From Schlesneria sp. (GTDB taxonomy: Bacteria > Planctomycetota > Planctomycetia > Planctomycetales > Planctomycetaceae), in assembly GCA_028291515.1 (NCBI GenBank), contig JAQGHU010000053.1, forward strand, positions 1 through 64,000: a stretch of 64,000 nt of DNA, written 5' to 3'. The position numbers were made by a program, and so were the translations under genes. Below the pieces are notes generated by a model, which was not told the DNA's origin, did no database searches, and saw only the letters and a program-made list of their open reading frames with translations. This document shows, one piece after another, positions 1 to 64,000 of this stretch. Within the stretch, counting starts at the first letter, position 1. Each line of letters begins with the position of its first letter.

Positions 1-168
1 AAGTTGATGTCACTTCCAAAAAACGACCTCGTAGGATCGCTCAGAATCGACGCAAACGGGGTGGTCCGATATAAACTTCATCCCCGTTTTGGCGGTTTTC
101 GAAAAACTGACAGCCTCGGAGCGAGAAGGCTACTTAAAGCCGAAGAAGATCAGAAAGACTTCGAACGG

Positions 169-1095
169 TTACTTACCCCGCAGGTGCTTATCGAACCAAT
201 CGGCGAGCTTAGGTCCATCGACGCCCCAGAAGTCTGGCCACGGATGCCCGCCGTCTTTCTTGATCATCAACTCCACAGGGACGCCCGCCTCTTGAAGCTT
301 GGCGACGATCACTTCGGATTGCTGCAGCGGAACCACCAGATCCTTATCGCCGTGAATGATGAACGTCGGCGGACTCTCCTTCGTGACGTAGGTGATCGGA
401 GAGATCTGCTTCAACAGTTCCTTTCGCTTGGCGTCATCGATCACCTTCACATACGTCCGCGTCTGCGAATCGAACTCGTGAAAATCGAACGACGCTCGAT
501 GATAAGCCAGCGGTCCCAGATCGCCTCCTTGCACCAAACCCGGCCCGCCATAGTTCAAGAAGTCGGTCAACGGAAAGAAGCAGGCGACCGCCTGGATTCG
601 GCTGGAGGTTCGATCAACAGGATCAGCCGCTTCCGGGTTTCCATCATTACCCGCGTTCGCCTGCAACATCGACATGTGCCCGCCTGACGAAGCTCCTGTG
701 ATGCCCAGCCGGTCGGGGTCCACGTCATAGCTTTTCGCATGGTACCGGATGAATCGCACAGCGCGCTGCAGATCAACGGCCTGTTCCACGATCGTGAACT
801 TCGGTTCGCTCGGCAACAGCACTCGGAAGACGGTGTAACCTCGCTTCAGCAGTTCAGCGAAAATACTCGGTTCATAGTGAGCTTTATGCCAGCCACCATT
901 CGCCAGATGAATGATTCCGATGCCATTCGGTGACGCTGGTGTGAAGACATCCAGCGTCAGCGCCATGTCAGATCGTCGGCCATAAATCAAATCGCTTTTC
1001 TGGTTTACACCCCTTGCATCTCCCTGAGCACTCGCATTGTCTGTGAGGCATAAGATAGACACCAGCGATGCAATCAGCCATGCGAAATGTCTCAT
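169..1095 (-). CDS. secreted alpha/beta hydrolase (BD-FAE / prolyl oligopeptidase-like)
   Basis: Predicted exported serine hydrolase of 308 residues. Residues 1-23 form a signal peptide ending in ASA. The oxyanion-type motif HLANGGWH lies at 63-70 and the nucleophile elbow GASSGGH at 134-140 (Ser136). IHGDKDLVVP supplies a likely acid Asp253, and GGHPWP a likely His285. The order Ser-Asp-His and the length fit the BD-FAE/esterase-lipase branch of the alpha/beta hydrolases. These usually cleave ester bonds of sugars or small carboxylates; the substrate cannot be told here. It stands alone, with a repeat-filled gap on its 5' side. Confidence 0.85.
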   Translation of the reverse strand: MRHFAWLIASLVSILCLTDNASAQGDARGVNQKSDLIYGRRSDMALTLDVFTPASPNGIGIIHLANGGWHKAHYEPSIFAELLKRGYTVFRVLLPSEPKFTIVEQAVDLQRAVRFIRYHAKSYDVDPDRLGITGASSGGHMSMLQANAGNDGNPEAADPVDRTSSRIQAVACFFPLTDFLNYGGPGLVQGGDLGPLAYHRASFDFHEFDSQTRTYVKVIDDAKRKELLKQISPITYVTKESPPTFIIHGDKDLVVPLQQSEVIVAKLQEAGVPVELMIKKDGGHPWPDFWGVDGPKLADWFDKHLRGK

Positions 1096-1270
1096 GGTTC
1101 GAATGTACTCTTAAGTTGAGCAGTTGCGGTGTGTGACACGCGAGAGGGCCACGTCAATCGATTGTTGGCAGTTGACATGAAGCCGCATCATGAAACTACA
1201 GCTTCGGGATGTCTAGTCTGGACTATTCACGCCCGGTGCATTGTCCATGCGGGCGGAAGCCCATTCAAAT

Positions 1271-1297
1271 GTCATTCCCGCGCAGGCGGCAATCCAG
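1271..1297. repeat. dispersed palindrome, family F (CATTCCCGCGCAGG type)
   Basis: A 27-base copy of a GC-rich element containing CATTCCCGCGCAGGCGG. The same element occurs inverted at 33795-33821 as a cleaner palindrome around CCCGCCTGCGCGGG. Similar sequences are common intergenic repeats in many bacterial genomes. This copy is imperfect in its second half. Confidence 0.7.
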
Positions 1298-1342
1298 AGA
1301 GTCGATGTGGGAGCGCGATGCACTCGAGGCACCACAGAAACG

Positions 1343-1459
1343 GAAAGAATTTTGAAACACAGAGGCACAGAGGTCATGGAAAGGACGGAAGGAGAGCGGA
1401 ATCACGGTGACCCGTGCTTTCTCTGTAACCTCTGTGCCTCTGTGTTTCAAAATTCTTTC
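1343..1459. repeat. fold-back element, family A (32-base arms)
   Basis: Left arm 1343-1374 and right arm 1428-1459 are near-perfect reverse complements. The left arm includes AAACACAGAGGCACAGAGG. They are separated by 53 bases with no coding sense. A transcript could fold into a long hairpin. It sits between a hydrolase gene and the 3' end of the next minus-strand gene. A single arm-like fragment recurs near 60408. The remainder of 1096-1560 shows no gene. Confidence 0.8.
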
Positions 1460-1560
1460 GCTTTGAATCTTAGCCTCGCCAATCGGTCGGTCGTACTTAC
1501 CACGTTAGTAGAGATCGGTGAGAAGATGGAAGCATCGCCTTGATACTACCAAAGAACGCA

Positions 1561-1590
1561 AGCTGCCGAAGGCTAGCACCTTCGGCAGCT
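1561..1590 (-). terminator. intrinsic terminator of the Spy-like gene
   Basis: A perfect 12-base stem (AGCTGCCGAAGG with its complement) and a 6-base loop, lying 33 bases past the stop codon of the minus-strand gene at 1624-2514. The T-rich tail on that strand is weak (TGCGTTCTTT), so this could be a Rho-assisted or mRNA-stabilising hairpin. Confidence 0.6.
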
Positions 1591-1623
1591 TAACGACAGA
1601 ACGGCGTTTCGCACCGTCAAGTA

Positions 1624-2514
1624 TTACGGAGTAACTGGCTTCAGAGTGGTAGTCGTCTGCCCCGGAAAGTAGACGTCCGAGTGGAACTCGTACGGCTGTC
1701 CCGTGATCGCATTCCAACGAGCGCGCTGGGCTGGAGTCAACGTGCTATCGATATTCTTGCGAGCGGCCTGGCGAGCTTCTCGCATTTGCTTGGCAACGGT
1801 TTCTCGCTTGGCCGGATAATCAGTTCGCCAGTTGGCCGTCTGCTTAGCCCAGTCAGCGTTGTATTGATCGAGCTTCTGCTGCTGTTCGGGAGTCAGCTGC
1901 AATTGTTCCTGAATCGTGGGATCCTGGAAGGCACTGTAACCCCGATATTGATTGTGCAATTGGTAGTATCGATCCCGAGCGGCCTGGTCGGTGATGGTCG
2001 CATCGACGGCCGGTGAGAATTGCCTGTTGAAACTCTGTCTCAAGGCCGCCTCGCGCTGAGCTTGCTTCTGCAGGCTCAGGCTGCTGTCGACCACGGTGCG
2101 ATTCTTGTTGTACTCGACCCAAGCCTGTTCATAATTTCGGTTCAGGGCGTTGTACTGATCATCGTTCAGCTTCAGTTCTTCGCGAACGCTGGGATTGCTG
2201 AACCAGGGATTACGTGAGTAGTAACCCGCTTCGCCGACGCCATCATCGCTAGCACCCGCAGGAGCACCAATTTGGGCGCGGGCAATCGGGACTTGCAGAT
2301 TCACGCCGGGTGCCTGAATTCTCACACCGGGCGTTTGAACAGCTGCACCCGCAGCGGGGGTCTGAATGTTCACCCCGGGAGCTTGGATTTGAACTCCTGG
2401 CTTCGGAGGATTGGGCTGTACTGGCGTCTCTGTCTGGGACGCTTGGGCATAAGCGACACCGACAATCGCGGTACTCAACAAACCGGCAGTCACTGTCCTG
2501 GCTAAATGGCTCAT
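1624..2514 (-). CDS. secreted Spy/CpxP-like protein with PGV-IQ-P repeats
   Basis: Exported protein of 296 residues, unknown role. The N-terminus (MSHLARTVTAGLLSTAIVG) is a signal peptide. A low-complexity tract follows with repeated PGVxIQ(A/T)P units. The C-terminal two thirds is helical and charged, with the segments LKLNDDQYNALN, LQLTPEQQQKLDQY and LTPAQRARWNAITG, which resemble the LTxxQ signature of Spy/CpxP periplasmic chaperones. The start was chosen at 2514 because GGAAGGATCG lies just upstream; an in-frame start at 2550 would add 12 residues in front of the signal peptide. A hairpin at 1561-1590 follows the gene. Confidence 0.75.
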   Translation of the reverse strand: MSHLARTVTAGLLSTAIVGVAYAQASQTETPVQPNPPKPGVQIQAPGVNIQTPAAGAAVQTPGVRIQAPGVNLQVPIARAQIGAPAGASDDGVGEAGYYSRNPWFSNPSVREELKLNDDQYNALNRNYEQAWVEYNKNRTVVDSSLSLQKQAQREAALRQSFNRQFSPAVDATITDQAARDRYYQLHNQYRGYSAFQDPTIQEQLQLTPEQQQKLDQYNADWAKQTANWRTDYPAKRETVAKQMREARQAARKNIDSTLTPAQRARWNAITGQPYEFHSDVYFPGQTTTTLKPVTP

Positions 2515-3270
2515 TTCGATCCTTCCCTCATTAATCGTTATTCGTATCAAGGCCGCACCGGATTGGTTGGCAAGTTAGATGCCAAAGCATGCCAATCCGT
2601 CGAAACCGAATGAGGAGAAGGCAGGACTCTCTTGGCTGACTGCTGAAACCGATCGAACGCCTCAGCTGGATCCGAATCGACATAAACCCATGCGCACAAG
2701 GCCAGTCCGGTGTCCGAAGTCACCACCGCGAAGAATGCTGAAGAGCAAAGCCTGAACAGATCCAGATGATTCCTGAATTCGACGTCGCACGGCCCAGCAC
2801 AAGTGGGCGACTGTCGACCATCTGACTTGGAAATCGCACGTCGTCTCTAACGTAGATCTTCGGACAACTCTCCGCACAGATCGATTTCGTCATCCGCTTC
2901 CCGAGTCATCAAGGTGACTTCATATCCAGTTGAGTCGGTGCAATTCGAGCTGAATGCCTCTAAGACAAGGGGCCATGTGAGACGCGAGAATTGTAATTTT
3001 TGATGTGGTTTTTCGGGGGTTGTGAAGGCTGTGTTAAGGACTCATGTGCCGACGATTAACGTATTCCTGTTAATCGTGAGAAATCGGGCTAAAGCGAAAA
3101 ATCTCTGTCAGATGTTTCCGGGTGGCCACAACTATAGGGCAGGGATGGTGACCGAACGGTCATTTTCCTGAACATTCCCTTGGGGTGTGCAAACACTCCC
3201 TCGCCCCGTGAACGCTGGCTTCGACTGGATCGCAGCCAGTGGCCCAGACCGACCTGCCTGACGAATTACC
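2515..3270. other. gene-free stretch upstream of the sigma-factor gene
   Basis: No convincing ORF on either strand. The only structure I see is a short inverted repeat at 3054-3075 (GATTAAC, 8-base spacer, GTTAATC), about 195 bases before the ECF sigma gene. It could be an operator, but nothing else supports that. The promoters of the two divergent flanking genes must lie here. Confidence 0.5.
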
Positions 3271-3864
3271 ATGCCTCAGATTTTCTCGCCCTACGAAACC
3301 GCTGGAGACCCTCGTCCCCCGACACCGACGCGCGCTGTCCGCAGTTCCGGCGACGAGGGGAACGAAGAGGAGTTCATTCGGCTGCTCGCGCGCTCATATC
3401 GGTCGATTTACTCGTACGCTCAGACGTTGGTGCCCAATCTGGCTGATGCGGAAGACTGCGTGCAGGAAGTCAGCCTGCTGATGTGGCGCAAGTTCGACGA
3501 GTTTGGTCGCGATGGAAATTTCTCACGATGGGCGCGGGGGTTTGTTCGTCGCGTCGCTAAGAATCATAACCGCAAGAAACGGCCGCATTACCTGGCGCTG
3601 GACGACGACCTGATCGATCAGTTGGGGGCGATGCAGGGAGGGATTCATGAAATCCTGGAGCTTCGTCGTGCTCAGTTGGCTGAGTGCCTGACCAAGCTAC
3701 CTGCTGCCGATTGGAGATTGATCAACGATTATTACCAGCACGGCGAGTCGGTCGAGGAGTTGTCTCGACGAACCGGCCGCACGTCTGCCGCGATCTACCA
3801 GGCGTTGCGACGAGCTCGATTGGCCTTGTTCCGCTGTATCAGCCAGAACTTGGGGGTGCTCTGA
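3271..3864 (+). CDS. ECF-type RNA polymerase sigma factor
   Basis: Sigma-70 family protein of 197 residues that would direct RNA polymerase to a special promoter set. Region 2 is visible as a helix containing ADAEDCVQEVSLLMWRKF; region 4 as ELSRRTGRTSAAIYQALRRA with the helix-turn-helix near residues 165-190. The length and style match the planctomycete ECF group usually paired with a FecR-like gene. Its stop codon overlaps the start of the downstream FecR-like gene (TGATG), which indicates translational coupling. It probably acts with that membrane protein as a signalling pair. The N-terminal 25 residues are proline-rich and may be untranslated if a later start is used. Confidence 0.88.
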   Translation: MPQIFSPYETAGDPRPPTPTRAVRSSGDEGNEEEFIRLLARSYRSIYSYAQTLVPNLADAEDCVQEVSLLMWRKFDEFGRDGNFSRWARGFVRRVAKNHNRKKRPHYLALDDDLIDQLGAMQGGIHEILELRRAQLAECLTKLPAADWRLINDYYQHGESVEELSRRTGRTSAAIYQALRRARLALFRCISQNLGVL

Positions 3865-5384
3865 TGCGAGCGGAACGCCCACCGAAGCAACAGGAACTGT
3901 TGGCCGCCATCGACGGCTGGCACGCGAACGTGCTGACCGAGTCGGACGCGCTGTGGCTGAAGGATCAGTTGCGGAACAGCGAGCAGGCGCGGCGCATCTT
4001 TATTGAATACGGCGACATGCTGGCTTCGCTGGCGTTCACAGGCGAGGGAGACCTGGAAGAATCGGCTGACATCCTGCTCACTCGGGTGCTCGAAGCCGAA
4101 GAACGGACATCGCGCCGGTCCAGTTGGCAGCGCGTCGGCGTCGGGGCAGCCCTGACGGTGACGGCCATGTTGCTGCTCGGCGTCGGGTTCCTCTGTCTGC
4201 CATCTGCCGGTTCGCCCAAGTTGGCGGCGGTGCCCTCCACCGTCAAGGCCCTGGCCGTCGCCGTGGTGACCGATCTCTACACGCAGCCAGGGAAAAACAT
4301 CGCGGTGGAAGTGATCCGAGATGCGGTCGCGACGCATGGGCTTCGCATCGGCACAGCATTGCTCGCGAATGATGAATTGCGATTAGAGGATGACCAATCG
4401 TTCCTGGAATTGACGTTCACCGGCGGGGCGCGGCTGGTGCTGCAGGGGCCGGCGCACCTCGTTGTGGGAGCACCGTTGGCTGCGAGGCTGAAGGCCGGCC
4501 GCGCGGTCGGGTTCGTCCCTCCTGAGGCGGTTGGCTTTGTCTTAGATGTTCCCGGCGGCATCGTCCGCGACCTGGGGACCGAGTTCGCCGTGGATGCCGC
4601 GTCGGGCAACACTCAAGTCTCCGTGCTGACTGGGGTCGTCGAGTGTGAATTGGGCTCGACCCACGAGGAAAGAAAGTTGGCGCGGCTCGATCGAGGTGCC
4701 GGGGTGCGGATGGAACCTAGCTCTGGATCGTTTGTGCCGCTGGAAGGCTTGCCGAAATCACTGTCGCAGATCGTGGAATATCATACGGGGATCGTGGTCG
4801 TCCGCGGAGAAGCGGAGTTCGTCGCGATGGAGGCTCCTCTTCCATCGGAGGCCGGCAAATTTCCTTCGTCCTTAGCGCAAATTTATCCGGAACGTCAATA
4901 CATCTTCGTCAAGCGAGGCGATGATCCGAAGCAGCTTCTGTTGACCGATGCTAAGGGAAATCCAGGGACTAATGCACCCTTCATCTCGAAGGTCGTTCCA
5001 GAATCGCCCCAGCCGGGCGAACAGGCTTCCTTTTCGGTGGATTCTTACTTCCTTCGCGCGAGAGCGCCAACCAAAACGCCGCTGGTGATCACCGGTTCAG
5101 TGACGTTTCGCCGAGAAATTGTCGCCGCGTTGACGACGACGGATGCTCTGAGCGCGACGGATGAAGCGATGGCTCGACCCGAGTTCGCGGCCGATTGGAA
5201 AGAGCATGCGAATCGGTCCCGAGGGAGCGATGAAGGATCGGATCGGGTCACGATCAGTCCTGACGGCAAGACGTTGACATTTACTTTGCAGGCCAGTGGC
5301 GCCGGTGACGAGATGCGCATCCTGGTGCGGCATGGCACACCATCGGAAGTGGCTTTGGCAGCCCCCGTCGCTGGTTCACCGTGA
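3864..5384 (+). CDS. FecR-domain transmembrane regulator / anti-sigma-like protein
   Basis: 506 residues. The cytoplasmic N-terminus (1-90) begins with an anti-sigma-like helix pair (LLAAIDGWHANVLTESDALW, then LRNSEQARRIFIEYGDML). One transmembrane segment lies at about 91-113. A FecR domain spans about 158-260 (ELTFTGGARLVLQGPAHL; VPGGIVRDLGTEFAVD). The remaining 240 residues are extracytoplasmic with no clear match. The ATG at 3864 overlaps the sigma-gene stop, so the two are co-translated. FecR-type proteins sense an outer signal and control the cognate sigma factor. The downstream DUF1559 gene is a typical neighbour. Confidence 0.85.
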   Translation: MRAERPPKQQELLAAIDGWHANVLTESDALWLKDQLRNSEQARRIFIEYGDMLASLAFTGEGDLEESADILLTRVLEAEERTSRRSSWQRVGVGAALTVTAMLLLGVGFLCLPSAGSPKLAAVPSTVKALAVAVVTDLYTQPGKNIAVEVIRDAVATHGLRIGTALLANDELRLEDDQSFLELTFTGGARLVLQGPAHLVVGAPLAARLKAGRAVGFVPPEAVGFVLDVPGGIVRDLGTEFAVDAASGNTQVSVLTGVVECELGSTHEERKLARLDRGAGVRMEPSSGSFVPLEGLPKSLSQIVEYHTGIVVVRGEAEFVAMEAPLPSEAGKFPSSLAQIYPERQYIFVKRGDDPKQLLLTDAKGNPGTNAPFISKVVPESPQPGEQASFSVDSYFLRARAPTKTPLVITGSVTFRREIVAALTTTDALSATDEAMARPEFAADWKEHANRSRGSDEGSDRVTISPDGKTLTFTLQASGAGDEMRILVRHGTPSEVALAAPVAGSP

Positions 5385-5497
5385 CGGCGGCGGCCTTGAA
5401 GAACAGTGCAGATTGGACGGGCCAGTTTTTTATTGCATGTTAACACCGGGCTTGTGTCGCGACGGCCAAGCCATCCCACCATTTTCGGAGAGAGACT

Positions 5498-6643
5498 ATG
5501 CCTGGCAATTCCAATCTATCGCGTCGAGGCTTTACGTTGATCGAACTGCTCGTCGTGATCGCCATCATTGCGGTCCTGATCGCGCTGCTGTTGCCGGCTG
5601 TGCAGCAAGCGCGCGAGGCGGCGCGGCGGACGCAGTGCAAGAACAGTCTGAAGCAATTGGGTCTGGCGCTGCATAATTACCTGGGGACATATAACGTCTT
5701 TCCCTACGGCCGTGGAGGAACCGGGCATCCGGACGAGACAGGCCATCCCACCGCAACTGATACTGCGAATACGAACAACGACCACGCCAGCGGCTTTATC
5801 GGGCTGTTGGGATATCTCGATCAGGGGCCGCTCTATGGTGCGATCGCCTCACCGCAAACCATCGGCGGTACCACATACCCTGCGTTTGGACCGTGTCCGC
5901 CGGACGCCTCGATCTCCACATCGACCGGTGCCGCCAACATGAATTACACACCGTTCCAGACCAAGCTGTCGGTACTGATGTGTCCGTCGTCGCTGCCGCT
6001 CGGCACTGTCTACGGCGGGCCGACGAACTACGCCTTCTGTTGGGGAGATCGTGTCACGGGGATTTCCGCCGGAGAAACTTCGCCTGCCACACAGCGGCCG
6101 CTGACACGCTTCAACATGCGCGGTTTCGTCTCATTCCAGTCGTGTCGGCCCATTGCGTCGATCACGGACGGAACCAGCAATACCATCGCGATGGGCGAAA
6201 TCGCGACCGGCCCCAATGCAAGCGGTTACTTCGGCGGAGCCGCGTTGGCTCGCTCCACGATCACGGGCTCGCCGATTACGTGTCTGGCACAAGGGAGTCG
6301 CAGCACCGGGACGTTGTCCACCGGGACGAACAAAGCATTGCGCGGCAATGGCTGGGCCCAGGGGGCATTCATCTATACAGGGTTCAACACGATTACGCCG
6401 CCAAACTCACCCGCGTGTACTTCGACCGGCAACGATTACTCCGACGGCGTGGCGTCCACCAGCAGCTACCACCCCGGAGGGACGAACGTCCTGATGGCGG
6501 ACGGGGCCGTCCGGTTTGTCAGCGAGAACATCGACACCGGCAACATGGGCCACAGTGGCGACGTGACGATCGGGCCGTCCCCCTTTGGCGTGTGGGGAGC
6601 GTTGGGCACGATCTCGGGGTCCGAGGCCGTCGGGGAATTCTGA
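5498..6643 (+). CDS. DUF1559 prepilin-like protein
   Basis: 381 residues. Residues 9-35 carry a type II/IV prepilin leader ([19 protein letters not shown]) with Glu five residues after the cleavage site, followed by the planctomycete hallmark [17 protein letters not shown] and [11 protein letters not shown]. The C-terminus has the family end motif [17 protein letters not shown]. This is the DUF1559 family, hugely expanded in planctomycetes and thought to form pseudopilin-like surface structures. It is the first structural gene after the sigma/FecR pair, so it may be a target of that sigma factor (inference). Confidence 0.93.
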
Positions 6644-6692
6644 GAGGCCGCGACGTCAATGTCGTGGAAGCACGGATCTGGGGGGGGATATT

Positions 6693-7103
6693 ATGAGATT
6701 GAGTTCGATGGCGGCTGTCTGGGGCTTGGCAGCGCTGCTCTTGTCGGGATGCGGGAAGGGCAAGATTCCCAGACGACCCGAGTTGTTCAAGGTCTTCGGC
6801 AAGGTCACCTTCCAGAACAATCCGGTGGAGGGGGCCACCGTCGTCTTTGTGCCGCAAGCTCATTCCCATGCCGCCATGGGCGTGACCGACGCGAAGGGAA
6901 ACTTCCAATTGCAGACTTATCTCCCGGAAGACGGTGCCGCACCGGGTGCTTATCGAGTCATCGTCAAAAAGTGTTATTTCGATGATAAGGAGATCGAGCA
7001 TCAACTGCTTCCTCCGCCATACGCCACGCCGGACGAAAGCGGGCTGACCGCGGATGTCGAGGCCGGCCTCAATAACAATTTCTGCTTTGATTTGACGGAA
7101 TGA
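6693..7103 (+). CDS. small lipoprotein with carboxypeptidase-regulatory-like fold
   Basis: 136 residues. The leader MRLSSMAAVWGLAALLLSGC ends in a lipobox (LLSGC, Cys20). The mature part reads as a beta-sandwich: VFGKVTFQNNPVEGATVVF, then VTDAKGNFQLQTY and GAYRVIVKK, the usual pattern of the carboxypeptidase regulatory-like/transthyretin-like proteins found after DUF1559 genes in planctomycetes. Start 6693 was preferred because it gives a proper lipoprotein leader and a G-rich ribosome-binding stretch; the same frame is open upstream to 6585. Probably anchored in a membrane; partner unknown. Confidence 0.82.
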   Translation: MRLSSMAAVWGLAALLLSGCGKGKIPRRPELFKVFGKVTFQNNPVEGATVVFVPQAHSHAAMGVTDAKGNFQLQTYLPEDGAAPGAYRVIVKKCYFDDKEIEHQLLPPPYATPDESGLTADVEAGLNNNFCFDLTE

Positions 7104-7188
7104 ACATCACCGAGTTTGGCGTCGCTCAGCGAAGCGAGCCGCCCGGCAACCCTGACAGATGTACACACCATTTTTCTGAAGAGAGAAC

Positions 7189-8250
7189 ATGAACTTTCAG
7201 GCATCATTCACCGTCGGTTTGATCCTCGCCGGGCTCTTGCTGCCGCGTCCTGCTGCGACGGCAGAGACGCTGGATTCAACACCAGATGGTTCCTTTAGCA
7301 TCGTGCTGATTCCCGACACCCAGGCCTACAAAGGGGAAGGGATCAAAGGGGGCTCCGCGGACAATCACGACCCGGTAACCAATCCCATCTTCGCCGCGCA
7401 TACGAAGTGGATCGTCGACAACCTGGGCCGGCAGAAGATCGCCTTCGTCAGCCATGTCGGTGACATCGTCGACATCAACGACCGCCGGCAGTGGAAGGTC
7501 GCCCGAGAATGCATGGATGCGATTCATGACAAGGTCCCCTACGGCATCTCTGTCGGAAACCACGACATGACGACCAAGGGGGACTCGTCGTTGTTCCAGG
7601 AGTATTTCCCGCAATCCCGGTTCGAGAAATTCAGTTGGTATGGAGGCTGCTTCCCAGGTTCCGAAGACCGTCCCCAGATTTCCGGCAACAATGCGAACAG
7701 CTATCAACTCTTCACTGCGGGTGGTCTACCGTTTGTCTTTCTGCATTTGGAATGCAATGCGCCGGACGATGTCGTCAAGTGGGCCAACGAGATTCTCGAC
7801 CAACACAAGGACCGACGCGCGCTGATTACGTGCCATATGGGCTGGGGCCCTCGCCTCAAGCCGAAAACGGACGACGAGTATGTCACGGGTGAAAAGGGTC
7901 GCATGGAATGGGTCAAGATCCACGGCACTCGCGGCAACTCGCCGCAGCAGCTGTGGGAGAAATGCTATCGCCGGCATCCGCACCTGATCGCGGTCTTCTC
8001 CGGCGACCAAAGCCGCACGCAAGCCTACCACGCCGCCACGGCAGGAGATCACGGCAACGTCATCCACGAGTTCATGCAGGATTACAGCACCGGCTGGCTC
8101 CGGCTCTACAGATTCCAACCCACTGAGAATCGTATCCGAGTCTTCACGTTCGATCCCAAAACAGAAGAACTCTGCCCCGGCACCAAACTTGTTAAGGCAC
8201 CCCGCGACCACCAGTTTGAAATCCAATGCCCGCTGCTTTCCAAGAAATAG
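7189..8250 (+). CDS. secreted calcineurin-like metallophosphoesterase
   Basis: 353 residues with a signal peptide (MNFQASFTVGLILAGLLL, cleavage near ATA). Metal-binding motifs of the calcineurin-like fold appear in order: IPDTQAYK (a DxQ variant of the usual DxH), HVGDIVD, GNHDM, a histidine in ITCHMGW, and FSGDQSR near the end. It should hydrolyse phosphomonoesters or diesters outside the cytoplasm; similar planctomycete proteins have unknown substrates. A leader-like ATG at 7189 follows GAAGAGAGAAC. It is 85 bases downstream of the lipoprotein gene and may be in the same transcript. Confidence 0.88.
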   Translation: MNFQASFTVGLILAGLLLPRPAATAETLDSTPDGSFSIVLIPDTQAYKGEGIKGGSADNHDPVTNPIFAAHTKWIVDNLGRQKIAFVSHVGDIVDINDRRQWKVARECMDAIHDKVPYGISVGNHDMTTKGDSSLFQEYFPQSRFEKFSWYGGCFPGSEDRPQISGNNANSYQLFTAGGLPFVFLHLECNAPDDVVKWANEILDQHKDRRALITCHMGWGPRLKPKTDDEYVTGEKGRMEWVKIHGTRGNSPQQLWEKCYRRHPHLIAVFSGDQSRTQAYHAATAGDHGNVIHEFMQDYSTGWLRLYRFQPTENRIRVFTFDPKTEELCPGTKLVKAPRDHQFEIQCPLLSKK

Positions 8251-8576
8251 CGAGATTTGCGACCTCGTTAAGGGGATGTGGATAGTCCGCGCCATCAATA
8301 GATGCAATCCCTGATTTCTCGGAGACCGAGCATCATGTGGTCTCGAGATTTGATACCCGAGGGCGTCGTCATACTGTACGCAGTTTTGTGAGCAAGAGGT
8401 GGATGACACCACGCTCTCCTCAGATTCTGAAGATTTGAGGAACTGTAGGTCACTTCAGATTCGATGCTCGACAGTGTTGTTGGTGGGCCGTAGCATCATG
8501 GGTTGCTCCAGATTCAACTCTTGGTGAATGACTCCTCTTGTCACTCGACCGCTCGGCATATCGAAGGATCTTCAAC
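8251..8576. other. gene-free stretch
   Basis: About 325 bases without a plausible gene. I see no repeat of the families found elsewhere and no clear terminator. It should hold the promoter of the TPR-DUF1549 gene. Confidence 0.4.
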
Positions 8577-11500
8577 GTGATTCGTATCGCGACTGGATTG
8601 GTCTGTGGAAATCGGCTTTCTCTGTTCAGTTTCGTAACGGCGTTAACGTGCTGCCTGGGTGCGATGGCCTATGCGGCAGATGCTCCGCCACCACCGCCAA
8701 AATCGGAAAAAGAACCACGGATAGACGCTGTGGTCCCCGGCGGCCGCGCGAAGCTCGAAAAGGGTGAATGGGATGCCGTCATCGCCGAGACCACGGTAAT
8801 TCTGAACGGCGATGCTGAAAACGTGATCGCGCTGCTGATGCGCGGAATCGCCCTGAACGGAAAGGGTGACTATGACGCCGCCATCAAGGACCTGACGAAG
8901 GCCAGCTCCAAGCCGTCGAGCGATCTCACGACGCGTGATATTCGAGCCGACGCCTTTTCCAACCTGTCGGTGTCGTACTACCGCAAGGACAAGTTCCTGC
9001 CCGCGATCGACAATGCGTGGTTCGCATTGCTCGAAAAGGGCGACCACTTCGAAGCGCATAACAACCGCGCTTTGGCGTATATCGGACGCGGACAGTACGA
9101 CAAGGCGATCGGCAGTGCTGACGCAGCGATTCGGGCCAAAGAAGATTTTGCCGACGCCTACAGCACGCGTGGCCTGGCCTACTTCTTCAAAAACAATGTC
9201 GATCAGGCGATGAAGGATCAAACCAAGGCGATCGAACTGCAGTCCAAGTTGGCCGTCGCTTACCAGCGTCGCGCGGCTGTCGTCGCGGCCAAGGGCGAGT
9301 TCCCGAAAGCGCTGGAAGACTTGGACAAGGCCATCAGCACCAAGCCCGATTTTGCCGACGCCATTTGCGATCGCGCCTGTTTGTACGGCATGGCTCGCAA
9401 CCTCCCCAAGATGGTTTCGGAACTCGATGGTTTGACCAAATCGAATCCGTCATTCGCTCGTGCGTATTACCACCGAGCCATGCTGAGTGTCGATCAAAAG
9501 AAATATGACCTGTCGATGGATGACCTGGACCAGGCCATCAAATTGAAGGACGGCTTCGCCGCAGCGTATTGCCTGCGAGGGTACGCTCAAACGAACCGCA
9601 AGAATCTGGACGAAGCCGTCGCCGATTTCACAAAGGCTATCGAATCCGACCCCAAACTCGTCAACGCCTACAAAGGCCGAGCGGCTGCGTATCAGAAGCT
9701 GAAGAAGGCCAAGGAAGCGAAAGCGGATCAGGACAAGGTCGCGGAACTGCAACCGACGCCACCGCCAAAGCCGGCGTCGAATGCCAAGAAGCCGGAAGAC
9801 CCGACCCCACGGTTTACCGTGAGTTCTAAAGAGGTATCCCCAGCGAAGCTGAAGGAAGCCCTGAAGTCCGCCGCCGAGATCGACAAGCTGGTCCAGGCGA
9901 ACTACAAGAAGTTCGATGTCACTCCGCTTCCCAAGACGCCCGATGAGCAGTTCTTGCGGCGAGTCTATCTCGATGTCACGGGCACGATCCCGTCGTATCA
10001 GCATGTGAAGAAATTCCGCAATAACAATTCTGCGAACAAGCGAGCGGAATTGATCGACGAACTGCTCAATAGCCCTGCCTACGCCGGCAACTTCTTCAAC
10101 TATTGGGCTGACGTCCTGCGATACACCGACAACCTGAGCGGAAATGTCCGTGGCGAGCCGTACCGGCAGTGGATCAAGCAATCGCTGGCCGAAAACAAGC
10201 CCTGGGACAAGCTGGTTTACGAAATGCTGACGGCCTCCGGTCGCGTCTGGGAAAACCCAGCCACGGGATACTTCCAGCGCGACCCCAATATGCCGCTGGA
10301 CGTCATGAACAACACCGTCCGTATCTTCCTGGGAACGCGGATTGGCTGTGCCCAATGCCACAACCATCCATTCGATCGCTGGACGCAGAAAGAGTTCTAT
10401 GAAATGGCCGCGTTCACATTTGGAACGCAGCAAAACACCCATGGGGGCGACAAGCGATACTGGAACTCCAACCCGCATGAACGCCTGCAGGCGGACTTTG
10501 CCGACATCGAACAGGAAGAAGAAGATCGCCGGAACAATTACTACCGCTTCGAACGGATGATCGGCGTCAACATGCAGATCGTCAACGATCAGGTGGATCG
10601 CAAGATCCAGCTCCCTGCAAATTACACCTATGACAACGCCAAGCCGAACGAAACGGTGGCTCCGCGAACGCTTTTCGGCTCCCAGGTATCGCTGAAACCC
10701 GGCGAGACCCCTCGTCAGGGATTCGCCCGCTGGTGTACCGCTTCAGACAATCCGCGCTTCGCCAAAGTCATCGCGAACCGATTGTGGAAACAAGTCTTCG
10801 GTGTCGGCCAGATCGAACCCGTCGACGACATGATGGATGACACCGTCGCCGAGAACCCGGCCTTGATGGACTACCTGGAAGCCGAAATGAAACGGCTGAA
10901 CTTCGATATGAAAGAGTATCTGCGCGTCCTGCTGAACACAGAAACATACCAGCGACAAGTCTGCGTGGACGAAATTCCGCTCGGTGCCCCTTATCACTTC
11001 CCTGGCCCCATGCTGCGACGCATGAGTGCCGAACAAGTTTGGGATTCGTTCCTGACATTGGCCGTGGTCGACCCTGACGAGTTCCGCGAACTCCCCGCCA
11101 AAGTTCGCACCGACGTGATTGGTTTCAACCTCGACACGGTTTCGGCCAAGAAAGTTCTGGATGCAGAATCAAAGGGCTCCGAAATTGATAACGGCGTCAA
11201 CTCAAAGCGTCAGCAGAAGTACACGTACAAGGGGATCGTGCTGGCTCGTGCATCCGAACTGCCGTCTCCAGTTCCAGCAAATCACTTCTTGCGTTCGTTC
11301 GGTCAGTCGGATCGAGAATTGATTTCGTCATCGTCGTCGACAGGATCGGTGCCGCAAGTGCTGTTCATGTTCAATGGTCCGATCACGCACATGCTGCTGG
11401 AAAAGAATTCCACGATTTACCTCAACGTCGTGAAGCAGAAGAACGTGAACGACGCGACGAAGATCATCTTCGAAACGATCCTCACCCGCGAACCGGATGC

Positions 11501-11609
11501 CGACGAGCTGGCCTTGGCGGTCGAAGAGGTCAAAAGAAACGGCCCGGCCGGATTTGGAAACGTCATCTGGTCGCTCGTCAACACGCGAGAATTTCTGTTC
11601 ATTCAGTAA
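8577..11609 (+). CDS. TPR-DUF1549-DUF1553 protein (planctomycete cytochrome-like fusion)
   Basis: About 1010 residues. A signal peptide ending in AMAYA is followed by a long TPR array to about residue 385 (repeated ...AYxxRGxAY...A..D..KAIEL...). DUF1549/PSCyt2 follows (LRRVYLDVTGTIPSYQHV to GCAQCHNHPFDRWT, with a literal CxxCH near residue 590), then DUF1553 (NRLWKQVFGVGQIEPVDDM to the C-terminus). I chose GTG 8577, which has GGA eight bases upstream and starts directly at the signal peptide; an in-frame TTG at 8538 would add 13 residues. The DUF1501 partner follows 75 bases downstream, the normal planctomycete arrangement. Function is unproven; a role in surface or polysaccharide chemistry is often assumed. 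Confidence 0.9.
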   Translation: MIRIATGLVCGNRLSLFSFVTALTCCLGAMAYAADAPPPPPKSEKEPRIDAVVPGGRAKLEKGEWDAVIAETTVILNGDAENVIALLMRGIALNGKGDYDAAIKDLTKASSKPSSDLTTRDIRADAFSNLSVSYYRKDKFLPAIDNAWFALLEKGDHFEAHNNRALAYIGRGQYDKAIGSADAAIRAKEDFADAYSTRGLAYFFKNNVDQAMKDQTKAIELQSKLAVAYQRRAAVVAAKGEFPKALEDLDKAISTKPDFADAICDRACLYGMARNLPKMVSELDGLTKSNPSFARAYYHRAMLSVDQKKYDLSMDDLDQAIKLKDGFAAAYCLRGYAQTNRKNLDEAVADFTKAIESDPKLVNAYKGRAAAYQKLKKAKEAKADQDKVAELQPTPPPKPASNAKKPEDPTPRFTVSSKEVSPAKLKEALKSAAEIDKLVQANYKKFDVTPLPKTPDEQFLRRVYLDVTGTIPSYQHVKKFRNNNSANKRAELIDELLNSPAYAGNFFNYWADVLRYTDNLSGNVRGEPYRQWIKQSLAENKPWDKLVYEMLTASGRVWENPATGYFQRDPNMPLDVMNNTVRIFLGTRIGCAQCHNHPFDRWTQKEFYEMAAFTFGTQQNTHGGDKRYWNSNPHERLQADFADIEQEEEDRRNNYYRFERMIGVNMQIVNDQVDRKIQLPANYTYDNAKPNETVAPRTLFGSQVSLKPGETPRQGFARWCTASDNPRFAKVIANRLWKQVFGVGQIEPVDDMMDDTVAENPALMDYLEAEMKRLNFDMKEYLRVLLNTETYQRQVCVDEIPLGAPYHFPGPMLRRMSAEQVWDSFLTLAVVDPDEFRELPAKVRTDVIGFNLDTVSAKKVLDAESKGSEIDNGVNSKRQQKYTYKGIVLARASELPSPVPANHFLRSFGQSDRELISSSSSTGSVPQVLFMFNGPITHMLLEKNSTIYLNVVKQKNVNDATKIIFETILTREPDADELALAVEEVKRNGPAGFGNVIWSLVNTREFLFIQ

Positions 11610-11684
11610 ACCAATCCCGTCTGCGGTGCAATCACAGGCATTCGCGGCGATCTACATCTGCCCACGCAGAATATTGGAGTCATC

Positions 11685-12998
11685 ATGCGAGACCTTATAG
11701 CCGAGCAGCCGGGGTTGGATCGTCGGCGGTTTGTCGAATACGCGGCCAAGTCGCTGTTGGGCGTGACGGTGTTTTCGGCGCTGGGCCGTCCTTCGATCTC
11801 AGCCGAACCAGCCGCTGCGGCGGCTGCGCCGGTTTATGGACCGGGAAAAGCCAAGCGACTGATCTATTTGTACATGGCAGGAGCCATGTCTCATCTGGAC
11901 ACGTTCGACCTGAAGCCTGGTCACAAGAACCAGGGGCAGACGCGAGCGATCGACACGAACGTCCCCGGAATCCAGATCAGCGAATTCCTGCCCGGACTCG
12001 CTCAACAGTTCGACAAACTTGCCGTCGTGCGATCGTTGACCACGCAGACAGCCGATCACGAAGCCGCTGAGTACTGGATGCGAACCAGCTACCAGGCGAT
12101 CGCCACCGAGCGTCATCCCACGATCGGTCCCTGGATGCAGAAGTTCCGCGGACGTCAAAGCAAGTCGCTGCCCGACACCGTGCTGATTGGTGCTCCACCG
12201 CGTCATCCTTCGGCTGGATTTTTCGACCCCACGTTCAGTCCATTGCCAATCGGTGATCCGAATCGCGGCCTGGAAAACACCAAGGCTCCGGAATACCTGA
12301 CGGATTCGTCGTTCGAGAAGCGTCTGGCGCTGATCGACGGGTTCGATAAGAAATTCCGCGGCCGGGTCAAGCAACAAAAGGTTCAAGCCTACACCGACTT
12401 CTACACCGAAGCCGTCTCGCTGCTGGCCAGCAGTGAACTGAAGGCCTTCAACCTGAACGAAGAAAAGAACGAAGACCGCGATCGCTATGGTCGTGATTCG
12501 TTCGGCCAGGGTTGTTTGCTGGCTCGCCGTTTAATTGAGAACAATGTCTCGTGCGTCGAAGTCAACTGCGGCGGTTGGGACATGCACGCCAACATCTACA
12601 ACGGCGGCGCACTCCCCAATCGTTGTAACATCATGGATCGTGCGATCAGCAACCTGCTGAAGGACCTGAAAGATCGCGGTTTGCTCGATCAGACGTTGGT
12701 CGTGCTTGCGACGGAGTTCGGCCGTTCGCCGGAACTGAACTACAACGTCGGTCGCGATCACCATCCTGCCGTATTCTCGTCGTTCATGGCGGGAGGCGGC
12801 ATCAAGGGTGGTCAGTTCTACGGCTCGTCCGACGCCGCAGCACACTCGGTCGAAACCGATCCGGTGACCCCAGCCGACTTCAACGCCACGATCGCCACAG
12901 CCCTGGGACTGTCGCTGAACGAAATCGTGCACTCACCCACAGGCCGCCCCTTCAAAGTCGCCCAGGACGGCAAGCCGCTAACTAAGCTGTTCAGTTAA
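11685..12998 (+). CDS. DUF1501 family protein with twin-arginine leader
   Basis: 437 residues. The N-terminus has a twin-arginine-type leader (LDRRRFVEYAAKSLLGVTVF), implying export in a folded state. The DUF1501 body has the family landmarks KRLIYLYMAGAMSHLDTFD, LTTQTADHEAAEYWM, ARRLIENNVSCVEVNCGGWD, and LVVLATEFGRSPELNYNVGRDHH. DUF1501 belongs to the alkaline phosphatase/sulfatase-like superfamily and is nearly always encoded beside DUF1549-DUF1553 genes, as here. Its activity is not known. It lies 75 bases after the TPR-DUF1549-DUF1553 gene and is probably co-transcribed. Confidence 0.92.
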   Translation: MRDLIAEQPGLDRRRFVEYAAKSLLGVTVFSALGRPSISAEPAAAAAAPVYGPGKAKRLIYLYMAGAMSHLDTFDLKPGHKNQGQTRAIDTNVPGIQISEFLPGLAQQFDKLAVVRSLTTQTADHEAAEYWMRTSYQAIATERHPTIGPWMQKFRGRQSKSLPDTVLIGAPPRHPSAGFFDPTFSPLPIGDPNRGLENTKAPEYLTDSSFEKRLALIDGFDKKFRGRVKQQKVQAYTDFYTEAVSLLASSELKAFNLNEEKNEDRDRYGRDSFGQGCLLARRLIENNVSCVEVNCGGWDMHANIYNGGALPNRCNIMDRAISNLLKDLKDRGLLDQTLVVLATEFGRSPELNYNVGRDHHPAVFSSFMAGGGIKGGQFYGSSDAAAHSVETDPVTPADFNATIATALGLSLNEIVHSPTGRPFKVAQDGKPLTKLFS

Positions 12999-13733
12999 CC
13001 CCGCCGATTCATATTCATCGGTCGGGTATTGAGTTGAAGAGTTGCCTGTTTTCAGGCCCGAAGGGTCGGCAGTTTCTCTAGCCAGGGTCGAAGGCCCTGG
13101 AATCGGTCGCCTCATTGACTCTTGTGGCCTGTAGGGCCCTTTCTTCTACTCTCTCGCCCCGCCGCGCCTGGCGTTCTCGTTCCGGAAAAAGCCTGAAAGG
13201 CCGCAACATACCAGCCCAGGGCAGAGCGGAGAGGCACAGCCTCGTAGCGCCGCCCTGGGTTGCGTGGTTTAGAAGTCCAAGGCCTGAAAGGCCGCAACAA
13301 CGATCAACAATTGGTCTCAGATCGCGTTCTTCGTGGACCAGATCTCCGTGACAACGACCTGATTTCCGCCGGGCTCGCCCCGGTCGGGATCACAACTAAC
13401 CAGCTACAACGAGACACTTCATCCTCGTCATCCGCTCTCCGTACCGGCTCGCCCCGGTTCGCCCCGGCTCGCCCAGACGGAAGCCACGACTCTCCAGGCT
13501 CGCCGCCACAATTCCGGCCGGCGCGCGGCATGGCGTTCGAACTCTCCTCGACTCACTCCGCTCAACTCTCTCGCGGCCGCGGGTGCCATTTCTCTGAGAT
13601 TCCGAAATAAAAACGGCCCTCGTTGTCGATTTCGCGGCCCCTCATTCGACAATAACCAGAGCCGCAAGGGTTCGCCGGTCGAGTTCGATCGGCGATGCGG
13701 GTCGCCAGCCAAAAACGATCAGGAGTCACGACC
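12999..13733. repeat. repeat-filled gap with a degenerate copy of the IS200-like element end
   Basis: No gene. Positions about 13053-13108 resemble the left end of the elements at 21.5 and 55 kb (AGGCCCGAAGGGTCGG, then TAGCCAGGGTCGAAGGCCCTGG). Two direct copies of CCTGAAAGGCCGCAAC lie near 13192 and 13284, flanking a palindrome built on CCAGCCCAGGGC and GCCCTGGG. Farther right are C-rich simple repeats (GGCTCGCCCCGG). The gap looks like a graveyard of small mobile repeats. Confidence 0.6.
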
Positions 13734-14108
13734 ATGCGTTTTATGATGATCATCAAGTCCGCAGAGACTTCAGGCCTTCCCCCTAAGCCGCTCCTGGAGG
13801 CCATTGGAAAGCTCTCCGAAGAGGCGGCCAAGGCCGGCACGATGGTCGGCAGCGGAGGCCTCGGCCCCACCGCGCTGGGCGCCCGCGTCCGAATTACGCG
13901 AGGGGAAGTCATCGTGACCGACGGGCCCTTCACCGAGACCAAAGAAGTCGTCGGCGGCTATGCCCAGTTTGAACTGACCTCGAAGGAAGAAGCGGTCAAG
14001 TCGGCCATCAAGTTCATGGAACTTCACAAGCAACTCTGGCCAGGCTGGGAGGGCGAGTGCGAAGTCCGCCAGATGTACGGCCCAGACGACTTCCCTTGTA
14101 AAAGCTGA
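13734..14108 (+). CDS. YCII-related (DGPF) domain protein
   Basis: 124 residues. It starts MRFMMIIKSAE after AGGAGTCACGACC. The family core is VIVTDGPFTETKEVVGGYAQFEL, containing the DGPF motif that names this YciI-like group, with a C-terminal stretch ending in CEVRQMYGPDD. Such ferredoxin-fold proteins are often encoded next to ECF sigma factors, but none is adjacent here. The role is unclear: a small enzyme or binding protein of the cytoplasm. The longer in-frame reading from 13695 is less likely because the ribosome-binding site fits 13734. Confidence 0.9.
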   Translation: MRFMMIIKSAETSGLPPKPLLEAIGKLSEEAAKAGTMVGSGGLGPTALGARVRITRGEVIVTDGPFTETKEVVGGYAQFELTSKEEAVKSAIKFMELHKQLWPGWEGECEVRQMYGPDDFPCKS

Positions 14109-14131
14109 TCAGCCCCTCTCCCCCGGTAGTC

Positions 14132-14424
14132 AATGTGCCGTGCCACTGGTTGGCCGCTTCGGACAACCAGTGCCAATGCAACCGCAGCGCCGTAGGTTAT
14201 GCTTCAGCATAACTTTTCCTCGCCGTGCGCTGGCAGTGTGGCTGGGGTCGACCAACCGGAGCCACGACCCCACGGAAAGAAGCCCCGGCCCTCGGCCATG
14301 TGCAATTTCCTGAGGCCCAAGGGCCGGCCGTTCCGTCGATGTGCCGTGCCACTTGGTTGGCCGCTTCAAACAACCAGTGCCAACGCGAATAGCCCCGTAG
14401 GTTATGCTTCAGCATAACTTTTCC
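14132..14424. repeat. duplicated palindromic unit with family C palindromes
   Basis: Two direct copies of an about 90-base unit at 14132-14222 and 14336-14424. Each has a stem-loop of CACTGGTTG/CAACCAGTG (slightly altered in copy two) followed by GTAGGTTATGCTTCAGCATA (14192 and 14397). Between them is GAGGCCCAAGGGCCGG, a fragment of the IS200-like element end. No gene lies between 14109 and 14597. Confidence 0.7.
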
Positions 14425-14597
14425 GTCACGGCGTGTGGCATGGCATTCTAACTCTCCTCTCCACCCCTCTATCAACTCTCTCGCGGCCCGCCTCATAGCC
14501 GTCCAGATAGAAATAGCTGCGACACCACAAGGCGATCACGAGGCCCGCCAGGACTAGCGTCACCCCACCCAGCTTTCTCCACTACGGTCGAAAGAAT

Positions 14598-15053
14598 TCA
14601 CGCACGCCGGGGCTCCTTTTGTTTGGGCTTCCAGAGGATCAGGTAGGCGGCGAGAAAAGTCAGCGGGACTACGATGGACCAGTAGGGAAACATGAACAGC
14701 CAATATCTTCCCGAGTCCTCGGTGGCATAGCCAAAGCCAGACCGCTTCCAGTGCCAGGTGAACCAGATCCCTGGTTGCGTTTCGATACTGACGGCAGGCC
14801 GAGAGTACAGCTTCGGTACGCTGAGCTCGAAAGTCTGCATCGCCTCTGTCAGCTTTGAATACCTCAACGGTAACACGGCAACAGAGCCTCTCGAAGAGAC
14901 AATCTTCAACGGCTCCCTGGCCCTTTTTCCACCGGGCACAGTCAGCCAATCGGTCGTGACGAAGCTCCTGAGCCACACGCTTGAACTGGCGCACGCCATC
15001 AACAATGTGATGATTCCCGCTTTCCGTCGCCAGCCTCTGAAGAACGCCTTCAT
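14598..15053 (-). CDS. small two-helix membrane protein, paralogue of the 32.6 kb gene
   Basis: 151 residues, unknown function. It starts MKAFFRGWRRKAGIITLLMA, a first hydrophobic helix, then a polar loop of about 90 residues with RYSKLTEAMQTFELSVPKLY and TWHWKRSGFGYA, then a second hydrophobic helix (YWSIVVPLTFLAAYLILW) and a basic tail. The product of 32652-33143 has the same plan and similar sequence at both ends (FFHDWRQKAGIVTLVMAC; PYWFPILTLTLLSASLILW). Start 15053 was chosen by that alignment. Confidence 0.65.
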   Translation of the reverse strand: MKAFFRGWRRKAGIITLLMACASSSVWLRSFVTTDWLTVPGGKRAREPLKIVSSRGSVAVLPLRYSKLTEAMQTFELSVPKLYSRPAVSIETQPGIWFTWHWKRSGFGYATEDSGRYWLFMFPYWSIVVPLTFLAAYLILWKPKQKEPRRA

Positions 15054-15070
15054 GGGGCACTCCCTGCCGG

Positions 15071-15631
15071 TTAAGTAGCCTCGCTCATTCCGATTCTCCC
15101 ATTCGATTCGCCAACGACTGGTGCGATCAAGTGATTGGACTCCCACACATGCATGACGGCATTCGCGCGTCGCACGACCTCAGGATCGGAAGAGAGTTGC
15201 CGCAGTGTCACAGCGTCGACGAGCATCGGGGATTGCGCAGCAACAGCGAGTCGAGAAAATCCCTTAAACTCTCGCCGACCTCCTGAGTCCACACTTCGTA
15301 GGATCATGTTTGCGAGACGGCGACGCTGAGCATCCGTGAGATCACAACGTTTGAGCCGACGAAGGAACTTCTCTTTGATGTATCCGGAGCGAAAGAACCG
15401 TGGATCAAACTCCAAAAACTGAATGACGAGTTCGACGATTTGCGGATCCCGTTCAGCCAGCCTTTCCAAGCCAACTCTCAAGCCGCCAGGAAATGCGAGC
15501 GAATCGTAATTTCTGTGGAACTCCTCACACGCAGCGTGATGCTCAGAACCATGCGGATTTTCAGACCAGGCATGCCGGATACGCGCCGAAAGCTCACATA
15601 TTCGAGCTGCGTTGGAGTGAAACGTTGCCAT
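15071..15631 (-). CDS. hypothetical helical protein
   Basis: 186 residues from the ATG at 15631; the frame is open up to 15715. No family recognised. The protein is soluble, rich in Arg and Leu, and helical (RDPQIVELVIQFLEFDPRFF; LKRCDLTDAQRRRLANMILR). The text resembles HEAT-like helical repeats seen in other planctomycete hypotheticals, but I cannot confirm that. It ends 17 bases before the start of the small membrane protein gene, so the two may be co-transcribed. Confidence 0.6.
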   Translation of the reverse strand: MATFHSNAARICELSARIRHAWSENPHGSEHHAACEEFHRNYDSLAFPGGLRVGLERLAERDPQIVELVIQFLEFDPRFFRSGYIKEKFLRRLKRCDLTDAQRRRLANMILRSVDSGGRREFKGFSRLAVAAQSPMLVDAVTLRQLSSDPEVVRRANAVMHVWESNHLIAPVVGESNGRIGMSEAT

Positions 15632-15731
15632 CGAACTGCCAAACAGAGATTTGACCGTTGAAGTCCTGCGAAGTGACGCGACATCACGATAGCTCCGATG
15701 ACGAAGCCGTATCAACCTCGCCCCGTGCCAC

Positions 15732-15753
15732 GTAGGTTATGCTTCAGCATAAC
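15732..15753. repeat. family C palindrome
   Basis: Single copy of GTAGGTTATGCTTCAGCATA followed by AC. The inner part TTATGCT-TC-AGCATAA can form a 7-base stem. Other copies are at 14192, 14397, 54268 and, inverted, 54305. Confidence 0.75.
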
Positions 15754-15770
15754 TCTTCGTCGCGGCAGGG

Positions 15771-15817
15771 TGGCCGGGTCTGGAGCGGTCTGGAGCGTCT
15801 TCGCGAAGACCTGGTCC
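15771..15817. repeat. REP-like palindrome beside the RAYT gene (copy 1)
   Basis: Contains TGGCCGGGTCTGGAGCG and the perfect 14-base palindrome GTCTTCGCGAAGAC at 15797-15810. It lies 60 bases past the 3' end of the RAYT gene. Related copies lie on the gene's other side (16648, 16811) and at 20237. Confidence 0.75.
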
Positions 15818-15876
15818 GAGATAGCCCAACGACCGATTGGACGTCCTCGGCCGCAAGTCCCCAGCGACCTCTGATC

Positions 15877-16455
15877 CTAGTTTGTCTCTTCGAGCCAATC
15901 CCAAGGAATCGGATCTGGCCTCAATTCATTCAGAGGGATTTCCTCATACCAACCTGCGCTCGACCATTTCCAATCTCTCGCCTGCTCAACCAATCGGCGG
16001 CGAACCGGATTCTGGTGTGTGTAATCGATCATGTGCAGTAGCGTTTTTCCCTTGATGATATTGCGGTCGTGCCCACGTCCCGGTTGCCAAAAATGATGTT
16101 TCAGGCGATCGCCATCACCGACACGGATTCGTGTCAGCCATTCGGGTGATTCACGCTTGAGAAACGGAACGGCTGCTCGACTGACCGGCTCTTTGATTCG
16201 GCCCAGCAATTGAGATGTGTCGTACTCAGGCTCCCGCGCGCAGACGACAAGATGCACATGCTCGGGCATGAAAACGTCGGCCCAAAGCTGATGGTTGAGC
16301 TCTCGGCAGGCAACAGCAATGCTCTCAGCCATCCACTGACACGTTCGTTCCCTGGAAAGCATCTTGATTCGACGGAAGCACGAGAACGTCAATTCGTGAG
16401 CATGCCCCGGTTCGTTGTAGGCACGCGGACGACACTGTCGATCTCGAAAATCCAT
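15877..16455 (-). CDS. REP-associated tyrosine transposase (RAYT), Y1 transposase family
   Basis: 192 residues from ATG 16455. The HUH-type metal motif is in FMPEHVHLVV (His66, His68) and the catalytic tyrosine is expected at Tyr145 in HMIDYTHQNPVRR; the RAYT tail motif DWKWSSAGWY follows. RAYTs nick single-stranded DNA at REP palindromes, and palindromes of one family lie on both sides (15771, 16648, 16811), which supports the call. The frame stays open to 16767, but that extension has no family sense and runs through the repeats, so the start at MDFRDRQCRPRAYN was taken. Probably cytoplasmic and chromosomal in action. Confidence 0.85.
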   Translation of the reverse strand: MDFRDRQCRPRAYNEPGHAHELTFSCFRRIKMLSRERTCQWMAESIAVACRELNHQLWADVFMPEHVHLVVCAREPEYDTSQLLGRIKEPVSRAAVPFLKRESPEWLTRIRVGDGDRLKHHFWQPGRGHDRNIIKGKTLLHMIDYTHQNPVRRRLVEQARDWKWSSAGWYEEIPLNELRPDPIPWDWLEETN

Positions 16456-16647
16456 TTCACTGAATTCGCACTCAGAATGCGTTTTTAGTTTCACCGCCTC
16501 GTCGGGACCGATTGTGCAGACATCCCAATTCGATCTTCGGTCGTTTTTGGGATGATCCTCAGAAATGACGATTGGAGAAGTGATCTCGTCAACAACCTGG
16601 AGTTTCACAAACGAATCCGAAGTCCTCGGAGGGAGCAGCCAATTGGG

Positions 16648-16846
16648 TGGCCGGGTCTGGAGCGTCCTCGCGAAGACCCGGTCTGTCAACACACATCCAC
16701 GTTTGATGGATATTGAAGTAATCGACTCCAGGCCACATCTTGGCAGCCGATGCCGTAAACGAAACAAAACAGCTCACGGTGATTCACCGACAATGCGGCT
16801 TGAACCTCCACCGGGCCTTCGCGAGGACGCTCCAGACCCGGCCACC
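16648..16846. repeat. inverted pair of REP-like palindromes (copies 2 and 3)
   Basis: Copy 2 (16648-16685) reads TGGCCGGGTCTGGAGCGTCC then TCGCGAAGACCCGG. Copy 3 (about 16811-16846) is its reverse complement. They form a REPIN-like pair about 125 bases apart, upstream of the RAYT gene. The rest of the gap 16456-17126 has no convincing gene. Confidence 0.75.
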
Positions 16847-17126
16847 CTGCCGCGAAAGTTGATGTGCCGTGCTTCTGCTCGATCGCGTCGGCCAGAAGGA
16901 TACAAACTTCGCAGCCGGGACGTTGATCTTTCAACGAAGGCAATCCGTCTTCGCACCAATGAATTGAAGCGGACAGACACAAGGACGACCTCCAACGCCG
17001 AGATTTCCGACGAACGGAGATGCACGGCGAGATGGTGGCAAAGGTGCTAGCATAGTACCGTGTCTCACAATTTCGACGTTAATCAACCGCGTTGAGCGGT
17101 GCACTAATAATCTTAGCGAGAACGCG

Positions 17127-17930
17127 ATGCCAATCTTTATCAGTTATTCACACGCTGACAAAAAGTTCGTCGATAGGCTCGCTATGGCACTTGTTCGGCA
17201 GGAAGTCCATGTTTGGCTTGATCGTTGGGAGCTGCGATTAGGAGACTCCCTGATTACTAAGATTCAGGAAGCCATTACGGAAGCGAGCGGCCTACTCGTT
17301 GTCTTGTCCGGTGCATCCGTGAAATCCGAGTGGTGCAGGAAGGAACTGAACAGCGGATTGATGCGAGAACTAGACGAAAAGCGTGTTGTCGTATTGCCCA
17401 TTCTTGTTGAGGACTGCACAGTTCCGCTGTTTCTCAGGGATAAGATGTACGCAGATTTCCGCACAAACTTCGACGACGGACTTTTCACTGTTCTCGAAAA
17501 GATTGCCAGTGTGACAAATGAATGGCAGGCGAGAATCGAAGATCCTGAGTACCACAATGACATGGCAATTGATTGGGGATGTGAACAAGGGACTTACTGG
17601 TTTCGCGTAACGGCGATTTCACACGGAGAAAAGATCCCATATTCGATACTTTCCACGATTATGATTTACACAAATGTGACTTCTTCGATTTGGTACCACA
17701 TGCACAGAAAGGACGGGTCGGATGACATTGCACGCGCCGAAATAATCGGCGGCCTTGCGGCTCGCCTTCGCGACGATGACGACACTGACGTTATCCTCAC
17801 GGATCAGTTTGCTCAAAGACGTCAAGCGGAATTCGATGTTGGCCTCGATGGAGATTCGGCGACTCGGTCTAGATACTGGCGGCGACGTGTACTTCCGAAT
17901 TCGCCAACAGATCAATGGCTACGTAGATAG
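17127..17930 (+). CDS. TIR-domain protein with apparent C-terminal frameshift
   Basis: The reading frame gives 267 residues. Residues 1-130 are a TIR domain: PIFISYSHADKKFVDRL, VWLDRWELRLGDSL, SGLLVVLSGASVKSEWCRKE with the expected catalytic Glu73 in WCRKE, then RVVVLPILVEDC. Bacterial TIR domains commonly hydrolyse NAD or make signal nucleotides. Residues 130-240 match no fold I know. The last 25 residues (RSRYWRRRVLPNSP) look unnatural, while the +1 frame over 17830-18081 carries a better tail, so a one- or two-base indel is likely near 17830-17860. It heads a possible three-gene set with 18217-18732 and 18725-20218, bounded by repeats. Confidence 0.8.
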   Translation: MPIFISYSHADKKFVDRLAMALVRQEVHVWLDRWELRLGDSLITKIQEAITEASGLLVVLSGASVKSEWCRKELNSGLMRELDEKRVVVLPILVEDCTVPLFLRDKMYADFRTNFDDGLFTVLEKIASVTNEWQARIEDPEYHNDMAIDWGCEQGTYWFRVTAISHGEKIPYSILSTIMIYTNVTSSIWYHMHRKDGSDDIARAEIIGGLAARLRDDDDTDVILTDQFAQRRQAEFDVGLDGDSATRSRYWRRRVLPNSPTDQWLRR

Positions 17931-18081
17931 AATGAATTCGATCAAGAGCGATCGCGCCAAAGCCAGAGAAGCCAGTGAATCCGTCCGTTCCGTAGATCGG
18001 TCAACTAAGACACGGAAAAAGGTTCCACCTGCGGTGAAGAAGAAAACCGCCGGTTCAAAAAAGAAATCTAAGAAGTCATGA
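17830..18081 (+). pseudogene. displaced C-terminus of the TIR protein (other frame)
   Basis: This frame overlaps the end of the TIR gene and continues past its stop. It reads LASMEIRRLGLDTGGDVYFR, then RQQINGYVDRMNSIKSD, and ends in a lysine-rich tail (KKTAGSKKKSKKS). The composition looks like a real domain end and not a random frame. Joining it to the TIR frame would give a protein of about 317 residues. It may be a true mutation, a sequencing indel or a programmed shift; the sequence alone does not decide. Confidence 0.55.
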
Positions 18082-18216
18082 AACTCGACTTCGTGAAATA
18101 TCATCTCCACGGAGATGGTTGATCGTTCGAGGCCCGTCGGACATTCCATCTGCAGAATGGGCTGTTGATGCGGCTAAAAGAGACTGTGTTGGTGCTGTGA
18201 GCCAGGAGATTACTTC

Positions 18217-18732
18217 GTGATTGCATTGTGGTGGGGTCTGATTTCTGCATGGGTCTTGTCCATCCTGTCTGTTCTATCGGCCATGTGGTGGCTTTCACAG
18301 GACTCTGGACCCGAGCCGCTGTCGAACCTGTTCAACTCTGGATCGGGTTTCGCCTTCACTACAATTAGCCTGATCGTCTATTGGTTCTTCGGAGAGGAAT
18401 ACGAAGCGAAGCAGGCAGCACACAAATTAAAGCTTGATGAACGTGTCAAGGATGTTCTTGACAGAATCGAACGCGAAGAAAGGAACTTCGATCGCATTCA
18501 TACAAAGGGGCACATTTCCGGTGACTTGCATCGAGATGCCGTCGAAGTAGCTTCATTCGAGCTTCTTGAAAGCGCGGTCGAGCCTCTCACAACTGCATGG
18601 CGGTATCGGCGACTTGCGCGGAGGATTCTCAATGAGATCCATCGCAACCAGGAGCTTCCGACTGGGCACAAAGATGTTTCAAAGTTAATTCCATTACTTG
18701 CGCAATTGAAGAAGATGGCAACCGATGCTTGA
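18217..18732 (+). CDS. hypothetical two-helix membrane protein with cytoplasmic helix
   Basis: 171 residues, GTG start after CCAGGAG. Two hydrophobic helices lie in the first 65 residues (ALWWGLISAWVLSILSVLS; FAFTTISLIVYWFFG), then a long charged helical region (AAHKLKLDERVKDVLDRIER) and a soluble tail. No family recognised. Its last 8 bases overlap the start of the next gene (ATGCTTGA), which is strong evidence that the two are one translational unit. Its location after a TIR gene suggests a membrane partner or effector; that is inference. Confidence 0.72.
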   Translation: MIALWWGLISAWVLSILSVLSAMWWLSQDSGPEPLSNLFNSGSGFAFTTISLIVYWFFGEEYEAKQAAHKLKLDERVKDVLDRIEREERNFDRIHTKGHISGDLHRDAVEVASFELLESAVEPLTTAWRYRRLARRILNEIHRNQELPTGHKDVSKLIPLLAQLKKMATDA

Positions 18733-20218
18733 CCAAATGGACGATGGCAGTCATGAGATTACCCTCAATCGAATTGGCGGTGACGCGAAATCGTATGGGG
18801 TATTGCGATGGAGTGCGGCGGCGGGCCTTACATGTTCGTTGACGCTTTCCGTTTCGCATCAGCCACCGATTTCGGAGAGCGTTGGGGTCGGACGCTTCAA
18901 ACAGGATTGCTACGATCAACCAGAGGCGATCGCATTCACAGATGATGGAACTAGGATTGAGCTTTACGGACTTCGACTCGATCGATTCCCAAAAGTCAAT
19001 CATGAAGTACCGGAGTCCGTTGTTCGCGAACTGCAGGATGCTGAAGATCTCGACCACATTCCACCGATGAGTGGCCCCACCTACACGGGAACCGCACTAA
19101 AAGCGGTTATCGACATTGCGCGAGACCTCTTGTTGGCGTTTGACAACAGCACCGAGGAATCTAATCGGCTCTACTTTTCAGGGTCCACAGGAATGCTTCA
19201 TCATTCCTCGGAGGCCGTGACGTTCGTTGCTCGTGACGGATCGTCTACACAAACCCGTCGCGTATGCACTCCCCTGTCCGACGGCATCTCTCTGATTGGC
19301 ATCAACGTCCTGATCAAGGGTTCAGATGGCGGATGGCTCGCATACAAGTATGAGCCACCAAGCGAGCGCGACCTTGGCGGTACTTCTGAACAGTTGTTTA
19401 TTTCGTTTTTGAATGGACGCAAGGTCCCCTTTCATTGGTGGGATAAGCGGGATGGCGCAATTATCCGACGGACCTACTACGGCTCTCAGATTCTGAAACA
19501 CGAACACTACAACGGAATCATGACGCTTCCACTCGATGGGATCGAAGCCGCTCAATACGGAATAGAGGTTCTTCAAAATCTTCCAACGTTGTTTGAGGGA
19601 TTCTGCCGGAAACTTGGACAGGTCAATTTCGCGCCAGCTTTGAACTCAATGTGGGTCGCCAGAGAATCGTACCTTGATCACCAAATGGCCGTGGCTTCCG
19701 TTGGTGTTGAGCAAGTTCTGAAGGCATGGAGGGAGTGGAAAAAATCTCCGAATGCCCCTCAGATTGCGACGAAAAAATCGATCTGGAGAGACGAGTCACT
19801 TAAAAAAGTGATCATACAGAACGGACTAATGCCTGTTCTGAATGAGTTGATCCAAGACAATCGGCTGTCTCACCTCACTCTAGAAGAGAAGAATGAATTG
19901 GCCGTATTGCGGTCGCGCTTGCAGAGTCTGTGGAAGCCTAAAAATGAGATGGCTCTGGCTACTCCGTTTGCGGAAGCTGGCCTAGTCCTTTCTGAATTAG
20001 AGATCAAATCACTGAAAAGGCGAGATCCACACCTTCACGGCGAATGGTTGGACTACCCTTTGAATGCGGCCGATCTCGATCATCATGCGGAACACCTCGA
20101 CAGCCTTTGCATGCTTATCACGAAGTTCGTGCTCAAATTAGCAGGTTACACTGGAACGTATCGAGACTTTGCCTCTCGGCCGATCGATTCAAACTTCGAA
20201 ATCAAGCGCCTTTCATGA
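18725..20218 (+). CDS. hypothetical protein with possible C-terminal HEPN-type RNase motif
   Basis: 497 residues, no family recognised with confidence. The N-terminal 300 residues are beta-rich (YGVLRWSAAAGLTCSLTLSV; AEDLDHIPPMSGPTYTGTAL). From about 310 the protein is helical and includes RESYLDHQMAVASVGVEQVL and a charged stretch. At 433-438 is RDPHLH followed by G, an Rx4H motif inside a helical C-terminus, as in HEPN ribonucleases; the plan of beta domain plus HEPN recalls ApeA-type defence proteins. It overlaps the preceding membrane protein by 8 bases. Expected to be cytoplasmic. The HEPN reading rests on one motif. Confidence 0.7.
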   Translation: MLDQMDDGSHEITLNRIGGDAKSYGVLRWSAAAGLTCSLTLSVSHQPPISESVGVGRFKQDCYDQPEAIAFTDDGTRIELYGLRLDRFPKVNHEVPESVVRELQDAEDLDHIPPMSGPTYTGTALKAVIDIARDLLLAFDNSTEESNRLYFSGSTGMLHHSSEAVTFVARDGSSTQTRRVCTPLSDGISLIGINVLIKGSDGGWLAYKYEPPSERDLGGTSEQLFISFLNGRKVPFHWWDKRDGAIIRRTYYGSQILKHEHYNGIMTLPLDGIEAAQYGIEVLQNLPTLFEGFCRKLGQVNFAPALNSMWVARESYLDHQMAVASVGVEQVLKAWREWKKSPNAPQIATKKSIWRDESLKKVIIQNGLMPVLNELIQDNRLSHLTLEEKNELAVLRSRLQSLWKPKNEMALATPFAEAGLVLSELEIKSLKRRDPHLHGEWLDYPLNAADLDHHAEHLDSLCMLITKFVLKLAGYTGTYRDFASRPIDSNFEIKRLS

Positions 20219-20236
20219 ATCCCCGAAAACTGCGGG

Positions 20237-20263
20237 GTGGCCAGGGCTGGAGCGTCTTCGCGG
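20237..20263. repeat. REP-like palindrome (copy 4), right of the TIR cluster
   Basis: GTGGCCAGGGCTGGAGCG then TCTTCGCGG, a shortened copy of the RAYT-linked repeat. It starts 18 bases after the stop codon of the 497-residue gene. With copies 2 and 3 it brackets the TIR cluster. The following stretch to 20628 has no gene; it shows TGTCAAAA repeats near 20420-20460 and an inverted match of 13 bases (GGACTGACAAATT) near 20784. Confidence 0.6.
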
Positions 20264-20628
20264 AACCTTGCTTTAGCCATGATCAACGTCGATTGCCTTG
20301 CCACGGAGGCTTCCCGTTGGTCCAGCCACGGCCGCTCTATAGTAAGAAGACATGATTTATTGATCTGTCACAAAACAGCCACTTTTTTGAGGAAAACCGC
20401 CAAAAACAGGCCTGTTTTGTCCCCCATTGTCAAAAACTGTCCTGGGGTGTCAAAATTTGTCAGTCCGGATCGCAGGCTTCGCCTCCCCCGATCACGGTGA
20501 CTCCATCGAGGCCGAGACTTTTCGCTGACGATTTGCCAAAAGTCAGCAACTTCATCTAGCTCCGCGCACGCGAGAGTGGCATAACCTTGATTGCTTATGT
20601 GGTATGAAGAACTCTGTGGACCGTAACC

Positions 20629-20684
20629 AACGGCCACACCTGTTGACCCTTGAAATCAGCGGTCAACGCGTGTGGCCGTTTTTC
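20629..20684 (+). terminator. strong intrinsic terminator with no gene in front
   Basis: AACGGCCACAC (20629-20639) pairs with GTGTGGCCGTT (20670-20680), with an inner pair GTTGACC/GGTCAAC, followed by TTTTTCGTT. This is a very stable hairpin with a T-tract in plus orientation. The nearest plus-strand gene ends more than 400 bases upstream, so it may end a small RNA, or terminate a long 3' UTR of the TIR cluster. Confidence 0.65.
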
Positions 20685-21296
20685 GTTGGGGAGGGCCGAT
20701 CAATGTGTCAGTTCAATTCCGTCATTCTCAAAATCTGGCTAGACATCTGGTGACAAAATCGCAGACACCCCCGAAACCCTGCCATGGACTGACAAATTCT
20801 GCCATTTCGTAAGGTTCGAGGCGACGAGTTCTCCTCTCCGTGACTCAGTCCCTTGGTGAGACATCTTCAAATGTGCCGCTCTCATCGCTGCAAAAACCTG
20901 CGAGAAAATTCCCCAAATAGGTGAAATAGGGGCTTGGTCGTGTCACCTGTTTATGGCACAAGAGAGCCACAACCAGTGTGCCAGTCAGACCTCATCGATT
21001 GAGGGTTGGTCAACGCGGAATCGCCTGAGATTGAAGCCCGCCAAGCGGGATTGTTCTTTCACAATTGATCGCCGATCAGCAGCGACCTTGGAGTGCGGTG
21101 GCTCGATACCGCTTTGGCTCCAATCGCCAGCAACCCGTGCGGCTCAACCTGCACAGCCAATGAGTCCTTTGACAACGGACGGCAAACCTGCGAACACTCC
21201 TCATCAGTACAATTGAGAGGTTGTGTCAGCGACCGCAGGTTGTGTCAGCAGCCGGACAGGCGCGCGGCGACATATGGCTCAATTTGTGAGGGTGAC

Positions 21297-21379
21297 ACCA
21301 CGAAGGACACGAAGAGCACGAAGGGATCAAAGAACGGAACGCGGAATTCCATCTTCGTGCTCTTCGTGTCCTTCGTGGT
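21297..21379. repeat. fold-back element, family B, copy 1
   Basis: Left arm 21297-21324 (ACCACGAAGGACACGAAGAG then CACGAAGG) and right arm 21352-21379 are reverse complements with a 27-base loop. Copies with much longer loops occur at 30711-30909 and 36786-36987. Confidence 0.85.
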
Positions 21380-21510
21380 AACCCTCTATCCCTCCACCGC
21401 CAAGGGAACTCAGTTTGGAATTCCGTGGTCGCAAACTTGGTGCGACGCGTTGATGCAGCATCAGAAGAAATCCCAGAGGTGCCACGATCTTGGACTCTTC
21501 GACAAGATCA

Positions 21511-21852
21511 TAGGTATCTACACCTCTTTCCTCAGAGCAAACGGAATGATCGTCGGTTGGTTCATTGTCCTGAGGCCCAAGGGGCCGGCACTTTGCCTAG
21601 CCAGGGCCCTTTGGCCCTGGAATTAGGCCATAATTAGACTTCCCAAGGCCTGAAGGGCCGGACATTTCAGGAGGCTGTGCCGATTTCAAAATGAGGGACT
21701 AATGGGCCGGCCCTTCAGGCCTTCAGAGATGTTTTAAGAGGTCTTGTACCGGGGCCTAAGGACCCCGGCTGGGCAAAGTTCCGGCCCGTTGGGCCTCATG
21801 ACAGAGGCCAATGAATCTCAAAACGAATGCACCAGAGATGTCTAGATACCTA
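21511..21852. mobile_element. transposase-less derivative (MITE) of the IS200-like element
   Basis: About 342 bases. The ends are inverted: TAGGTATCTACACCTC on the left, GAGATGTCTAGATACCTA on the right. Left block (GGCCCAAGGGGCCGG, AGCCAGGGCCCTTTGGCCC, GGCCTGAAGGGCCGGAC) and right block (GGGCCGGCCCTTCAGGCC, GGGCCTCATGACAGAGG, AATCTCAAAACGA) match, in the same order, the blocks left and right of the transposase gene at 55.1-55.9 kb. The gene itself is replaced by about 25 bases. Even the stop-codon context GGGACTAA is retained. A family D repeat (inverted, 21479-21508) touches the left end. Confidence 0.85.
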
Positions 21853-21897
21853 TCCGTGGCTCGCCTTCTCTTGATTCTTTCGCTTGGCCCGAGCCAC

Positions 21898-24139
<2,242 letters not shown>

Positions 24140-24170
24140 CGGTGCCAAGCTGATTGTCTGATGCACGGAA

Positions 24171-24204
24171 GGTCGGTTTTCGGAGTCACTTCCGGAAACC
24201 GACC
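24171..24204 (+). terminator. intrinsic terminator-like hairpin after enolase
   Basis: GGTCGGTTTTCGGA and TCCGGAAACCGACC pair across a short loop, 32 bases after the enolase stop. The run after it (TCTCCAAAACTGAGTTT) is only partly T-rich. Confidence 0.6.
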
Positions 24205-24292
24205 TCTCCAAAACTGAGTTTATTGTCGCAAGACTTTCGAAATCGCTGGGAGCGATCGCGAGTCTGAGTTTCGGATGCTGGAAAGTCTACCG

Positions 24293-25525
24293 ATGACCTC
24301 GTCGCTGATCACGACTCAGGCCGAATTCGATGACCTGTGCCAGCATATGCGCGAATCGAAACTCGTTGCGTTCGACACCGAGTTCGTTTCTGAATACACC
24401 TATCGCCCCGAACTTTGCCTGCTGCAGTTCGCGACGGCCGAACGGTGTGTCGCGGTCGATCCCTTCGAGGTGCAAGATCTGAGCGCCTGGTGGGAGCTGA
24501 TGGCGGGCGATAAGACCACCACGATCATCCACGGTGGCCGCGAAGAAGTTCGCTTCTGCCTGACCTACGCCAACATCGCACCTCGCAAAGTCTGGGACGT
24601 CCAGGTCGCCGAAGGCCTGCGATCACGCAGCTTTCCCTTGGGCTATGACGCACTCGTCAAACGGATCCTTGGACGAACCGCACACGGCCGTGAAACACGC
24701 ACCGATTGGCGACGGCGTCCGCTCAGCGATAACCAGATCGCCTACGCCGTCGACGACGTGAAGCATGTGCTGGAGATCTACGACATCCAGAAGAAGTCGC
24801 TCACCAAGCTGAAGCGACAGACCTGGGTGCAGGCCGAGATGCAGCGAATGATCGATGAGGTCGCTTCCGAACGAGCCCCCGAAAGCTGGCAACGACTGCC
24901 GGGAATCCATCGCCTGTCGGCTCGCGAATTGGCCGTCGTCCGCGAAGTCTATCGCTGGCGCGAAGCCGAAGCCGCCGCGAAGAACCGGCCGATGCGAAAG
25001 ATCCTGCGAGACGACCTGGTCCTGGAAATCGCCAAGCGCCGCCCCACGAGCGAGGCCGATCTGCTGGCCGTCCGCGACATGAATCGCCCCGAGTACAAAA
25101 AAGCCGCCGCCGCCATGCTGGCCTGCGTCGCCGAGGGGATGGCCGTTCCGAAGAACCAGTTGCCAGTGCTGCCGAAGTCACTCGACGAAGAGAAGTCGCA
25201 CGACGAGCAAGTGGTCGGCCAACTCCTGGGGTTGGCCTTGGCCAATCGCTGTGCCGAATTGAACGTCGCCATGGGCTTGATCGGCAAGACGGCGGACCTG
25301 CGGCACCTGGTCCGCTGGCATGCTTATGGCGAAAAAGAAGGCGAACCGCCCCGACTCACTCAAGGTTGGCGAGCCGAAGTTTGCGGCGACCTGCTGACGG
25401 ATGTTCTGAACGGCAAAATCTCATTGCGAGTCGCCGATCCACAGTCAGACCATCCCCTGGTCTTCGAGCGCATTCCGGATGCCGCTACGGAAGACCGAAC
25501 GGACGCTGTCCAAGAACCCGCCTAG
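24293..25525 (+). CDS. rnd: ribonuclease D-like 3'-5' exonuclease with HRDC domain
   Basis: 410 residues. DEDD-type 3'-5' exoribonuclease expected to trim tRNA or other structured RNA 3' ends. Exo I is in VAFDTEFVSEYTYRPELCLL, Exo II around IIHGGREEVRFC, Exo III in QIAYAVDDVKHVLEIY. An HRDC domain follows near 200-290 (LSARELAVVREVYRWREAEA; LEIAKRRPTSEADLLAVRDM). The last 120 residues are a helical family-specific tail. An in-frame ATG six codons upstream (24275) is possible. It begins 154 bases after enolase with the terminator between, so it probably has its own promoter. Confidence 0.9.
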   Translation: MTSSLITTQAEFDDLCQHMRESKLVAFDTEFVSEYTYRPELCLLQFATAERCVAVDPFEVQDLSAWWELMAGDKTTTIIHGGREEVRFCLTYANIAPRKVWDVQVAEGLRSRSFPLGYDALVKRILGRTAHGRETRTDWRRRPLSDNQIAYAVDDVKHVLEIYDIQKKSLTKLKRQTWVQAEMQRMIDEVASERAPESWQRLPGIHRLSARELAVVREVYRWREAEAAAKNRPMRKILRDDLVLEIAKRRPTSEADLLAVRDMNRPEYKKAAAAMLACVAEGMAVPKNQLPVLPKSLDEEKSHDEQVVGQLLGLALANRCAELNVAMGLIGKTADLRHLVRWHAYGEKEGEPPRLTQGWRAEVCGDLLTDVLNGKISLRVADPQSDHPLVFERIPDAATEDRTDAVQEPA

Positions 25526-25764
25526 GGTCAACCCGCGCCGCTCTGTTTCCCTAACAAAACGGCGGCACAACCGTATTCTCTGAAACAACTTGCGCCCTTG
25601 ACAGAAGTTTGACAGAGACATGACGGACTCATGACACATGGATTCCGATCTTCGGATAAAGTTCTCCGGCCTTTGGCATCACGTGGTCCACACCTGATGG
25701 CCAAGAACGAAGCAAGGGATTGTTTCGGCTGTCCGAGGGAACTCAAACCAAAGATTGGAACTTC

Positions 25765-26760
25765 ATGTCCATCTCGACTCCGTCTCGTCGTGGTCGCAAG
25801 CACGCTCATCCGGAACATCCGGTCACGAAGCCTGTTGCGACTGCTGCCAATAAGCCTGAACCTGTTTGGGCTCCCTGGTTGCCTGATCGTCTTCGCCTGA
25901 ACAACATCGACTGGATTGTTACCGCCTGGATGGTTGTCATGCATGCGGGTGCGTTGGCGGCACCGTTCTTTTTCAATTGGGAATCATTAGCCGTCGCGTT
26001 CGTGATGCACTGGTTCACGGCCAGCATCGGGATCTGCCTGGGTTATCACCGCTTCCTGTCGCACAAGTCGTTCAAGCTGGCTTCCCCAGTCCGCTTTGTG
26101 ACACTGCTGGCTGGTTCACTGTCGGGCGAAGGTTCGCCGCTGGTCTGGGCGGCGACGCACCGCATGCACCATCACCGTTCCGATCAGGAAGGTGATCCGC
26201 ATTCACCACTGGTCACCGCGATCTGGTCGCACCTGAACTGGATGTTCGTCAAACGAACGCCCGCTCAACAGGAAGCTCAATTCAAGAAGTACATTCCGGA
26301 TCTGGTCGGCGATCCGATGCTGCAATTCTTCGAAAAGACCTATTTCCTGTGGCTGGTCGCCTCTGGCGTCGCCATGTATGCCGTCGGTGGCGTCCCCATG
26401 CTGTTGTGGGGCCTGTGCATGCGAGTCGTGATGGTGTACCACGGCACCTGGTTTGTTAATTCGGCCACTCACATCTGGGGCTACCGCAACTACGACGTTC
26501 GCGATGAAAGCCGCAACCTGTGGTGGGTCGCGATCTGGGCGTACGGCGAAGGCTGGCACAACAATCATCACGCTCACCCCAGTGTCGCTCCGGCTGGACA
26601 TCAGTGGTGGGAACTGGATCCAACCTGGTGGTCGATCAAGACGCTGCGTTTCTTCGGCCTGGCCTACGACATCAACGACCGCATCCCAATGAAGACGACC
26701 GGCCGAGCTCCTGCTGCGGAAGAAGCCGAAGCTGAGACGGAACTCGTCCAAGTCGCTTAG
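25765..26760 (+). CDS. acyl-CoA / acyl-lipid fatty acid desaturase (delta-9 type)
   Basis: 331 residues. Membrane di-iron enzyme that puts a cis double bond into fatty acyl chains. The three histidine boxes are present: HRFLSH at 95-100, HRMHHH at 132-137, and HNNHH at 265-269. Hydrophobic helices occur at about 50-90 and 190-230. A His/Arg-rich N-terminal tail of about 40 residues precedes the core. ATG 25765 is preceded by TTGGAAC; the frame runs on to 25720 without good sense. The gene ends in a strong terminator at 26791. It probably adjusts membrane fluidity. Confidence 0.93.
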   Translation: MSISTPSRRGRKHAHPEHPVTKPVATAANKPEPVWAPWLPDRLRLNNIDWIVTAWMVVMHAGALAAPFFFNWESLAVAFVMHWFTASIGICLGYHRFLSHKSFKLASPVRFVTLLAGSLSGEGSPLVWAATHRMHHHRSDQEGDPHSPLVTAIWSHLNWMFVKRTPAQQEAQFKKYIPDLVGDPMLQFFEKTYFLWLVASGVAMYAVGGVPMLLWGLCMRVVMVYHGTWFVNSATHIWGYRNYDVRDESRNLWWVAIWAYGEGWHNNHHAHPSVAPAGHQWWELDPTWWSIKTLRFFGLAYDINDRIPMKTTGRAPAAEEAEAETELVQVA

Positions 26761-26790
26761 ATCTTTTTCGCGAAAGACAGATGACAAATA

Positions 26791-26830
26791 GACTTCCGAA
26801 GTCACATCGACTTCGGAAGTCTTTCTTTTT
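26791..26830 (+). terminator. intrinsic terminator of the desaturase gene
   Basis: GACTTCCGAAGT (26791-26802) and ACTTCGGAAGTC (26810-26821) form a 12-base stem, followed at once by TTTCTTTTT. This is a textbook Rho-independent terminator, 30 bases after the stop codon. Confidence 0.9.
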
Positions 26831-27008
26831 GGGACCGCGCCCGTCCGCGTTGTCACCACGATCGCCATAACCGGAAAACCTATGCAAATCCGCACTTCCG
26901 GCACGATTGGGGAAACCATCGACCCCCGCGAAATCGTTTCCGATAAACGAACTGTTGCTCACGGTGTAGCCGGAATCCCCGGCTTGGCCTGCAGCAGGAG
27001 GTGGCCGG

Positions 27009-27539
27009 ATGAAGTGCAGATCGGCAGTCATGCTCGCGATCGGGATCAGCCTGGCAGCCTCGGGATGCACCTTGGGCCGCGGGGGCAACTGCAATTCCGG
27101 ACTGTTCTGCAGCGACTGCATTCCCCCTTGGGTTCCCACGCCGAAGTACATTCAATGCGTCGACGATGTCGTCGTCTGGGAAACGGGTAAGAATTGTGGC
27201 ATCCACGCCCTTGCCCGCTATCGACACCAATGCGGTCAGAAGCTCACCGCCGACTTTTCGGCTGGTTTCGTGCAGGCCTACATCGATCTAGCGGAAGGAC
27301 GTGGCCCGCTGCCACCAAGTGTCCCGCCATCGTGCTACTGGCAGGCCTACTACCGTTCTTGTGCTGGCAAACCACGAATTGAAGAGTGGTATGCCGGCTA
27401 TCAGGTCGGTCTGGATCAGGGCCTGCAGAGCGGCGTGTCGCAATTCCGAAGAATCGATATTCGGACATTCGGCTGCAACGGAGGACCTGGACCGGCACCA
27501 GGAATCCCGGCGACTGGACTAACGCGGCTGGGGATTTGA
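27009..27539 (+). CDS. cysteine-rich lipoprotein of unknown function
   Basis: 176 residues. The leader MKCRSAVMLAIGISLAASGC has a lipobox at LAASGC (Cys20), so the protein should be membrane-anchored outside the cytoplasm. The mature part is Cys- and Pro-rich near its N-terminus (SGLFCSDCIPPWVPTP), then has FSAGFVQAYIDLAEG, PSCYWQAYYRS and EWYAGYQVGLDQG, a pattern that recurs in planctomycete lipoproteins of unknown role. The 3' end overlaps the convergent gene at 27519 by 21 bases. Confidence 0.8.
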   Translation: MKCRSAVMLAIGISLAASGCTLGRGGNCNSGLFCSDCIPPWVPTPKYIQCVDDVVVWETGKNCGIHALARYRHQCGQKLTADFSAGFVQAYIDLAEGRGPLPPSVPPSCYWQAYYRSCAGKPRIEEWYAGYQVGLDQGLQSGVSQFRRIDIRTFGCNGGPGPAPGIPATGLTRLGI

Positions 27540-28247
27540 CTGAGCGGCCACTTTCCCTCGGGTGATCTTCACCAGATCCAACCGCGTCTTGTGGCCACTT
27601 TCGACCGATTCCTGTCGAACAATCAAGCCATACTTGTCATACCAGACATCGACATCGACATCGCCATCCAAGTGGTAGTGGTTGGTCTTGATCGGCGTTG
27701 AATCGAGCATGATCGTTTCGGGATCCAGCTTCTCGATCGTGGCGGTCAGTTGGTTCCCTTTGTCCGAATCCAGCAACCGGACCTTCTTACCGACTCGCTT
27801 GGCATCGGGTTCGCGCCAGTAAGATGCCGCCCAGATATCGGACGGGGCCTTCTGACTTTCACCGTTCACCTCATAGTGCAGGCTCTGCTGAACCGCCGAC
27901 CCCTGGATCACGTACTTGTCGCCGTTGTAGTCGGCTTCGTTGACGAGTTTGATCAGTCGGCCATCTTTCCAGACTTCGGTCCCGGCCGAGGCATAGCGAT
28001 AACGGTAGACGATCAGATTGATGACGACTTCCGCTTCGCCCTGCATCATGTCGGACCCGTCCGCTCGACGCGAAAACGTCATCGACTGATCGCCCCGGTG
28101 CTTGCCGTCCACCAGGATGTGGAATTCGCGAATCTGCTGTGCGATGACTTCGGGTTCAGCTCCTGGCGCTGGTCCTGCAAACAGGACACAACCGGCCAAA
28201 CACAAGCAAGCTTTCACCATCCATTGGTGTGATAGAGTCTTCGACAT
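27519..28247 (-). CDS. secreted DUF6134-like protein
   Basis: 242 residues with a signal peptide (MVKACLCLAGCVLFAGPAPG, cleavage near AEP). The mature sequence begins EFHILVDGKHRGDQSMTFSR and alternates beta strands throughout (VVINLIVYRYRYASAGTEVW; SLHYEVNGES; DVWYDKYGLIVRQ). This pattern fits DUF6134, secreted beta-rich proteins of unknown function. The start at 28247 places the signal peptide correctly; upstream Mets to 28325 would add an unlikely prefix. Its 3' end overlaps the convergent lipoprotein gene. Confidence 0.75.
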   Translation of the reverse strand: MSKTLSHQWMVKACLCLAGCVLFAGPAPGAEPEVIAQQIREFHILVDGKHRGDQSMTFSRRADGSDMMQGEAEVVINLIVYRYRYASAGTEVWKDGRLIKLVNEADYNGDKYVIQGSAVQQSLHYEVNGESQKAPSDIWAASYWREPDAKRVGKKVRLLDSDKGNQLTATIEKLDPETIMLDSTPIKTNHYHLDGDVDVDVWYDKYGLIVRQESVESGHKTRLDLVKITRGKVAAQSNPQPR

Positions 28248-28398
28248 CAATGTCACTCTCAAGGGGAGTCGGCCGAAGTGGCCGATCATTGGCGAAACCA
28301 TACTGAAAGTTAAGAATTGAGCCAAGACGACTTTTTGGTCAACGTCTGTGATTCATTCCCAGCCACTCAGAAATGACCTCCTGCTGATGTGAACCGAG

Positions 28399-28917
28399 TC
28401 ACTCGAAACTAAACTTCAACCCCATCTCTTTCATCCGCAGCAATGCCTCGGCATTCCCCAGTGCATCGTCGACTGGATTGTGAGTGTGCCGCGTCTTGCG
28501 CAAATGCTTGAAGTTCACAAACGTATCCTTCTGCATCCCCTTATACAGCGAACCAAGGTTCGTGGAGCTGAATCCGAACGGATTCTTGACTGTGAAGTGG
28601 TGGAAGTACCAGTTGATGAACTGCCAGTCGAAGCCGTTGTTATCCGACACGAACATCAATCGGCCCTTACCATTCGCAGCGAGCCAATCGCGAAACTGCT
28701 CCATCACAACTCGCGGTTCCTCAAACGCCAGACATTCCTCGCGCGAGAACCCGCTGACAGCGAGAGCATCTGGAATAAACTTCTCCGAGATCGGCTTCAG
28801 CTTGCCGTAGAAGGACCGTTTCAATTCCGGCTCAACGACAACCGCCCCGAAGCAGATCATCGAATAATCGCCAGGAATCGGGCCGTCGGATTCAATGTCG
28901 ACCATGATGTAAGGCAT
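28399..28917 (-). CDS. DEDDh-type 3'-5' exonuclease
   Basis: 172 residues. Exo I is IMVDIESDGPIPGDYSM (Asp and Glu of DIE), the middle motif is FVSDNNGFDWQFINWYFHH, and Exo III is RHTHNPVDDALGNAEALL, giving His and Asp in the DEDDh order. This is the RNase T / DNA polymerase III epsilon superfamily in its minimal size. It would trim single-stranded nucleic acid from the 3' end; whether RNA or DNA is not decided by the sequence. It ends 151 bases before the start of the DUF6134-like gene and lies 29 bases after another hypothetical gene on the same strand. Confidence 0.88.
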   Translation of the reverse strand: MPYIMVDIESDGPIPGDYSMICFGAVVVEPELKRSFYGKLKPISEKFIPDALAVSGFSREECLAFEEPRVVMEQFRDWLAANGKGRLMFVSDNNGFDWQFINWYFHHFTVKNPFGFSSTNLGSLYKGMQKDTFVNFKHLRKTRHTHNPVDDALGNAEALLRMKEMGLKFSFE

Positions 28918-28946
28918 TTGATTGCGTTTGACTCACGAAAATAATT

Positions 28947-29534
28947 CTATTTGGCGTCCTTGCAGGACGAATCATCGAGATCTGTTATTTGGCCTTCAAA
29001 CGACGTAAGACTCGAAATGGCCGCCGCAATTTGCTGCCGACACACATAGAGGTCGTCGGCCGTGGAACTGAATGCCATCTCCAGACTGATGGTCTCGCCG
29101 GAGACCGCTTCGAACTCCGCTTCTGCCGTGATCGTCCAGCATTCGCCATCCCAAAGAGCCATGACGCTGAGATAGTAACTTTTGTTTCCGGGGCTTATGA
29201 CCGGTAGACCAAGGAGCACGCCCCCTTTGAAGGGTCGAAATCCATTGGTCAGCTCCAACCTCGGAGGATCTGGCTCGCATCCCCGCTCTCTGTAGAATCC
29301 GCCAATCTCGCGAAGTTGCTCGACAGCAAGATGCAGCATTTCAACGAATTCGATAGTGCCTCCACGCAGTCTCGGAAGCAACGGCTTTGGTTTCTCACGA
29401 CAGATGAGATAGCGATCCCATGCGGAGGATTTCCAAGCTTCTTTTTGCGGGATAGCCAGGATCTCATTCAGAAACGCCATCGCGTCTAAGCTTGCGGCAT
29501 CCACAGAATTTGCCTTTCGAGCTTCCAGACCCAA
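28947..29534 (-). CDS. hypothetical protein
   Basis: 195 residues, no family recognised. It is soluble, without signal peptide or membrane helix. The N-terminal half is helical (LDAMAFLNEILAIPQKEAW; EFVEMLHLAVEQLREIGGFY); the C-terminal half is beta-rich and acidic (YYLSVMALWDGECWTITAEA). It lies 29 bases upstream of the exonuclease gene on the same strand and the two may share a transcript. The composition looks genuine. Confidence 0.62.
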   Translation of the reverse strand: MGLEARKANSVDAASLDAMAFLNEILAIPQKEAWKSSAWDRYLICREKPKPLLPRLRGGTIEFVEMLHLAVEQLREIGGFYRERGCEPDPPRLELTNGFRPFKGGVLLGLPVISPGNKSYYLSVMALWDGECWTITAEAEFEAVSGETISLEMAFSSTADDLYVCRQQIAAAISSLTSFEGQITDLDDSSCKDAK

Positions 29535-29609
29535 GTCCCTTCGTACGTCTCTAATTCTCGTCCGCAGATGGAGCAGATTTAACAGATTTCAAAACATGAT
29601 TGAACAAAG

Positions 29610-30524
29610 CTAGACATCGCAAACCTGTGCTCCGTGTCGCAGTGCAGCGATAGGATCATTCCAGGTCGGGATGAACTCCTGAGCAACGAAGCCGGTGTAG
29701 CCTGTTTCGAGGATCGCTTTCATGATCGGTGGGTAGTTGATTTCCTGGGTCTCGTCGAGTTCCCCGCGGCCGGGGTTGCCGGCTGTGTGGTAGTGACCGA
29801 TCACGTCTTTGTACTGGCCAATACGGCGGATGACGTCGCCGTTCATGATGGAGACGTGATAGATATCGAACAGCAGCTTCAAATTGTCCGAGCCGACTCG
29901 TTTGATCAGGTCGACGCAGAAATCGACATTGTCGCCGAAGTAGCCGGGGTGGCCCTTCATCGGATGACTGCTATCTCGCGAATTCAGATGTTCCAGACAC
30001 AGGATGATCCCCTGACGTTCGGCGTGCGGTAGAACTTTTTTCCAGACTTCGACGCAGTCATTGGCCGCTTTGGTCTCGTCCATGCCGGGGAACCGCATTC
30101 CGGTGAACGTGATCACTCGTTTGGAGCCGACGGCTTTGGCAACATCAATCGCTTCGGTCAGCTTTTCGATGCAGTGATCGCGATACTTGGGATTGCAGGG
30201 CCCTTCGCCGAATCCGTGACTGCTGACCAGCGAGATCTCCAGGCCGAGCTCTTTGACGGCGGGGTACGCCTCACGTCCGATTCCTTCGATCGCGACTAGC
30301 CCCAGCTCTTTGCAGTGCTTGGCGAGAACTTCGTTCTTCATCGGGTTGAAGCACCAGCCCATGACGCTCTGCCGGATCCGGCAGTTCTTGACTCGAAACT
30401 TGGGATCGGCGTCTTGTCGAGGAAGCTGCGCGTGGACGCCTGTGGACAATGACATTCCGACGGCGGCAGCCGCGGCACCTTGCAGTATTTGTCGGCGGGA
30501 AACAGGTGTGTTTGAGTGTGACAT
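29610..30524 (-). CDS. hydroxypyruvate isomerase-like TIM-barrel protein, Tat-exported
   Basis: 304 residues. The leader SRRQILQGAAAAAVGMSLS is a twin-arginine signal with cleavage near VHA. The body is an AP endonuclease 2-type TIM barrel (sugar phosphate isomerase/epimerase family): VAIEGIGREAYPAVKELG, RVITFTGMRFPGMDETKA, ILCLEHLNSRDSSHPMKGH, LKLLFDIYHVSIMNGDVI, IGHYHTAGNPGRGELDETQE and YTGFVAQEF. The metal-site Glu, Asp and His are all present. It is closest in look to hydroxypyruvate isomerases, but Tat-exported versions in planctomycetes probably act on sugars outside the cytoplasm. The substrate is unknown. Confidence 0.88.
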   Translation of the reverse strand: MSHSNTPVSRRQILQGAAAAAVGMSLSTGVHAQLPRQDADPKFRVKNCRIRQSVMGWCFNPMKNEVLAKHCKELGLVAIEGIGREAYPAVKELGLEISLVSSHGFGEGPCNPKYRDHCIEKLTEAIDVAKAVGSKRVITFTGMRFPGMDETKAANDCVEVWKKVLPHAERQGIILCLEHLNSRDSSHPMKGHPGYFGDNVDFCVDLIKRVGSDNLKLLFDIYHVSIMNGDVIRRIGQYKDVIGHYHTAGNPGRGELDETQEINYPPIMKAILETGYTGFVAQEFIPTWNDPIAALRHGAQVCDV

Positions 30525-30710
30525 GGTGCAGCGTCCGGAGGAAGAAGGGGTGGCGGATAGCGAATAGCATAAAATAAGTACGGCAGGAATCGATATATCG
30601 TAACGACGGAAGGCAGTGCATTCGCTTGTCTGGCCAAAAGAATGGCCATCACTTTTGGCGATCCGTCGAGTTCACTTCTGTTGTTCGCGGTAAGTCGTGG
30701 CGGGGAGTCC

Positions 30711-30909
30711 ACCACGAAGGACACGAAGTGCACGAAGGTGGAATTTCAACGAGCACTCTCTTCTACTTATCCGTTAGACGAGGTTTGCCGAAGTCGAAGG
30801 CGGGGGCTGCATGGATCTGATCACGAGCCGTCTTTGGAGCTCGACGAGATTTTGTGGAGTCGAGCATTTCGCTGTCCAACTCCTTCGTGCTCTTCGTGTC
30901 CTTCGTGGT
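30711..30909. repeat. fold-back element, family B, copy 2
   Basis: Left arm 30711-30738 (ACCACGAAGGACACGAAG ...) and right arm 30882-30909 are reverse complements with one mismatch, spaced by about 143 bases. The first part of the loop (GGTGGAATTTCAACGAGC) also appears, inverted, in the loop of copy 3 at 36786-36987. It accounts for most of the gene-free stretch 30525-30974. Confidence 0.85.
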
Positions 30910-30974
30910 AGACAACACCGCACAAGTTACTCTCAGTGCCACTCTGGGCGGAGTGTCGTCTGCTTCAGGACGCC

Positions 30975-32213
30975 CTACTCTGCCAGCTTCTTCAATTCTG
31001 GGATGCGACGTTTGCCTTCAGCGGCTGCTTTGGTGTCCTGGCCATCTTCAACCACGTCCTGCCAGAGAGCCATCGCGGCCTTGGCCATATCGGGGCGCTG
31101 TTTCGCGTACTGGTCGGGGAGCTTCCCTGAAGCATACGCGTCTAACGCTCGGACGCGGGCGATCAGGAACTTGCGCTGTTCGGCGATGTCGTCGGCTTCC
31201 CAAGGTTTTTCGGGTTTGCTCTCATATTCGAGCAGCGTCTTCTTCGCGGTCTCGGCAGCGGGTAGATCGGCCCAGCGCGTCATCACTCCTTGAAGCTGCA
31301 TCAGACCGGCAAATGTCGTCTGGCGGTCCTTCAGTCGCAACAGGCCCTCGTCGAGCAACGCTTTCGCCTGCTCCTCGCGACGTGGTGCCGCATCGCTCAA
31401 TGTGTGAATGGCCGGATATTGTTTGGCGAGCTTCCGTCGTTCGACCGCACCGGCATCGAGCCATTCGATTGCGGCCTGGAAAGACTTCGCGTCGGGGATC
31501 GCATGCCCCAGCTTGGGAACCACGATCACTTTCGTGCGAATTCCCATCTCGCTGAACATCGGTCCACGAAACCGTTCGACTTCGCTTTGATTGAAGTCTT
31601 CCGTCCCGGTCAGGAACGCGAGGCTCAGACGATCGATCGCGCGATGCCGTAACCAGGGCTCTTCCCGCAACTCGCCACCGGCACAGACCGGGATCGCGCC
31701 GCCGAACAGTTCGGGCAAGGCGAACGCGATCGCACAGGCGACACGGCCACCGCCCGAGAACCCGGCGATGTAAGTTCGATCGGGATCAATGCGATGTTGA
31801 CGCCGAACATCGTCGAGCACATCCAGCACCGTCTTCACTCGACGTGGCATCGGGGTGTTGTTCCCTGCCCCGTACGGACTGGCAAACACGATCCCCTTCT
31901 GTTTGCAGACCGATTCGAGCTGGTTCCATCCCGCCGCGGCGTCTCCGGCCGAGATGAAAAGGATCATCGGCAGGCCGTCATTCTTCGCCTTCGCTGGAGG
32001 AACAAACAATTCATAGCGTAGCTGCTGCGAATCGTAACCCTGCAGCCATTCGGCAGGTGGATCGACGACGCTCTGGTTACTCACCACAAACGTCCAGTCC
32101 AGCCGTGTCGGCTGTGTGACAGCGACTTCTTTTTGATAGCCGGTTTCAGCAGCCAGGCCAGCCGTGGTGATCAAGAGCCACAAGCCAGCGATCCGCGCAA
32201 AGGGAGTTGTCAT
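30975..32213 (-). CDS. secreted alpha/beta hydrolase (esterase / PHB depolymerase-like)
   Basis: 412 residues. The N-terminus MTTPFARIAGLWLLITTAGL is a signal peptide ending near LAA. The hydrolase core has a strand with LPMILFISAGDAAAGWNQLE, the nucleophile elbow AGFSGGGRVACAIAF, and VVPKLGHAIPDAKSF with the likely catalytic His. It then has a helical C-terminal extension of about 150 residues (EEQAKALLDEGLLRLKDRQT onward). The class is close to feruloyl esterase or polyhydroxybutyrate depolymerase types. ATG 32213 was preferred over a TTG at 32228 that leads in 5 residues earlier. Confidence 0.82.
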   Translation of the reverse strand: MTTPFARIAGLWLLITTAGLAAETGYQKEVAVTQPTRLDWTFVVSNQSVVDPPAEWLQGYDSQQLRYELFVPPAKAKNDGLPMILFISAGDAAAGWNQLESVCKQKGIVFASPYGAGNNTPMPRRVKTVLDVLDDVRRQHRIDPDRTYIAGFSGGGRVACAIAFALPELFGGAIPVCAGGELREEPWLRHRAIDRLSLAFLTGTEDFNQSEVERFRGPMFSEMGIRTKVIVVPKLGHAIPDAKSFQAAIEWLDAGAVERRKLAKQYPAIHTLSDAAPRREEQAKALLDEGLLRLKDRQTTFAGLMQLQGVMTRWADLPAAETAKKTLLEYESKPEKPWEADDIAEQRKFLIARVRALDAYASGKLPDQYAKQRPDMAKAAMALWQDVVEDGQDTKAAAEGKRRIPELKKLAE

Positions 32214-32430
32214 GGCGGCGTAACGCAATAAGTGAATAGGGGGTGGGGAATAGGGGATAGTAAAGAGAATCGAAGCGATCCACTACTCTTTGTTCCCGTT
32301 CTTCTATGCAACGCTCTAAAGGTTTTTTCGAAAGCCGTGGTATGCAGCAAGCGATGCCTTGGCCTTTGTGGGAGGTGCTTCCAGCGCGGGAAGCCCAATC
32401 CAACGATAAGGTGACAATCGACGTGAAGAG

Positions 32431-32466
32431 GACGACCTTGTCGAAGACTCCAAGATCGTGGCACCC
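32431..32466. repeat. family D repeat
   Basis: CCTTGTCGAAGACTCCAAGA then TCGTGGCACCC. Related copies are at 21479 (inverted), 53176, 58692, 62313 and split around the IS200-like element at 55.1-55.9 kb. The rest of 32214-32651 holds no convincing gene. Confidence 0.75.
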
Positions 32467-32651
32467 GCTCCAAGGGCTGAATCCGTGTTCACCGCCGGAG
32501 TGAAGTCGAAAGATCTCAAACCGTGCGCACCCGGCGGCCGCAAAAGTGATTGCTGTTCAGTTGGGCATCGCAACCGGTCGAAATTCAGTGGTCTTCGGCG
32601 GGGATTGCCGGTCTAATCATTGTTAATATCATTGCACTCAGCGGAATCCCC

Positions 32652-33143
32652 ATGCACACCTTCTTCCACGATTGGCGACAAAAAGCGGGCATAGTCACGC
32701 TGGTGATGGCGTGTCTGTTGTTCATCGGCTGGGGTAGAAGCCACTTACACCTCGACGTACTGCAATTCAACCATCATCGACAAGGGGATCAGTTCTGGTC
32801 GTTTCGCGGCAGCTTGGGCCTCAGGCGGTGGGTCGGAACTGAATTGGACCCGACGGTGCGCTTGTACGAGTCGGTGGCCGCGAAAGATGCCGATTACCTC
32901 GTCGAGCAACATGGCTCCCCTTTTGTAGACGTGGCTGTCACGTGGCGATGGGAATCGACAGGGTTCCACTTCGGAGAAGGGACTCACGTGAGGGGGTTGC
33001 ACTCACCCATGATCATCGGGGCTATCCCCTATTGGTTTCCGATCCTGACACTGACTCTACTCTCCGCCTCCCTGATTCTCTGGAGGCCACGGAAGCGGTC
33101 ATCCTTTGCGTTGCCAGTGTCTTGCCGATGTGTCAAAGAGTAA
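32652..33143 (+). CDS. small two-helix membrane protein, paralogue of the 14.6 kb gene
   Basis: 163 residues, unknown function. It begins MHTFFHDWRQKAGIVTLVMA, a membrane helix, followed by a polar loop containing DQFWSFRGSLGLRRWV and AVTWRWESTGFHFG, and a second helix (PYWFPILTLTLLSASLILW) with a basic tail. The product of 14598-15053 shares this layout and clear sequence similarity at both helices. The start was placed at 32652 for this reason; the frame is open from 32550. It stands apart from other genes, in repeat-rich surroundings. Confidence 0.68.
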   Translation: MHTFFHDWRQKAGIVTLVMACLLFIGWGRSHLHLDVLQFNHHRQGDQFWSFRGSLGLRRWVGTELDPTVRLYESVAAKDADYLVEQHGSPFVDVAVTWRWESTGFHFGEGTHVRGLHSPMIIGAIPYWFPILTLTLLSASLILWRPRKRSSFALPVSCRCVKE

Positions 33144-33352
33144 ACTATGCATGTGGTAACGCTGAATGCTGCACACGCTCGTCACCCGACCAATGCGATC
33201 GTAGCGACGCGAAGACACTGGTGGCCCAGAGCTGCCACCAGTGGCACCCAACCTGAAATCTAGAACGAGCCGAATTGCCCACGGCCATTTAGTTTCGGTT
33301 GTAGGTTGATGAACTACTTAGCCATTCAGACCTAACGCTTGAAGGAGAGATC

Positions 33353-33664
33353 ATGAGATATTTCGTTTCGGTTGCTGCGGTGATTGGAATCGCAATATCA
33401 GTCGCTGTTGCCGCCGATGTTCCCCCTGCTCTGATCGAAGGGCGAATCTTGCAACTCAATAAGCCTGGAGCGATCGACATCGAAATCAGCGTTGGTAGTG
33501 GTGACGGTTTGAAGGCAGGCGACGCCCTCGTCGTCGTCTCAAGAAAGGGCAAACGGATCGGTAAAGTGAAGCTGGCCAAGGTTGAGGCGGACCGGTCCAC
33601 CGCAACGATCACGGAGCTGGGAGACCAAGAGGTCATCGAAAGAGGCGACCGGGTCATCCGATAG
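33353..33664 (+). CDS. small secreted protein with beta-barrel-like repeat
   Basis: 103 residues. Signal peptide MRYFVSVAAVIGIAISVAVA, cleavage near ADV. The mature 80 residues read as a small beta domain: GRILQLNKPGAIDIEISVGS, DGLKAGDALVVVSRKGKRIG, KVKLAKVEADRSTATITELG and VIERGDRVIR. This motif, a turn with DGLxxGD and a final GDRV, is like the C-terminal domain of FlgT-type and other cell-envelope proteins. GAAGGAGAG precedes the ATG. Function unknown. Confidence 0.8.
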   Translation: MRYFVSVAAVIGIAISVAVAADVPPALIEGRILQLNKPGAIDIEISVGSGDGLKAGDALVVVSRKGKRIGKVKLAKVEADRSTATITELGDQEVIERGDRVIR

Positions 33665-33794
33665 CGACGAGCAACTCTGGTCTCGCATTCGCGACACTTG
33701 GCGAGGAATGAGTGCCTTTCAACTGCATCAACGCCAATGCTGGTGGCTCACTGTTCTTAAGAGTTGTAAGTTCGTGGTGCCGTGTCCTGAATCG

Positions 33795-33821
33795 CTGGAT
33801 TCCCGCCTGCGCGGGAATGAC
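33795..33821. repeat. dispersed palindrome, family F (second copy)
   Basis: CTGGATTCCCGCCTGCGCGG then GAATGAC, which forms a palindrome around CCCGCCTGCGCGGG. It is the inverse of the copy at 1271-1297 and lies between a small secreted protein gene and the 3' end of the flavoprotein gene. No gene lies in 33665-33863. Confidence 0.75.
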
Positions 33822-33863
33822 GAGATAAGCAGGCCATTGAACCATTCTCGCTAATGCGGATTT

Positions 33864-35105
33864 TCACGCCATCGCGGTGTGCGCCTTGACCGCTTCCCCG
33901 ATCAACGCCAGCGTTTCGTCGAGTTCTGGACGGAATAGATCGCCGATCAACAAGTCGGTAATGTCCCCCTTGCGGTTTGGATGCTGTGACACGAACTTGC
34001 CGAAGCTGAGGCCTGAGTAATACGCCAGCACGAGTTGCCGCATTCGTTCCATGCCGCGGAAGTAGTCTGCTTCCCAGCCTCGCAGCTTGGCTTCCGACGT
34101 ATCTCCGGCCGCTAAGCCTTCGCAGATTGCATCCGCCGCCAGTTGGCCTGACTTCAAGGCGAGCAGTACGCCTGACGAATAGAGCGGGTCGAGGAAGCCG
34201 AGGGCATCACCGACCAGGGCCCACCCGTTACCAGCAACCTGCTTCGAGCGATAGGAATACTCTTTCGCGGCGCGATAGATATCCGATCGTTTCGCGTTGA
34301 CGATGCGCTGCTTGACTGCAGGACACTTCTCAAGCTCTTCGTTGTAGATCGTTTCGAAGTCCTTCGAGGTGCGGTTCTTGAACAGGTAGTCGTGCGAGGC
34401 CACGATCCCGACGCTGACGATGTTGTCGTGCAGCGGGATGTACCAGAACCAGCCTGCTTTGCCCTGCACCTGCAGGACGACGGTGGCTCCTTCGTCATGG
34501 CCGGTGTCGCGATAGGCTCCTTCCCAATAGGTCCAGCAGGCGGCCTTCTTGAGTTCAGCGTCCCATTCCCGCAGACCGAGCTTACCTTGAATCAGTGTGC
34601 TCTGGCCGCTGGCATCGACAATCACGTCGGCTCGTTCGATTCGTTCTTCGCCGTTCTCGTCCTGCAAGCGGACGCCGACTGCGCGATCACCTTCAAACAA
34701 GACTTCGAGCACGCGAACGCCCTGCTGCACGTCCACGCCATGTTCGACGGCGTTGTTCAGCATCATCTCGTCGAATTCACTGCGTCGCACCTGCCAGGTC
34801 TGCGACGATTCGTGTGGCTTGTGATCGACGAAGTAGAACGGCTCTGACAGCCGGCCGCTGGAGCCGACGAACTGCACGCTGTACTTCTTGATGTAGTGAC
34901 TGGCCTTCATTTTGGGCAGCATGTTCAGCCGCTGGAGCACCCAGTAGGTCTGCGGAATCAGCGATTCGCCGATATGAAATCGAGGCCCTTTTTCTCGCTC
35001 GTACAACCGGACCTTATAGCCCTTCTGAGCGATCAACGTGGAGACAGTGGATCCCGACGGACCGCCGCCGATGACGATGACATTGGGTGTGGTGGATTGG
35101 GTCAT
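33864..35105 (-). CDS. FAD-dependent oxidoreductase, halogenase / geranylgeranyl reductase-like
   Basis: 413 residues. The FAD-binding Rossmann motif is VIVIGGGPSGSTVSTLIAQ at 9-27, followed by YEREKGPRFHIGESLIPQTY, typical of tryptophan halogenase-like flavoproteins. A second FAD motif is WALVGDALGFLDPLYSSGV. The halogenase WxWxIP region appears as GWFWYIPLHDNIVSVGIV, with a tyrosine in place of the middle residue. True halogenases also carry a catalytic lysine that I did not locate. It could instead be a hydroxylase or reductase. A MarR-type regulator gene lies 38 bases upstream in the same direction and likely controls it. Confidence 0.85.
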   Translation of the reverse strand: MTQSTTPNVIVIGGGPSGSTVSTLIAQKGYKVRLYEREKGPRFHIGESLIPQTYWVLQRLNMLPKMKASHYIKKYSVQFVGSSGRLSEPFYFVDHKPHESSQTWQVRRSEFDEMMLNNAVEHGVDVQQGVRVLEVLFEGDRAVGVRLQDENGEERIERADVIVDASGQSTLIQGKLGLREWDAELKKAACWTYWEGAYRDTGHDEGATVVLQVQGKAGWFWYIPLHDNIVSVGIVASHDYLFKNRTSKDFETIYNEELEKCPAVKQRIVNAKRSDIYRAAKEYSYRSKQVAGNGWALVGDALGFLDPLYSSGVLLALKSGQLAADAICEGLAAGDTSEAKLRGWEADYFRGMERMRQLVLAYYSGLSFGKFVSQHPNRKGDITDLLIGDLFRPELDETLALIGEAVKAHTAMA

Positions 35106-35143
35106 GGGGAATGGTCCTGGTGCGAGCGAACAGAGAAAACAGA

Positions 35144-35638
35144 TCAGGGTTTACGCCAACTGCTGCCGACTTCTTCATGGGGCTGCCGCACCGTTTGCAA
35201 CAACTCGACGAGTTGTTTCAGGTCGCGAGCGGGCAGATGTCCGAGTTGTCGCTTGTGGCAGTCTTGAACAGCGTCGGACAACTTGGCCAGTAACTTCAAG
35301 CCAGCCGGTGTAATGCCCACTTCCACGACGCGACGGTTTTCGGGACGTCGTTCGCGATGAACGAATCCTCGCTCTTCCAGCCGATCGAGCATCCGCGTCA
35401 TATCGGGAGCTCGCGAGATCAGCCGCGTTCCCAGCGTCAGCGTGGGGACAGTCGCCGGATGCGCCGCCTCCAGCAGACGCAGCGCATTGTATTGCTGGGC
35501 GGAAAGATCGAACGACGAAAACAGTTCGTCTTCCAGCGCCTTTAAGCGGTCGTACGTCCTCCACAGGCTGAGGTAAGCCTGCTGGTAGAGCGAATCGAAC
35601 CGCGGAGCGCGAAGATCTGGTGCGGCTGGTGTGGGCAT
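35144..35638 (-). CDS. MarR family transcriptional regulator
   Basis: 164 residues. The winged-helix core reads LSAQQYNALRLLEAAHPATV, LTLGTRLISRAPDMTRMLDR and GFVHRERRPENRRVVEVGIT, the three signature segments of MarR proteins (recognition helix ISRAPDMTRMLDRLEERG and the wing with RRPENRR). Helices at both ends should form the dimer interface. MarR proteins are mostly repressors released by small phenolic or oxidising ligands. It precedes the flavoprotein gene by 38 bases on the same strand, so the pair is likely an operon with autoregulation. I did not find a clear operator. Confidence 0.92.
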   Translation of the reverse strand: MPTPAAPDLRAPRFDSLYQQAYLSLWRTYDRLKALEDELFSSFDLSAQQYNALRLLEAAHPATVPTLTLGTRLISRAPDMTRMLDRLEERGFVHRERRPENRRVVEVGITPAGLKLLAKLSDAVQDCHKRQLGHLPARDLKQLVELLQTVRQPHEEVGSSWRKP

Positions 35639-35909
35639 GCAGTCAGTTTAGGGAGCTGGACGTTCGATCGTCAAGACAATTGTTGTTACCACGTGTATCG
35701 ACCGCATGGAGCGGGATCTTTTACGAATATCGGCCGGAGACGGCAGGAGGCCAATGTCGTTTCTCAATCAGCTCCAATCCTCGTGATTCAGCCTTCAACC
35801 GTGTTGATTTTGCATTCAAATTCTGAGCCAGTCGTCATGCCAACTGACTTGTGTTAAATCTGGAAAAACCAAACATAAAACATTACGTATTTGTCAGCAT
35901 GAGGCTAAG

Positions 35910-36449
35910 ATGAGCCCCGCGAGCCTCGACTTGTCATCAAAACTGAACGATTGGACCCGCCATTTCGGAGCTGACTTCATCATGGGTGACCTACCGGTTC
36001 CAGAGAGTCGTATCTACGTGCACGAGAAATGCCAGGCCCCAACGGAGGTGCGCGAGAACTCGTTTGACGAGATGTCGAATCCCTTGTCGGATGTTCCCCG
36101 CACCTGGTGCACCGCGTGCAATGCGTTTGGCCCGGTCTCGGAATTTGCATGGGCAGACACTGGCGAGAAGATCACTGACTATCGTGCTCGCCACAGTGCC
36201 CGGGCCACAGCCGTGGAACGTTTCTTTTGTTCGCGAGTCGTCTGGTTTGGGGTATTAGGAGCGGCGTTAGTCACGGGGGTGGTCGGAGGCGTGTTCCTCT
36301 TCGCAACCTCAGGGTTGCTGTTGAAAATCATCATGGTCCCCTTCACTGGTTTCATGTGCGTGCTTCTCGTCGGCGCAGCGATGATTGAGTCGACGAAACT
36401 GGTCTTGTGGCGAGTCTGCGGATTCAAAGAGACTCGCCTGCTGAAATAA
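35910..36449 (+). CDS. hypothetical membrane protein
   Basis: 179 residues, no family recognised. The N-terminal 110 residues are soluble and include a CxxC pair (TWCTACNAFGPVSEF), which could bind zinc. Two hydrophobic helices follow (VWFGVLGAALVTGVVGGVFL; IIMVPFTGFMCVLLVGAAMI), then a short charged tail. ATG 35910 was used; the ATG at 35982 is an alternative that would remove 24 residues. It stands alone. Confidence 0.65.
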   Translation: MSPASLDLSSKLNDWTRHFGADFIMGDLPVPESRIYVHEKCQAPTEVRENSFDEMSNPLSDVPRTWCTACNAFGPVSEFAWADTGEKITDYRARHSARATAVERFFCSRVVWFGVLGAALVTGVVGGVFLFATSGLLLKIIMVPFTGFMCVLLVGAAMIESTKLVLWRVCGFKETRLLK

Positions 36450-36785
36450 TCTGCCGGATCAGCGCCGATACTCAGCAAAGGACAAAGGATTTGAACCACG
36501 GAATACACTGAAAACACGGAAGGACGACGGAGAGGAAAGGGCCACGAATAAGACGAATCTCACGAATCAAGAAGCGGCGGATACCCGCCCGAAATGTCAG
36601 CCACCATTTTGCAATTGCTCACGAGCACTTGGCATGAAGCTGCTTTCGCCAATGGTTGGGCCACCCCCAACTCTGATACGGAACCAACAATAGGCCAGCC
36701 AGGCCCCCCCACGCAGTGCGTTTCGTGACGCGGTCATTGCGACCAGCGACTGCGGGTCAAACTGTCCACATTCCGACGTTGGTTT

Positions 36786-36987
36786 ACCACGAAGGACACG
36801 AAGAGCACGAAGGATTTAGAACACGAAGCGCTAGACTTCACCTTTGAACTTCACCGTGCGCCAAACGCCGCTCGTCATCATCCCCATACAGTCTACGCCT
36901 CATGTTTCGACAAACATCGTACAACGGATCGATCGACGAGAACGCTCGTTGAATTCCACCTTCGTGCTCTTCGTGTCCTTCGTGGTA
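36786..36987. repeat. fold-back element, family B, copy 3
   Basis: Left arm 36786-36813 and right arm 36959-36987 (CCTTCGTGCTCTTCGTGTCC then TTCGTGGTA) are reverse complements spaced by about 145 bases. The right end of the loop matches the left end of the loop of copy 2 in inverse orientation. The gap 36450-37032 also has CACGGAATACACTGAAAACA at about 36500, another common repeat word, and no gene. Confidence 0.85.
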
Positions 36988-37032
36988 GAATCTGTATTGT
37001 CGTAATAGCCATTACATCGCGGGGGAATTTCC

Positions 37033-37998
37033 ATGGATGAAACGAGCCCAACTCCGAACGTCGCCATTCGGAAGCCGTGGCGGCGATTGATGGCGCTTGC
37101 CTCGATTGGCGTCGTTGTCATTCTGAGCGTCGCGATCTGGAGCCACTATCGCTTTGCCCGGCCGGTGGGATCTGGTCCGGCGGGGCCGACTGTTGTCAAG
37201 GAAGCGTTTCAGAAGCCGTGGACCGAACGCAAGGTGGTCCTGCTGGGACTTGGCGATAGTGTCACTCAAGGGTTGGGGGCCAGCACCGGTGGCTATGCGT
37301 ACTTTCAACGACTGGCGCGCAACCCGGCGGACGAGTTTCCCGAGATGCAAGGAGTCTGCCTGTCACATGTCCTGCCCAAGCTGGAAACGGTGAACCTCGC
37401 GATCTCGGGAACGACGTCCATCGAATGCGTCGACTATCAACTTCCGAAGTTGAAGCCCTATGACGAAGACACGTTTGGAATCGTGGTCATCACGACCGGC
37501 GGCAACGATGTGATACACAACTACGGCCGCACGCCACCGCGCGAAGGGGCGATGTATGGTGCGAAGGTCGATCAAGTCACCGAGTGGGCGAAGAACTTTG
37601 ATGCTCGCCTGGAACAGATCGCGGTCAAGGTTCGCGAAACGTTTCCGAGCGGCTGCCACATTTTTATCGCCAACGTCTACGATCCGACCGATGGCGACGG
37701 CGACATCGTCTACGCCGGATTGCCGGCATGGGCAGACGGAGTCAAAGTCCTGGCGCTGTACAACAGCGTGCTCGCGGAATTCGCGAAACGACACGACGAT
37801 GTGGAACTCGTCAACATGCGAGCGGTCTTCCTAGGACACGGCATCCACTGCACTCAGTTCTGGCATCACGCGTATTGCGCGCAAGATCCGCACTATTGGT
37901 ATTGGGATAACCTCGAAGATCCCAACGACCGCGGCTATGACGCGCTTCGACGAGCGTTCCTGATCGAGATGGCTCGCGTGGTGCCGGCGAAACTCTGA
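37033..37998 (+). CDS. membrane-anchored SGNH/GDSL hydrolase
   Basis: 321 residues. An uncleaved N-terminal membrane helix lies at about 20-38 (MALASIGVVVILSVAIWS). The catalytic Ser76 is in LLGLGDSVTQGLGAS (block I), the oxyanion Gly follows in VNLAISGTTSIECVDYQL, and Asn is in VITTGGNDVIHNYG (block III). A C-terminal Asp/His (IHCTQFWHHAYC or CAQDPHYW) should complete the site. Members are esterases or lipases with loose substrate range; it should act outside the cytoplasm. Start MDETSPTPN follows GGGGGAATTTCC. Confidence 0.85.
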   Translation: MDETSPTPNVAIRKPWRRLMALASIGVVVILSVAIWSHYRFARPVGSGPAGPTVVKEAFQKPWTERKVVLLGLGDSVTQGLGASTGGYAYFQRLARNPADEFPEMQGVCLSHVLPKLETVNLAISGTTSIECVDYQLPKLKPYDEDTFGIVVITTGGNDVIHNYGRTPPREGAMYGAKVDQVTEWAKNFDARLEQIAVKVRETFPSGCHIFIANVYDPTDGDGDIVYAGLPAWADGVKVLALYNSVLAEFAKRHDDVELVNMRAVFLGHGIHCTQFWHHAYCAQDPHYWYWDNLEDPNDRGYDALRRAFLIEMARVVPAKL

Positions 37999-38103
37999 AT
38001 TGCGCGACTATTGCTTTCGTCCGTTTGATTTCAGCCCGCAGGGTAGTAGCCTGTGCATCGTCTTGGTTGCTCCACCATAGCTCTTGACGGAAGCGGGAAC
38101 CTG

Positions 38104-39582
38104 ATGACAGCCATTCTACCGCTGCGGGATTACACCTTCCTCGGGATCACTCAGTCACTGTGTCCCGAGTGCCTGGTCGTGGTCCCCGCCAAAATACTGG
38201 TTCGTGAGAATCGAGTTTACTTCCGTAAGACCTGTCCGACTCATGGTGTTCGCGAAGATTTTGTCTGCAGCGATGCGAAGCAATACGACCGCATGGAATT
38301 CAGCGTCCCAGGCAAGGTGCCGCGCGAAGTGGGAGTGGAGCCTGACAAGGGCTGCCCGCTCGACTGCGGTCTTTGTACCGAGCACGAGCAACATACTTGC
38401 ATTGGCCTGGTCGAACTGACTGAGTCGTGCAATCTGAAGTGCCCAATGTGCTATTCATCGAGCGGTCCTGGCGGGCGGCACGTCTCATACGAGGATTGCA
38501 TCGCGGCGATCGAGCGACTGATCACCGTCGAGGGACGCCCCGAAGTTCTGCAGCTATCCGGCGGTGAACCGACAATTCACCCTGAGTTCGAAAAGATCCT
38601 GGCCTATGCGGTTAGTCGACCTATCGACATCGTGATGATCAATACAAATGGCGTCCGCATCGCTCACGATCCGGCATTCATCGAGCGACTGGCTGAATTC
38701 CGCACGCGAATAGAAGTCTATCTGCAATTCGATGGCTTGCGAGATGAAACGTATACCGCGCTGCGCGGCGAACCGTTGGCAGCGACCAAGCAGAAAGCAG
38801 TCGCCGCTCTGGGCAAAGCGGGCATCCGCACGATCCTCGTGACGACGTTACAAACAGATGTGAATGATGACGAGATCGGCGAGATTGTGAAATTTGGTTT
38901 GGATCGTCCTTGGGTGACAGGTGTCAGCTTTCAGCCAGCCACCTACTCGGGGCGTACGGAGTTACCGGAGTCGTTGGAGCGCCGTATCACTTTCCCCGAT
39001 GTGATTCGCCACATTGCTGCTCAGACCGATGGAATCTTTCGCGAAGACGATTTCCTGCCATTGCCGTGTGCTCATCCGAATTGCCATCAACTGACATACG
39101 CTTACCGATCCAACGGTCAGGTGGTCCCACTACTACGATTCATCAACGCGATGGAGAATCTTGATCTGCTGGCCAACGGAATCACGTTCACGCGTGCCCG
39201 CGCCCGCCAGTTAATCGAACGCTATCTCAGACGACTCGGCTGTTGTGCGGGAGGCGATTGTGGCGGGTCACCATCACTTGTCGAATTGGCCAACGATGCC
39301 AATGCCCTTCCACAAATCACTGACGACACAGACAGCGCCGTCGGCAAGGCTTCGCAAGAGTTTTTCGCGCGAGCATTGCTTGAGAAGCTCGATCCCGAGG
39401 ATGTCTTTCGCATCACCATCACATCCTTTCTGGACCCATACAACTTTGACGTTCGCCGAGTCATGAAGTGTTGCGTTCATAACGTTTTACCCAGCGGTCA
39501 TATTGTTCCGTTCTGTGCTTACAACACACTTTATCGTCCTGGAATCGTGCCACTGCCGACGTTGACGTCGATCAGACGGTAG
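38104..39582 (+). CDS. radical SAM protein of the Tes / MJ0619 type
   Basis: 492 residues. The family is recognised by cysteine layout: a zinc-like pair C20-x2-C23 with C44 (CPECL; RKTCPTHG), a second cluster C84, C88, C91 (GCPLDCGLC), and the radical SAM triad CNLKCPMC at C109, C113, C116. Later come LSGGEPTIHPEF and QFDGLRDETYTALRG. More cysteines lie near the end (LGCCAGGDCGGS; VMKCCVHNVLPSGHIVPFC) for further iron-sulfur clusters. This pattern matches the tetraether/membrane-spanning lipid synthase group of archaea and its bacterial relatives, which couple lipid tails by C-C bond formation. The actual substrate is unknown. An Lgt-like membrane protein follows after 31 bases. Confidence 0.88.
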   Translation: MTAILPLRDYTFLGITQSLCPECLVVVPAKILVRENRVYFRKTCPTHGVREDFVCSDAKQYDRMEFSVPGKVPREVGVEPDKGCPLDCGLCTEHEQHTCIGLVELTESCNLKCPMCYSSSGPGGRHVSYEDCIAAIERLITVEGRPEVLQLSGGEPTIHPEFEKILAYAVSRPIDIVMINTNGVRIAHDPAFIERLAEFRTRIEVYLQFDGLRDETYTALRGEPLAATKQKAVAALGKAGIRTILVTTLQTDVNDDEIGEIVKFGLDRPWVTGVSFQPATYSGRTELPESLERRITFPDVIRHIAAQTDGIFREDDFLPLPCAHPNCHQLTYAYRSNGQVVPLLRFINAMENLDLLANGITFTRARARQLIERYLRRLGCCAGGDCGGSPSLVELANDANALPQITDDTDSAVGKASQEFFARALLEKLDPEDVFRITITSFLDPYNFDVRRVMKCCVHNVLPSGHIVPFCAYNTLYRPGIVPLPTLTSIRR

Positions 39583-39613
39583 CAGGTTCTGCCAATTCTA
39601 TTAGCGATCGACG

Positions 39614-40318
39614 ATGAAAGTTCCCGCACTTTATCCCGTGATCATGCTGACCGCGCTGGTGGCGGGCGTCGTCTTGTCTCGTCAGCGACAAGCTCGGATG
39701 GGACTCACGATCGCGCAGCGTTGGGCAGTTGCCTTGGGCGCATTTTGCGGAGGGATGCTCGGCAGCAAGCTCCCCTTCGCACTGGCTGATACTCGAGGCC
39801 CTCTCTGTGCGCAAGCCTGGATCGGCGACGGGAAGACCATTCTGTTCGGACTGGTTGGTGGCTACCTGGGCGTCGAACTTGCGAAAGCGATCGTCGGCCT
39901 CAAGACCAAGACAGGGGATTCGTTTGCAGTGCCAGTGGCCGTTTCGATTGGCATCGGCCGCATCGGCTGCTATGTGGGCGGATGCTGTTACGGCACACCG
40001 ACCTCTCTTCCCTGGGGAGTCAACTTCGGAGACGGAGTCTGCCGCCACCCGACTCAGATCTATGAGATGATCTTTCACCTCACCGCGGCCACCGTGCTAA
40101 TTGTCTTGGAACGAAGACATCTGTTTCCGAATCAGCGTCTTAAGCTCTATCTGCTAGCCTATTGCGTGTACCGAGTGTTGTCGGAGTTTGTGCGTCCGGA
40201 AGTGTCGCTGGCCGGTGGACTGACTGGCTATCAGTGGGTTTCACTGTTCTTGATTCCCGTCATTCTTTGGTTGTGGTGGCGCGATCGCGCGATTCTCGAA
40301 AGGGGCAATGCAACATGA
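39614..40318 (+). CDS. Lgt-like polytopic membrane protein (divergent)
   Basis: 234 residues, about six hydrophobic helices. It resembles prolipoprotein diacylglyceryl transferase: the signature region is GRIGCYVGGCCYGTPTSLPW at 115-134, followed by VCRHPTQIYEM, where the HPTQ-Y-E motif is typical. True Lgt has GRIGNFINGE; here the Asn and Glu become Cys (positions 119 and 124), so the diacylglyceryl transfer chemistry is doubtful. The two-Cys version seems to be a separate family. Its stop overlaps the next gene's start (ATGA) and it lies 31 bases after the radical SAM gene, so the three act together (inference). Confidence 0.85.
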   Translation: MKVPALYPVIMLTALVAGVVLSRQRQARMGLTIAQRWAVALGAFCGGMLGSKLPFALADTRGPLCAQAWIGDGKTILFGLVGGYLGVELAKAIVGLKTKTGDSFAVPVAVSIGIGRIGCYVGGCCYGTPTSLPWGVNFGDGVCRHPTQIYEMIFHLTAATVLIVLERRHLFPNQRLKLYLLAYCVYRVLSEFVRPEVSLAGGLTGYQWVSLFLIPVILWLWWRDRAILERGNAT

Positions 40319-40542
40319 ATTCTGACACACCAGAGGTAGACGACTCAGATCCTGAAATGGCTCCCTGCCCCCGTTGCAGGAAGCAAATTGATATTAATCA
40401 CTCTGCTTGTCCACATTGCGGTCATCGCATCAGGACCACCGGGATCTCGCCATTGCTGATCGTGGGCCTGATCTTTGGCATCCCGGCGGCGATCGTGATT
40501 TCAGGAGTGCTCCTGCTGGTGGCCATCTGCGCCATGGGGTGA
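40315..40542 (+). CDS. small zinc-ribbon membrane peptide
   Basis: 75 residues. A zinc-ribbon pair is CPRC ... CPHC at about 18-37 (APCPRCRKQIDINHSACPHC), followed by a single membrane helix (LIVGLIFGIPAAIVISGVLL). The ATG overlaps the stop of the Lgt-like gene by 4 bases (ATGA), which shows translational coupling. It may be an assembly or regulatory subunit of the radical SAM/Lgt-like pair. The convergent EEP gene ends 25 bases downstream. Confidence 0.75.
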   Translation: MNSDTPEVDDSDPEMAPCPRCRKQIDINHSACPHCGHRIRTTGISPLLIVGLIFGIPAAIVISGVLLLVAICAMG

Positions 40543-40567
40543 TCACGGCACGATCAACAGATTGTGG

Positions 40568-41563
40568 TTATTGCCGTTCCCGCGGAATCACGATTGTTGC
40601 TTCCACCGGAAAATGGTCGGATCCGACATCAGGGCCGATGGCTCGATGAACGACGATCGCTTCTTGCGGAACGAAGACGTGGTCGATCGGGATCCGCATG
40701 AACCAGGCTCGGGCATTCCAGGAGGCTTGCACGCCGCGGCCTATTGCGGAATCCTTCAAGCCACTCAGAGACGTGAATTCGTGAAACGCAGCCGACCAGG
40801 GGGTCGCATTGAAGTCACCGGCCACGAGACAGGGGATCGTTGACGACTTGGCGAAGAGGGCGACCTTTCTGAGTTGTTGATCTCGTTGTGCCGCCCGTGA
40901 TGATCCGATGGGTGGCAGCGGATGGGTGGCGATGATTTGCAATGGGCTACTATCGTGCTGAATCGTGGCCACAATGCTTGGCAGGTCATTGTCTGCGAAG
41001 TCCACGACGTGAGGCCTCGACAGTGGCCACATGGACATCAGGCCAATGCCAAAATTGTCGGGGCGCGAATTGATCAGGCGATGAGGATAAAGATCGTCTA
41101 ACTGTTTGAGTTCCACTGCCCAGTCGACATCGATCTCCATCACCACAATCAGATCCGGCTTCTGCTTGCGCAGGTAGTCGACCACCGCTTGCTTGTTCTG
41201 ATTCTTGGTGTGGACATTCAACGAGACGATCGAGATCGGCGTGACCTGGCCAGTGGATTCGGAAGTGGTAGTCGGAAGATAAGGGGCGATCAGGCAGCCG
41301 TTCCAGATCAAGACGACAGCCAGGCACCATTTCCAGGTCGACTGCTTGCGCCGCCAGACACCGATCAGGCAGAGGACCGCGAATCCGAAGTAGTAGCAGC
41401 GAAAATGGCTGCACAGATCCAGCAACCAGTACCACGCGCCCAACGATCCTGCGACCGTCGCCAGCAGCAAGCCCAGCGTACAGAACTCAAGGATGCCCCA
41501 GCGTCGAGTTGCAACAGGCTGCGATTCGGACTTCTGCAGTGAAGGTTGATCCGGAGCGGTCAT
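40568..41563 (-). CDS. membrane-anchored endonuclease/exonuclease/phosphatase (EEP) protein
   Basis: 331 residues. Three hydrophobic helices fill the first 95 residues ([24 protein letters not shown]-type [33 protein letters not shown]). The EEP catalytic domain follows: [72 protein letters not shown] and SDHFPVEAT, giving the Asn, Glu, Asp, Asn and final His of the family. Substrates in this family are DNA, inositol phosphates or lipids; the membrane anchor hints at a lipid or extracytoplasmic target. Its start overlaps the stop of the MsrB gene by 4 bases. Confidence 0.85.
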
Positions 41564-42147
41564 TCCGCCTTCTTCACCACCGGAGGCAACGGCTTTCCTT
41601 CAGCGTAGAATTTCATCGACAACGAATTTACGCAGTGTCGAATGTTCTTCTTGGTGAAGCCTTCGCCCGCGAAGACGTGGCCGAGATGCCCGCCGCAGTT
41701 CTCGCAGAGGATCTCGGTCCGCATCCCGTCGATATCCAGATCTTTCCGGACGGCACCGGGGAGTTCGTCATCGAAGCTGGGCCAGCCGCAATGGCTTTCG
41801 AACTTGTGCTTCGAGCTATAAAGCGGCGCGTTGCACCGACGGCAGACGAATGTTCCGGCATCGTGCAGATCGGTGTATTCACCCACGAACGGACGTTCGG
41901 TCCCCTTCCGCACGATGATTCGTTCTTCATCGGAGGTCAGTTGGTTGTATTCCGTCGGAGCGGGCGATTCATTGGCAGCGGTCATTTCTTCGGTGTCTCC
42001 TTTCGCCGGGGTCGTTTCGGCGGCTTTCACTTGAACGGGCGCTGTGATCGCTGGTCGATTCGAATTACTACAGCCCGCAATCGTGATCCCCGCCAACACC
42101 AGCATGGCTGCGGCAGTTGCTTTCTGATTGTTCGCGCAGGTCAGCAT
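41560..42147 (-). CDS. msrB: lipoprotein peptide-methionine (R)-S-oxide reductase
   Basis: 195 residues. The leader ends in ITIAGC, a lipobox with Cys26, then a 50-residue linker. The MsrB domain begins near 65: structural zinc cysteines C102, C105, C148, C151, the [12 protein letters not shown] motif, [12 protein letters not shown], and the catalytic Cys172 in [11 protein letters not shown]. It reduces methionine-R-sulfoxide in proteins; the lipid anchor places it outside the cytoplasm, where an electron donor such as a thioredoxin-like protein would be needed. None is adjacent. The gene overlaps the EEP gene by 4 bases. Confidence 0.92.
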
Positions 42148-42322
42148 CAGTCAAACTCCATTTTCGGCCCTCATGTCACCGCAAAGATTGTCGCATGCGA
42201 ACGGGCCGACGGGAATGGAAACGGCAAAGTTGGTGTCTCGATTTTGATCTTTCTGGCTGCCGCTTCAACATCGTTCCGCGGCACTGATCGTTGAGAAAAA
42301 CATATCAGGACAAAACCAGAGG

Positions 42323-43033
42323 TCACTTTTCAGTAATGGGACATGACAGCCGTTCTTCCTCCTGAATCTCGGCCATCTTGGTCGACAGGTACTGCACAAC
42401 TTGCTTGGGGTGTGTAATCGAGATCAGGTGGCCGGCACCAGGGACGATGCAATCGGGGTCTGCTCGGTAGATCGGAAAGACGCGGTCGCGATCGCCATGG
42501 ATCTGGCAGACGCGGATCTTCGCGATCTCTGGAGACGGCTTCCAAGTCAGGATTGCTTGCGCGGCCCAGCGCAGAAATCGTCTGTCGGCATCGCCCAATT
42601 GAGCCATCACGCCACGAGTCGGCGGGCGCAACCAACTTCCCAACATCGTGACGAGCAACGGGGAAACTCGAGGCAGGATGCCGATGAACGGAGTGATCGG
42701 TCGCAAGATGCGGATGCGCCATGGGCGGGCGTCGGCAAAGCTGGCACTGCCGATCACGAAGCAGGCGCGCACATGGGGGAGTAATACAGCCAGTTCCTGA
42801 GCCAGGACGCCACCGAACGACGCCCCACCGATGAAACAGGGACGACCGGGATCGATGATGGGAGCATACCGGCGAGCGTACTGCGCGATCGTTTCCCCGC
42901 GCAGCGGCTCGATCCAGGCGGGGGTGACCAGCTGTGGCAGACCGTTGCGTAGCGACGAAAACATTCGTGCGTCGGCCCCCAGACCCGGCAGGAGGATCAG
43001 TGGTAATTCGTCAGTCATCGCAAGACCCAACAT
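42323..43033 (-). CDS. alpha/beta hydrolase
   Basis: 236 residues, cytoplasmic (no leader). The strand-turn LPLILLPGLGADARMFSSL, nucleophile elbow FIGGASFGGVLAQELA, acid-region QIHGDRDRVFPIYRAD and the final histidine in GAGHLISITHPKQV mark a compact alpha/beta hydrolase. The substrate is unknown. Met codons at 43033 and 43018 are both possible; neither has a clear ribosome-binding site. It lies 206 bases after the DabA gene on the same strand, too far to claim a shared operon. Confidence 0.85.
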   Translation of the reverse strand: MLGLAMTDELPLILLPGLGADARMFSSLRNGLPQLVTPAWIEPLRGETIAQYARRYAPIIDPGRPCFIGGASFGGVLAQELAVLLPHVRACFVIGSASFADARPWRIRILRPITPFIGILPRVSPLLVTMLGSWLRPPTRGVMAQLGDADRRFLRWAAQAILTWKPSPEIAKIRVCQIHGDRDRVFPIYRADPDCIVPGAGHLISITHPKQVVQYLSTKMAEIQEEERLSCPITEK

Positions 43034-43239
43034 ATCGGCTTGTTTCTTAAGCGCTTAGTAGTTTCCATTCTATCGCAGTGTCCATCTGGTTGGAGCCCTG
43101 ACTATCAGAGAAATCGAAGCTTGTCGTCCGTTACGCCGTGTAGTTACAGTGAGCGATGGCCGAGCGCGTCTTGCTCTCACGGCCAACTAGGCGCGGCGCA
43201 AAATGCCGTGAGTCACAACGCGGTTCGCGTACGGATTAT

Positions 43240-46200
43240 TTAGTTGCGGCCAATCTCAGCGAATGACAGATGATCGCGCCAGCCGCGATACCAGTCGATC
43301 GACGACGAGGCCTTCTTCAGTTCGGTGACAGTCGGCTGATACGGAGAGAACTGACCGTTCCGATAGACCTGGATCTGATCCGAGTTGGGATCGAGCACGG
43401 CCAGTTGAGCCCACCCATTCCCCAGGATTCTGCCGATAGTCGGGTTCCGTTGCATGATGGACAGAATCCCTTCTGGCGTCGTCTCCAGGATGAACAGGAG
43501 GCGGACGGGCTCATGAATCTCCACGCTCTGGCTGGGCAGGCCGCAACGCAGATCGCTCTCGGCACCATCCATGACCCCCAGCAGCGAAGTGATGTTGTGC
43601 GGCAACTTTGTTCCACAGCCCCAGCCAGGCGAATCGATCGCCGAGAGGTAGTATTGCATATTGATTCCAGAGCAGACCGGAATCACGGCCCCCAGGATGC
43701 GAGCCAGGATCGTATGATCGGCATCATCCTCGGTCGGATCGTACGACTGCATGAAGCTGCGCCGATCCAGGAACAACCCCTTCGATCGAGAGCGTCGGCC
43801 CACAATGCAGAGGGCATTCGACGCATTGCCAAATTCGGGTCGGGTCTGGGCCAGATCTTCGGATCGATCTTTCACGTGCTGATGCGCTTCGTCCGGCGTC
43901 AGGTCCAGGGCTGCCGAGAAGAACCGGCGACAGCGTTCGTGCGAGTTGCGGCGACACGCCGTGTCAAACGCAGACCGAGCGGCGGCGAAGTCATCAAAGT
44001 GCGATTTGGGAAGCTGGTCCAGATCGTAAAACGTGATGGTATCTTCGCAGGTATTGTGTAACCCGCCGACGAAGATCGTCTCCTCCGTCAGGGGCAGGCC
44101 ATGACTGACCAGGATGCTGCGAACTTTGGGGTTGTTCAGCATCGCCGCCAGTGCTCGCCCGTTGGGACCGCCTGGATTGCCCGTGCAGGCGCCGCAATCG
44201 TACGTCGACTTGTGAGGATTGTTCTGACAGGACGAACCGTGCCCCAGGAAGAATACCAGCCGAGCGAAACTGGAGGTCAGACCGATATCGCGCAGCATCC
44301 GCTCACCAAGATCGGCCATCTCTTCGATTGTGTAGCCGACTTCACCCGGATTCGGCCCGGCAGCGGGAAGTTTACGTTCGAGTCGCAGCCGAGTCATCAA
44401 TGGGGGAGCCACGATACTGCCAAACGTCCGGCGGATGCGCGCTGTGAACTTGGGGAACAACACACGCATGACCAACGGGATCGAGGCCAACGTCCCCAGG
44501 CCAGCGGACAGCACCGCACCTGGTGCGAAGCTGCGGCTGTCGAGGTGGATCTGATGGATCGCGATCCCCAGGGCGCGACGTGAGCGAGCCCTGAACTGGT
44601 GTGTCTGTTCGAACGGATACACCATGTCTTCGACGACCCAGCGTTGCGGACGGATCACAATGGGACACTGGGCCGCGTAGTGGGCATCGGCGATGCCGCG
44701 AAAATACATCGCCACGCCGAAGAACCCGGCCGCTCCGAAGGTCTCGATCGCGGGCGATTGTTCTTCCAGGTGCCTGCGGAACGATTCCTCGCGTGCATCA
44801 ATGCAAAAGACGGATTGGAATCGAGTTGGCACGGCGGGTTCTGGCGGACGCTGATTCTTGACGGAGATCGCATCGAGCGCCTTCACCACCAGACGATGTT
44901 CGAATGCCAACTGGAAAGCTCGGCGACGGGCCAAGGGCGGAAAGCTTTCCACTTCACCGATCAACTCGGCCCACGCGCGGGACGACATCGCATCCAGTTC
45001 TCGTGGACTCCAGCCCATCACTTGCGCGAGCTGAAACACGAAGAAGGTTCGCTGTTCGATCGACGACGTGGCTCGCAGTGAGGCCCGGTCATGCAAGATG
45101 GTTCGCAGATCGGCCAGCGTGTCACCGATGGGAAGAGATTGATTCTTCGCCAGATAGCGCAGGGCCGTTCGTTCCAACAGCAATCGGACCGCGACGAATT
45201 CGATCAGGCTTCCGCGCGGGGTCGGTCGCGGAACGCGATCTTCGCGCACCTCCATCTGCCACAGGATCCCCGCCCACCCTCGCAACGAGACGGTGATCAT
45301 CTCAATGAAGTCACCCCACTCTTCTTCGGGGACACCCAAATCGTCAAGAGATTGGCGAATCGATTCCAGCGGCGTAGTCTGCGCGCTGCGCAGACCGGCC
45401 AGTTCCCTGGCCAGCGGCCGCATCCACCGTGCGGGCAACGCCGCGTGTGTCTGATACAGAGTGCAGAAAGATCGGAAGAAGCCTTGATCGCGATCAGGCA
45501 TAGCCCAATCGGAAATCCCTTGATCGGTGAATGAGGCGCAGAATCGAATTAAGATCGGATGCACCAGCAGATCGCTGTCCTCTCCGGTCACTTCCAACAA
45601 CAGGTCACGATGTCGTGCCTGAGCCGATGTCGTTGTCGACCGAATTTCGACTCGCTCCACGCCGCGGCGGCAAACATGCCACAGCAACTGCAACGTAAAA
45701 GTTTCCCAGGTGCTGTCGTCCCAGGTCTCGATCGAGTTCTCACTGAATCGTTCGACCAGATTCGAAACCAACTCGTTGACGGCTGGCTGGACGCTGGAAC
45801 CTTCGTTGGCGGGGTCTTCCACACCGCGGCTGAGGATCTCACGCATCACCCAGTGCCGAGTCGATTCCAGGAACCACTTGCGAACGGTGACGGGTGTCTC
45901 ATCGCTGAAACGAGCCAGGGCGTTGGTCTCGGCGATGAACCAGCGAAGTTCTTCGCGCGGAGCCGTCCGCAATGGATACTGCAACATTGCCAGACGAACA
46001 TCGAACCGCGTCCCCACAGGCATGACGGGAGTCGCCGCGGATTCACCAAGTTCAGCCTGCAACACGGCGCACAAATCGTCCAGAACAATTCGACCGCTCG
46101 CCAGGCGATCGCGATAGATGTCTTCTGGCAGATAGGGGCGACAGCCAAATAGTCGCGATCCTTTCATCATTCCCTCTTCAAAGGGAAGATCCTCCAATCC

Positions 46201-46368
46201 CTGCAGTGGATTGAGAAAAGCGAAGCCGCTCAGTGGTCCTTGTGCGGGCAATAGCGTCCCAGCCTTCTCGACCATCACTTTCAGCTTGGAGAGGACGGCC
46301 TCACCTCCGGAAAAATCGCTTTTCGCGGAGACATCGGCAGCGGCGGAAGCCATCGGACTCATGGACAT
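43240..46368 (-). CDS. dabA: DabA-type inorganic carbon transporter subunit (DUF2309)
   Basis: 1042 residues. DabA subunits resemble a beta-carbonic anhydrase and, with a proton-translocating DabB, pump bicarbonate/CO2 into the cell. The zinc ligand set is present with family spacing: Cys522 and Asp524 in CIDARE, His710 in GHGSSC and Cys725 in YDCGACTG. Other marks are PLSGFAFLNPLQGLEDLPF near the N-terminus and PGWGCGTKLPHNITSLLGVM near the C-terminus. No dabB-like (NuoL-type) gene is in the flanking sequence. It starts at 46368; a second Met three codons in is possible. Confidence 0.9.
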   Translation of the reverse strand: MSMSPMASAAADVSAKSDFSGGEAVLSKLKVMVEKAGTLLPAQGPLSGFAFLNPLQGLEDLPFEEGMMKGSRLFGCRPYLPEDIYRDRLASGRIVLDDLCAVLQAELGESAATPVMPVGTRFDVRLAMLQYPLRTAPREELRWFIAETNALARFSDETPVTVRKWFLESTRHWVMREILSRGVEDPANEGSSVQPAVNELVSNLVERFSENSIETWDDSTWETFTLQLLWHVCRRGVERVEIRSTTTSAQARHRDLLLEVTGEDSDLLVHPILIRFCASFTDQGISDWAMPDRDQGFFRSFCTLYQTHAALPARWMRPLARELAGLRSAQTTPLESIRQSLDDLGVPEEEWGDFIEMITVSLRGWAGILWQMEVREDRVPRPTPRGSLIEFVAVRLLLERTALRYLAKNQSLPIGDTLADLRTILHDRASLRATSSIEQRTFFVFQLAQVMGWSPRELDAMSSRAWAELIGEVESFPPLARRRAFQLAFEHRLVVKALDAISVKNQRPPEPAVPTRFQSVFCIDAREESFRRHLEEQSPAIETFGAAGFFGVAMYFRGIADAHYAAQCPIVIRPQRWVVEDMVYPFEQTHQFRARSRRALGIAIHQIHLDSRSFAPGAVLSAGLGTLASIPLVMRVLFPKFTARIRRTFGSIVAPPLMTRLRLERKLPAAGPNPGEVGYTIEEMADLGERMLRDIGLTSSFARLVFFLGHGSSCQNNPHKSTYDCGACTGNPGGPNGRALAAMLNNPKVRSILVSHGLPLTEETIFVGGLHNTCEDTITFYDLDQLPKSHFDDFAAARSAFDTACRRNSHERCRRFFSAALDLTPDEAHQHVKDRSEDLAQTRPEFGNASNALCIVGRRSRSKGLFLDRRSFMQSYDPTEDDADHTILARILGAVIPVCSGINMQYYLSAIDSPGWGCGTKLPHNITSLLGVMDGAESDLRCGLPSQSVEIHEPVRLLFILETTPEGILSIMQRNPTIGRILGNGWAQLAVLDPNSDQIQVYRNGQFSPYQPTVTELKKASSSIDWYRGWRDHLSFAEIGRN

Positions 46369-46986
46369 CGTCTCAGTGGGTATCAGGCAGATCGTGATCT
46401 CTAGATCACCGATTCGAATCGTTCATACCGCGCTTCTTCGGAGAACCGCAAACACGATGCCGCGATCCCTTCTACGATTCTTGCGAATTGGTCAGGTAGA
46501 AGGAAAGGCCTTTCGGAATCGCCGCGAACAAGCTGAATCCTTCAACCACCACTGAGAAAGATCGCGGGGCGCAACATAAGAGATCATAACAGGAGTCGCA
46601 ATCACTATTTGCTGACATTGATGATAGTCTTCGGACAGTCTGATTTGTGACCTTGCTGATGTCCGATTCTTGGTAACGACTGCCGCGAACAGGTGCGAAG
46701 AATTGCATCGGTTTTGCCTGCAGTTTCCACAATGCTACCCAGAACTGTGATTCGTAGAAGCCCGCATTTATGAATGATACTGGTCGAGGAAAATTGATAG
46801 TTCGTAAGGATTCGGTTTTCCGATATCGATCAGAGGGACAGAACTCCATAGCATCCTCGCCGAGTTGTCTTTCGTGTTTGATCGGTCGAAATCAATGAGA
46901 ACGACCCGGCATGCGAAATGCGATGTCAGCCGCTCGCCGAAGTTTGGTAGACCTTGTGAATAGCAATTCAATTTGCAGAGGATCGT
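46369..46986. other. gene-free stretch upstream of dabA
   Basis: About 620 bases. A 125-codon frame on the minus strand (46472-46849) has no family sense and no ribosome-binding site, so I leave it out. The base composition is more AT-rich than the neighbouring genes. No repeat of the known families seen. Promoters for dabA and the 46987 gene should be here. Confidence 0.45.
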
Positions 46987-47208
46987 ATGTTTTCAGAGCC
47001 ACTCAATTCAGTAAATGGCCTTTTCAATGCTCCTGGTCTTGAGCTCGAGTTCATGGCCGTCGGTGTTCTCGCCGTGGGAGTTGTCTGTTACATGGCTCGA
47101 ATCGCCTGGATCGCCCTGTCGCATGCTCGCCGAATGGAACTGGAAGCCATGAAGTCGATGGTCGCTCCTGAAGCCTATGCCTACGCTGGTCCCTACTGCG
47201 CCGGTTGA
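46987..47208 (+). CDS. small single-helix membrane protein
   Basis: 73 residues. GCAGAGGATCGT precedes the ATG, a fair ribosome-binding site. One membrane helix is at about 22-45 (FMAVGVLAVGVVCYMARIAW), followed by a short charged helix and a C-terminal Ala/Tyr-rich tail (PEAYAYAGPYCAG). No family recognised. Codon use and the binding site make it likely real. Confidence 0.6.
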   Translation: MFSEPLNSVNGLFNAPGLELEFMAVGVLAVGVVCYMARIAWIALSHARRMELEAMKSMVAPEAYAYAGPYCAG

Positions 47209-47246
47209 TTTGATTATGATGTCCTGGGAATCCTTTCAGGGTTCCC

Positions 47247-48062
47247 TTATCGGGGATTCTTCGCGTTGCATCGCGGGCAATGGTCGTTGTGGACCACGCG
47301 AAGACCCCAGCTCAATGTGCCACGGGGATACACCTGCCCACAGAAGGGGCACGTGACATCGCCGAACAGCAGCCAGATGAGGTGAAAATCGCCACCCATC
47401 ATCATCCATGGCAATGCGGCCATCACCGCGAAATACCAGACAACCCATACCCGCACGAACGACGACCAGCGCTCGGCCGGAATGCCAAACGCGGAGATTT
47501 CCTGCAGATAAAACGGCAGATTCCCCGCCAGATGAAGTGCAATTGCCAAGACGATTCCGGTCCCGAATCTTTGCAGCGCGATCAGGGTCAACGTGCCGTG
47601 AATCACGCAGACCATCGCTCGTTCGTTAATGAATCCGGTCAGATTGATCAGACTGTAATTGGCTACGACCGGATCACCGACATAAGTGATTGCGGCCAGC
47701 AGCCACATTTCGCCGATCCCAAACCCCAGTCCAATCGCCATCGCTCGCCAGAGTTTCGTTTGCGATGTCGTCGTCCGCCAGACGTATGGCAGCAGCAGTG
47801 GCCACAGCTTGATGAACTCTTCCAGGAAGGGCCTCATCGCAAACGTCACGAACTGACGAGTGGTCAAGTCCGTCGAATGCTCCAGCCACGTATCGAGTGG
47901 TAGACGCAGGCCATAGTGCAGGACCGGGCTGAGCGGAAGCTGTGACACGCAGAGTAAGATCAGGGTCCAGCGTTCTTCCCGCGCCGATCGCCACGCGATC
48001 AACCCACCCAGCGTCAGCAGCGACGCAAGGGTGGCTATCGCAGCGGCGACCAAGATTCCCAT
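47247..48062 (-). CDS. PrsW-like intramembrane protease with C-terminal zinc ribbon
   Basis: 271 residues, about seven membrane helices. Family motifs of PrsW/CPBP-type intramembrane proteases are in order: RPFLEEFIKLW (E81 E82, EExxK), GFGIGEMW (E118), VIHGTLT (H155) and IALHLAGN (H177). PrsW cleaves anti-sigma factors within the membrane in Bacillus; targets here are unknown. After the last helix a zinc ribbon follows (TCPFCGQVYPRG; DHCPRCNAKNPR), an extra feature that may bind a regulator or nucleic acid. No anti-sigma gene is adjacent. Confidence 0.83.
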   Translation of the reverse strand: MGILVAAAIATLASLLTLGGLIAWRSAREERWTLILLCVSQLPLSPVLHYGLRLPLDTWLEHSTDLTTRQFVTFAMRPFLEEFIKLWPLLLPYVWRTTTSQTKLWRAMAIGLGFGIGEMWLLAAITYVGDPVVANYSLINLTGFINERAMVCVIHGTLTLIALQRFGTGIVLAIALHLAGNLPFYLQEISAFGIPAERWSSFVRVWVVWYFAVMAALPWMMMGGDFHLIWLLFGDVTCPFCGQVYPRGTLSWGLRVVHNDHCPRCNAKNPR

Positions 48063-48183
48063 CGCAAACAGACTCCTGAACCATCAACTGACGCACGTCA
48101 CGGGCGGCCAATTAAAGGTGGATTATGACAATGACGCAAGGCGAAGGTGGAAAGTGCCTTATGCTGGAGTCGTTTTCCAGTTC

Positions 48184-49161
48184 TCAGAGATCAATCATAG
48201 TCCCAACACTATCTTGTTCAGCGCGCCGCAGAACCTCGGTCGCACAGTAAAGATCTTGAACAGCATTGCCGACCGACTTGAAAAATGTCAGCTCATTCGG
48301 CGATCGCCGACCTGTTGAAGTCCCCAAGACCACCTCGCCCAGTTCGGCTGGATGAAAGTCCGCGGATAGCAGTCCCTGCTCGATCGGCTGCCGCAAGTCT
48401 CCCGCTTCACCGAGGCACGCTTCCCGCTGATCGACAAAGACGGTCGCTCGACAGACCGTGGCCTCCGGAACTTCAGCCATCGCCGGTGCAAATGAACCGA
48501 CTCCATTGATATGGACACCTGGGCCAAGTTCGTCATCGCTGAAGACCGGAGTCTGGCTAGTTGTGGCAGTACAAATCACACCGCAGCTTTTCAATTCGCT
48601 TCGATCAGGATTGGGGATCAACCGGCAATTGCCCGCATTCGCGGCTTGTTCGCGACAAAAGCGTTCGGCAGATTCGGTGCTGCGACTGAACACGTAGACA
48701 ACTTCCAGCGGTAGCGTGGCGAGCATCGCTGCCAACTGTTGACCAGCCTGCCCACCTGCCCCGAACAGAGCCGCCTTCGTGACGTGGGGATTGGCGAGTA
48801 GCCGACAAGCCAGTCCCGATGCCGCCCCTGTTCGCAGCGCCGTCAGATACTCGGCATCCATCAACGCCAGCGGTAACCCCGTCGACGCGTCGTTCACCAA
48901 CAGCAATCCGGTTGTCACGGGAAGTTGGCGTGCGACATTGCCCGGAAACACCGACACCGCTTTGACGACATAGATTCCCGATTGCGACGACAACGCGGGC
49001 TTATACAGCATCGTCCCGACATTGCTGGCGATCTTCGTCCGCGGTGGGACTTCAACCTGCCCTGACGACAACGCCGCGAACGCATCGGCCATCAAGTCGA
49101 TTGCTTGCGGCATCTGCAGGCATCGCCGCACATCGTCGCCAGTCAGCAACCGCAGCTTCAT
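48184..49161 (-). CDS. ornithine cyclodeaminase / mu-crystallin family protein
   Basis: 325 residues. Rossmann NAD site in KAALFGAGGQAGQQLAAMLA; the N-terminal substrate region LTGDDVRRCLQMPQAIDLM and KAVSVFPGNVARQLP; the conserved segment LPLALMDAEYLTALRTGAAS; later VICTATTSQTPVF and HINGVGSFAPAMAEVP. The family includes ornithine cyclodeaminase (ornithine to proline), alanine dehydrogenase and imine reductases, so the exact reaction is open. It lies 33 bases after the end of the TrmH-type gene on the same strand and may be co-transcribed. Confidence 0.92.
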   Translation of the reverse strand: MKLRLLTGDDVRRCLQMPQAIDLMADAFAALSSGQVEVPPRTKIASNVGTMLYKPALSSQSGIYVVKAVSVFPGNVARQLPVTTGLLLVNDASTGLPLALMDAEYLTALRTGAASGLACRLLANPHVTKAALFGAGGQAGQQLAAMLATLPLEVVYVFSRSTESAERFCREQAANAGNCRLIPNPDRSELKSCGVICTATTSQTPVFSDDELGPGVHINGVGSFAPAMAEVPEATVCRATVFVDQREACLGEAGDLRQPIEQGLLSADFHPAELGEVVLGTSTGRRSPNELTFFKSVGNAVQDLYCATEVLRRAEQDSVGTMIDL

Positions 49162-49194
49162 CGAATGTGCCTCCTGCTAGAACTCATCATTGCC

Positions 49195-49986
49195 TCAGCT
49201 GCTAAAGTGATGCAGAAAGATCCCAGCTGCGATGGCCACGTTCAGCGAATCGGTCCCGCGACGCATCGGGATCGTCAATCGCCGCTGACAAAGCGACTGC
49301 CATTGCTGATCCAGGCCGTCGGCCTCGTTACCAAACAGCAGGCCCACGTGCGAACTACGATCGGCGCTCGATAGTGGGCTGGCGTTGTCATCCAACACGG
49401 TCGCGATCAGTTCCAGATTCCACTCTTCGCGCAGCCGCAGCACATCGCGCTGCAGATCCACAGACTCAATGATCGGCAGCCGAAACGCGGTTCCCATGGA
49501 AACTCGCAGCACACGGCGTGAGAACGGATCGCAACAACTTCGGCCCAGTAGCAACGCATCGATTCCGAACGCGCTGCCCAGTCGAATGATCGTCCCCAGG
49601 TTTTCAGGGTTGTCGCAGTTCGGGCAGATGGCAACGGTGAGTCGCTCCGCTTTTCGCGAGATGACTTCATCGATCGTCCGAGCGGGTTGACGAATACCGC
49701 ACGCCAGCACTCCCACATGAAAGTTAAATCCCGTCAGTTGTTCACCGACTTCCTGTGGGATGACATACAGCGGAATTTCGGGCGGAACTTTCGGTCCCCA
49801 TTCCGCCTCCCGCTTCTGGGCGATCAAGACGGATTCGGTCTGATAGTCGCTCGCCAACAGTCGTTCGACCAGCTTCGTTCCCTCGGCAATAAACAGCCGC
49901 CCGTCGCGCAGCAGGTTGCTCGACTTCAGATGTCGATACATCTGCACTCGGGGATCGTCCAGTGATTCAATCGCAATTCGCGGCAT
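49195..49986 (-). CDS. TrmH/SpoU family RNA 2'-O-methyltransferase
   Basis: 263 residues from ATG 49986. Knotted SPOUT enzyme that methylates a ribose 2'-OH in tRNA or rRNA. The N-terminal substrate-binding part (RDGRLFIAEGTKLVERLLAS) precedes the catalytic part: NPENLGTIIRLGSAFGIDAL (motif 1), LLFGNEADGLDQQW (motif 2) and IPMRRGTDSLNVAIAAGIFL (motif 3). In many members motif 2 has GxExxG as here. The frame is open up to 50115 but the family begins at MPRIAIESL. It lies 33 bases upstream of the cyclodeaminase-like gene and 50 bases after the GDSL-like gene. Confidence 0.93.
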   Translation of the reverse strand: MPRIAIESLDDPRVQMYRHLKSSNLLRDGRLFIAEGTKLVERLLASDYQTESVLIAQKREAEWGPKVPPEIPLYVIPQEVGEQLTGFNFHVGVLACGIRQPARTIDEVISRKAERLTVAICPNCDNPENLGTIIRLGSAFGIDALLLGRSCCDPFSRRVLRVSMGTAFRLPIIESVDLQRDVLRLREEWNLELIATVLDDNASPLSSADRSSHVGLLFGNEADGLDQQWQSLCQRRLTIPMRRGTDSLNVAIAAGIFLHHFSS

Positions 49987-50036
49987 TGTCGCTCTTTGTC
50001 TGGATGTTCGGTCAGTCACAGTGGACCGGACCCTCG

Positions 50037-51365
50037 TCAGCGACTCGATTTCTTGATTCGGGCCGCAATCGCTTTCGCCATGATCTCGTCTCCGGCCGGT
50101 ACCACATGACAACAAACGTCATTGTAAATCGGTTCGGGATGATCGGCGAAAACTCGGGTTAGGTCTGTGAAGGCGACGCCGGCCGCGACCAACTCGGCAC
50201 CGCGAGCCTGCATTAATGGGAAACAAGTCCGGACGCTGATACAGGTTTGACCGGTGTCATCAACAGCGGTCTTCGCCTCTTCAGCACCGATCGGTTTTGA
50301 ACCGGGCAGATACTGGTTCGGTTGCAGGAAGTGGTAGTAGCGGATCCCTCGACCGAGGCACAGTTGATTCAGCAACAACGACGAACGGCTCCAGATGTCG
50401 ATGCAGTGGTTGTAAACATCGGCAGTCGATTCGAAATGTTCTGGCGGGCCCGACCCGCAATAAGTCCGCTCGGTCTCGCTGTAGCGGGACATCATCGTCG
50501 TCTGGGTTCGAATGAGCCGATCTGAGCGATTCTTGCGGATCCCCCACACGAGCAGAGCCGTCGGCGAGTACTTCCACGGGGCCTTCGCAAACCACTGTGC
50601 GTCATCGCGCTGCTGCTGTCGTAGATAAGTCACATAGCCCCCCATGCGAACAAACTCGGGACTGGCTGTCCCCGCGATCAGCTTGCCCCAGTCGCGAGGG
50701 TACGCGGCATTCACTCCGAAGGGAACGTTATCAACTTCTGGCAATGCCGCTTCGTTAAAGCCGTCCAGATTGATCACGATGTCAAATTCGGCACCCAGGA
50801 CCGTCAGGAAGTTTATCGTCATCAGTTGTTGAGGCTGCTTGTACCCGTTGCTGCCCAGCCGCACGAACTCAAATTTCTTCCCGGCAAACTCGGGGGACTG
50901 CGACAGTTCATCGGCGATGACTTGAGTGGCATTCATGCCGAGTTGCCGGGCCACCGAGCCCCCCAGGATTGCGATAATCACTTTGTCGGGCGAGCGTTTG
51001 TGAATCGGCAGGCTGTCGTCGATGAAGCCAAATTCCGTGACGCGATACTTGTCATCATAAGTCAGCTTCTGATCGGGGCGCGGCTGCATCACCATGCCGA
51101 TGTAGGGATGAATCACGCCCGGTGCCGCGAACTGCCCGCCTGGCTGAAACGGATCTTCCGCAGCGGCCCCCTGCTGTTGCTTCACCAACTGTTCTGAGGA
51201 TCCCAGAAAGAGCTGCACCGCAACATAAGAGAAGGCTTCGATAAAGCCCCACATCCCGATCAGCAGCACTAGATTGAAGAGCAGACGCTTACGCCAGCGG
51301 AGGCGTTGTCCCCCGGATTCCATTGCGACAACCTTCCGCGCGAGTTGATGTTCGACTGCATTCAT
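50037..51365 (-). CDS. membrane-anchored SGNH-hydrolase-like protein
   Basis: 442 residues. One N-terminal membrane helix (LLFNLVLLIGMWGFIEAFSY) anchors a large extracytoplasmic domain. IIAILGGSVARQLGMNATQ looks like the block I Ser of SGNH hydrolases (GGS in place of GDS). FDIVINLDGFNEA matches the Asn-containing block, and NDVCCHVVPAGDEIMAKAIA gives the final Asp and His. Such proteins in bacteria often act on O-acetyl groups of polysaccharides; none is proven here. It is followed by the TrmH-type gene after 50 bases and preceded by a sensor kinase gene on the same strand. Confidence 0.75.
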   Translation of the reverse strand: MNAVEHQLARKVVAMESGGQRLRWRKRLLFNLVLLIGMWGFIEAFSYVAVQLFLGSSEQLVKQQQGAAAEDPFQPGGQFAAPGVIHPYIGMVMQPRPDQKLTYDDKYRVTEFGFIDDSLPIHKRSPDKVIIAILGGSVARQLGMNATQVIADELSQSPEFAGKKFEFVRLGSNGYKQPQQLMTINFLTVLGAEFDIVINLDGFNEAALPEVDNVPFGVNAAYPRDWGKLIAGTASPEFVRMGGYVTYLRQQQRDDAQWFAKAPWKYSPTALLVWGIRKNRSDRLIRTQTTMMSRYSETERTYCGSGPPEHFESTADVYNHCIDIWSRSSLLLNQLCLGRGIRYYHFLQPNQYLPGSKPIGAEEAKTAVDDTGQTCISVRTCFPLMQARGAELVAAGVAFTDLTRVFADHPEPIYNDVCCHVVPAGDEIMAKAIAARIKKSSR

Positions 51366-51434
51366 GGCGATCGTAGCGACTGCGGTAACACCACTCCAGT
51401 TCGATGGGGCACCCAGAGCACTACCTACTGCCTG

Positions 51435-52805
51435 CTATGACTTAGGAAATCGCAACTCGAAGCAGGTCGTGTCGGCGATGCGTTGCCAGGTTAGTTCTGC
51501 ACCGTGCGCGGTGGCGATTTCGCGAGCGACGGACAGGCCCAGGCCGGTGCCGTCGGGTTTGCTGGTGGCGAACGGCTCGAACAGTCGCTGCGACATTGCC
51601 TCTGTGGGACCGGGTCCGCTGTCGAGGACTCGTAGCGACGTTCCCGTGGGTGTTCGATCCAGTTCCACGCGAACGACCCCCGCGCGGCCGTCGGCTCGTG
51701 TCGCTGCTTCGATGGCGTTGACGAGCAGGTTCAACAGCAATTGTCGCAGCGAATCGGGCTCGCCCGTGACGACGATCTCGGCTTCGGGTCGCTGCCAGTC
51801 GAGTTGGATGTTGGCGTGCTGACAGGCGGGTCCGATCAGTGGCAGGATCTCTTCGACCAGCGTTCGTAACGAGACTTCCTGCTTGGGTAGTTGATCGCCG
51901 CGTCCCAGATGCAGGAACCTCTTCAGCGATGTTTCCATGAGCCGGAGTTGTCGCAGCGCGACATCCAACGATTCGCGATCTGTCGAGGCGTCCAGATCCG
52001 CCTGATGAAACTCAAGCGCCATCAGCGCGCCCGTTGCCGAATTCCGGAGTTGATGCGCGATCCCGGCCCCGATCTGCCCCAACGTTCGCAGACGTTCGCT
52101 GCGACGCACCTGCTCTTCATAGCGACCTAATTGCTCGGCCATCCGATTGAGAGCCGTGGCGAGGTCGAGGAGTTCGTCGTCGGTTGCGGGCAGCGATCTG
52201 GACGTGAACTGGCCGGCCGCAATCGCCGACGCCTGTTCGCTGAGTTGGCGGACGCGACTGGTAAAGCGACGTGCCAGGAATGTCGTCAGGCCGACGGCGA
52301 CCAGCGCTGCCACAAACCCGGCGACCAGCGGTGGCCATGCGGCACGACGGGCGACTCGATCCCAATGTTCTTCGGGGTACAGGGCGTACAGCGACTGCCC
52401 TTCCGATTGAGGCGGGACGGTCCGAATCGGCAACCGTGCCGCTCGATAGGGACTGGACGAGAGAGTCATCGAGAACTCGGGCAACGGCCCCCCTGCGCTG
52501 TCCTGACGCTGGAGATCGGCAACCTCGGAATCGCTCAGACTTAATGTGGAATGCAGCAGGCGACCATCGTGATCCAGCACGGCAAAGTCGGCTCCGGAGA
52601 GTCCCGCCATCTTTCGCAAGACGTTTTCGCTTAAGGGGAAACCTGCATCGACTAGAGTTCCCGCCAGCCGCCGCAGGTTTTCCTGTTCCTGCTCGCGAGC
52701 GAACTTCGCCCCCAGCCAGGCCCCGGCCAAGCTGGCGACGGCCACCCCCGCCAGCACGACGACCAGCATGGGAACCAGCAACTGCTGTTGAATCGGCCGA
52801 CGCAT
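51435..52805 (-). CDS. sensor histidine kinase
   Basis: 456 residues. Two membrane helices (10-32 and 158-178) enclose an extracytoplasmic sensor of about 125 residues. HAMP follows at 175-230, then the H-box GQIGAGIAHQLRNSATG with phospho-His251, and the ATPase domain with LRQLLLNLLVNAIEAATRAD (N-box), VLDSGPGPTEAM (G1) and DGTGLGLSVAREIATAHGAE (G2). Class is HisKA-type, as in NtrB/ZraS-like kinases. No response regulator gene is beside it within the window, so its partner is elsewhere. It is 70 bases upstream of the SGNH-like gene. Confidence 0.93.
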   Translation of the reverse strand: MRRPIQQQLLVPMLVVVLAGVAVASLAGAWLGAKFAREQEQENLRRLAGTLVDAGFPLSENVLRKMAGLSGADFAVLDHDGRLLHSTLSLSDSEVADLQRQDSAGGPLPEFSMTLSSSPYRAARLPIRTVPPQSEGQSLYALYPEEHWDRVARRAAWPPLVAGFVAALVAVGLTTFLARRFTSRVRQLSEQASAIAAGQFTSRSLPATDDELLDLATALNRMAEQLGRYEEQVRRSERLRTLGQIGAGIAHQLRNSATGALMALEFHQADLDASTDRESLDVALRQLRLMETSLKRFLHLGRGDQLPKQEVSLRTLVEEILPLIGPACQHANIQLDWQRPEAEIVVTGEPDSLRQLLLNLLVNAIEAATRADGRAGVVRVELDRTPTGTSLRVLDSGPGPTEAMSQRLFEPFATSKPDGTGLGLSVAREIATAHGAELTWQRIADTTCFELRFPKS

Positions 52806-53000
52806 TAAGTTGGTAGCCCGTATCGATTGCGCAAAGTAGAAGGCACACTCCGTGTGCCGTGAAAGTGAGACAGCGAGCGGTCTACAGCACCCACCCGCCT
52901 GCCGTCAATTCCGGGCGTCTTTGGATCCGCTGTTACGACAGTCTTGGATATTGGATTGGGTGCCACACCGCCAGAGCATTCGCGCAGGATGAGCGGTTTT

Positions 53001-53107
53001 AACGCAAAGTCGCCAAGGCACAGAGACGCAAAAGAAAGGAGAGTAAGGCCAATCTGACCCGTTGTTTCTTCCTTCGCGTCCTTGCGACTTGGCGCCTTTG
53101 CGCTGAA
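53001..53107. repeat. imperfect fold-back element, family H
   Basis: Left arm 53001-53040 (AACGCAAAGTCGCCAAGGCA, then CAGAGACGCAAAAGAAAGG) and right arm 53071-53107 (CCTTCGCGTCCTTGCGACTT, then GGCGCCTTTGCGCTG) are imperfect reverse complements with a 30-base loop. The plan equals families A and B but the words differ. The rest of 52806-53508 has no gene. Confidence 0.75.
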
Positions 53108-53175
53108 TCCGTCGCGATGTGAGAACGCGATGACGATGCCTAACTGACGTGCCTATTCGCCGTGTCCACTTTCCA

Positions 53176-53223
53176 AGACACGGCCATGTCGAGGACTCCA
53201 AGTCCTCCAAGTCCGTGGCACCC
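53176..53223. repeat. family D repeat
   Basis: AGACACGGCCATGTCGAGGA then CTCCAAGTCC..., ending GTCCGTGGCACCC; it carries a duplicated inner word (CTCCAAGTC). See 32431, 58692 and 62313 for related copies. Confidence 0.75.
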
Positions 53224-53508
53224 TACCCTTTGAGCTCGATGAGCGGTGTGATTGCGATGGCGCAACCTATTTCACTGATGTGGGATATCATTTTGACCGA
53301 TGTCACATGATTGCATTGCAGAGGTTTGTCTTGAAGAACGAGGCGAAAACGCAGTCTGGCAAAAACCTGTGCAATAATTCGGTCGGAAACGCAAATAGAC
53401 TTCTACCACTGCTAAGACACAAAGGGTAAAATCGCGGAACTCTGTCGGCCGGCCGAACGTCTGCTGCCTTGGATCTTGCCGAGCGATTCGCTGTCGAAAG
53501 TTGTTCGT

Positions 53509-54255
53509 ATGCCAAAGTTCATCGTCCATTTCGCTGTGCTGATGCTGTTCGCGTCGCTGGGTCACGCTCAGGAACGACAGATCCAACTCAGTCCCGAGGG
53601 GGCTCAGGCGATCACGATCACGGGGGAGACAGTGATCTCGGGCGACGTGATAATCGATGGTAACGGTGGAATAAAGGTTATGTCCCTGACCCCGCAAGTC
53701 GTCGTGCCGGTGACTCCACCCGGGACCAAACCCGAAACAGGTGGCCGTCGCGGTCGATCGCGAATGGTTCCGACGCTGCCGAAGGAATACGAAGCTCGCG
53801 ATAAGAATGGCGATGGCCAGATTGGCCTGTATGAGTGGGATCGATCGAAGTACTCCGAGTTCGCCAAGCTCGACAAGAACGGCGATGGCTTCCTGACCCC
53901 GTCCGAATTGAACGCGAAGGGGAATGTGTTTGGGACTCGTCTGAAAGGGGGCATCATGGAAAAGGACGCTCTTCCCAATCCCGGCAACCTCGTCGCACTC
54001 GGCCAGAAAGTGGGCGAATCGTTTGTGTATTCGGTCACCGGTCGCACGTCGGCCGCGGTCTATGGAACGGGAACCTATACAGCGGATAGCGACCTGGCGT
54101 CCGTCGCGGTGCATGCCGGTCTGTTGAAGGATGGCGAAAAGGGTGTCGTGACGGTGACGATTGTGGAGACCCCCAATCAATTCACCGGCTCGGCAGCGAA
54201 CGGCGTTTCCAGCAGTAGCTGGCAGGCGTATCCCGCCGCCTATACCGTGCGGTAG
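53509..54255 (+). CDS. secreted EF-hand and LCCL-domain protein
   Basis: 248 residues. Signal peptide MPKFIVHFAVLMLFASLGHA. After a linker, two EF-hand loops are visible: DKNGDGQIGLYEW near 100-115 and DKNGDGFLTPSEL near 123-136, both with the Asp-x-Asn-x-Asp pattern that binds calcium. The C-terminal 90 residues form an LCCL-like domain: FVYSVTGRTSAAVYGTGTYT, DSDLASVAVHAGLLKDGEKG and VTVTIVETPNQFTGSAANGV. LCCL domains are better known from eukaryotic secreted proteins but occur in planctomycetes. Role unknown; probably a calcium-dependent surface binder. Confidence 0.85.
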   Translation: MPKFIVHFAVLMLFASLGHAQERQIQLSPEGAQAITITGETVISGDVIIDGNGGIKVMSLTPQVVVPVTPPGTKPETGGRRGRSRMVPTLPKEYEARDKNGDGQIGLYEWDRSKYSEFAKLDKNGDGFLTPSELNAKGNVFGTRLKGGIMEKDALPNPGNLVALGQKVGESFVYSVTGRTSAAVYGTGTYTADSDLASVAVHAGLLKDGEKGVVTVTIVETPNQFTGSAANGVSSSSWQAYPAAYTVR

Positions 54256-54267
54256 TCTGGTGATTTG

Positions 54268-54325
54268 GTAGGTTATGCTTCAGCATATCTCTGCTCATCT
54301 TTCGTTATGCTGAAGCATAACCTAC
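54268..54325. repeat. family C palindromes in inverted pair
   Basis: GTAGGTTATGCTTCAGCATA at 54268-54287 and its reverse complement at 54305-54325, with an 18-base spacer. As a pair they can form a long hairpin right after the EF-hand/LCCL gene. They may also serve as a terminator, though no T-tract follows. Confidence 0.8.
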
Positions 54326-54358
54326 TAGACTGAAGCTTCACCTACGACAGGGCTTGGA

Positions 54359-55033
54359 TTGAGTACCGCGTTGGACGTCTTGTTTGAAGACAATCATTGC
54401 CTGGCTGTCGATAAGCCTGCGGGATTGCTGACGATGGGCGATAGTTCGGGCCAGCCGACGCTGGTCGACGCCGCGCGAGACTATCTGAAACGCAAGTACA
54501 ACAAGCCGGGCAATGTCTTCGTGGGTGTCGTGCATCGACTGGACCGGCCTGTGTCGGGAGTGGTGCTGTTCGCTCGCACCAGCAAAGGGGCCAGCCGGCT
54601 GTCTGAGCAGTTCCGGCTGCGGACGGTGGAGAAAACCTATCACGCGCTGGTCGAAGGAAACGTCTCGCCCTCGGAAGGGATCTTGCGAGACCGCCTGGTC
54701 AAGGACCGTGCTCGCAACGTCGTGGCGGTCGTCGACGAAGACGATGATGACGGGCAGGACTGTGTGCTGGCCTATCGCCGCCTGCGAAAGTCTGGTCGGC
54801 TGACACTGGTCGAGATCCGCCCCGAGACAGGCCGCAGCCATCAGATTCGTGTCCAACTCTCGAATCACGGCTGGCCGATTGCCGGGGACAAGAAGTACGG
54901 TTCGAAGATCCAAGTCGACGGCTTCATCGGCCTGCACGCCGCCTCGCTGACGTTTCAGCATCCCACGTCGAAAGAGACGATCACCGTGAGTGCGGATGTG
55001 CCGAAAGCGTGGTCGCGATTGGACCTTGGGTAA
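54359..55033 (+). CDS. RluA-family 23S rRNA/tRNA pseudouridine synthase
   Basis: 224 residues with a TTG start (AGGG upstream). Converts uridine to pseudouridine in RNA. Opening motif LFEDNHCLAVDKPAGLLTM; catalytic Asp62 in HRLDRPVSGVVLFART; later EKTYHALVEGNV, RPETGRSHQIRVQLSNHGWP and IAGDKKYGS. The N-terminal S4 domain found in many RluA proteins is absent, so this is the compact RluA/TruC-like form. The position modified is unknown. Confidence 0.92.
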   Translation: MSTALDVLFEDNHCLAVDKPAGLLTMGDSSGQPTLVDAARDYLKRKYNKPGNVFVGVVHRLDRPVSGVVLFARTSKGASRLSEQFRLRTVEKTYHALVEGNVSPSEGILRDRLVKDRARNVVAVVDEDDDDGQDCVLAYRRLRKSGRLTLVEIRPETGRSHQIRVQLSNHGWPIAGDKKYGSKIQVDGFIGLHAASLTFQHPTSKETITVSADVPKAWSRLDLG

Positions 55034-55125
55034 ATAGTCATCGTTGCGGCGGTAACTGCGAGCCAGTCGGTTTTGGCCACGGCCACGTCGAGGACTCCGA
55101 GTCGACTTGGAGGTCTCACCGCGTG

Positions 55126-55897
55126 GGTATCTACTAATTTTGCCCGGCCGTAACCCGAGTGATCGCCCGTCGGTCCATTGTTCTCAGGCCCAAGGGGCCG
55201 GTACTTTGTCCAGCCAGGGCCCTTCGGCCCTGGAATTAGGCCAAAATCAAACTTCCAAAGGCCTGAAGGGCCGGACATTTCAGAGGAGTCGCCCATGCCA
55301 CAATCCTTATCGCGAGTTTGGCTGCATGTGACGTTCAGCACCAAAGAACGACGCGCGTACCTTCAGCGGGAAGATTTTCGCGACGAAATGCTAAGTATCC
55401 TCTTCCATCAGATCGAAAGGGCAGGTTGTGTCCCCTTACAAACTGGTGGCTGGATTGATCATGTGCATCTGGTGTGTGGACTATCACGCACGGTCGCAAT
55501 CGCTACTCTCTTGGAACATGTCAAAGTCGAAACATCCAAATGGGCCAAATCAGCAACTCACGGTAGCCCAACATTCTCGTGGCAGTCGGGTTATGGGGCT
55601 TTTTCGGTTAGCCAATCAAACCTTGATCAGGTCGTTGACTATGTCCGTCGCCAGCCCGCCCACCATGCGAAGCAATCATTTCAAGAGGAGTTCCGTGAAC
55701 TGTGCCGCCGGCATGAACTCGAACTTGATGAGCGATATGCGTGGGACTAAAGGGCCGGCCCTTCAGGCCTCAAGAGACTTTATTGGAGTCTGTTCCGGGG
55801 CCGAAGGGCCCCGGCTGGAAAATGTTCCGGCCCCTTGGGCCTCATGACAGAGGCGAAAGCATCTCAAAACGAGTACATCCGAGATGTGTAGATACCT
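55126..55897. mobile_element. IS200-like element with transposase gene
   Basis: About 772 bases. Inverted ends GGTATCTAC (left) and GTAGATACC (right) bound two blocks of palindromes (GGCCCAAGGGGCCGG, CAGGGCCCTTCGGCCCTGG, GGCCTGAAGGGCCGGAC; then GGGCCGGCCCTTCAGGCC, GGGGCCGAAGGGCCCC, CATGACAGAGG) around the transposase gene at 55295-55750. A family D repeat seems split by it: GGACTCCGAGTC on the left flank, CTCCGAGTCCGTGGCACC on the right. IS200-type elements move as single strands using such hairpin ends. Confidence 0.85.
55295..55750 (+). CDS. IS200/IS605-type Y1 transposase
   Basis: 151 residues. HUH motif at GGWIDHVHLVCGLS (His56, His58), catalytic Tyr116 in LDQVVDYVRRQPAHHAK. The N-terminus MPQSLSRVWLHVTFSTKERR is typical of the TnpA group; length is complete. 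CAGAGGAGTCGCCC is the ribosome-binding site before ATG 55295. It is flanked by the palindrome blocks of its own element. It differs from the RAYT at 15.9 kb (no WKWSS tail). It should cut and join single-stranded DNA at the element ends. Confidence 0.92.
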   Translation: MPQSLSRVWLHVTFSTKERRAYLQREDFRDEMLSILFHQIERAGCVPLQTGGWIDHVHLVCGLSRTVAIATLLEHVKVETSKWAKSATHGSPTFSWQSGYGAFSVSQSNLDQVVDYVRRQPAHHAKQSFQEEFRELCRRHELELDERYAWD

Positions 55898-56332
55898 ATG
55901 CTCCGAGTCCGTGGCACCCCCTCTTGCGCGGGATCGGTTTCCAACTCACCTCCACGCAAGCGCATTCCCGCAGAATCTGATGTTGCCACCTGAATTCTGT
56001 GTTGAGACGACCGTGTCTTCACCGTTTATTTATGTCTGTCGACATTCGTCGTCTGCTCACATCCTGGTGCTTGATCGCTGCGTCGCTCGGAATTCGGCCA
56101 TGAATTCGAACTACACATTTGCGCTTCAGGGGACGCGACGAGAAACCTTCGTCTCGGGAGTGGCAGTGCCGCTGGCCGCCACTGGAACGGCGACGCCACG
56201 CCTGATCTTCGCGGCCGATCGATTTGTGCCGATTCGTGGTTGCGTCCAAAAGTTCACTCGAAGCAAGAACAAAGATCGCGAATAACGATCGATCTTCACG
56301 AATCAGAATTCAAGAGATCGGAAAGGAATCCT
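55898..56332. other. gene-free or uncertain stretch
   Basis: After the IS element there is the right half of a family D repeat (about 55900-55918). A 61-codon frame at 56101-56286 (MNSNYTFALQGTRRETF...) has no ribosome-binding site or family sense. GGAAAGGAATCCT before 56333 serves the next gene. No other structure noted. Confidence 0.4.
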
Positions 56333-56554
56333 ATGACCCCACCTGCACGACTCAGCGACACGCTACCGGTGCTGTCCGAAGCGGGAGCGGAACTGGTTCG
56401 CAATCTTCAGGCACGGCAGCAGATCGAAATCAGACTGGCCAACAAGTTCCTGGTTCTGTCTCGCCAGCAGGCTCGCGGACTGCTGCTGGAACTCGCTACG
56501 TTCTTGTCCGAGAGTGATAGCGATAAGACCCCGTGCGTGATCACGCTGGACTGA
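56333..56554 (+). CDS. small hypothetical helical protein
   Basis: 73 residues. GGAAAGGAATCCT is a good ribosome-binding site before the ATG. The product is mostly one or two helices (LSEAGAELVRNLQARQQIEI; LVLSRQQARGLLLELATFLS) with an acidic C-terminal tail ending in CVITLD. No family recognised. Likely cytoplasmic. The next gene starts about 120 bases later on the same strand. Confidence 0.62.
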   Translation: MTPPARLSDTLPVLSEAGAELVRNLQARQQIEIRLANKFLVLSRQQARGLLLELATFLSESDSDKTPCVITLD

Positions 56555-56676
56555 TCGCGAATGTCGACGGTAAAGCGCCTTCCAAGGTCGGGAGGAACGC
56601 CGCCGATTGCAATCTGAGCCAGGTCTGCGACACTTGGAGGCCGTGTCCGAGACCTTGTGCTGCCGGAACCCGATCT

Positions 56677-57852
56677 ATGCCCATCTCGATAGCTCGTTCC
56701 CGGATGATCGTTGGTGCGGTCGCGCTTGTTGCCGGCCTTTCGCAGTGGAGTCTGGGGGATGAGGCGGCCGAGCGGGATGCTCGGGTGGCGCGGCTGCGGC
56801 CTTTTTATCGACCCCCTGCGGAATTCGCGGGGGAGTTCGGGCGGTATCGGTCGCCGTTGAAGTTTGCTGACGGCACCAGCGTGACAGCAGCGGTAGACTG
56901 GCCGCGACGGCGAGCGGAACTGAAGGGACTGTGGGAGCGTCGGTTGGGGGCCTGGCCGCCGTTGGTTGAACGGCCCGTCGTGAAGATCGTGGAGACGGTC
57001 GAGAAAGAGGGATTCACACAGCATCACGTCGCGGTGCAGATCTCGCCGGAGGGGAAGCAGGCGGATGGATACCTGCTGGTTCCGCGCGGCACCGGCCCGT
57101 TTCCCGCGGTGCTGGTTCCGTTCTACGAACCGCTCACCAGTATCGGACAAGGGCCAGACGGCCGAGGACGGGGGACTCACGATTACGGGTTGCAGCTTGT
57201 TCAACGCGGCTTTGTCACGCTGTCGATCGGGACGCCGGGATCGCTGGAGAAGATCGGTCTGGAAACGAGGCAACTGCTGATTGAAGCGGGGAAGGAACAG
57301 CGCCGTCAGCCGCTGACGTTGCTCGCCTATGCAGCGGCGAACTGTCACACCGCGTTGGCTCAGATGCCCAATGTTGACCCGCAGCGGATTGGGATCATCG
57401 GGCTGTCTTACGGCGGCAAATGGTCGATGTTCGCTTCGTGTCTGCATGACAAGTTTGCGTGTGCGGTCTGGTCGGACCCGGGGATCGTGTTCAACGAGAA
57501 GAATGCGAACGTGAACTATTGGGAACCGTGGTACCTGGGCTTTGACCCGCAAACGCAGCGCAAGCCCGGTGTCCCTTCGGAGACGAATCCGCGCACGGGC
57601 CTGTATCGCGAACTGATCGACGCCGAAGACGATCTGGTCGACCTACACGCGCTGATGGCACCTCGGCCGGTGCTGGTTTCGGGCGGAACAGAAGACCCTC
57701 CAAGCAACTGGGCGGCGCTCAATCACCTGGTCGCGGTTAACGACTTGCTGGAGCACAAGGACCGCGTGGCGATGACCTCGCGGAAGACTCACGTCCCCAC
57801 GGCCGAAGCGCTGCAGTGGGAACTTGATTTTCTGGAGTACTGGTTGAAGTAG
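56677..57852 (+). CDS. secreted dienelactone-hydrolase / acetyl xylan esterase-like hydrolase
   Basis: 391 residues. Signal peptide at 1-26 (MIVGAVALVAGLSQWSLG, near DEA). After a helical cap, DGYLLVPRGTGPFPAVLVPF leads to the core; nucleophile elbow IGIIGLSYGGKWSMFASCLH; acid strand APRPVLVSGGTEDPPSNW; the final His is probably in RKTHVPTAEAL. It is in the alpha/beta hydrolase branch of acetyl xylan esterases and dienelactone hydrolases. The ATG at 56677 is used; the frame is open to 56533. It is probably exported to act on plant or algal polysaccharide esters (inference). Confidence 0.85.
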   Translation: MPISIARSRMIVGAVALVAGLSQWSLGDEAAERDARVARLRPFYRPPAEFAGEFGRYRSPLKFADGTSVTAAVDWPRRRAELKGLWERRLGAWPPLVERPVVKIVETVEKEGFTQHHVAVQISPEGKQADGYLLVPRGTGPFPAVLVPFYEPLTSIGQGPDGRGRGTHDYGLQLVQRGFVTLSIGTPGSLEKIGLETRQLLIEAGKEQRRQPLTLLAYAAANCHTALAQMPNVDPQRIGIIGLSYGGKWSMFASCLHDKFACAVWSDPGIVFNEKNANVNYWEPWYLGFDPQTQRKPGVPSETNPRTGLYRELIDAEDDLVDLHALMAPRPVLVSGGTEDPPSNWAALNHLVAVNDLLEHKDRVAMTSRKTHVPTAEALQWELDFLEYWLK

Positions 57853-57860
57853 GATCAAGC

Positions 57861-58175
57861 ATGTCGATTTCCGAGGCGGATCAAGTGGTCGACGAATCGG
57901 ATAAGAACGATGCAGCCCGCGAATGCAGTCAGTGCCAGCAACTATTCGCGGCGACCGACTTAAAAGAAGCCTCGCTCCCCTCATTCGTTGGCCTCATGTC
58001 AGCAACGGATGTCGAGCTGGACGACCACGAGCCGCCACCGGTCTTGATCGATCGGCAGTTGTATTGCCGTGCTTGTCGCTTTCGCATTAATGTGCGGCGA
58101 GGGGTGCTGGCGATTGTTGTGGCGGGGGTGCTGATCACGTCGACTTCAATTGCGGCGATCTTGTTTGGTTGGTGA
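57861..58175 (+). CDS. small zinc-ribbon membrane protein
   Basis: 104 residues. CSQC near 23-26 and CRAC near 69-72 could form a zinc ribbon (ARECSQCQQLFAATDLKEA; QLYCRACRFRINVRRG). One C-terminal membrane helix follows (VLAIVVAGVLITSTSIAAIL). The gene starts 8 bases after the hydrolase stop, so they are probably co-transcribed. Function unknown. Confidence 0.72.
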   Translation: MSISEADQVVDESDKNDAARECSQCQQLFAATDLKEASLPSFVGLMSATDVELDDHEPPPVLIDRQLYCRACRFRINVRRGVLAIVVAGVLITSTSIAAILFGW

Positions 58176-58220
58176 AATAACGTCGCATTTCCCAATTGCT
58201 CATTTCCAGAAAGTCGGCAG

Positions 58221-58583
58221 ATGTCACCCAAGCAGCCTCAACTCGACGGACGCCAGAAAGTGATGCTGGAATTTGCTTTGGCTGCGGCTGAGGAGGGGCA
58301 GCATTTTTTCTTTGTGCTGATTCGTGAACCGTTGGGGCCGTTCGAGCGAGAAGAAAAGTATGAGGTTCCCGTTGGGGAAGCCTTGGGCGAATTGGGCGAG
58401 GTCACTGGGGGCGGATCGCAGCTGGGTGACGGCGACACGATCGAGTACTGCGGTCTGGATATCGTCGTCAACGATCGCGATCGGGGCTTGGCGGTGATCC
58501 GCCAATCGCTGAGAGCGTGCGGCGCGCAGGACAATACAGTCATTGAAGAGTATGTTCCGGAATTTCAGGCGATGGGTCTGTGA
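58221..58583 (+). CDS. hypothetical protein
   Basis: 120 residues, no family recognised. It is acidic, without leader or membrane helix. Core segments: LEFALAAAEEGQHFFFVLIR, YEVPVGEALGELGEVTGGGS, YCGLDIVVNDRDRGLAVIRQ, and VIEEYVPEFQAMG at the end. The pattern looks like a small alpha/beta protein seen in other planctomycetes. It lies 45 bases after the zinc-ribbon gene on the same strand. Confidence 0.68.
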   Translation: MSPKQPQLDGRQKVMLEFALAAAEEGQHFFFVLIREPLGPFEREEKYEVPVGEALGELGEVTGGGSQLGDGDTIEYCGLDIVVNDRDRGLAVIRQSLRACGAQDNTVIEEYVPEFQAMGL

Positions 58584-58691
58584 TTGTCGTGAACCACGGT
58601 TCATCACATCACTCCATTGCCGATTGTTCCCGTCGTAGTCATGGACTTTACATTCCGTCTCACAGTCTTCGCGAGGGCTGTGTCCTCTTTT

Positions 58692-58732
58692 GAAGACACG
58701 GCCTTGTCGAAGACTCCAAAACCGTGGCACCC
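58692..58732. repeat. family D repeat
   Basis: GAAGACACGGCCTTGTCGAA then GACTCC... and CCGTGGCACCC. It lies in the gene-free stretch 58584-59094, which otherwise shows nothing notable. Confidence 0.75.
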
Positions 58733-59094
58733 AAAACGGAGATCCTATTCGGACATTGTCGCGTATCGTCATTTGGCCACCTCTGACGACGGGCTTGTTC
58801 TAGAACGTGTACGCTGACCGCTCGGGCTGATGGGTCTGCGACCATTGCTCTAGAGCGACTCACTAGTGAATGGATGAATTCCTCGCGTTCATACGCTGTC
58901 TCTACGTGGCATGCGAAATGCTTTACTTGTTCTGTCGCCTGACCTGCGACCGATGAGGATCGGAGAGGTCAAAAGCGGACCAGCTTTCGACCTGTTGCTC
59001 AAATCACAAATTGAGGTCAGTGACGAAGCCGAGGAACAATGAGAATGGGGAGTGAGCGACCGCGTTTGTTGCTGCTCAGAACGAGGAGTTGATC

Positions 59095-59316
59095 ATGTCA
59101 GATGCGGGCTGAGGACTTTGCAAGGATTGCCGCTGGTGGAAGATCGAGCCTTATGCGGCCGTGCAGAACTTGACGATGGGTGTCTGCATCGATGAAAAGC
59201 TGCGTCCCTTTGAATTGCGTGTTTCCGGCATCAGCGGCTGTGATCGCTTTGATGAGGGGAAGCCGCATCGAGGCAAGGGTGCCAGCGACATGCCTCCTGC
59301 GTCTGGCGCAGGTTGA
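59095..59316 (+). pseudogene. cysteine-rich small protein gene with in-frame TGA at codon 6
   Basis: AACGAGGAGTTGATC gives a strong ribosome-binding site before ATG 59095, but codon 6 (59110-59112) is TGA. The same frame continues to 59316: GLCKDCRWWKIEPYAAVQNL, TMGVCIDEKLRPFELRVSGI, SGCDRFDEGKPHRGKGA. The four cysteines (CxxC ... C ... C) and the aromatic pair look like a small metal-binding protein that recurs in planctomycetes. With no start codon between the TGA and the first Cys pair, it is broken unless the TGA is read through. A single base change (for example CGA or GGA to TGA) would explain it. Confidence 0.7.
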
Positions 59317-59461
59317 ACCGCATCGCGTACCGGGTGTGGTCTGTTGATAGACCGAGACGACTAGTCCACCACCCGTCTGCTTGAGGCCGCCGTTCATTGC
59401 AACTGTCTAGCACTGCGCACAGTGACTTCCAATTATCCATTTTAAGTATGGGACGAACATC

Positions 59462-60385
59462 GTGACAGCAATCCTCAGCCCCATTGCTCGCCCAGACACC
59501 TCGAATCCCGAATGTTCCTATGACGGATCGAAAGTGGTGTACCGCCTGTTGCGGTTGGAGACGTGGGGCTCGCCCTTGATGAACCTGGGCTACTTCGGCT
59601 ATCGAGGGCTCTTCGCGCCGCTCAACTTGATGTCGTCGGTGGAAGGTGCTCAGAACCGCATGGTGCTGGAAGCCGCCAAGCTGCTGGGGATGCGCGGTGA
59701 GCAGGATCTGCTCGACTTGGCCTGCGGTCGCGGGAAGAGTTCGTACTTGATTCAGTGTCTGCATGCGAACGCGACGGTGACCGGCGTCGATCTGCTTGAG
59801 CAGCATACGGCGACGGCTCAAACGCTGTTTGGCGGGACCCGGAATCTGTCGTATCAGACCGGGAATGCGATGGACTTGGACTTCGCCGACGAATCATTCG
59901 ATCGCGTCCTGTGCCTGGAAGCGGCCTTTCACTTTCCGGATCGAGCGGAATTCCTGCGAGAAACGTATCGCGTGTTGCGACCCGGTGGTCGGCTGGTGGT
60001 GGTCGACTTTGCGTGGAATACCGAGGCGGATCGCGTGCAGAAGGATCATCCGAAAACGATGCTGGTCCGCGACGTGTGGCAGTGGGACGACTTCTACTCG
60101 CTGCCCGAATATCAGGCGACGGCTCGCGAGATCGGCTTTCGAGTTGCGACGAGCCACGACTGGAGCAGTCGCGTGACGGCACCGCTACAATTGCAGTTTC
60201 GCACGGTCTTAGGGTTGGCGAAAACATCGATCGGCCGACGATTACTGGAGTGGCGCAATCCGCTCTATCGGTCGTTGTCGCGCAACGATTGGCACGCCTG
60301 CGTCGTCGCCGTCGCCGCGCATGATCATGTACAAAGGCATTCCAAATACATGGCGTTTGTGTTTGAAAAGCCGTTGGTGGGCTAA
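59462..60385 (+). CDS. SAM-dependent class I methyltransferase
   Basis: 307 residues, GTG start. The SAM-binding motif I is DLLDLACGRGKSSYLIQCL at about 82-100, then ATVTGVDLLEQHTATAQTLF (acidic residue after strand 2) and DESFDRVLCLEAAFHFPDRA, FLRETYRVLRPGGRLVVVDF. This is the Methyltransf_11/UbiE-like group, as in sterol or mycolate C-methyl transferases and cyclopropane-type enzymes. The substrate, likely a small hydrophobic molecule, is unknown. Start MTAILSPIARP follows GGGACG; an ATG at 59580 is possible but would remove the N-terminal 39 residues. Confidence 0.9.
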   Translation: MTAILSPIARPDTSNPECSYDGSKVVYRLLRLETWGSPLMNLGYFGYRGLFAPLNLMSSVEGAQNRMVLEAAKLLGMRGEQDLLDLACGRGKSSYLIQCLHANATVTGVDLLEQHTATAQTLFGGTRNLSYQTGNAMDLDFADESFDRVLCLEAAFHFPDRAEFLRETYRVLRPGGRLVVVDFAWNTEADRVQKDHPKTMLVRDVWQWDDFYSLPEYQATAREIGFRVATSHDWSSRVTAPLQLQFRTVLGLAKTSIGRRLLEWRNPLYRSLSRNDWHACVVAVAAHDHVQRHSKYMAFVFEKPLVG

Positions 60386-60407
60386 GTACGAGACGGCAGC
60401 GGAGAAT

Positions 60408-60427
60408 CTGAAACACAGAGGCACGGA
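60408..60427. repeat. single arm of family A
   Basis: CTGAAACACAGAGGCACGGA matches one arm of the fold-back element at 1343-1459. No second arm was found nearby. Confidence 0.6.
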
Positions 60428-60456
60428 GATCGCGGAGAAGAAGGAACCGCGTTCGA

Positions 60457-61506
60457 TCAACCTTGCTGGCGACGCCAGGCCGATGAGATGGCATAGACGG
60501 CGCGACGGGAGCGGTTGATGCCGCCCAGTGGTCGATGTGCGGCGAGGGCGTGCCAGACGTTGAAGGCGAGATTTTTGTACTCGGGCTGATGTCGCAGTGG
60601 TTCGATGTTTTGCCGAGGAATCGACAGGTGAGCTACCGTTCGGTAGGGAGATTCAGTCTCGGACCATTCAATCGTGGGGTCCTCGACGGGCATCGTTTGA
60701 TCGGACGTACGCAACTGCACTTGGAATTCGAATGAGACTTCTTGTATCTGCAAGGTCTCTTCGAGGGCCAGCCGCATTGCATCTGTGTGGCCCGCCAATT
60801 TCTTGATGAGGTCGACGTAGCTGTCGGTTCGATCCCCGATGGGTTTCACTCGGTACTTGGTGACATAATCTCCGAAGCGGACGGGTGCCATGCTGAAGTA
60901 AGTGTTGCTGGCGGGGTGATCGGGAAGGTGCCCTGCAATCTGGGCGGCGGTCAGCATCTCGCGCCAGTGCCAATGCAGGGGATTCCAACTTCCGTCGGTG
61001 AGTGCATTCTGAGCGGCCGCGAGCGGGCTGTCTTCTGCTTGTGAGAGAACCTGCTCCAGCCGCAGATAGTCCTTCACGTTTCGTGCGAAGAACACGGGGT
61101 GATTGATCATCACGAAGTCTTGAACGGAACCGCGTTCCTCGTCCAATTGGATCACGTCTCCGGGGACACTCAGCACCTTCACAGCCATGCCGCGACCATC
61201 CGGCAGAGCGTCGGCCAGCGGCAGGCTGGATGAGTTCGAGAACCGGACCACGACAGGATAAAGACCGTCGCGGCGGAAAAGACCCTGTGCGAGTTCGTCG
61301 GGCAGGTTCTGCAAGACCCGCAATTCTCCATTGGCGTAGCCGTGCGTTTTGACGTGGACATCCGAGCGAAATTGCCCGCTCTTCGCGTGGGTTTTTGTCA
61401 AAATCGACTGCAGAGTCTGGACGACTCGCAGCAGGTCGGCGGGCTCATCGGGGGGGATCACTTCAACGTCGTTGGAGTACGGCAGCGGCGAGTTGATCGG
61501 GCGCAT
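60457..61506 (-). CDS. catalase-like heme protein (y4iL-type)
   Basis: 349 residues, smaller than a monofunctional catalase. The family core is visible: QFRSDVHVKTHGYANGELRV (probable distal His), YPVVVRFSNSSSLPLADALP, DGRGMAVKVLSVPG and QDFVMINHPVFFARNVKDYL. It matches the catalase-like group with a shortened C-terminus, often of unknown activity and sometimes linked to peroxidase or lipid hydroperoxide chemistry. A classic proximal Tyr motif (RLxSY) was not seen. No signal peptide. It lies between the methyltransferase and cold-shock genes. Confidence 0.85.
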   Translation of the reverse strand: MRPINSPLPYSNDVEVIPPDEPADLLRVVQTLQSILTKTHAKSGQFRSDVHVKTHGYANGELRVLQNLPDELAQGLFRRDGLYPVVVRFSNSSSLPLADALPDGRGMAVKVLSVPGDVIQLDEERGSVQDFVMINHPVFFARNVKDYLRLEQVLSQAEDSPLAAAQNALTDGSWNPLHWHWREMLTAAQIAGHLPDHPASNTYFSMAPVRFGDYVTKYRVKPIGDRTDSYVDLIKKLAGHTDAMRLALEETLQIQEVSFEFQVQLRTSDQTMPVEDPTIEWSETESPYRTVAHLSIPRQNIEPLRHQPEYKNLAFNVWHALAAHRPLGGINRSRRAVYAISSAWRRQQG

Positions 61507-61862
61507 CGTATTTGCCTTGAACGTGTTCCGTGTGCGGTTCGCGATGATCGCGTCTTGGCAAGCGGGTCGCCCACACCATCTGAAATCTTTGCGCGGTACC
61601 AGGATTCATCACAATCAGCAGGTTGAGTTTATCAAGTTCGGCGGGGATGTGGTCAGTTGTTTCTGGAGCGTGGAAAGTATCCCGTTCGCGGCTTGAATTT
61701 GACCGTTGTCAAGAGGCTTTCGCAATTGTCGCCTCATCCAGATAGGCTACGGGCACTTCGGTTGATATGATATTGGCCGATCTACAGATGCTTTCAATCG
61801 GCATCGTAGGCTGCTCTGAGTGTTTGCAAACGATTGAACTAATGATTTCAGGAAATGCAGAA
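61507..61862. other. intergenic region upstream of the cold-shock gene
   Basis: About 355 bases with no convincing ORF. The 5' UTR of the cold-shock gene probably occupies its right part; cold-shock mRNAs often have long leaders. I did not identify a specific thermosensor fold. Confidence 0.4.
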
Positions 61863-62060
61863 ATGGCCGAAGGCACGATCAAAAAGGTGATGGACAAGGG
61901 TTTTGGATTCATCGCCACGTCAAGCGGCAAGGATCTGTTTTTCCACTCTTCCGCTGTGCAGGGAACTAGCTTCAATGAACTGCGCGAAGGCCAGAAGGTG
62001 ACTTACACCGAAGGCATGGGTCAAAAAGGCCCTTGCGCCGAAAACGTGAAGCCAGTCTAG
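61863..62060 (+). CDS. cold-shock domain protein
   Basis: 65 residues. RNP1 is KGFGFI and RNP2 is LFFHSS (residues 12-17 and 25-30), within the five-strand cold-shock fold: MAEGTIKKVMDKGFGFIATS, GKDLFFHSSAVQGTSFNEL, REGQKVTYTEGMGQKGPCAE. It binds single-stranded RNA/DNA and aids translation or antitermination. The start MAEGTIKKV follows CAGGAAATGCAGAA; upstream codons to 61767 are not needed. It lacks the usual WF after the first strand (KVMDKG here), as in other planctomycete members. Confidence 0.95.
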   Translation: MAEGTIKKVMDKGFGFIATSSGKDLFFHSSAVQGTSFNELREGQKVTYTEGMGQKGPCAENVKPV

Positions 62061-62312
62061 TCCATAGTCAACCACTTCGCCGCATTGGCAACTGGCCAAT
62101 GCGGCAAGCGGTTGTACTTCATGTTCAGCTGATTCTCTCCAGCGACTCGAATCGTTAGTAGCGTTACGCACTGACGACGGCTGAGTTGGCGATTTTGCGG
62201 CGCGAGCGGGAAAAATTCGCTTGGTTGGGCAGTGCTCACCAGGGTCTGACGTGATTGACGTGACCGCAACGGTTTGTCCTTGTCACAGCGACGCGGCTTT
62301 TCGTATCCAAGA

Positions 62313-62353
62313 GAAGACACGGCCACGTCGGGGACTCCGAGTCCGTGGCACCC
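62313..62353. repeat. family D repeat
   Basis: GAAGACACGGCCACGTCGGG then GACTCCGAGTCCGTGGCACC. It is the cleanest copy, inside the gene-free stretch 62061-62610, which otherwise shows no gene. Confidence 0.8.
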
Positions 62354-62610
62354 ATGGTCTGCGTCGTTTGTCCAGCCCACTGAATCGTGCCGAAAATACG
62401 CCTGACTGCTTCGACGCATCCGCATCGGTTGGTTTTCGTCATCGAAAATGGCTGCGGGGTACAGTGATTGCTGGCCGTATTATCTCTTCGACTTACGATT
62501 GTTCGCCGCGAAAAAAGGTGGGAAATCGTTCGTGTTTCACGAAGAGCGTGGTCGTGTGAGCACCACCTTGATCGTTGTCCGAGCAGGGCCGTTTAGGAGC
62601 CCGTTAAGAA

Positions 62611-64000
62611 ATGGTTCAACCGGCGAAGCGCAGTCCAGCCAATTGGGACTTGGAAGAGCGCTGGCAAATCCTCATGGACAACGTGAAGGATTATGCCATT
62701 TTCATGCTCGACGCCGACGGCAGAATTGCGACGTGGAACGAAGGTGCCGAACGGATTCTGGGTTACACGGAAGACGAAATCCTGGGCCGCGAATTCTGTG
62801 ATATCTTCACCCCCGAGGATATTGGCCGCAACCAACCTGAGGCGGAGTTGGAGGGAGCCAAGTTACGAGGCCGTGCCGAAGACGAACGCTGGCACCTGCG
62901 TAAAGACGGTTCCCGATTCTGGGCCGCTGGCATTGTGACCGCGCTCTGGGACGACGCCGGCAAGCTGCGCGGCTATGCCAAGATCCTGCGTGACATCACG
63001 GATCGCAAGCTTGCCCAAGAGAAGCATCTGGAAGAGAGTCGCCGACGAGATGAATTCCTGGCGGTGATGTCTCACGAACTTCGCAACCCACTGGCCGGGA
63101 TCGCCAACGCTGTCGAAGTCTTGCGCCGTGTTCCGTCGGCACCGGACATGGTCGATGTAGTCGCTCGACAAACGGCGACTTTGCGACGCCTGGTCGACGA
63201 CCTGTTGGATATCACGCGCATCACCACGGGTAAGGTGCCGCTGAAGCGCGAGCGAGTCAGCGTGCAGGACATCGTCGAATGCGCCGTCGCGGATGTGAGT
63301 GCGCTGGTCGAATCGAGTCAGCACACCTTGCATGTCGAGCTCTCGTCCGAGACGATCGTGCTCGACGCTGATGCTGTTCGGCTGCGGCAGGTGGTTGATA
63401 ATCTGCTGACGAACGCGGCCAAGTACTCGCCCCCAGGCAGCACCATCGACCTGAGGGCTGAACGGGTTGGCAACGAGTTGTTGCTGACCGTGCGCGACAA
63501 CGGAATCGGGATCTCGGCAGAACTATTGCCACGCATCTTCGACATGTTCATCCAGGCTGACCGAACGCTCGACCGTTCTCAAGGGGGCTTGGGAATTGGC
63601 CTGACGGTGACTCAACGGATCGTGCAGATGCACGGGGGCAGCATCGAAGCGAAGAGTGCCGGAGTCGGCCGTGGCAGCGAATTCATGATTCGGTTGCCGG
63701 TCGTTCCTGATGTCGACGGGACCATGAGCACGCCGGTCGCCAGTACGACCAGTCAAAAAAAAGTCTTGAAGATCCTGGTGGCTGAAGACAATCGCGATTC
63801 GGCCGCCACCATCGCGATCTTGCTGGGGAGCCTGGGCCATCAGGTTGAGATTGCTCACGACGGATCGGAAGCCTTGAAGATGGCGGGTGAATATCAGCCC
63901 GACGTGATTCTGGTCGACCTCGGACTGCCGGTCCTGAGCGGCTACGACGTGGCAAAACGAATTCGCCAACAATCGGCTTTGCGCAAGGCGTGCCTGATCG
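62611..64000 (+). CDS. PAS / histidine kinase / receiver hybrid (partial at right edge)
   Basis: 463 codons before the window ends without a stop. A PAS domain is at about 14-125 (NVKDYAIFMLDADGRIATWN; HLRKDGSRFWAAGIVTAL). The HisKA H-box FLAVMSHELRNPLAGIANAV holds phospho-His155. The ATPase part has LRQVVDNLLTNAAKYSPPGS, LTVRDNGIGISAELLPRIFD and SQGGLGIGLTVTQRIVQMHG. A receiver domain starts near 386 (VLKILVAEDNRDSAATIAIL) with phospho-Asp436 in DVILVDLGLPVLSGYDVAKR. It is soluble, so it senses a cytoplasmic signal. More domains may lie beyond the edge. AGGAGCCCGTTAAGAA precedes the start. Confidence 0.93.
   Translation, partial: MVQPAKRSPANWDLEERWQILMDNVKDYAIFMLDADGRIATWNEGAERILGYTEDEILGREFCDIFTPEDIGRNQPEAELEGAKLRGRAEDERWHLRKDGSRFWAAGIVTALWDDAGKLRGYAKILRDITDRKLAQEKHLEESRRRDEFLAVMSHELRNPLAGIANAVEVLRRVPSAPDMVDVVARQTATLRRLVDDLLDITRITTGKVPLKRERVSVQDIVECAVADVSALVESSQHTLHVELSSETIVLDADAVRLRQVVDNLLTNAAKYSPPGSTIDLRAERVGNELLLTVRDNGIGISAELLPRIFDMFIQADRTLDRSQGGLGIGLTVTQRIVQMHGGSIEAKSAGVGRGSEFMIRLPVVPDVDGTMSTPVASTTSQKKVLKILVAEDNRDSAATIAILLGSLGHQVEIAHDGSEALKMAGEYQPDVILVDLGLPVLSGYDVAKRIRQQSALRKACLI

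Follow-up and report, generated by a model that had tools for sequence, protein, structure and literature searches.

The closest described relatives of the genes analysed here belong to known systems. Tes (tetraether synthase, also GDGT-MAS), which joins the tails of lipids in archaea, is the M. jannaschii enzyme MJ0619, formerly named HMPTM. Its metal-ligand positions have been described, and two of its residues, Met439 and Tyr459, are reported to be completely conserved in archaeal homologues (PMC9433317). Lgt, the prolipoprotein diacylglyceryl transferase, is inactive in E. coli when H103 is changed to A, N, Q, R or Y (PMC4728403), and Y, W and F variants at position 103 of Lgt are known (PMC13251419). 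Another system combines the radical SAM protein TrsS (NF045646) with a DVU_1556 methyltransferase. The usual clients of Lgt have an N-terminal signal peptide with the lipobox [LVI][ASTVI][GAS]C. Here we describe a trio of genes that is like each of these systems in some respects and unlike it in others. Recurring in several bacterial groups, the trio looks like an undescribed modification system for small proteins.

In the window, by which we mean the whole 64,000-nucleotide stretch of Schlesneria sp. DNA that was analysed, all three genes lie on the forward strand. A Tes/TrsS-like radical SAM protein of 492 aa with an ATG start (38104..39582) is followed after 31 bases by an Lgt-like integral membrane protein of 234 aa (39614..40318), whose TGA stop overlaps the ATG of a 75-aa third component (40315..40542) in the sequence ATGA. 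The original prediction had named a radical SAM protein, a divergent Lgt-like protein and a zinc-ribbon peptide at these positions, and the ORF calls show that the trio is real. Upstream, a GDSL/SGNH hydrolase (37033..37998, forward strand) ends 105 bases before the radical SAM start. A search of 40 planctomycete loci of the radical SAM protein found no relative of this hydrolase, and it is probably outside the module.

The window's radical SAM protein matches the Pfam families Radical_SAM (81 bits) and Zn_ribbon_HMPTM (65 bits). Its best solved relative is Tes (7TOL/7TOM), to which it is similar over its full length (E 2e-77 in a sequence search, 30% identity to the M. jannaschii enzyme), and its predicted structure matches that of Tes with a TM score of 0.79. 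The next structural neighbour, SkfB, is far weaker, with a TM score of 0.37 over 221 columns, under half of the protein. The Cys/His ligand set of Tes (C-x2-C-x20-C-x2-H, CxxxCxxC plus His, CxxxCxxC and three C-terminal Cys) is complete, and the motifs of the rubredoxin, N-terminal cluster and radical SAM sites are equally spaced in the two proteins. In the window protein these are a rubredoxin-type site, C20-x2-C23-x20-C44-x2-H47, an N-terminal cluster at C84/C88/C91 plus His, a radical SAM cluster at C109/C113/C116, and the Tes-type C-terminal residues C327, C456 and C471, a set assigned here by conservation in 19/19 archaeal Tes. The Tes/MJ0619-type cysteine layout that had been claimed for this protein is thus borne out by its metal-ligand motifs.

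In other respects the protein is unlike Tes. It scores 306.5 bits against the Tes model NF045702 (294.8 in the genome search), below the cut-off of 450, it has six Cys that are absent from Tes (C99, C322, C380, C381, C386 and C457), and its partners are an Lgt-like and a small protein. Met439 and Tyr459, which are M and Y in 19/19 archaeal Tes rows each, align with T440 and N460 in the window protein; in the clade to which it belongs, clade A, T occupies the Met439 position in 21/21 rows and none of the 20 residues listed for the Tyr459 position is Y. Its best NCBIfam model is that of TrsS, at 354.4 bits, and the TrsS cut-off of 490 is missed by all nine radical SAM proteins scanned, the window's included.

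A 57-row tree unites clade A with a larger sister, clade B, which has the same partner genes, in a single clade separate from Tes (support 100/100). A clade joining the window's clade to archaeal Tes is rejected (p-AU 0.0197, for groups named after the larger tree was seen), and in this phylogeny the protein does not group with any characterised unrelated enzyme. A plain Tes orthologue is ruled out by this rejection together with the NF045702 score and the absence of Met439 and Tyr459. Within clade B, S or T replaces C456 in 59/62 rows and D or E replaces C471 in 61/62, and a P-x-P-C motif is present in 58/62 (the C322 column is one off in clade B of the alignment). A neighbouring radical SAM clade carries DVU_1556-like methyltransferases and also has the extra Cys C99/C322/C380/C457; the window protein is like TrsS in this respect and unlike it in belonging to a different clade, with an Lgt-like partner instead of a methyltransferase.

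The Lgt-like protein matches Pfam LGT at 97.4 bits, and its predicted fold (pLDDT 95) resembles that of E. coli Lgt (5AZB) with Z 14.5 and rmsd 4.3 over 230 residues. R143, Y235 and R239 of E. coli Lgt are all kept, as R116, Y183 and R187, and across the Lgt-like alignment they are retained in 71/73, 73/73 and 73/73 rows, respectively. Because these are residues of the phospholipid site, the lipid or lipoprotein link that was originally proposed for the module is likely on sequence grounds. The protein is unlike Lgt in its score against the TIGR00544 equivalog (39.9 bits, below the cut-off of 118.9) and in two positions of the Lgt-like set, K91, which is invariant, and E88, which is conserved. 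The genome also has a separate, housekeeping Lgt (G000:C83) that is over the TIGR00544 cut-off and has the signature GRIGCFLNGCCYG.

The corresponding signature of the window protein, GRIGCYVGGCCYG (residues 115-127; 39956..39994), holds the equivalent of R143 and Cys at the positions of N146 (C119) and E151. The original prediction saw in these two Cys a departure at key residues. They are indeed there, but they are not distinctive: the housekeeping Lgt shares both, which rules out that Cys in the signature signals a special function, and N146C is found in 15/27 planctomycete Lgt aligned, G000:C83 included. Judged from the alignment, the true departure from ordinary Lgt is instead at the H103 position, which is V, M or L in 61/73 Lgt-like proteins and L in the window's.

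The Lgt-like gene adjoins the radical SAM gene in 74/121 loci, the window included, a Lgt-like partner is present in 34/35 further loci, and it is the usual partner of clade A+B radical SAM proteins. A strong Lgt-like match (E <= 1e-20) occurs in 29 of the 294 planctomycete genomes, and the radical SAM protein accompanies it in 27 of these 29; in the other direction, a strong Lgt-like match is present in only 27 of the 53 genomes with the radical SAM protein at E <= 1e-20, and in 26 of the 40 with it at E <= 1e-60. The pair is conserved in one clade, as the original prediction required, and it recurs across phyla. This recurrence rules out chance adjacency of the two genes.

The 75-aa protein has a zinc-ribbon-like N-terminus with two CxxC pairs (CPRC..CPHC), whose matches to Pfam zinc-ribbon models all fall short of the cut-offs (best E 1e-4), and a single hydrophobic stretch that leads into a tail (LLLVAICAMG) where a Cys is followed by only three residues. 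This Cys, residue 72 (TGC codon at 40528..40530), is the putative modification site. What the original prediction missed is that its zinc-ribbon peptide belongs to a recurrent type, a small protein with a Cys close to its C terminus. Many loci with the Lgt-like and radical SAM genes encode membrane proteins of this type, each with a final helix that runs up to the Cys. Such an ORF is found in 49/74 Lgt-like loci versus 1/25 loci with a methyltransferase partner, and small Cys-tail membrane ORFs occur at 0.302 per kb near Lgt-like loci, compared with 0.019 at distant same-strand positions and 0.018 on the opposite strand. The pattern was defined after the first loci had been viewed, and only the set of new loci (n=35) is an independent test; there the small ORF is present in 28/35, against 4/37 in antisense (two query loci are counted in the 37). 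With ORFs selected blind to Cys, a Cys lies in the last 22 residues of 66/79 near ORFs versus 23/54 antisense ORFs (p 1.5e-6) and 17/29 far ones (p 0.01).

K and R residues average 2.56 over the 12 positions that precede the last helix and 0.23 beyond the Cys, and the helix is predicted to be N-in/C-out with the Cys at the outer face. A positive segment, a hydrophobic helix and then a Cys at the predicted outer face make these proteins like lipobox precursors; they are unlike them in that the Cys, in the window protein as in the others, stands at the C terminus with few residues after it, and in that residue -1 is mostly I, A, T or V (66 ORFs), often I, T or V, with no true lipobox. At least two candidate client ORFs are present in 9/22 Bacteroidota loci, and one locus of the same family (L055, genome G216) has about eight small membrane proteins between the radical SAM and Lgt-like genes, six of them Cys-tailed and at least two without the tail Cys. 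The strict pattern is missing from 25/74 Lgt-like loci, including 4/4 Pseudomonadota, the sole Cyanobacteriota and 7/10 named Planctomycetota. Small proteins of different phyla have a common layout, though not necessarily a common ancestry.

Our preferred explanation, which we hold tentatively and at somewhat less than even chances, is that the three genes, which are conserved together, form a dedicated system, with the Lgt-like protein lipidating a C-terminal Cys and radical chemistry taking place on the lipid or the peptide. The topology, client role, transfer, order of steps and radical reaction that we infer are as follows. The protein at 40315..40542 would be the client, its N-in/C-out helix putting the Cys outside, where the Lgt active site sits. 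The Lgt-like protein would bind a phospholipid via R116, Y183 and R187 and transfer a diacylglyceryl-type group to the tail Cys, and the altered HGGL/H103 region, which is the proposed lipobox-peptide site of normal Lgt, would fit a different acceptor. The Tes-like protein would act by radical chemistry, either on this lipid or on the client. A more specific form of this explanation, which we consider doubtful, has the Lgt paralogue lipidating the outer C-terminal Cys of small multi-pass or zinc-ribbon proteins, as an inverted lipobox, and the Tes-like protein joining or altering the lipid tail, possibly giving a tail-linked lipid-protein conjugate. Radical SAM enzymes work in the cytosol and the tail Cys is predicted to be outside, a counterpoint to our preferred explanation. 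A further counterpoint is that the L at the H103 position might mean no transferase activity at all, since H103 substitutions inactivate E. coli Lgt.

The original prediction favoured coupling of lipid tails by the radical SAM protein, giving membrane-spanning or branched lipids that the Lgt-like protein would present or transfer. Tes is indeed the closest solved structure, the window protein keeps C327, C456 and C471 at Cys positions invariant in 19 archaeal Tes, and Tes homologues from bacteria, among them Planctomycetota, figure in the literature as proposed but experimentally unconfirmed candidates for brGDGT synthesis (PMC8941075, PMC11868695). The loss of Met439 alone excludes nothing, as M. 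jannaschii Tes retains activity with the M439A change (PMC9433317). The evidence nevertheless turns against such lipids, since the window's protein falls outside the Tes clade, has T440 and N460 in place of both conserved residues, and has relatives in clade B that have lost the cluster Cys C456 and C471 while keeping the same partners, which implies that whatever the two clades do in common is independent of that cluster; we judge tail coupling very unlikely. RiPP-like maturation, with the radical SAM protein altering the small protein at the Cys or close to it (by forming a thioether or by other C-H chemistry) and the Lgt-like protein acting as a non-transferase membrane platform or processing factor, would suit small clients that stand in tandem arrays, and the extra conserved Cys C99/C322/C380/C457 could bind a client thiolate. 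That SkfB follows Tes among the structural neighbours speaks for this reading, but the much lower score and short extent of that match speak against it, as does the retention of Y235, R239 and R143 across Lgt-like proteins, which suggests phospholipid chemistry; with the tail Cys also predicted outside, we regard such maturation as unlikely.

We find it distinctly unlikely that the target of the radical SAM protein is a free lipid or a small molecule that dissolves in the membrane, with the Lgt-like protein as its carrier or transferase and the zinc-ribbon proteins as regulators or anchors, not substrates. A CxxC..CxxC/H ribbon is present in 16/70 small proteins, the window's among them, and none of the 10 small proteins compared with Pfam, or of the 4 compared with NCBIfam, reaches the cut-off of a family, but what recurs is the Cys-tail layout, with the ribbon as an optional feature, and arrays of copies suit clients better than regulators. 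The most improbable of the readings weighed here is a TrsS/DVU_1556-type system, possibly metalloid or selenium related, with the Lgt-like protein in place of the methyltransferase. TrsS is the best NCBIfam model, the neighbouring clade has the methyltransferases, and at the position of the window's Cys386 one locus (L058, genome G115) has an in-frame TGA, with SelA in the same genome, where another (L059, G109) has Cys. Against this, all nine proteins score below the TrsS cut-off, and no locus has both an Lgt-like and a methyltransferase gene within 3 kb on one strand, the methyltransferase of that cluster lying elsewhere in the locus in L096 and L137.

A literature search found no paper that names tetraether synthase together with prolipoprotein diacylglyceryl transferase (the TrsS source paper, Haft and Tolstoy 2025, is outside its coverage) and none that names GDGT-MAS together with Lgt, and no title among the matches listed concerns the trio. 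The module is testable: it has three parts, spans several bacterial phyla, supplies its own candidate substrates, and is carried by cultured Paenibacillus, Flavobacterium and Hymenobacter strains, among others. It also serves as a warning that a bacterial Tes homologue is not always a sign of membrane-spanning lipids. Published criteria for such homologues (BLASTP E < 1e-50, identity > 20%, length > 400; PMC8941075) would very likely take in proteins like the window's radical SAM protein (30% and E 2e-77 under our own search settings), yet in the larger part of clade A+B the C-terminal cluster has only one of its three Cys left, the other two being replaced. If the C-terminal lipidation that we prefer is true, lipoprotein modification would extend beyond N-terminal lipoboxes.

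The association between the Tes/TrsS-like radical SAM (rSAM) protein and the Lgt-like protein extends well beyond the window. An Lgt-like gene lies within 6 kb of the rSAM gene, on the same strand, in 74 of 121 loci (window counted; Thaumarchaeota locus L110 not scored among the 74), and several loci without one sit near contig ends. It is present in 26 of the 40 planctomycete loci fetched with flanks from rSAM matches in 294 genomes, and in 48 of the best 80 loci (from at least 551 relatives) of a named-genome scan, L110 being a weak match among these. The rSAM gene comes first in clade A of our trees and the Lgt-like gene mostly first in clade B, and this differing order favors a functional tie. 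At E ≤ 1e-20, rSAM occurs in 53 of the 294 planctomycete genomes and an Lgt-like match in 29, of which 27 also carry rSAM and two (G146 and G211) do not. Conversely, a strong Lgt-like match is found in 27 of those 53 rSAM genomes, and in 26 of 40 at rSAM E ≤ 1e-60. The Lgt-like cut-off matters because at E ≤ 1e-8 the query matches 94/294 genomes, which must include ordinary Lgt. The module is patchy, through loss or transfer, as full-length rSAM is absent from all six same-genus genomes searched (G294-G299), and rSAM is present in only 2 of 17 listed family genomes, the host and G216.

The window is contig C39 of an 8.6 Mb host genome in 119 contigs, whose relatives mark it as a planctomycete. 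On its + strand, the rSAM gene (38104-39582) is followed by the Lgt-like gene (39614-40318), whose stop is overlapped by a 75-codon small-protein gene (40315-40542). The original prediction was right about these coordinates, the 31-base gap between the first two genes, and the motif. A GDSL hydrolase gene lies upstream on the + strand, its protein having no tblastn match among the 40 planctomycete rSAM loci, and an endonuclease/exonuclease/phosphatase-family gene lies downstream on the opposite strand. Further away, 33864-35105 (-) encodes an FAD-dependent member of the tryptophan-halogenase family (109 bits to the Pfam model), adjoined by an ORF (35144-35638) that by eye resembles a MarR-type regulator.

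In NCBIfam, the window rSAM matches TrsS best (354 bits against a cut-off of 490) and Tes next (306 against 450), reaching neither cut-off; among solved structures it is closest to the enzyme GDGT-MAS of M. jannaschii. The ligands described for GDGT-MAS, C9-x2-C12-x20-C33-x2-H36, C73/C77/C80 plus His, and Cx3Cx2C (PMC9433317), recur at equal spacings in the window as C20/C23/C44/H47, C84/C88/C91 and C109/C113/C116. Three further Cys, equivalent to window C327, C456 and C471, are invariant in 19/19 archaeal Tes, and from this conservation we infer that Cys in these columns bind the C-terminal cluster. In GDGT-MAS this cluster is reported to include a labile Met439; Met439 and Tyr459 are described as completely conserved across archaeal homologues, and an M439A mutant as still active (PMC9433317). 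All 19 Tes rows have M and Y at these two sites, where the window has T440 and N460; at the Met439 site all 21 clade A rows have T. Since M439A retains activity, the change is a mark of kinship and not proof of another reaction. C99, C322, C380 and C457 are conserved across the three bacterial groups, and are absent or unaligned in Tes. At the window Cys386 position, a relative in genome G115 (L058:8244-9644) has an in-frame TGA (motif CC..GES[U]G); as that genome also encodes SelA over cut-off, this is likely a selenocysteine version. SelA has no match in the window's own genome.

A 135-row rSAM tree made by a quick method divides mainly into four groups: archaeal Tes; rows partnered mostly with a DVU_1556-like methyltransferase (two were scanned, both under that model's cut-off); clade A, with 21 planctomycete rows including the window; and clade B, with 62 rows from Bacteroidota, Bacillota, Cyanobacteriota, Melainabacteria, Pseudomonadota, Planctomycetota and one Chloroflexota. 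Nine rows (L036, L042, L047, L049, L050, L053, L066, L178 and L186) fall outside these groups. In a more careful 57-row tree (13/21 A, 16/62 B, 14/24 methyltransferase group, 14/19 Tes and 0/9 stray rows), A and B form a single clade at 100/100 (SH-aLRT 87 in the larger tree). A single clade of A with Tes was rejected (p-AU 0.0197, for groups named after the larger tree). The 83 A and B rows have 69 Lgt-like partners and one methyltransferase, with neither found in 13; the 74 Lgt-like loci include four from Chloroflexota, three of which (L098, L115 and L122) group with methyltransferase rows. Clade A retains Cys in 17/21 rows at each of the C327, C456 and C471 columns. In clade B, C456 is replaced by S or T in 59/62 rows and C471 by D or E in 61/62; at the C327 column 43 rows have A or S and 17 have C. 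Because clade B has unchanged partners despite these changed columns, the function common to A and B probably does not require a coupling cluster of the Tes type.

Other arrangements occur at further loci. At four of the stray planctomycete loci (L036, L042, L047 and L066), two or more Tes-like rSAM genes sit near one another and no Lgt-like gene was found; in the tree these loci branch deeply as a group of their own. In the adjoining methyltransferase-partner clade (L091-L128, e.g. L092:9383-10174), a downstream methyltransferase replaces the Lgt-like gene; this clade includes two Thaumarchaeota, L099 and L110, whose genomes also have Tes over cut-off. On a Mycolicibacterium vanbaalenii plasmid (L245), an rSAM gene from this superfamily with 36% identity to a Flavobacterium member is followed by a methyltransferase gene, the pair adjoining genes for CcdA and a protein disulfide oxidoreductase.

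The window Lgt-like protein has a predicted structure (mean pLDDT 95) whose sole Foldseek match at E ≤ 0.001 is E. coli Lgt (Z 14.5, rmsd 4.3, 230 aligned). K91, G101, G115, R116, C119, G123, Y183 and R187 are invariant in 65 aligned Lgt-like proteins. Mapped to E. coli numbering via the host's own Lgt, the set keeps R143 (71/73), Y235 (73/73) and R239 (73/73); in E. coli Lgt, R143/R239 are placed at the phospholipid, and H103 is described as essential and its HGGL motif as a proposed part of the peptide site (PMC4728403). At the H103 position most Lgt-like proteins have V (31), M (15) or L (15 of 73). The others have gaps or assorted residues, and neither H nor Y appears among the 72 entries listed. 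For canonical planctomycete Lgt, 30 loci were fetched and 27 aligned, the host's own included, and these have Y in 13, H in 13 and I in one. Cys replacing key Lgt residues had been predicted to set the Lgt-like protein apart, but Cys at N146 is a lineage trait, being common to the Lgt-like set (69/73) and canonical planctomycete Lgt (15/27). Two Lgt-like loci, L090 and L098, have Asn there, as in ordinary Lgt, and in distant Lgt, N146 and E151 are reported as replaced by C or C/D (PMC13251419).

Small membrane ORFs lie on either side of the pair, upstream or downstream, or between its two genes, many with a last hydrophobic stretch ending at a Cys no more than 22 residues from the C terminus. 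Such Cys-tail ORFs number 70 in 231.4 kb near Lgt-like loci. More distant same-strand DNA has 15 in 793.4 kb, the opposite strand 21 in 1182.1 kb, and the surroundings of methyltransferase loci 2 in 68.1 kb, at a single locus. They occur at 49/74 Lgt-like loci, 1/25 methyltransferase loci and 5/22 with neither partner found. By phylum, Lgt-like loci have them in 19/22 Bacteroidota, 17/26 Planctomycetota of the 294-genome set and 3/10 of the named-genome scan, 4/4 Chloroflexota, 3/4 Bacillota, 2/2 Melainabacteria, 0/4 Pseudomonadota and 0/1 Cyanobacteriota, in addition to the window (1/1). When ORFs are selected blind to Cys, a tail Cys is present in 66/79 near, 23/54 antisense (p 1.5e-6 against near) and 17/29 far (p 0.01). 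Because the pattern was derived from these loci, we tried it on others, from 299 genomes of the Paenibacillus query's class (20 carriers), 198 of the Flavobacterium query's phylum (16 carriers) and a Persicobacter plasmid. Besides the two query loci, the 37 loci comprise 35 new ones, no two of which are near-copies over 1 kb at 95%; 34 have an Lgt-like gene and 28 a small Cys-tail ORF, and same-pattern antisense ORFs occur in 4/37 (query loci counted).

A zinc-ribbon-like start is present in 16/70 of the small proteins. Membrane helices follow the positive-inside rule, and K/R average 2.56 per 12 residues before the last helix against 0.23 in the tail, so the Cys should lie on the outer face. 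In G216, of the host's family, the rSAM and Lgt-like genes are 3.7 kb apart, with about eight small genes of this kind in the interval (locus L055). With start codons chosen by hand, six of these have a Cys no more than 22 residues from the C terminus and two lack one; the Cys-blind filter retained six, four with a tail Cys and two without. This array of mostly zinc-ribbon membrane proteins (- strand, 4534-10498) is followed by a gene that by eye resembles a cysteine desulfurase.

The rSAM and Lgt-like enzymes are variants of known families; their association with each other and with these small proteins was not found in the literature searched, the TrsS-naming paper being outside that search. 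Co-conservation, growth in small-gene copies beside single enzymes, the predicted outward Cys and the phospholipid-binding Lgt fold together suggest that the small proteins are clients and would carry a lipid or lipid-derived group on their Cys. We hold the lipidation reading as a whole tentatively, as a serious possibility that falls somewhat short of probable. Within it, the rSAM step would be either lipid-tail chemistry, as in its Tes relative, or peptide chemistry.
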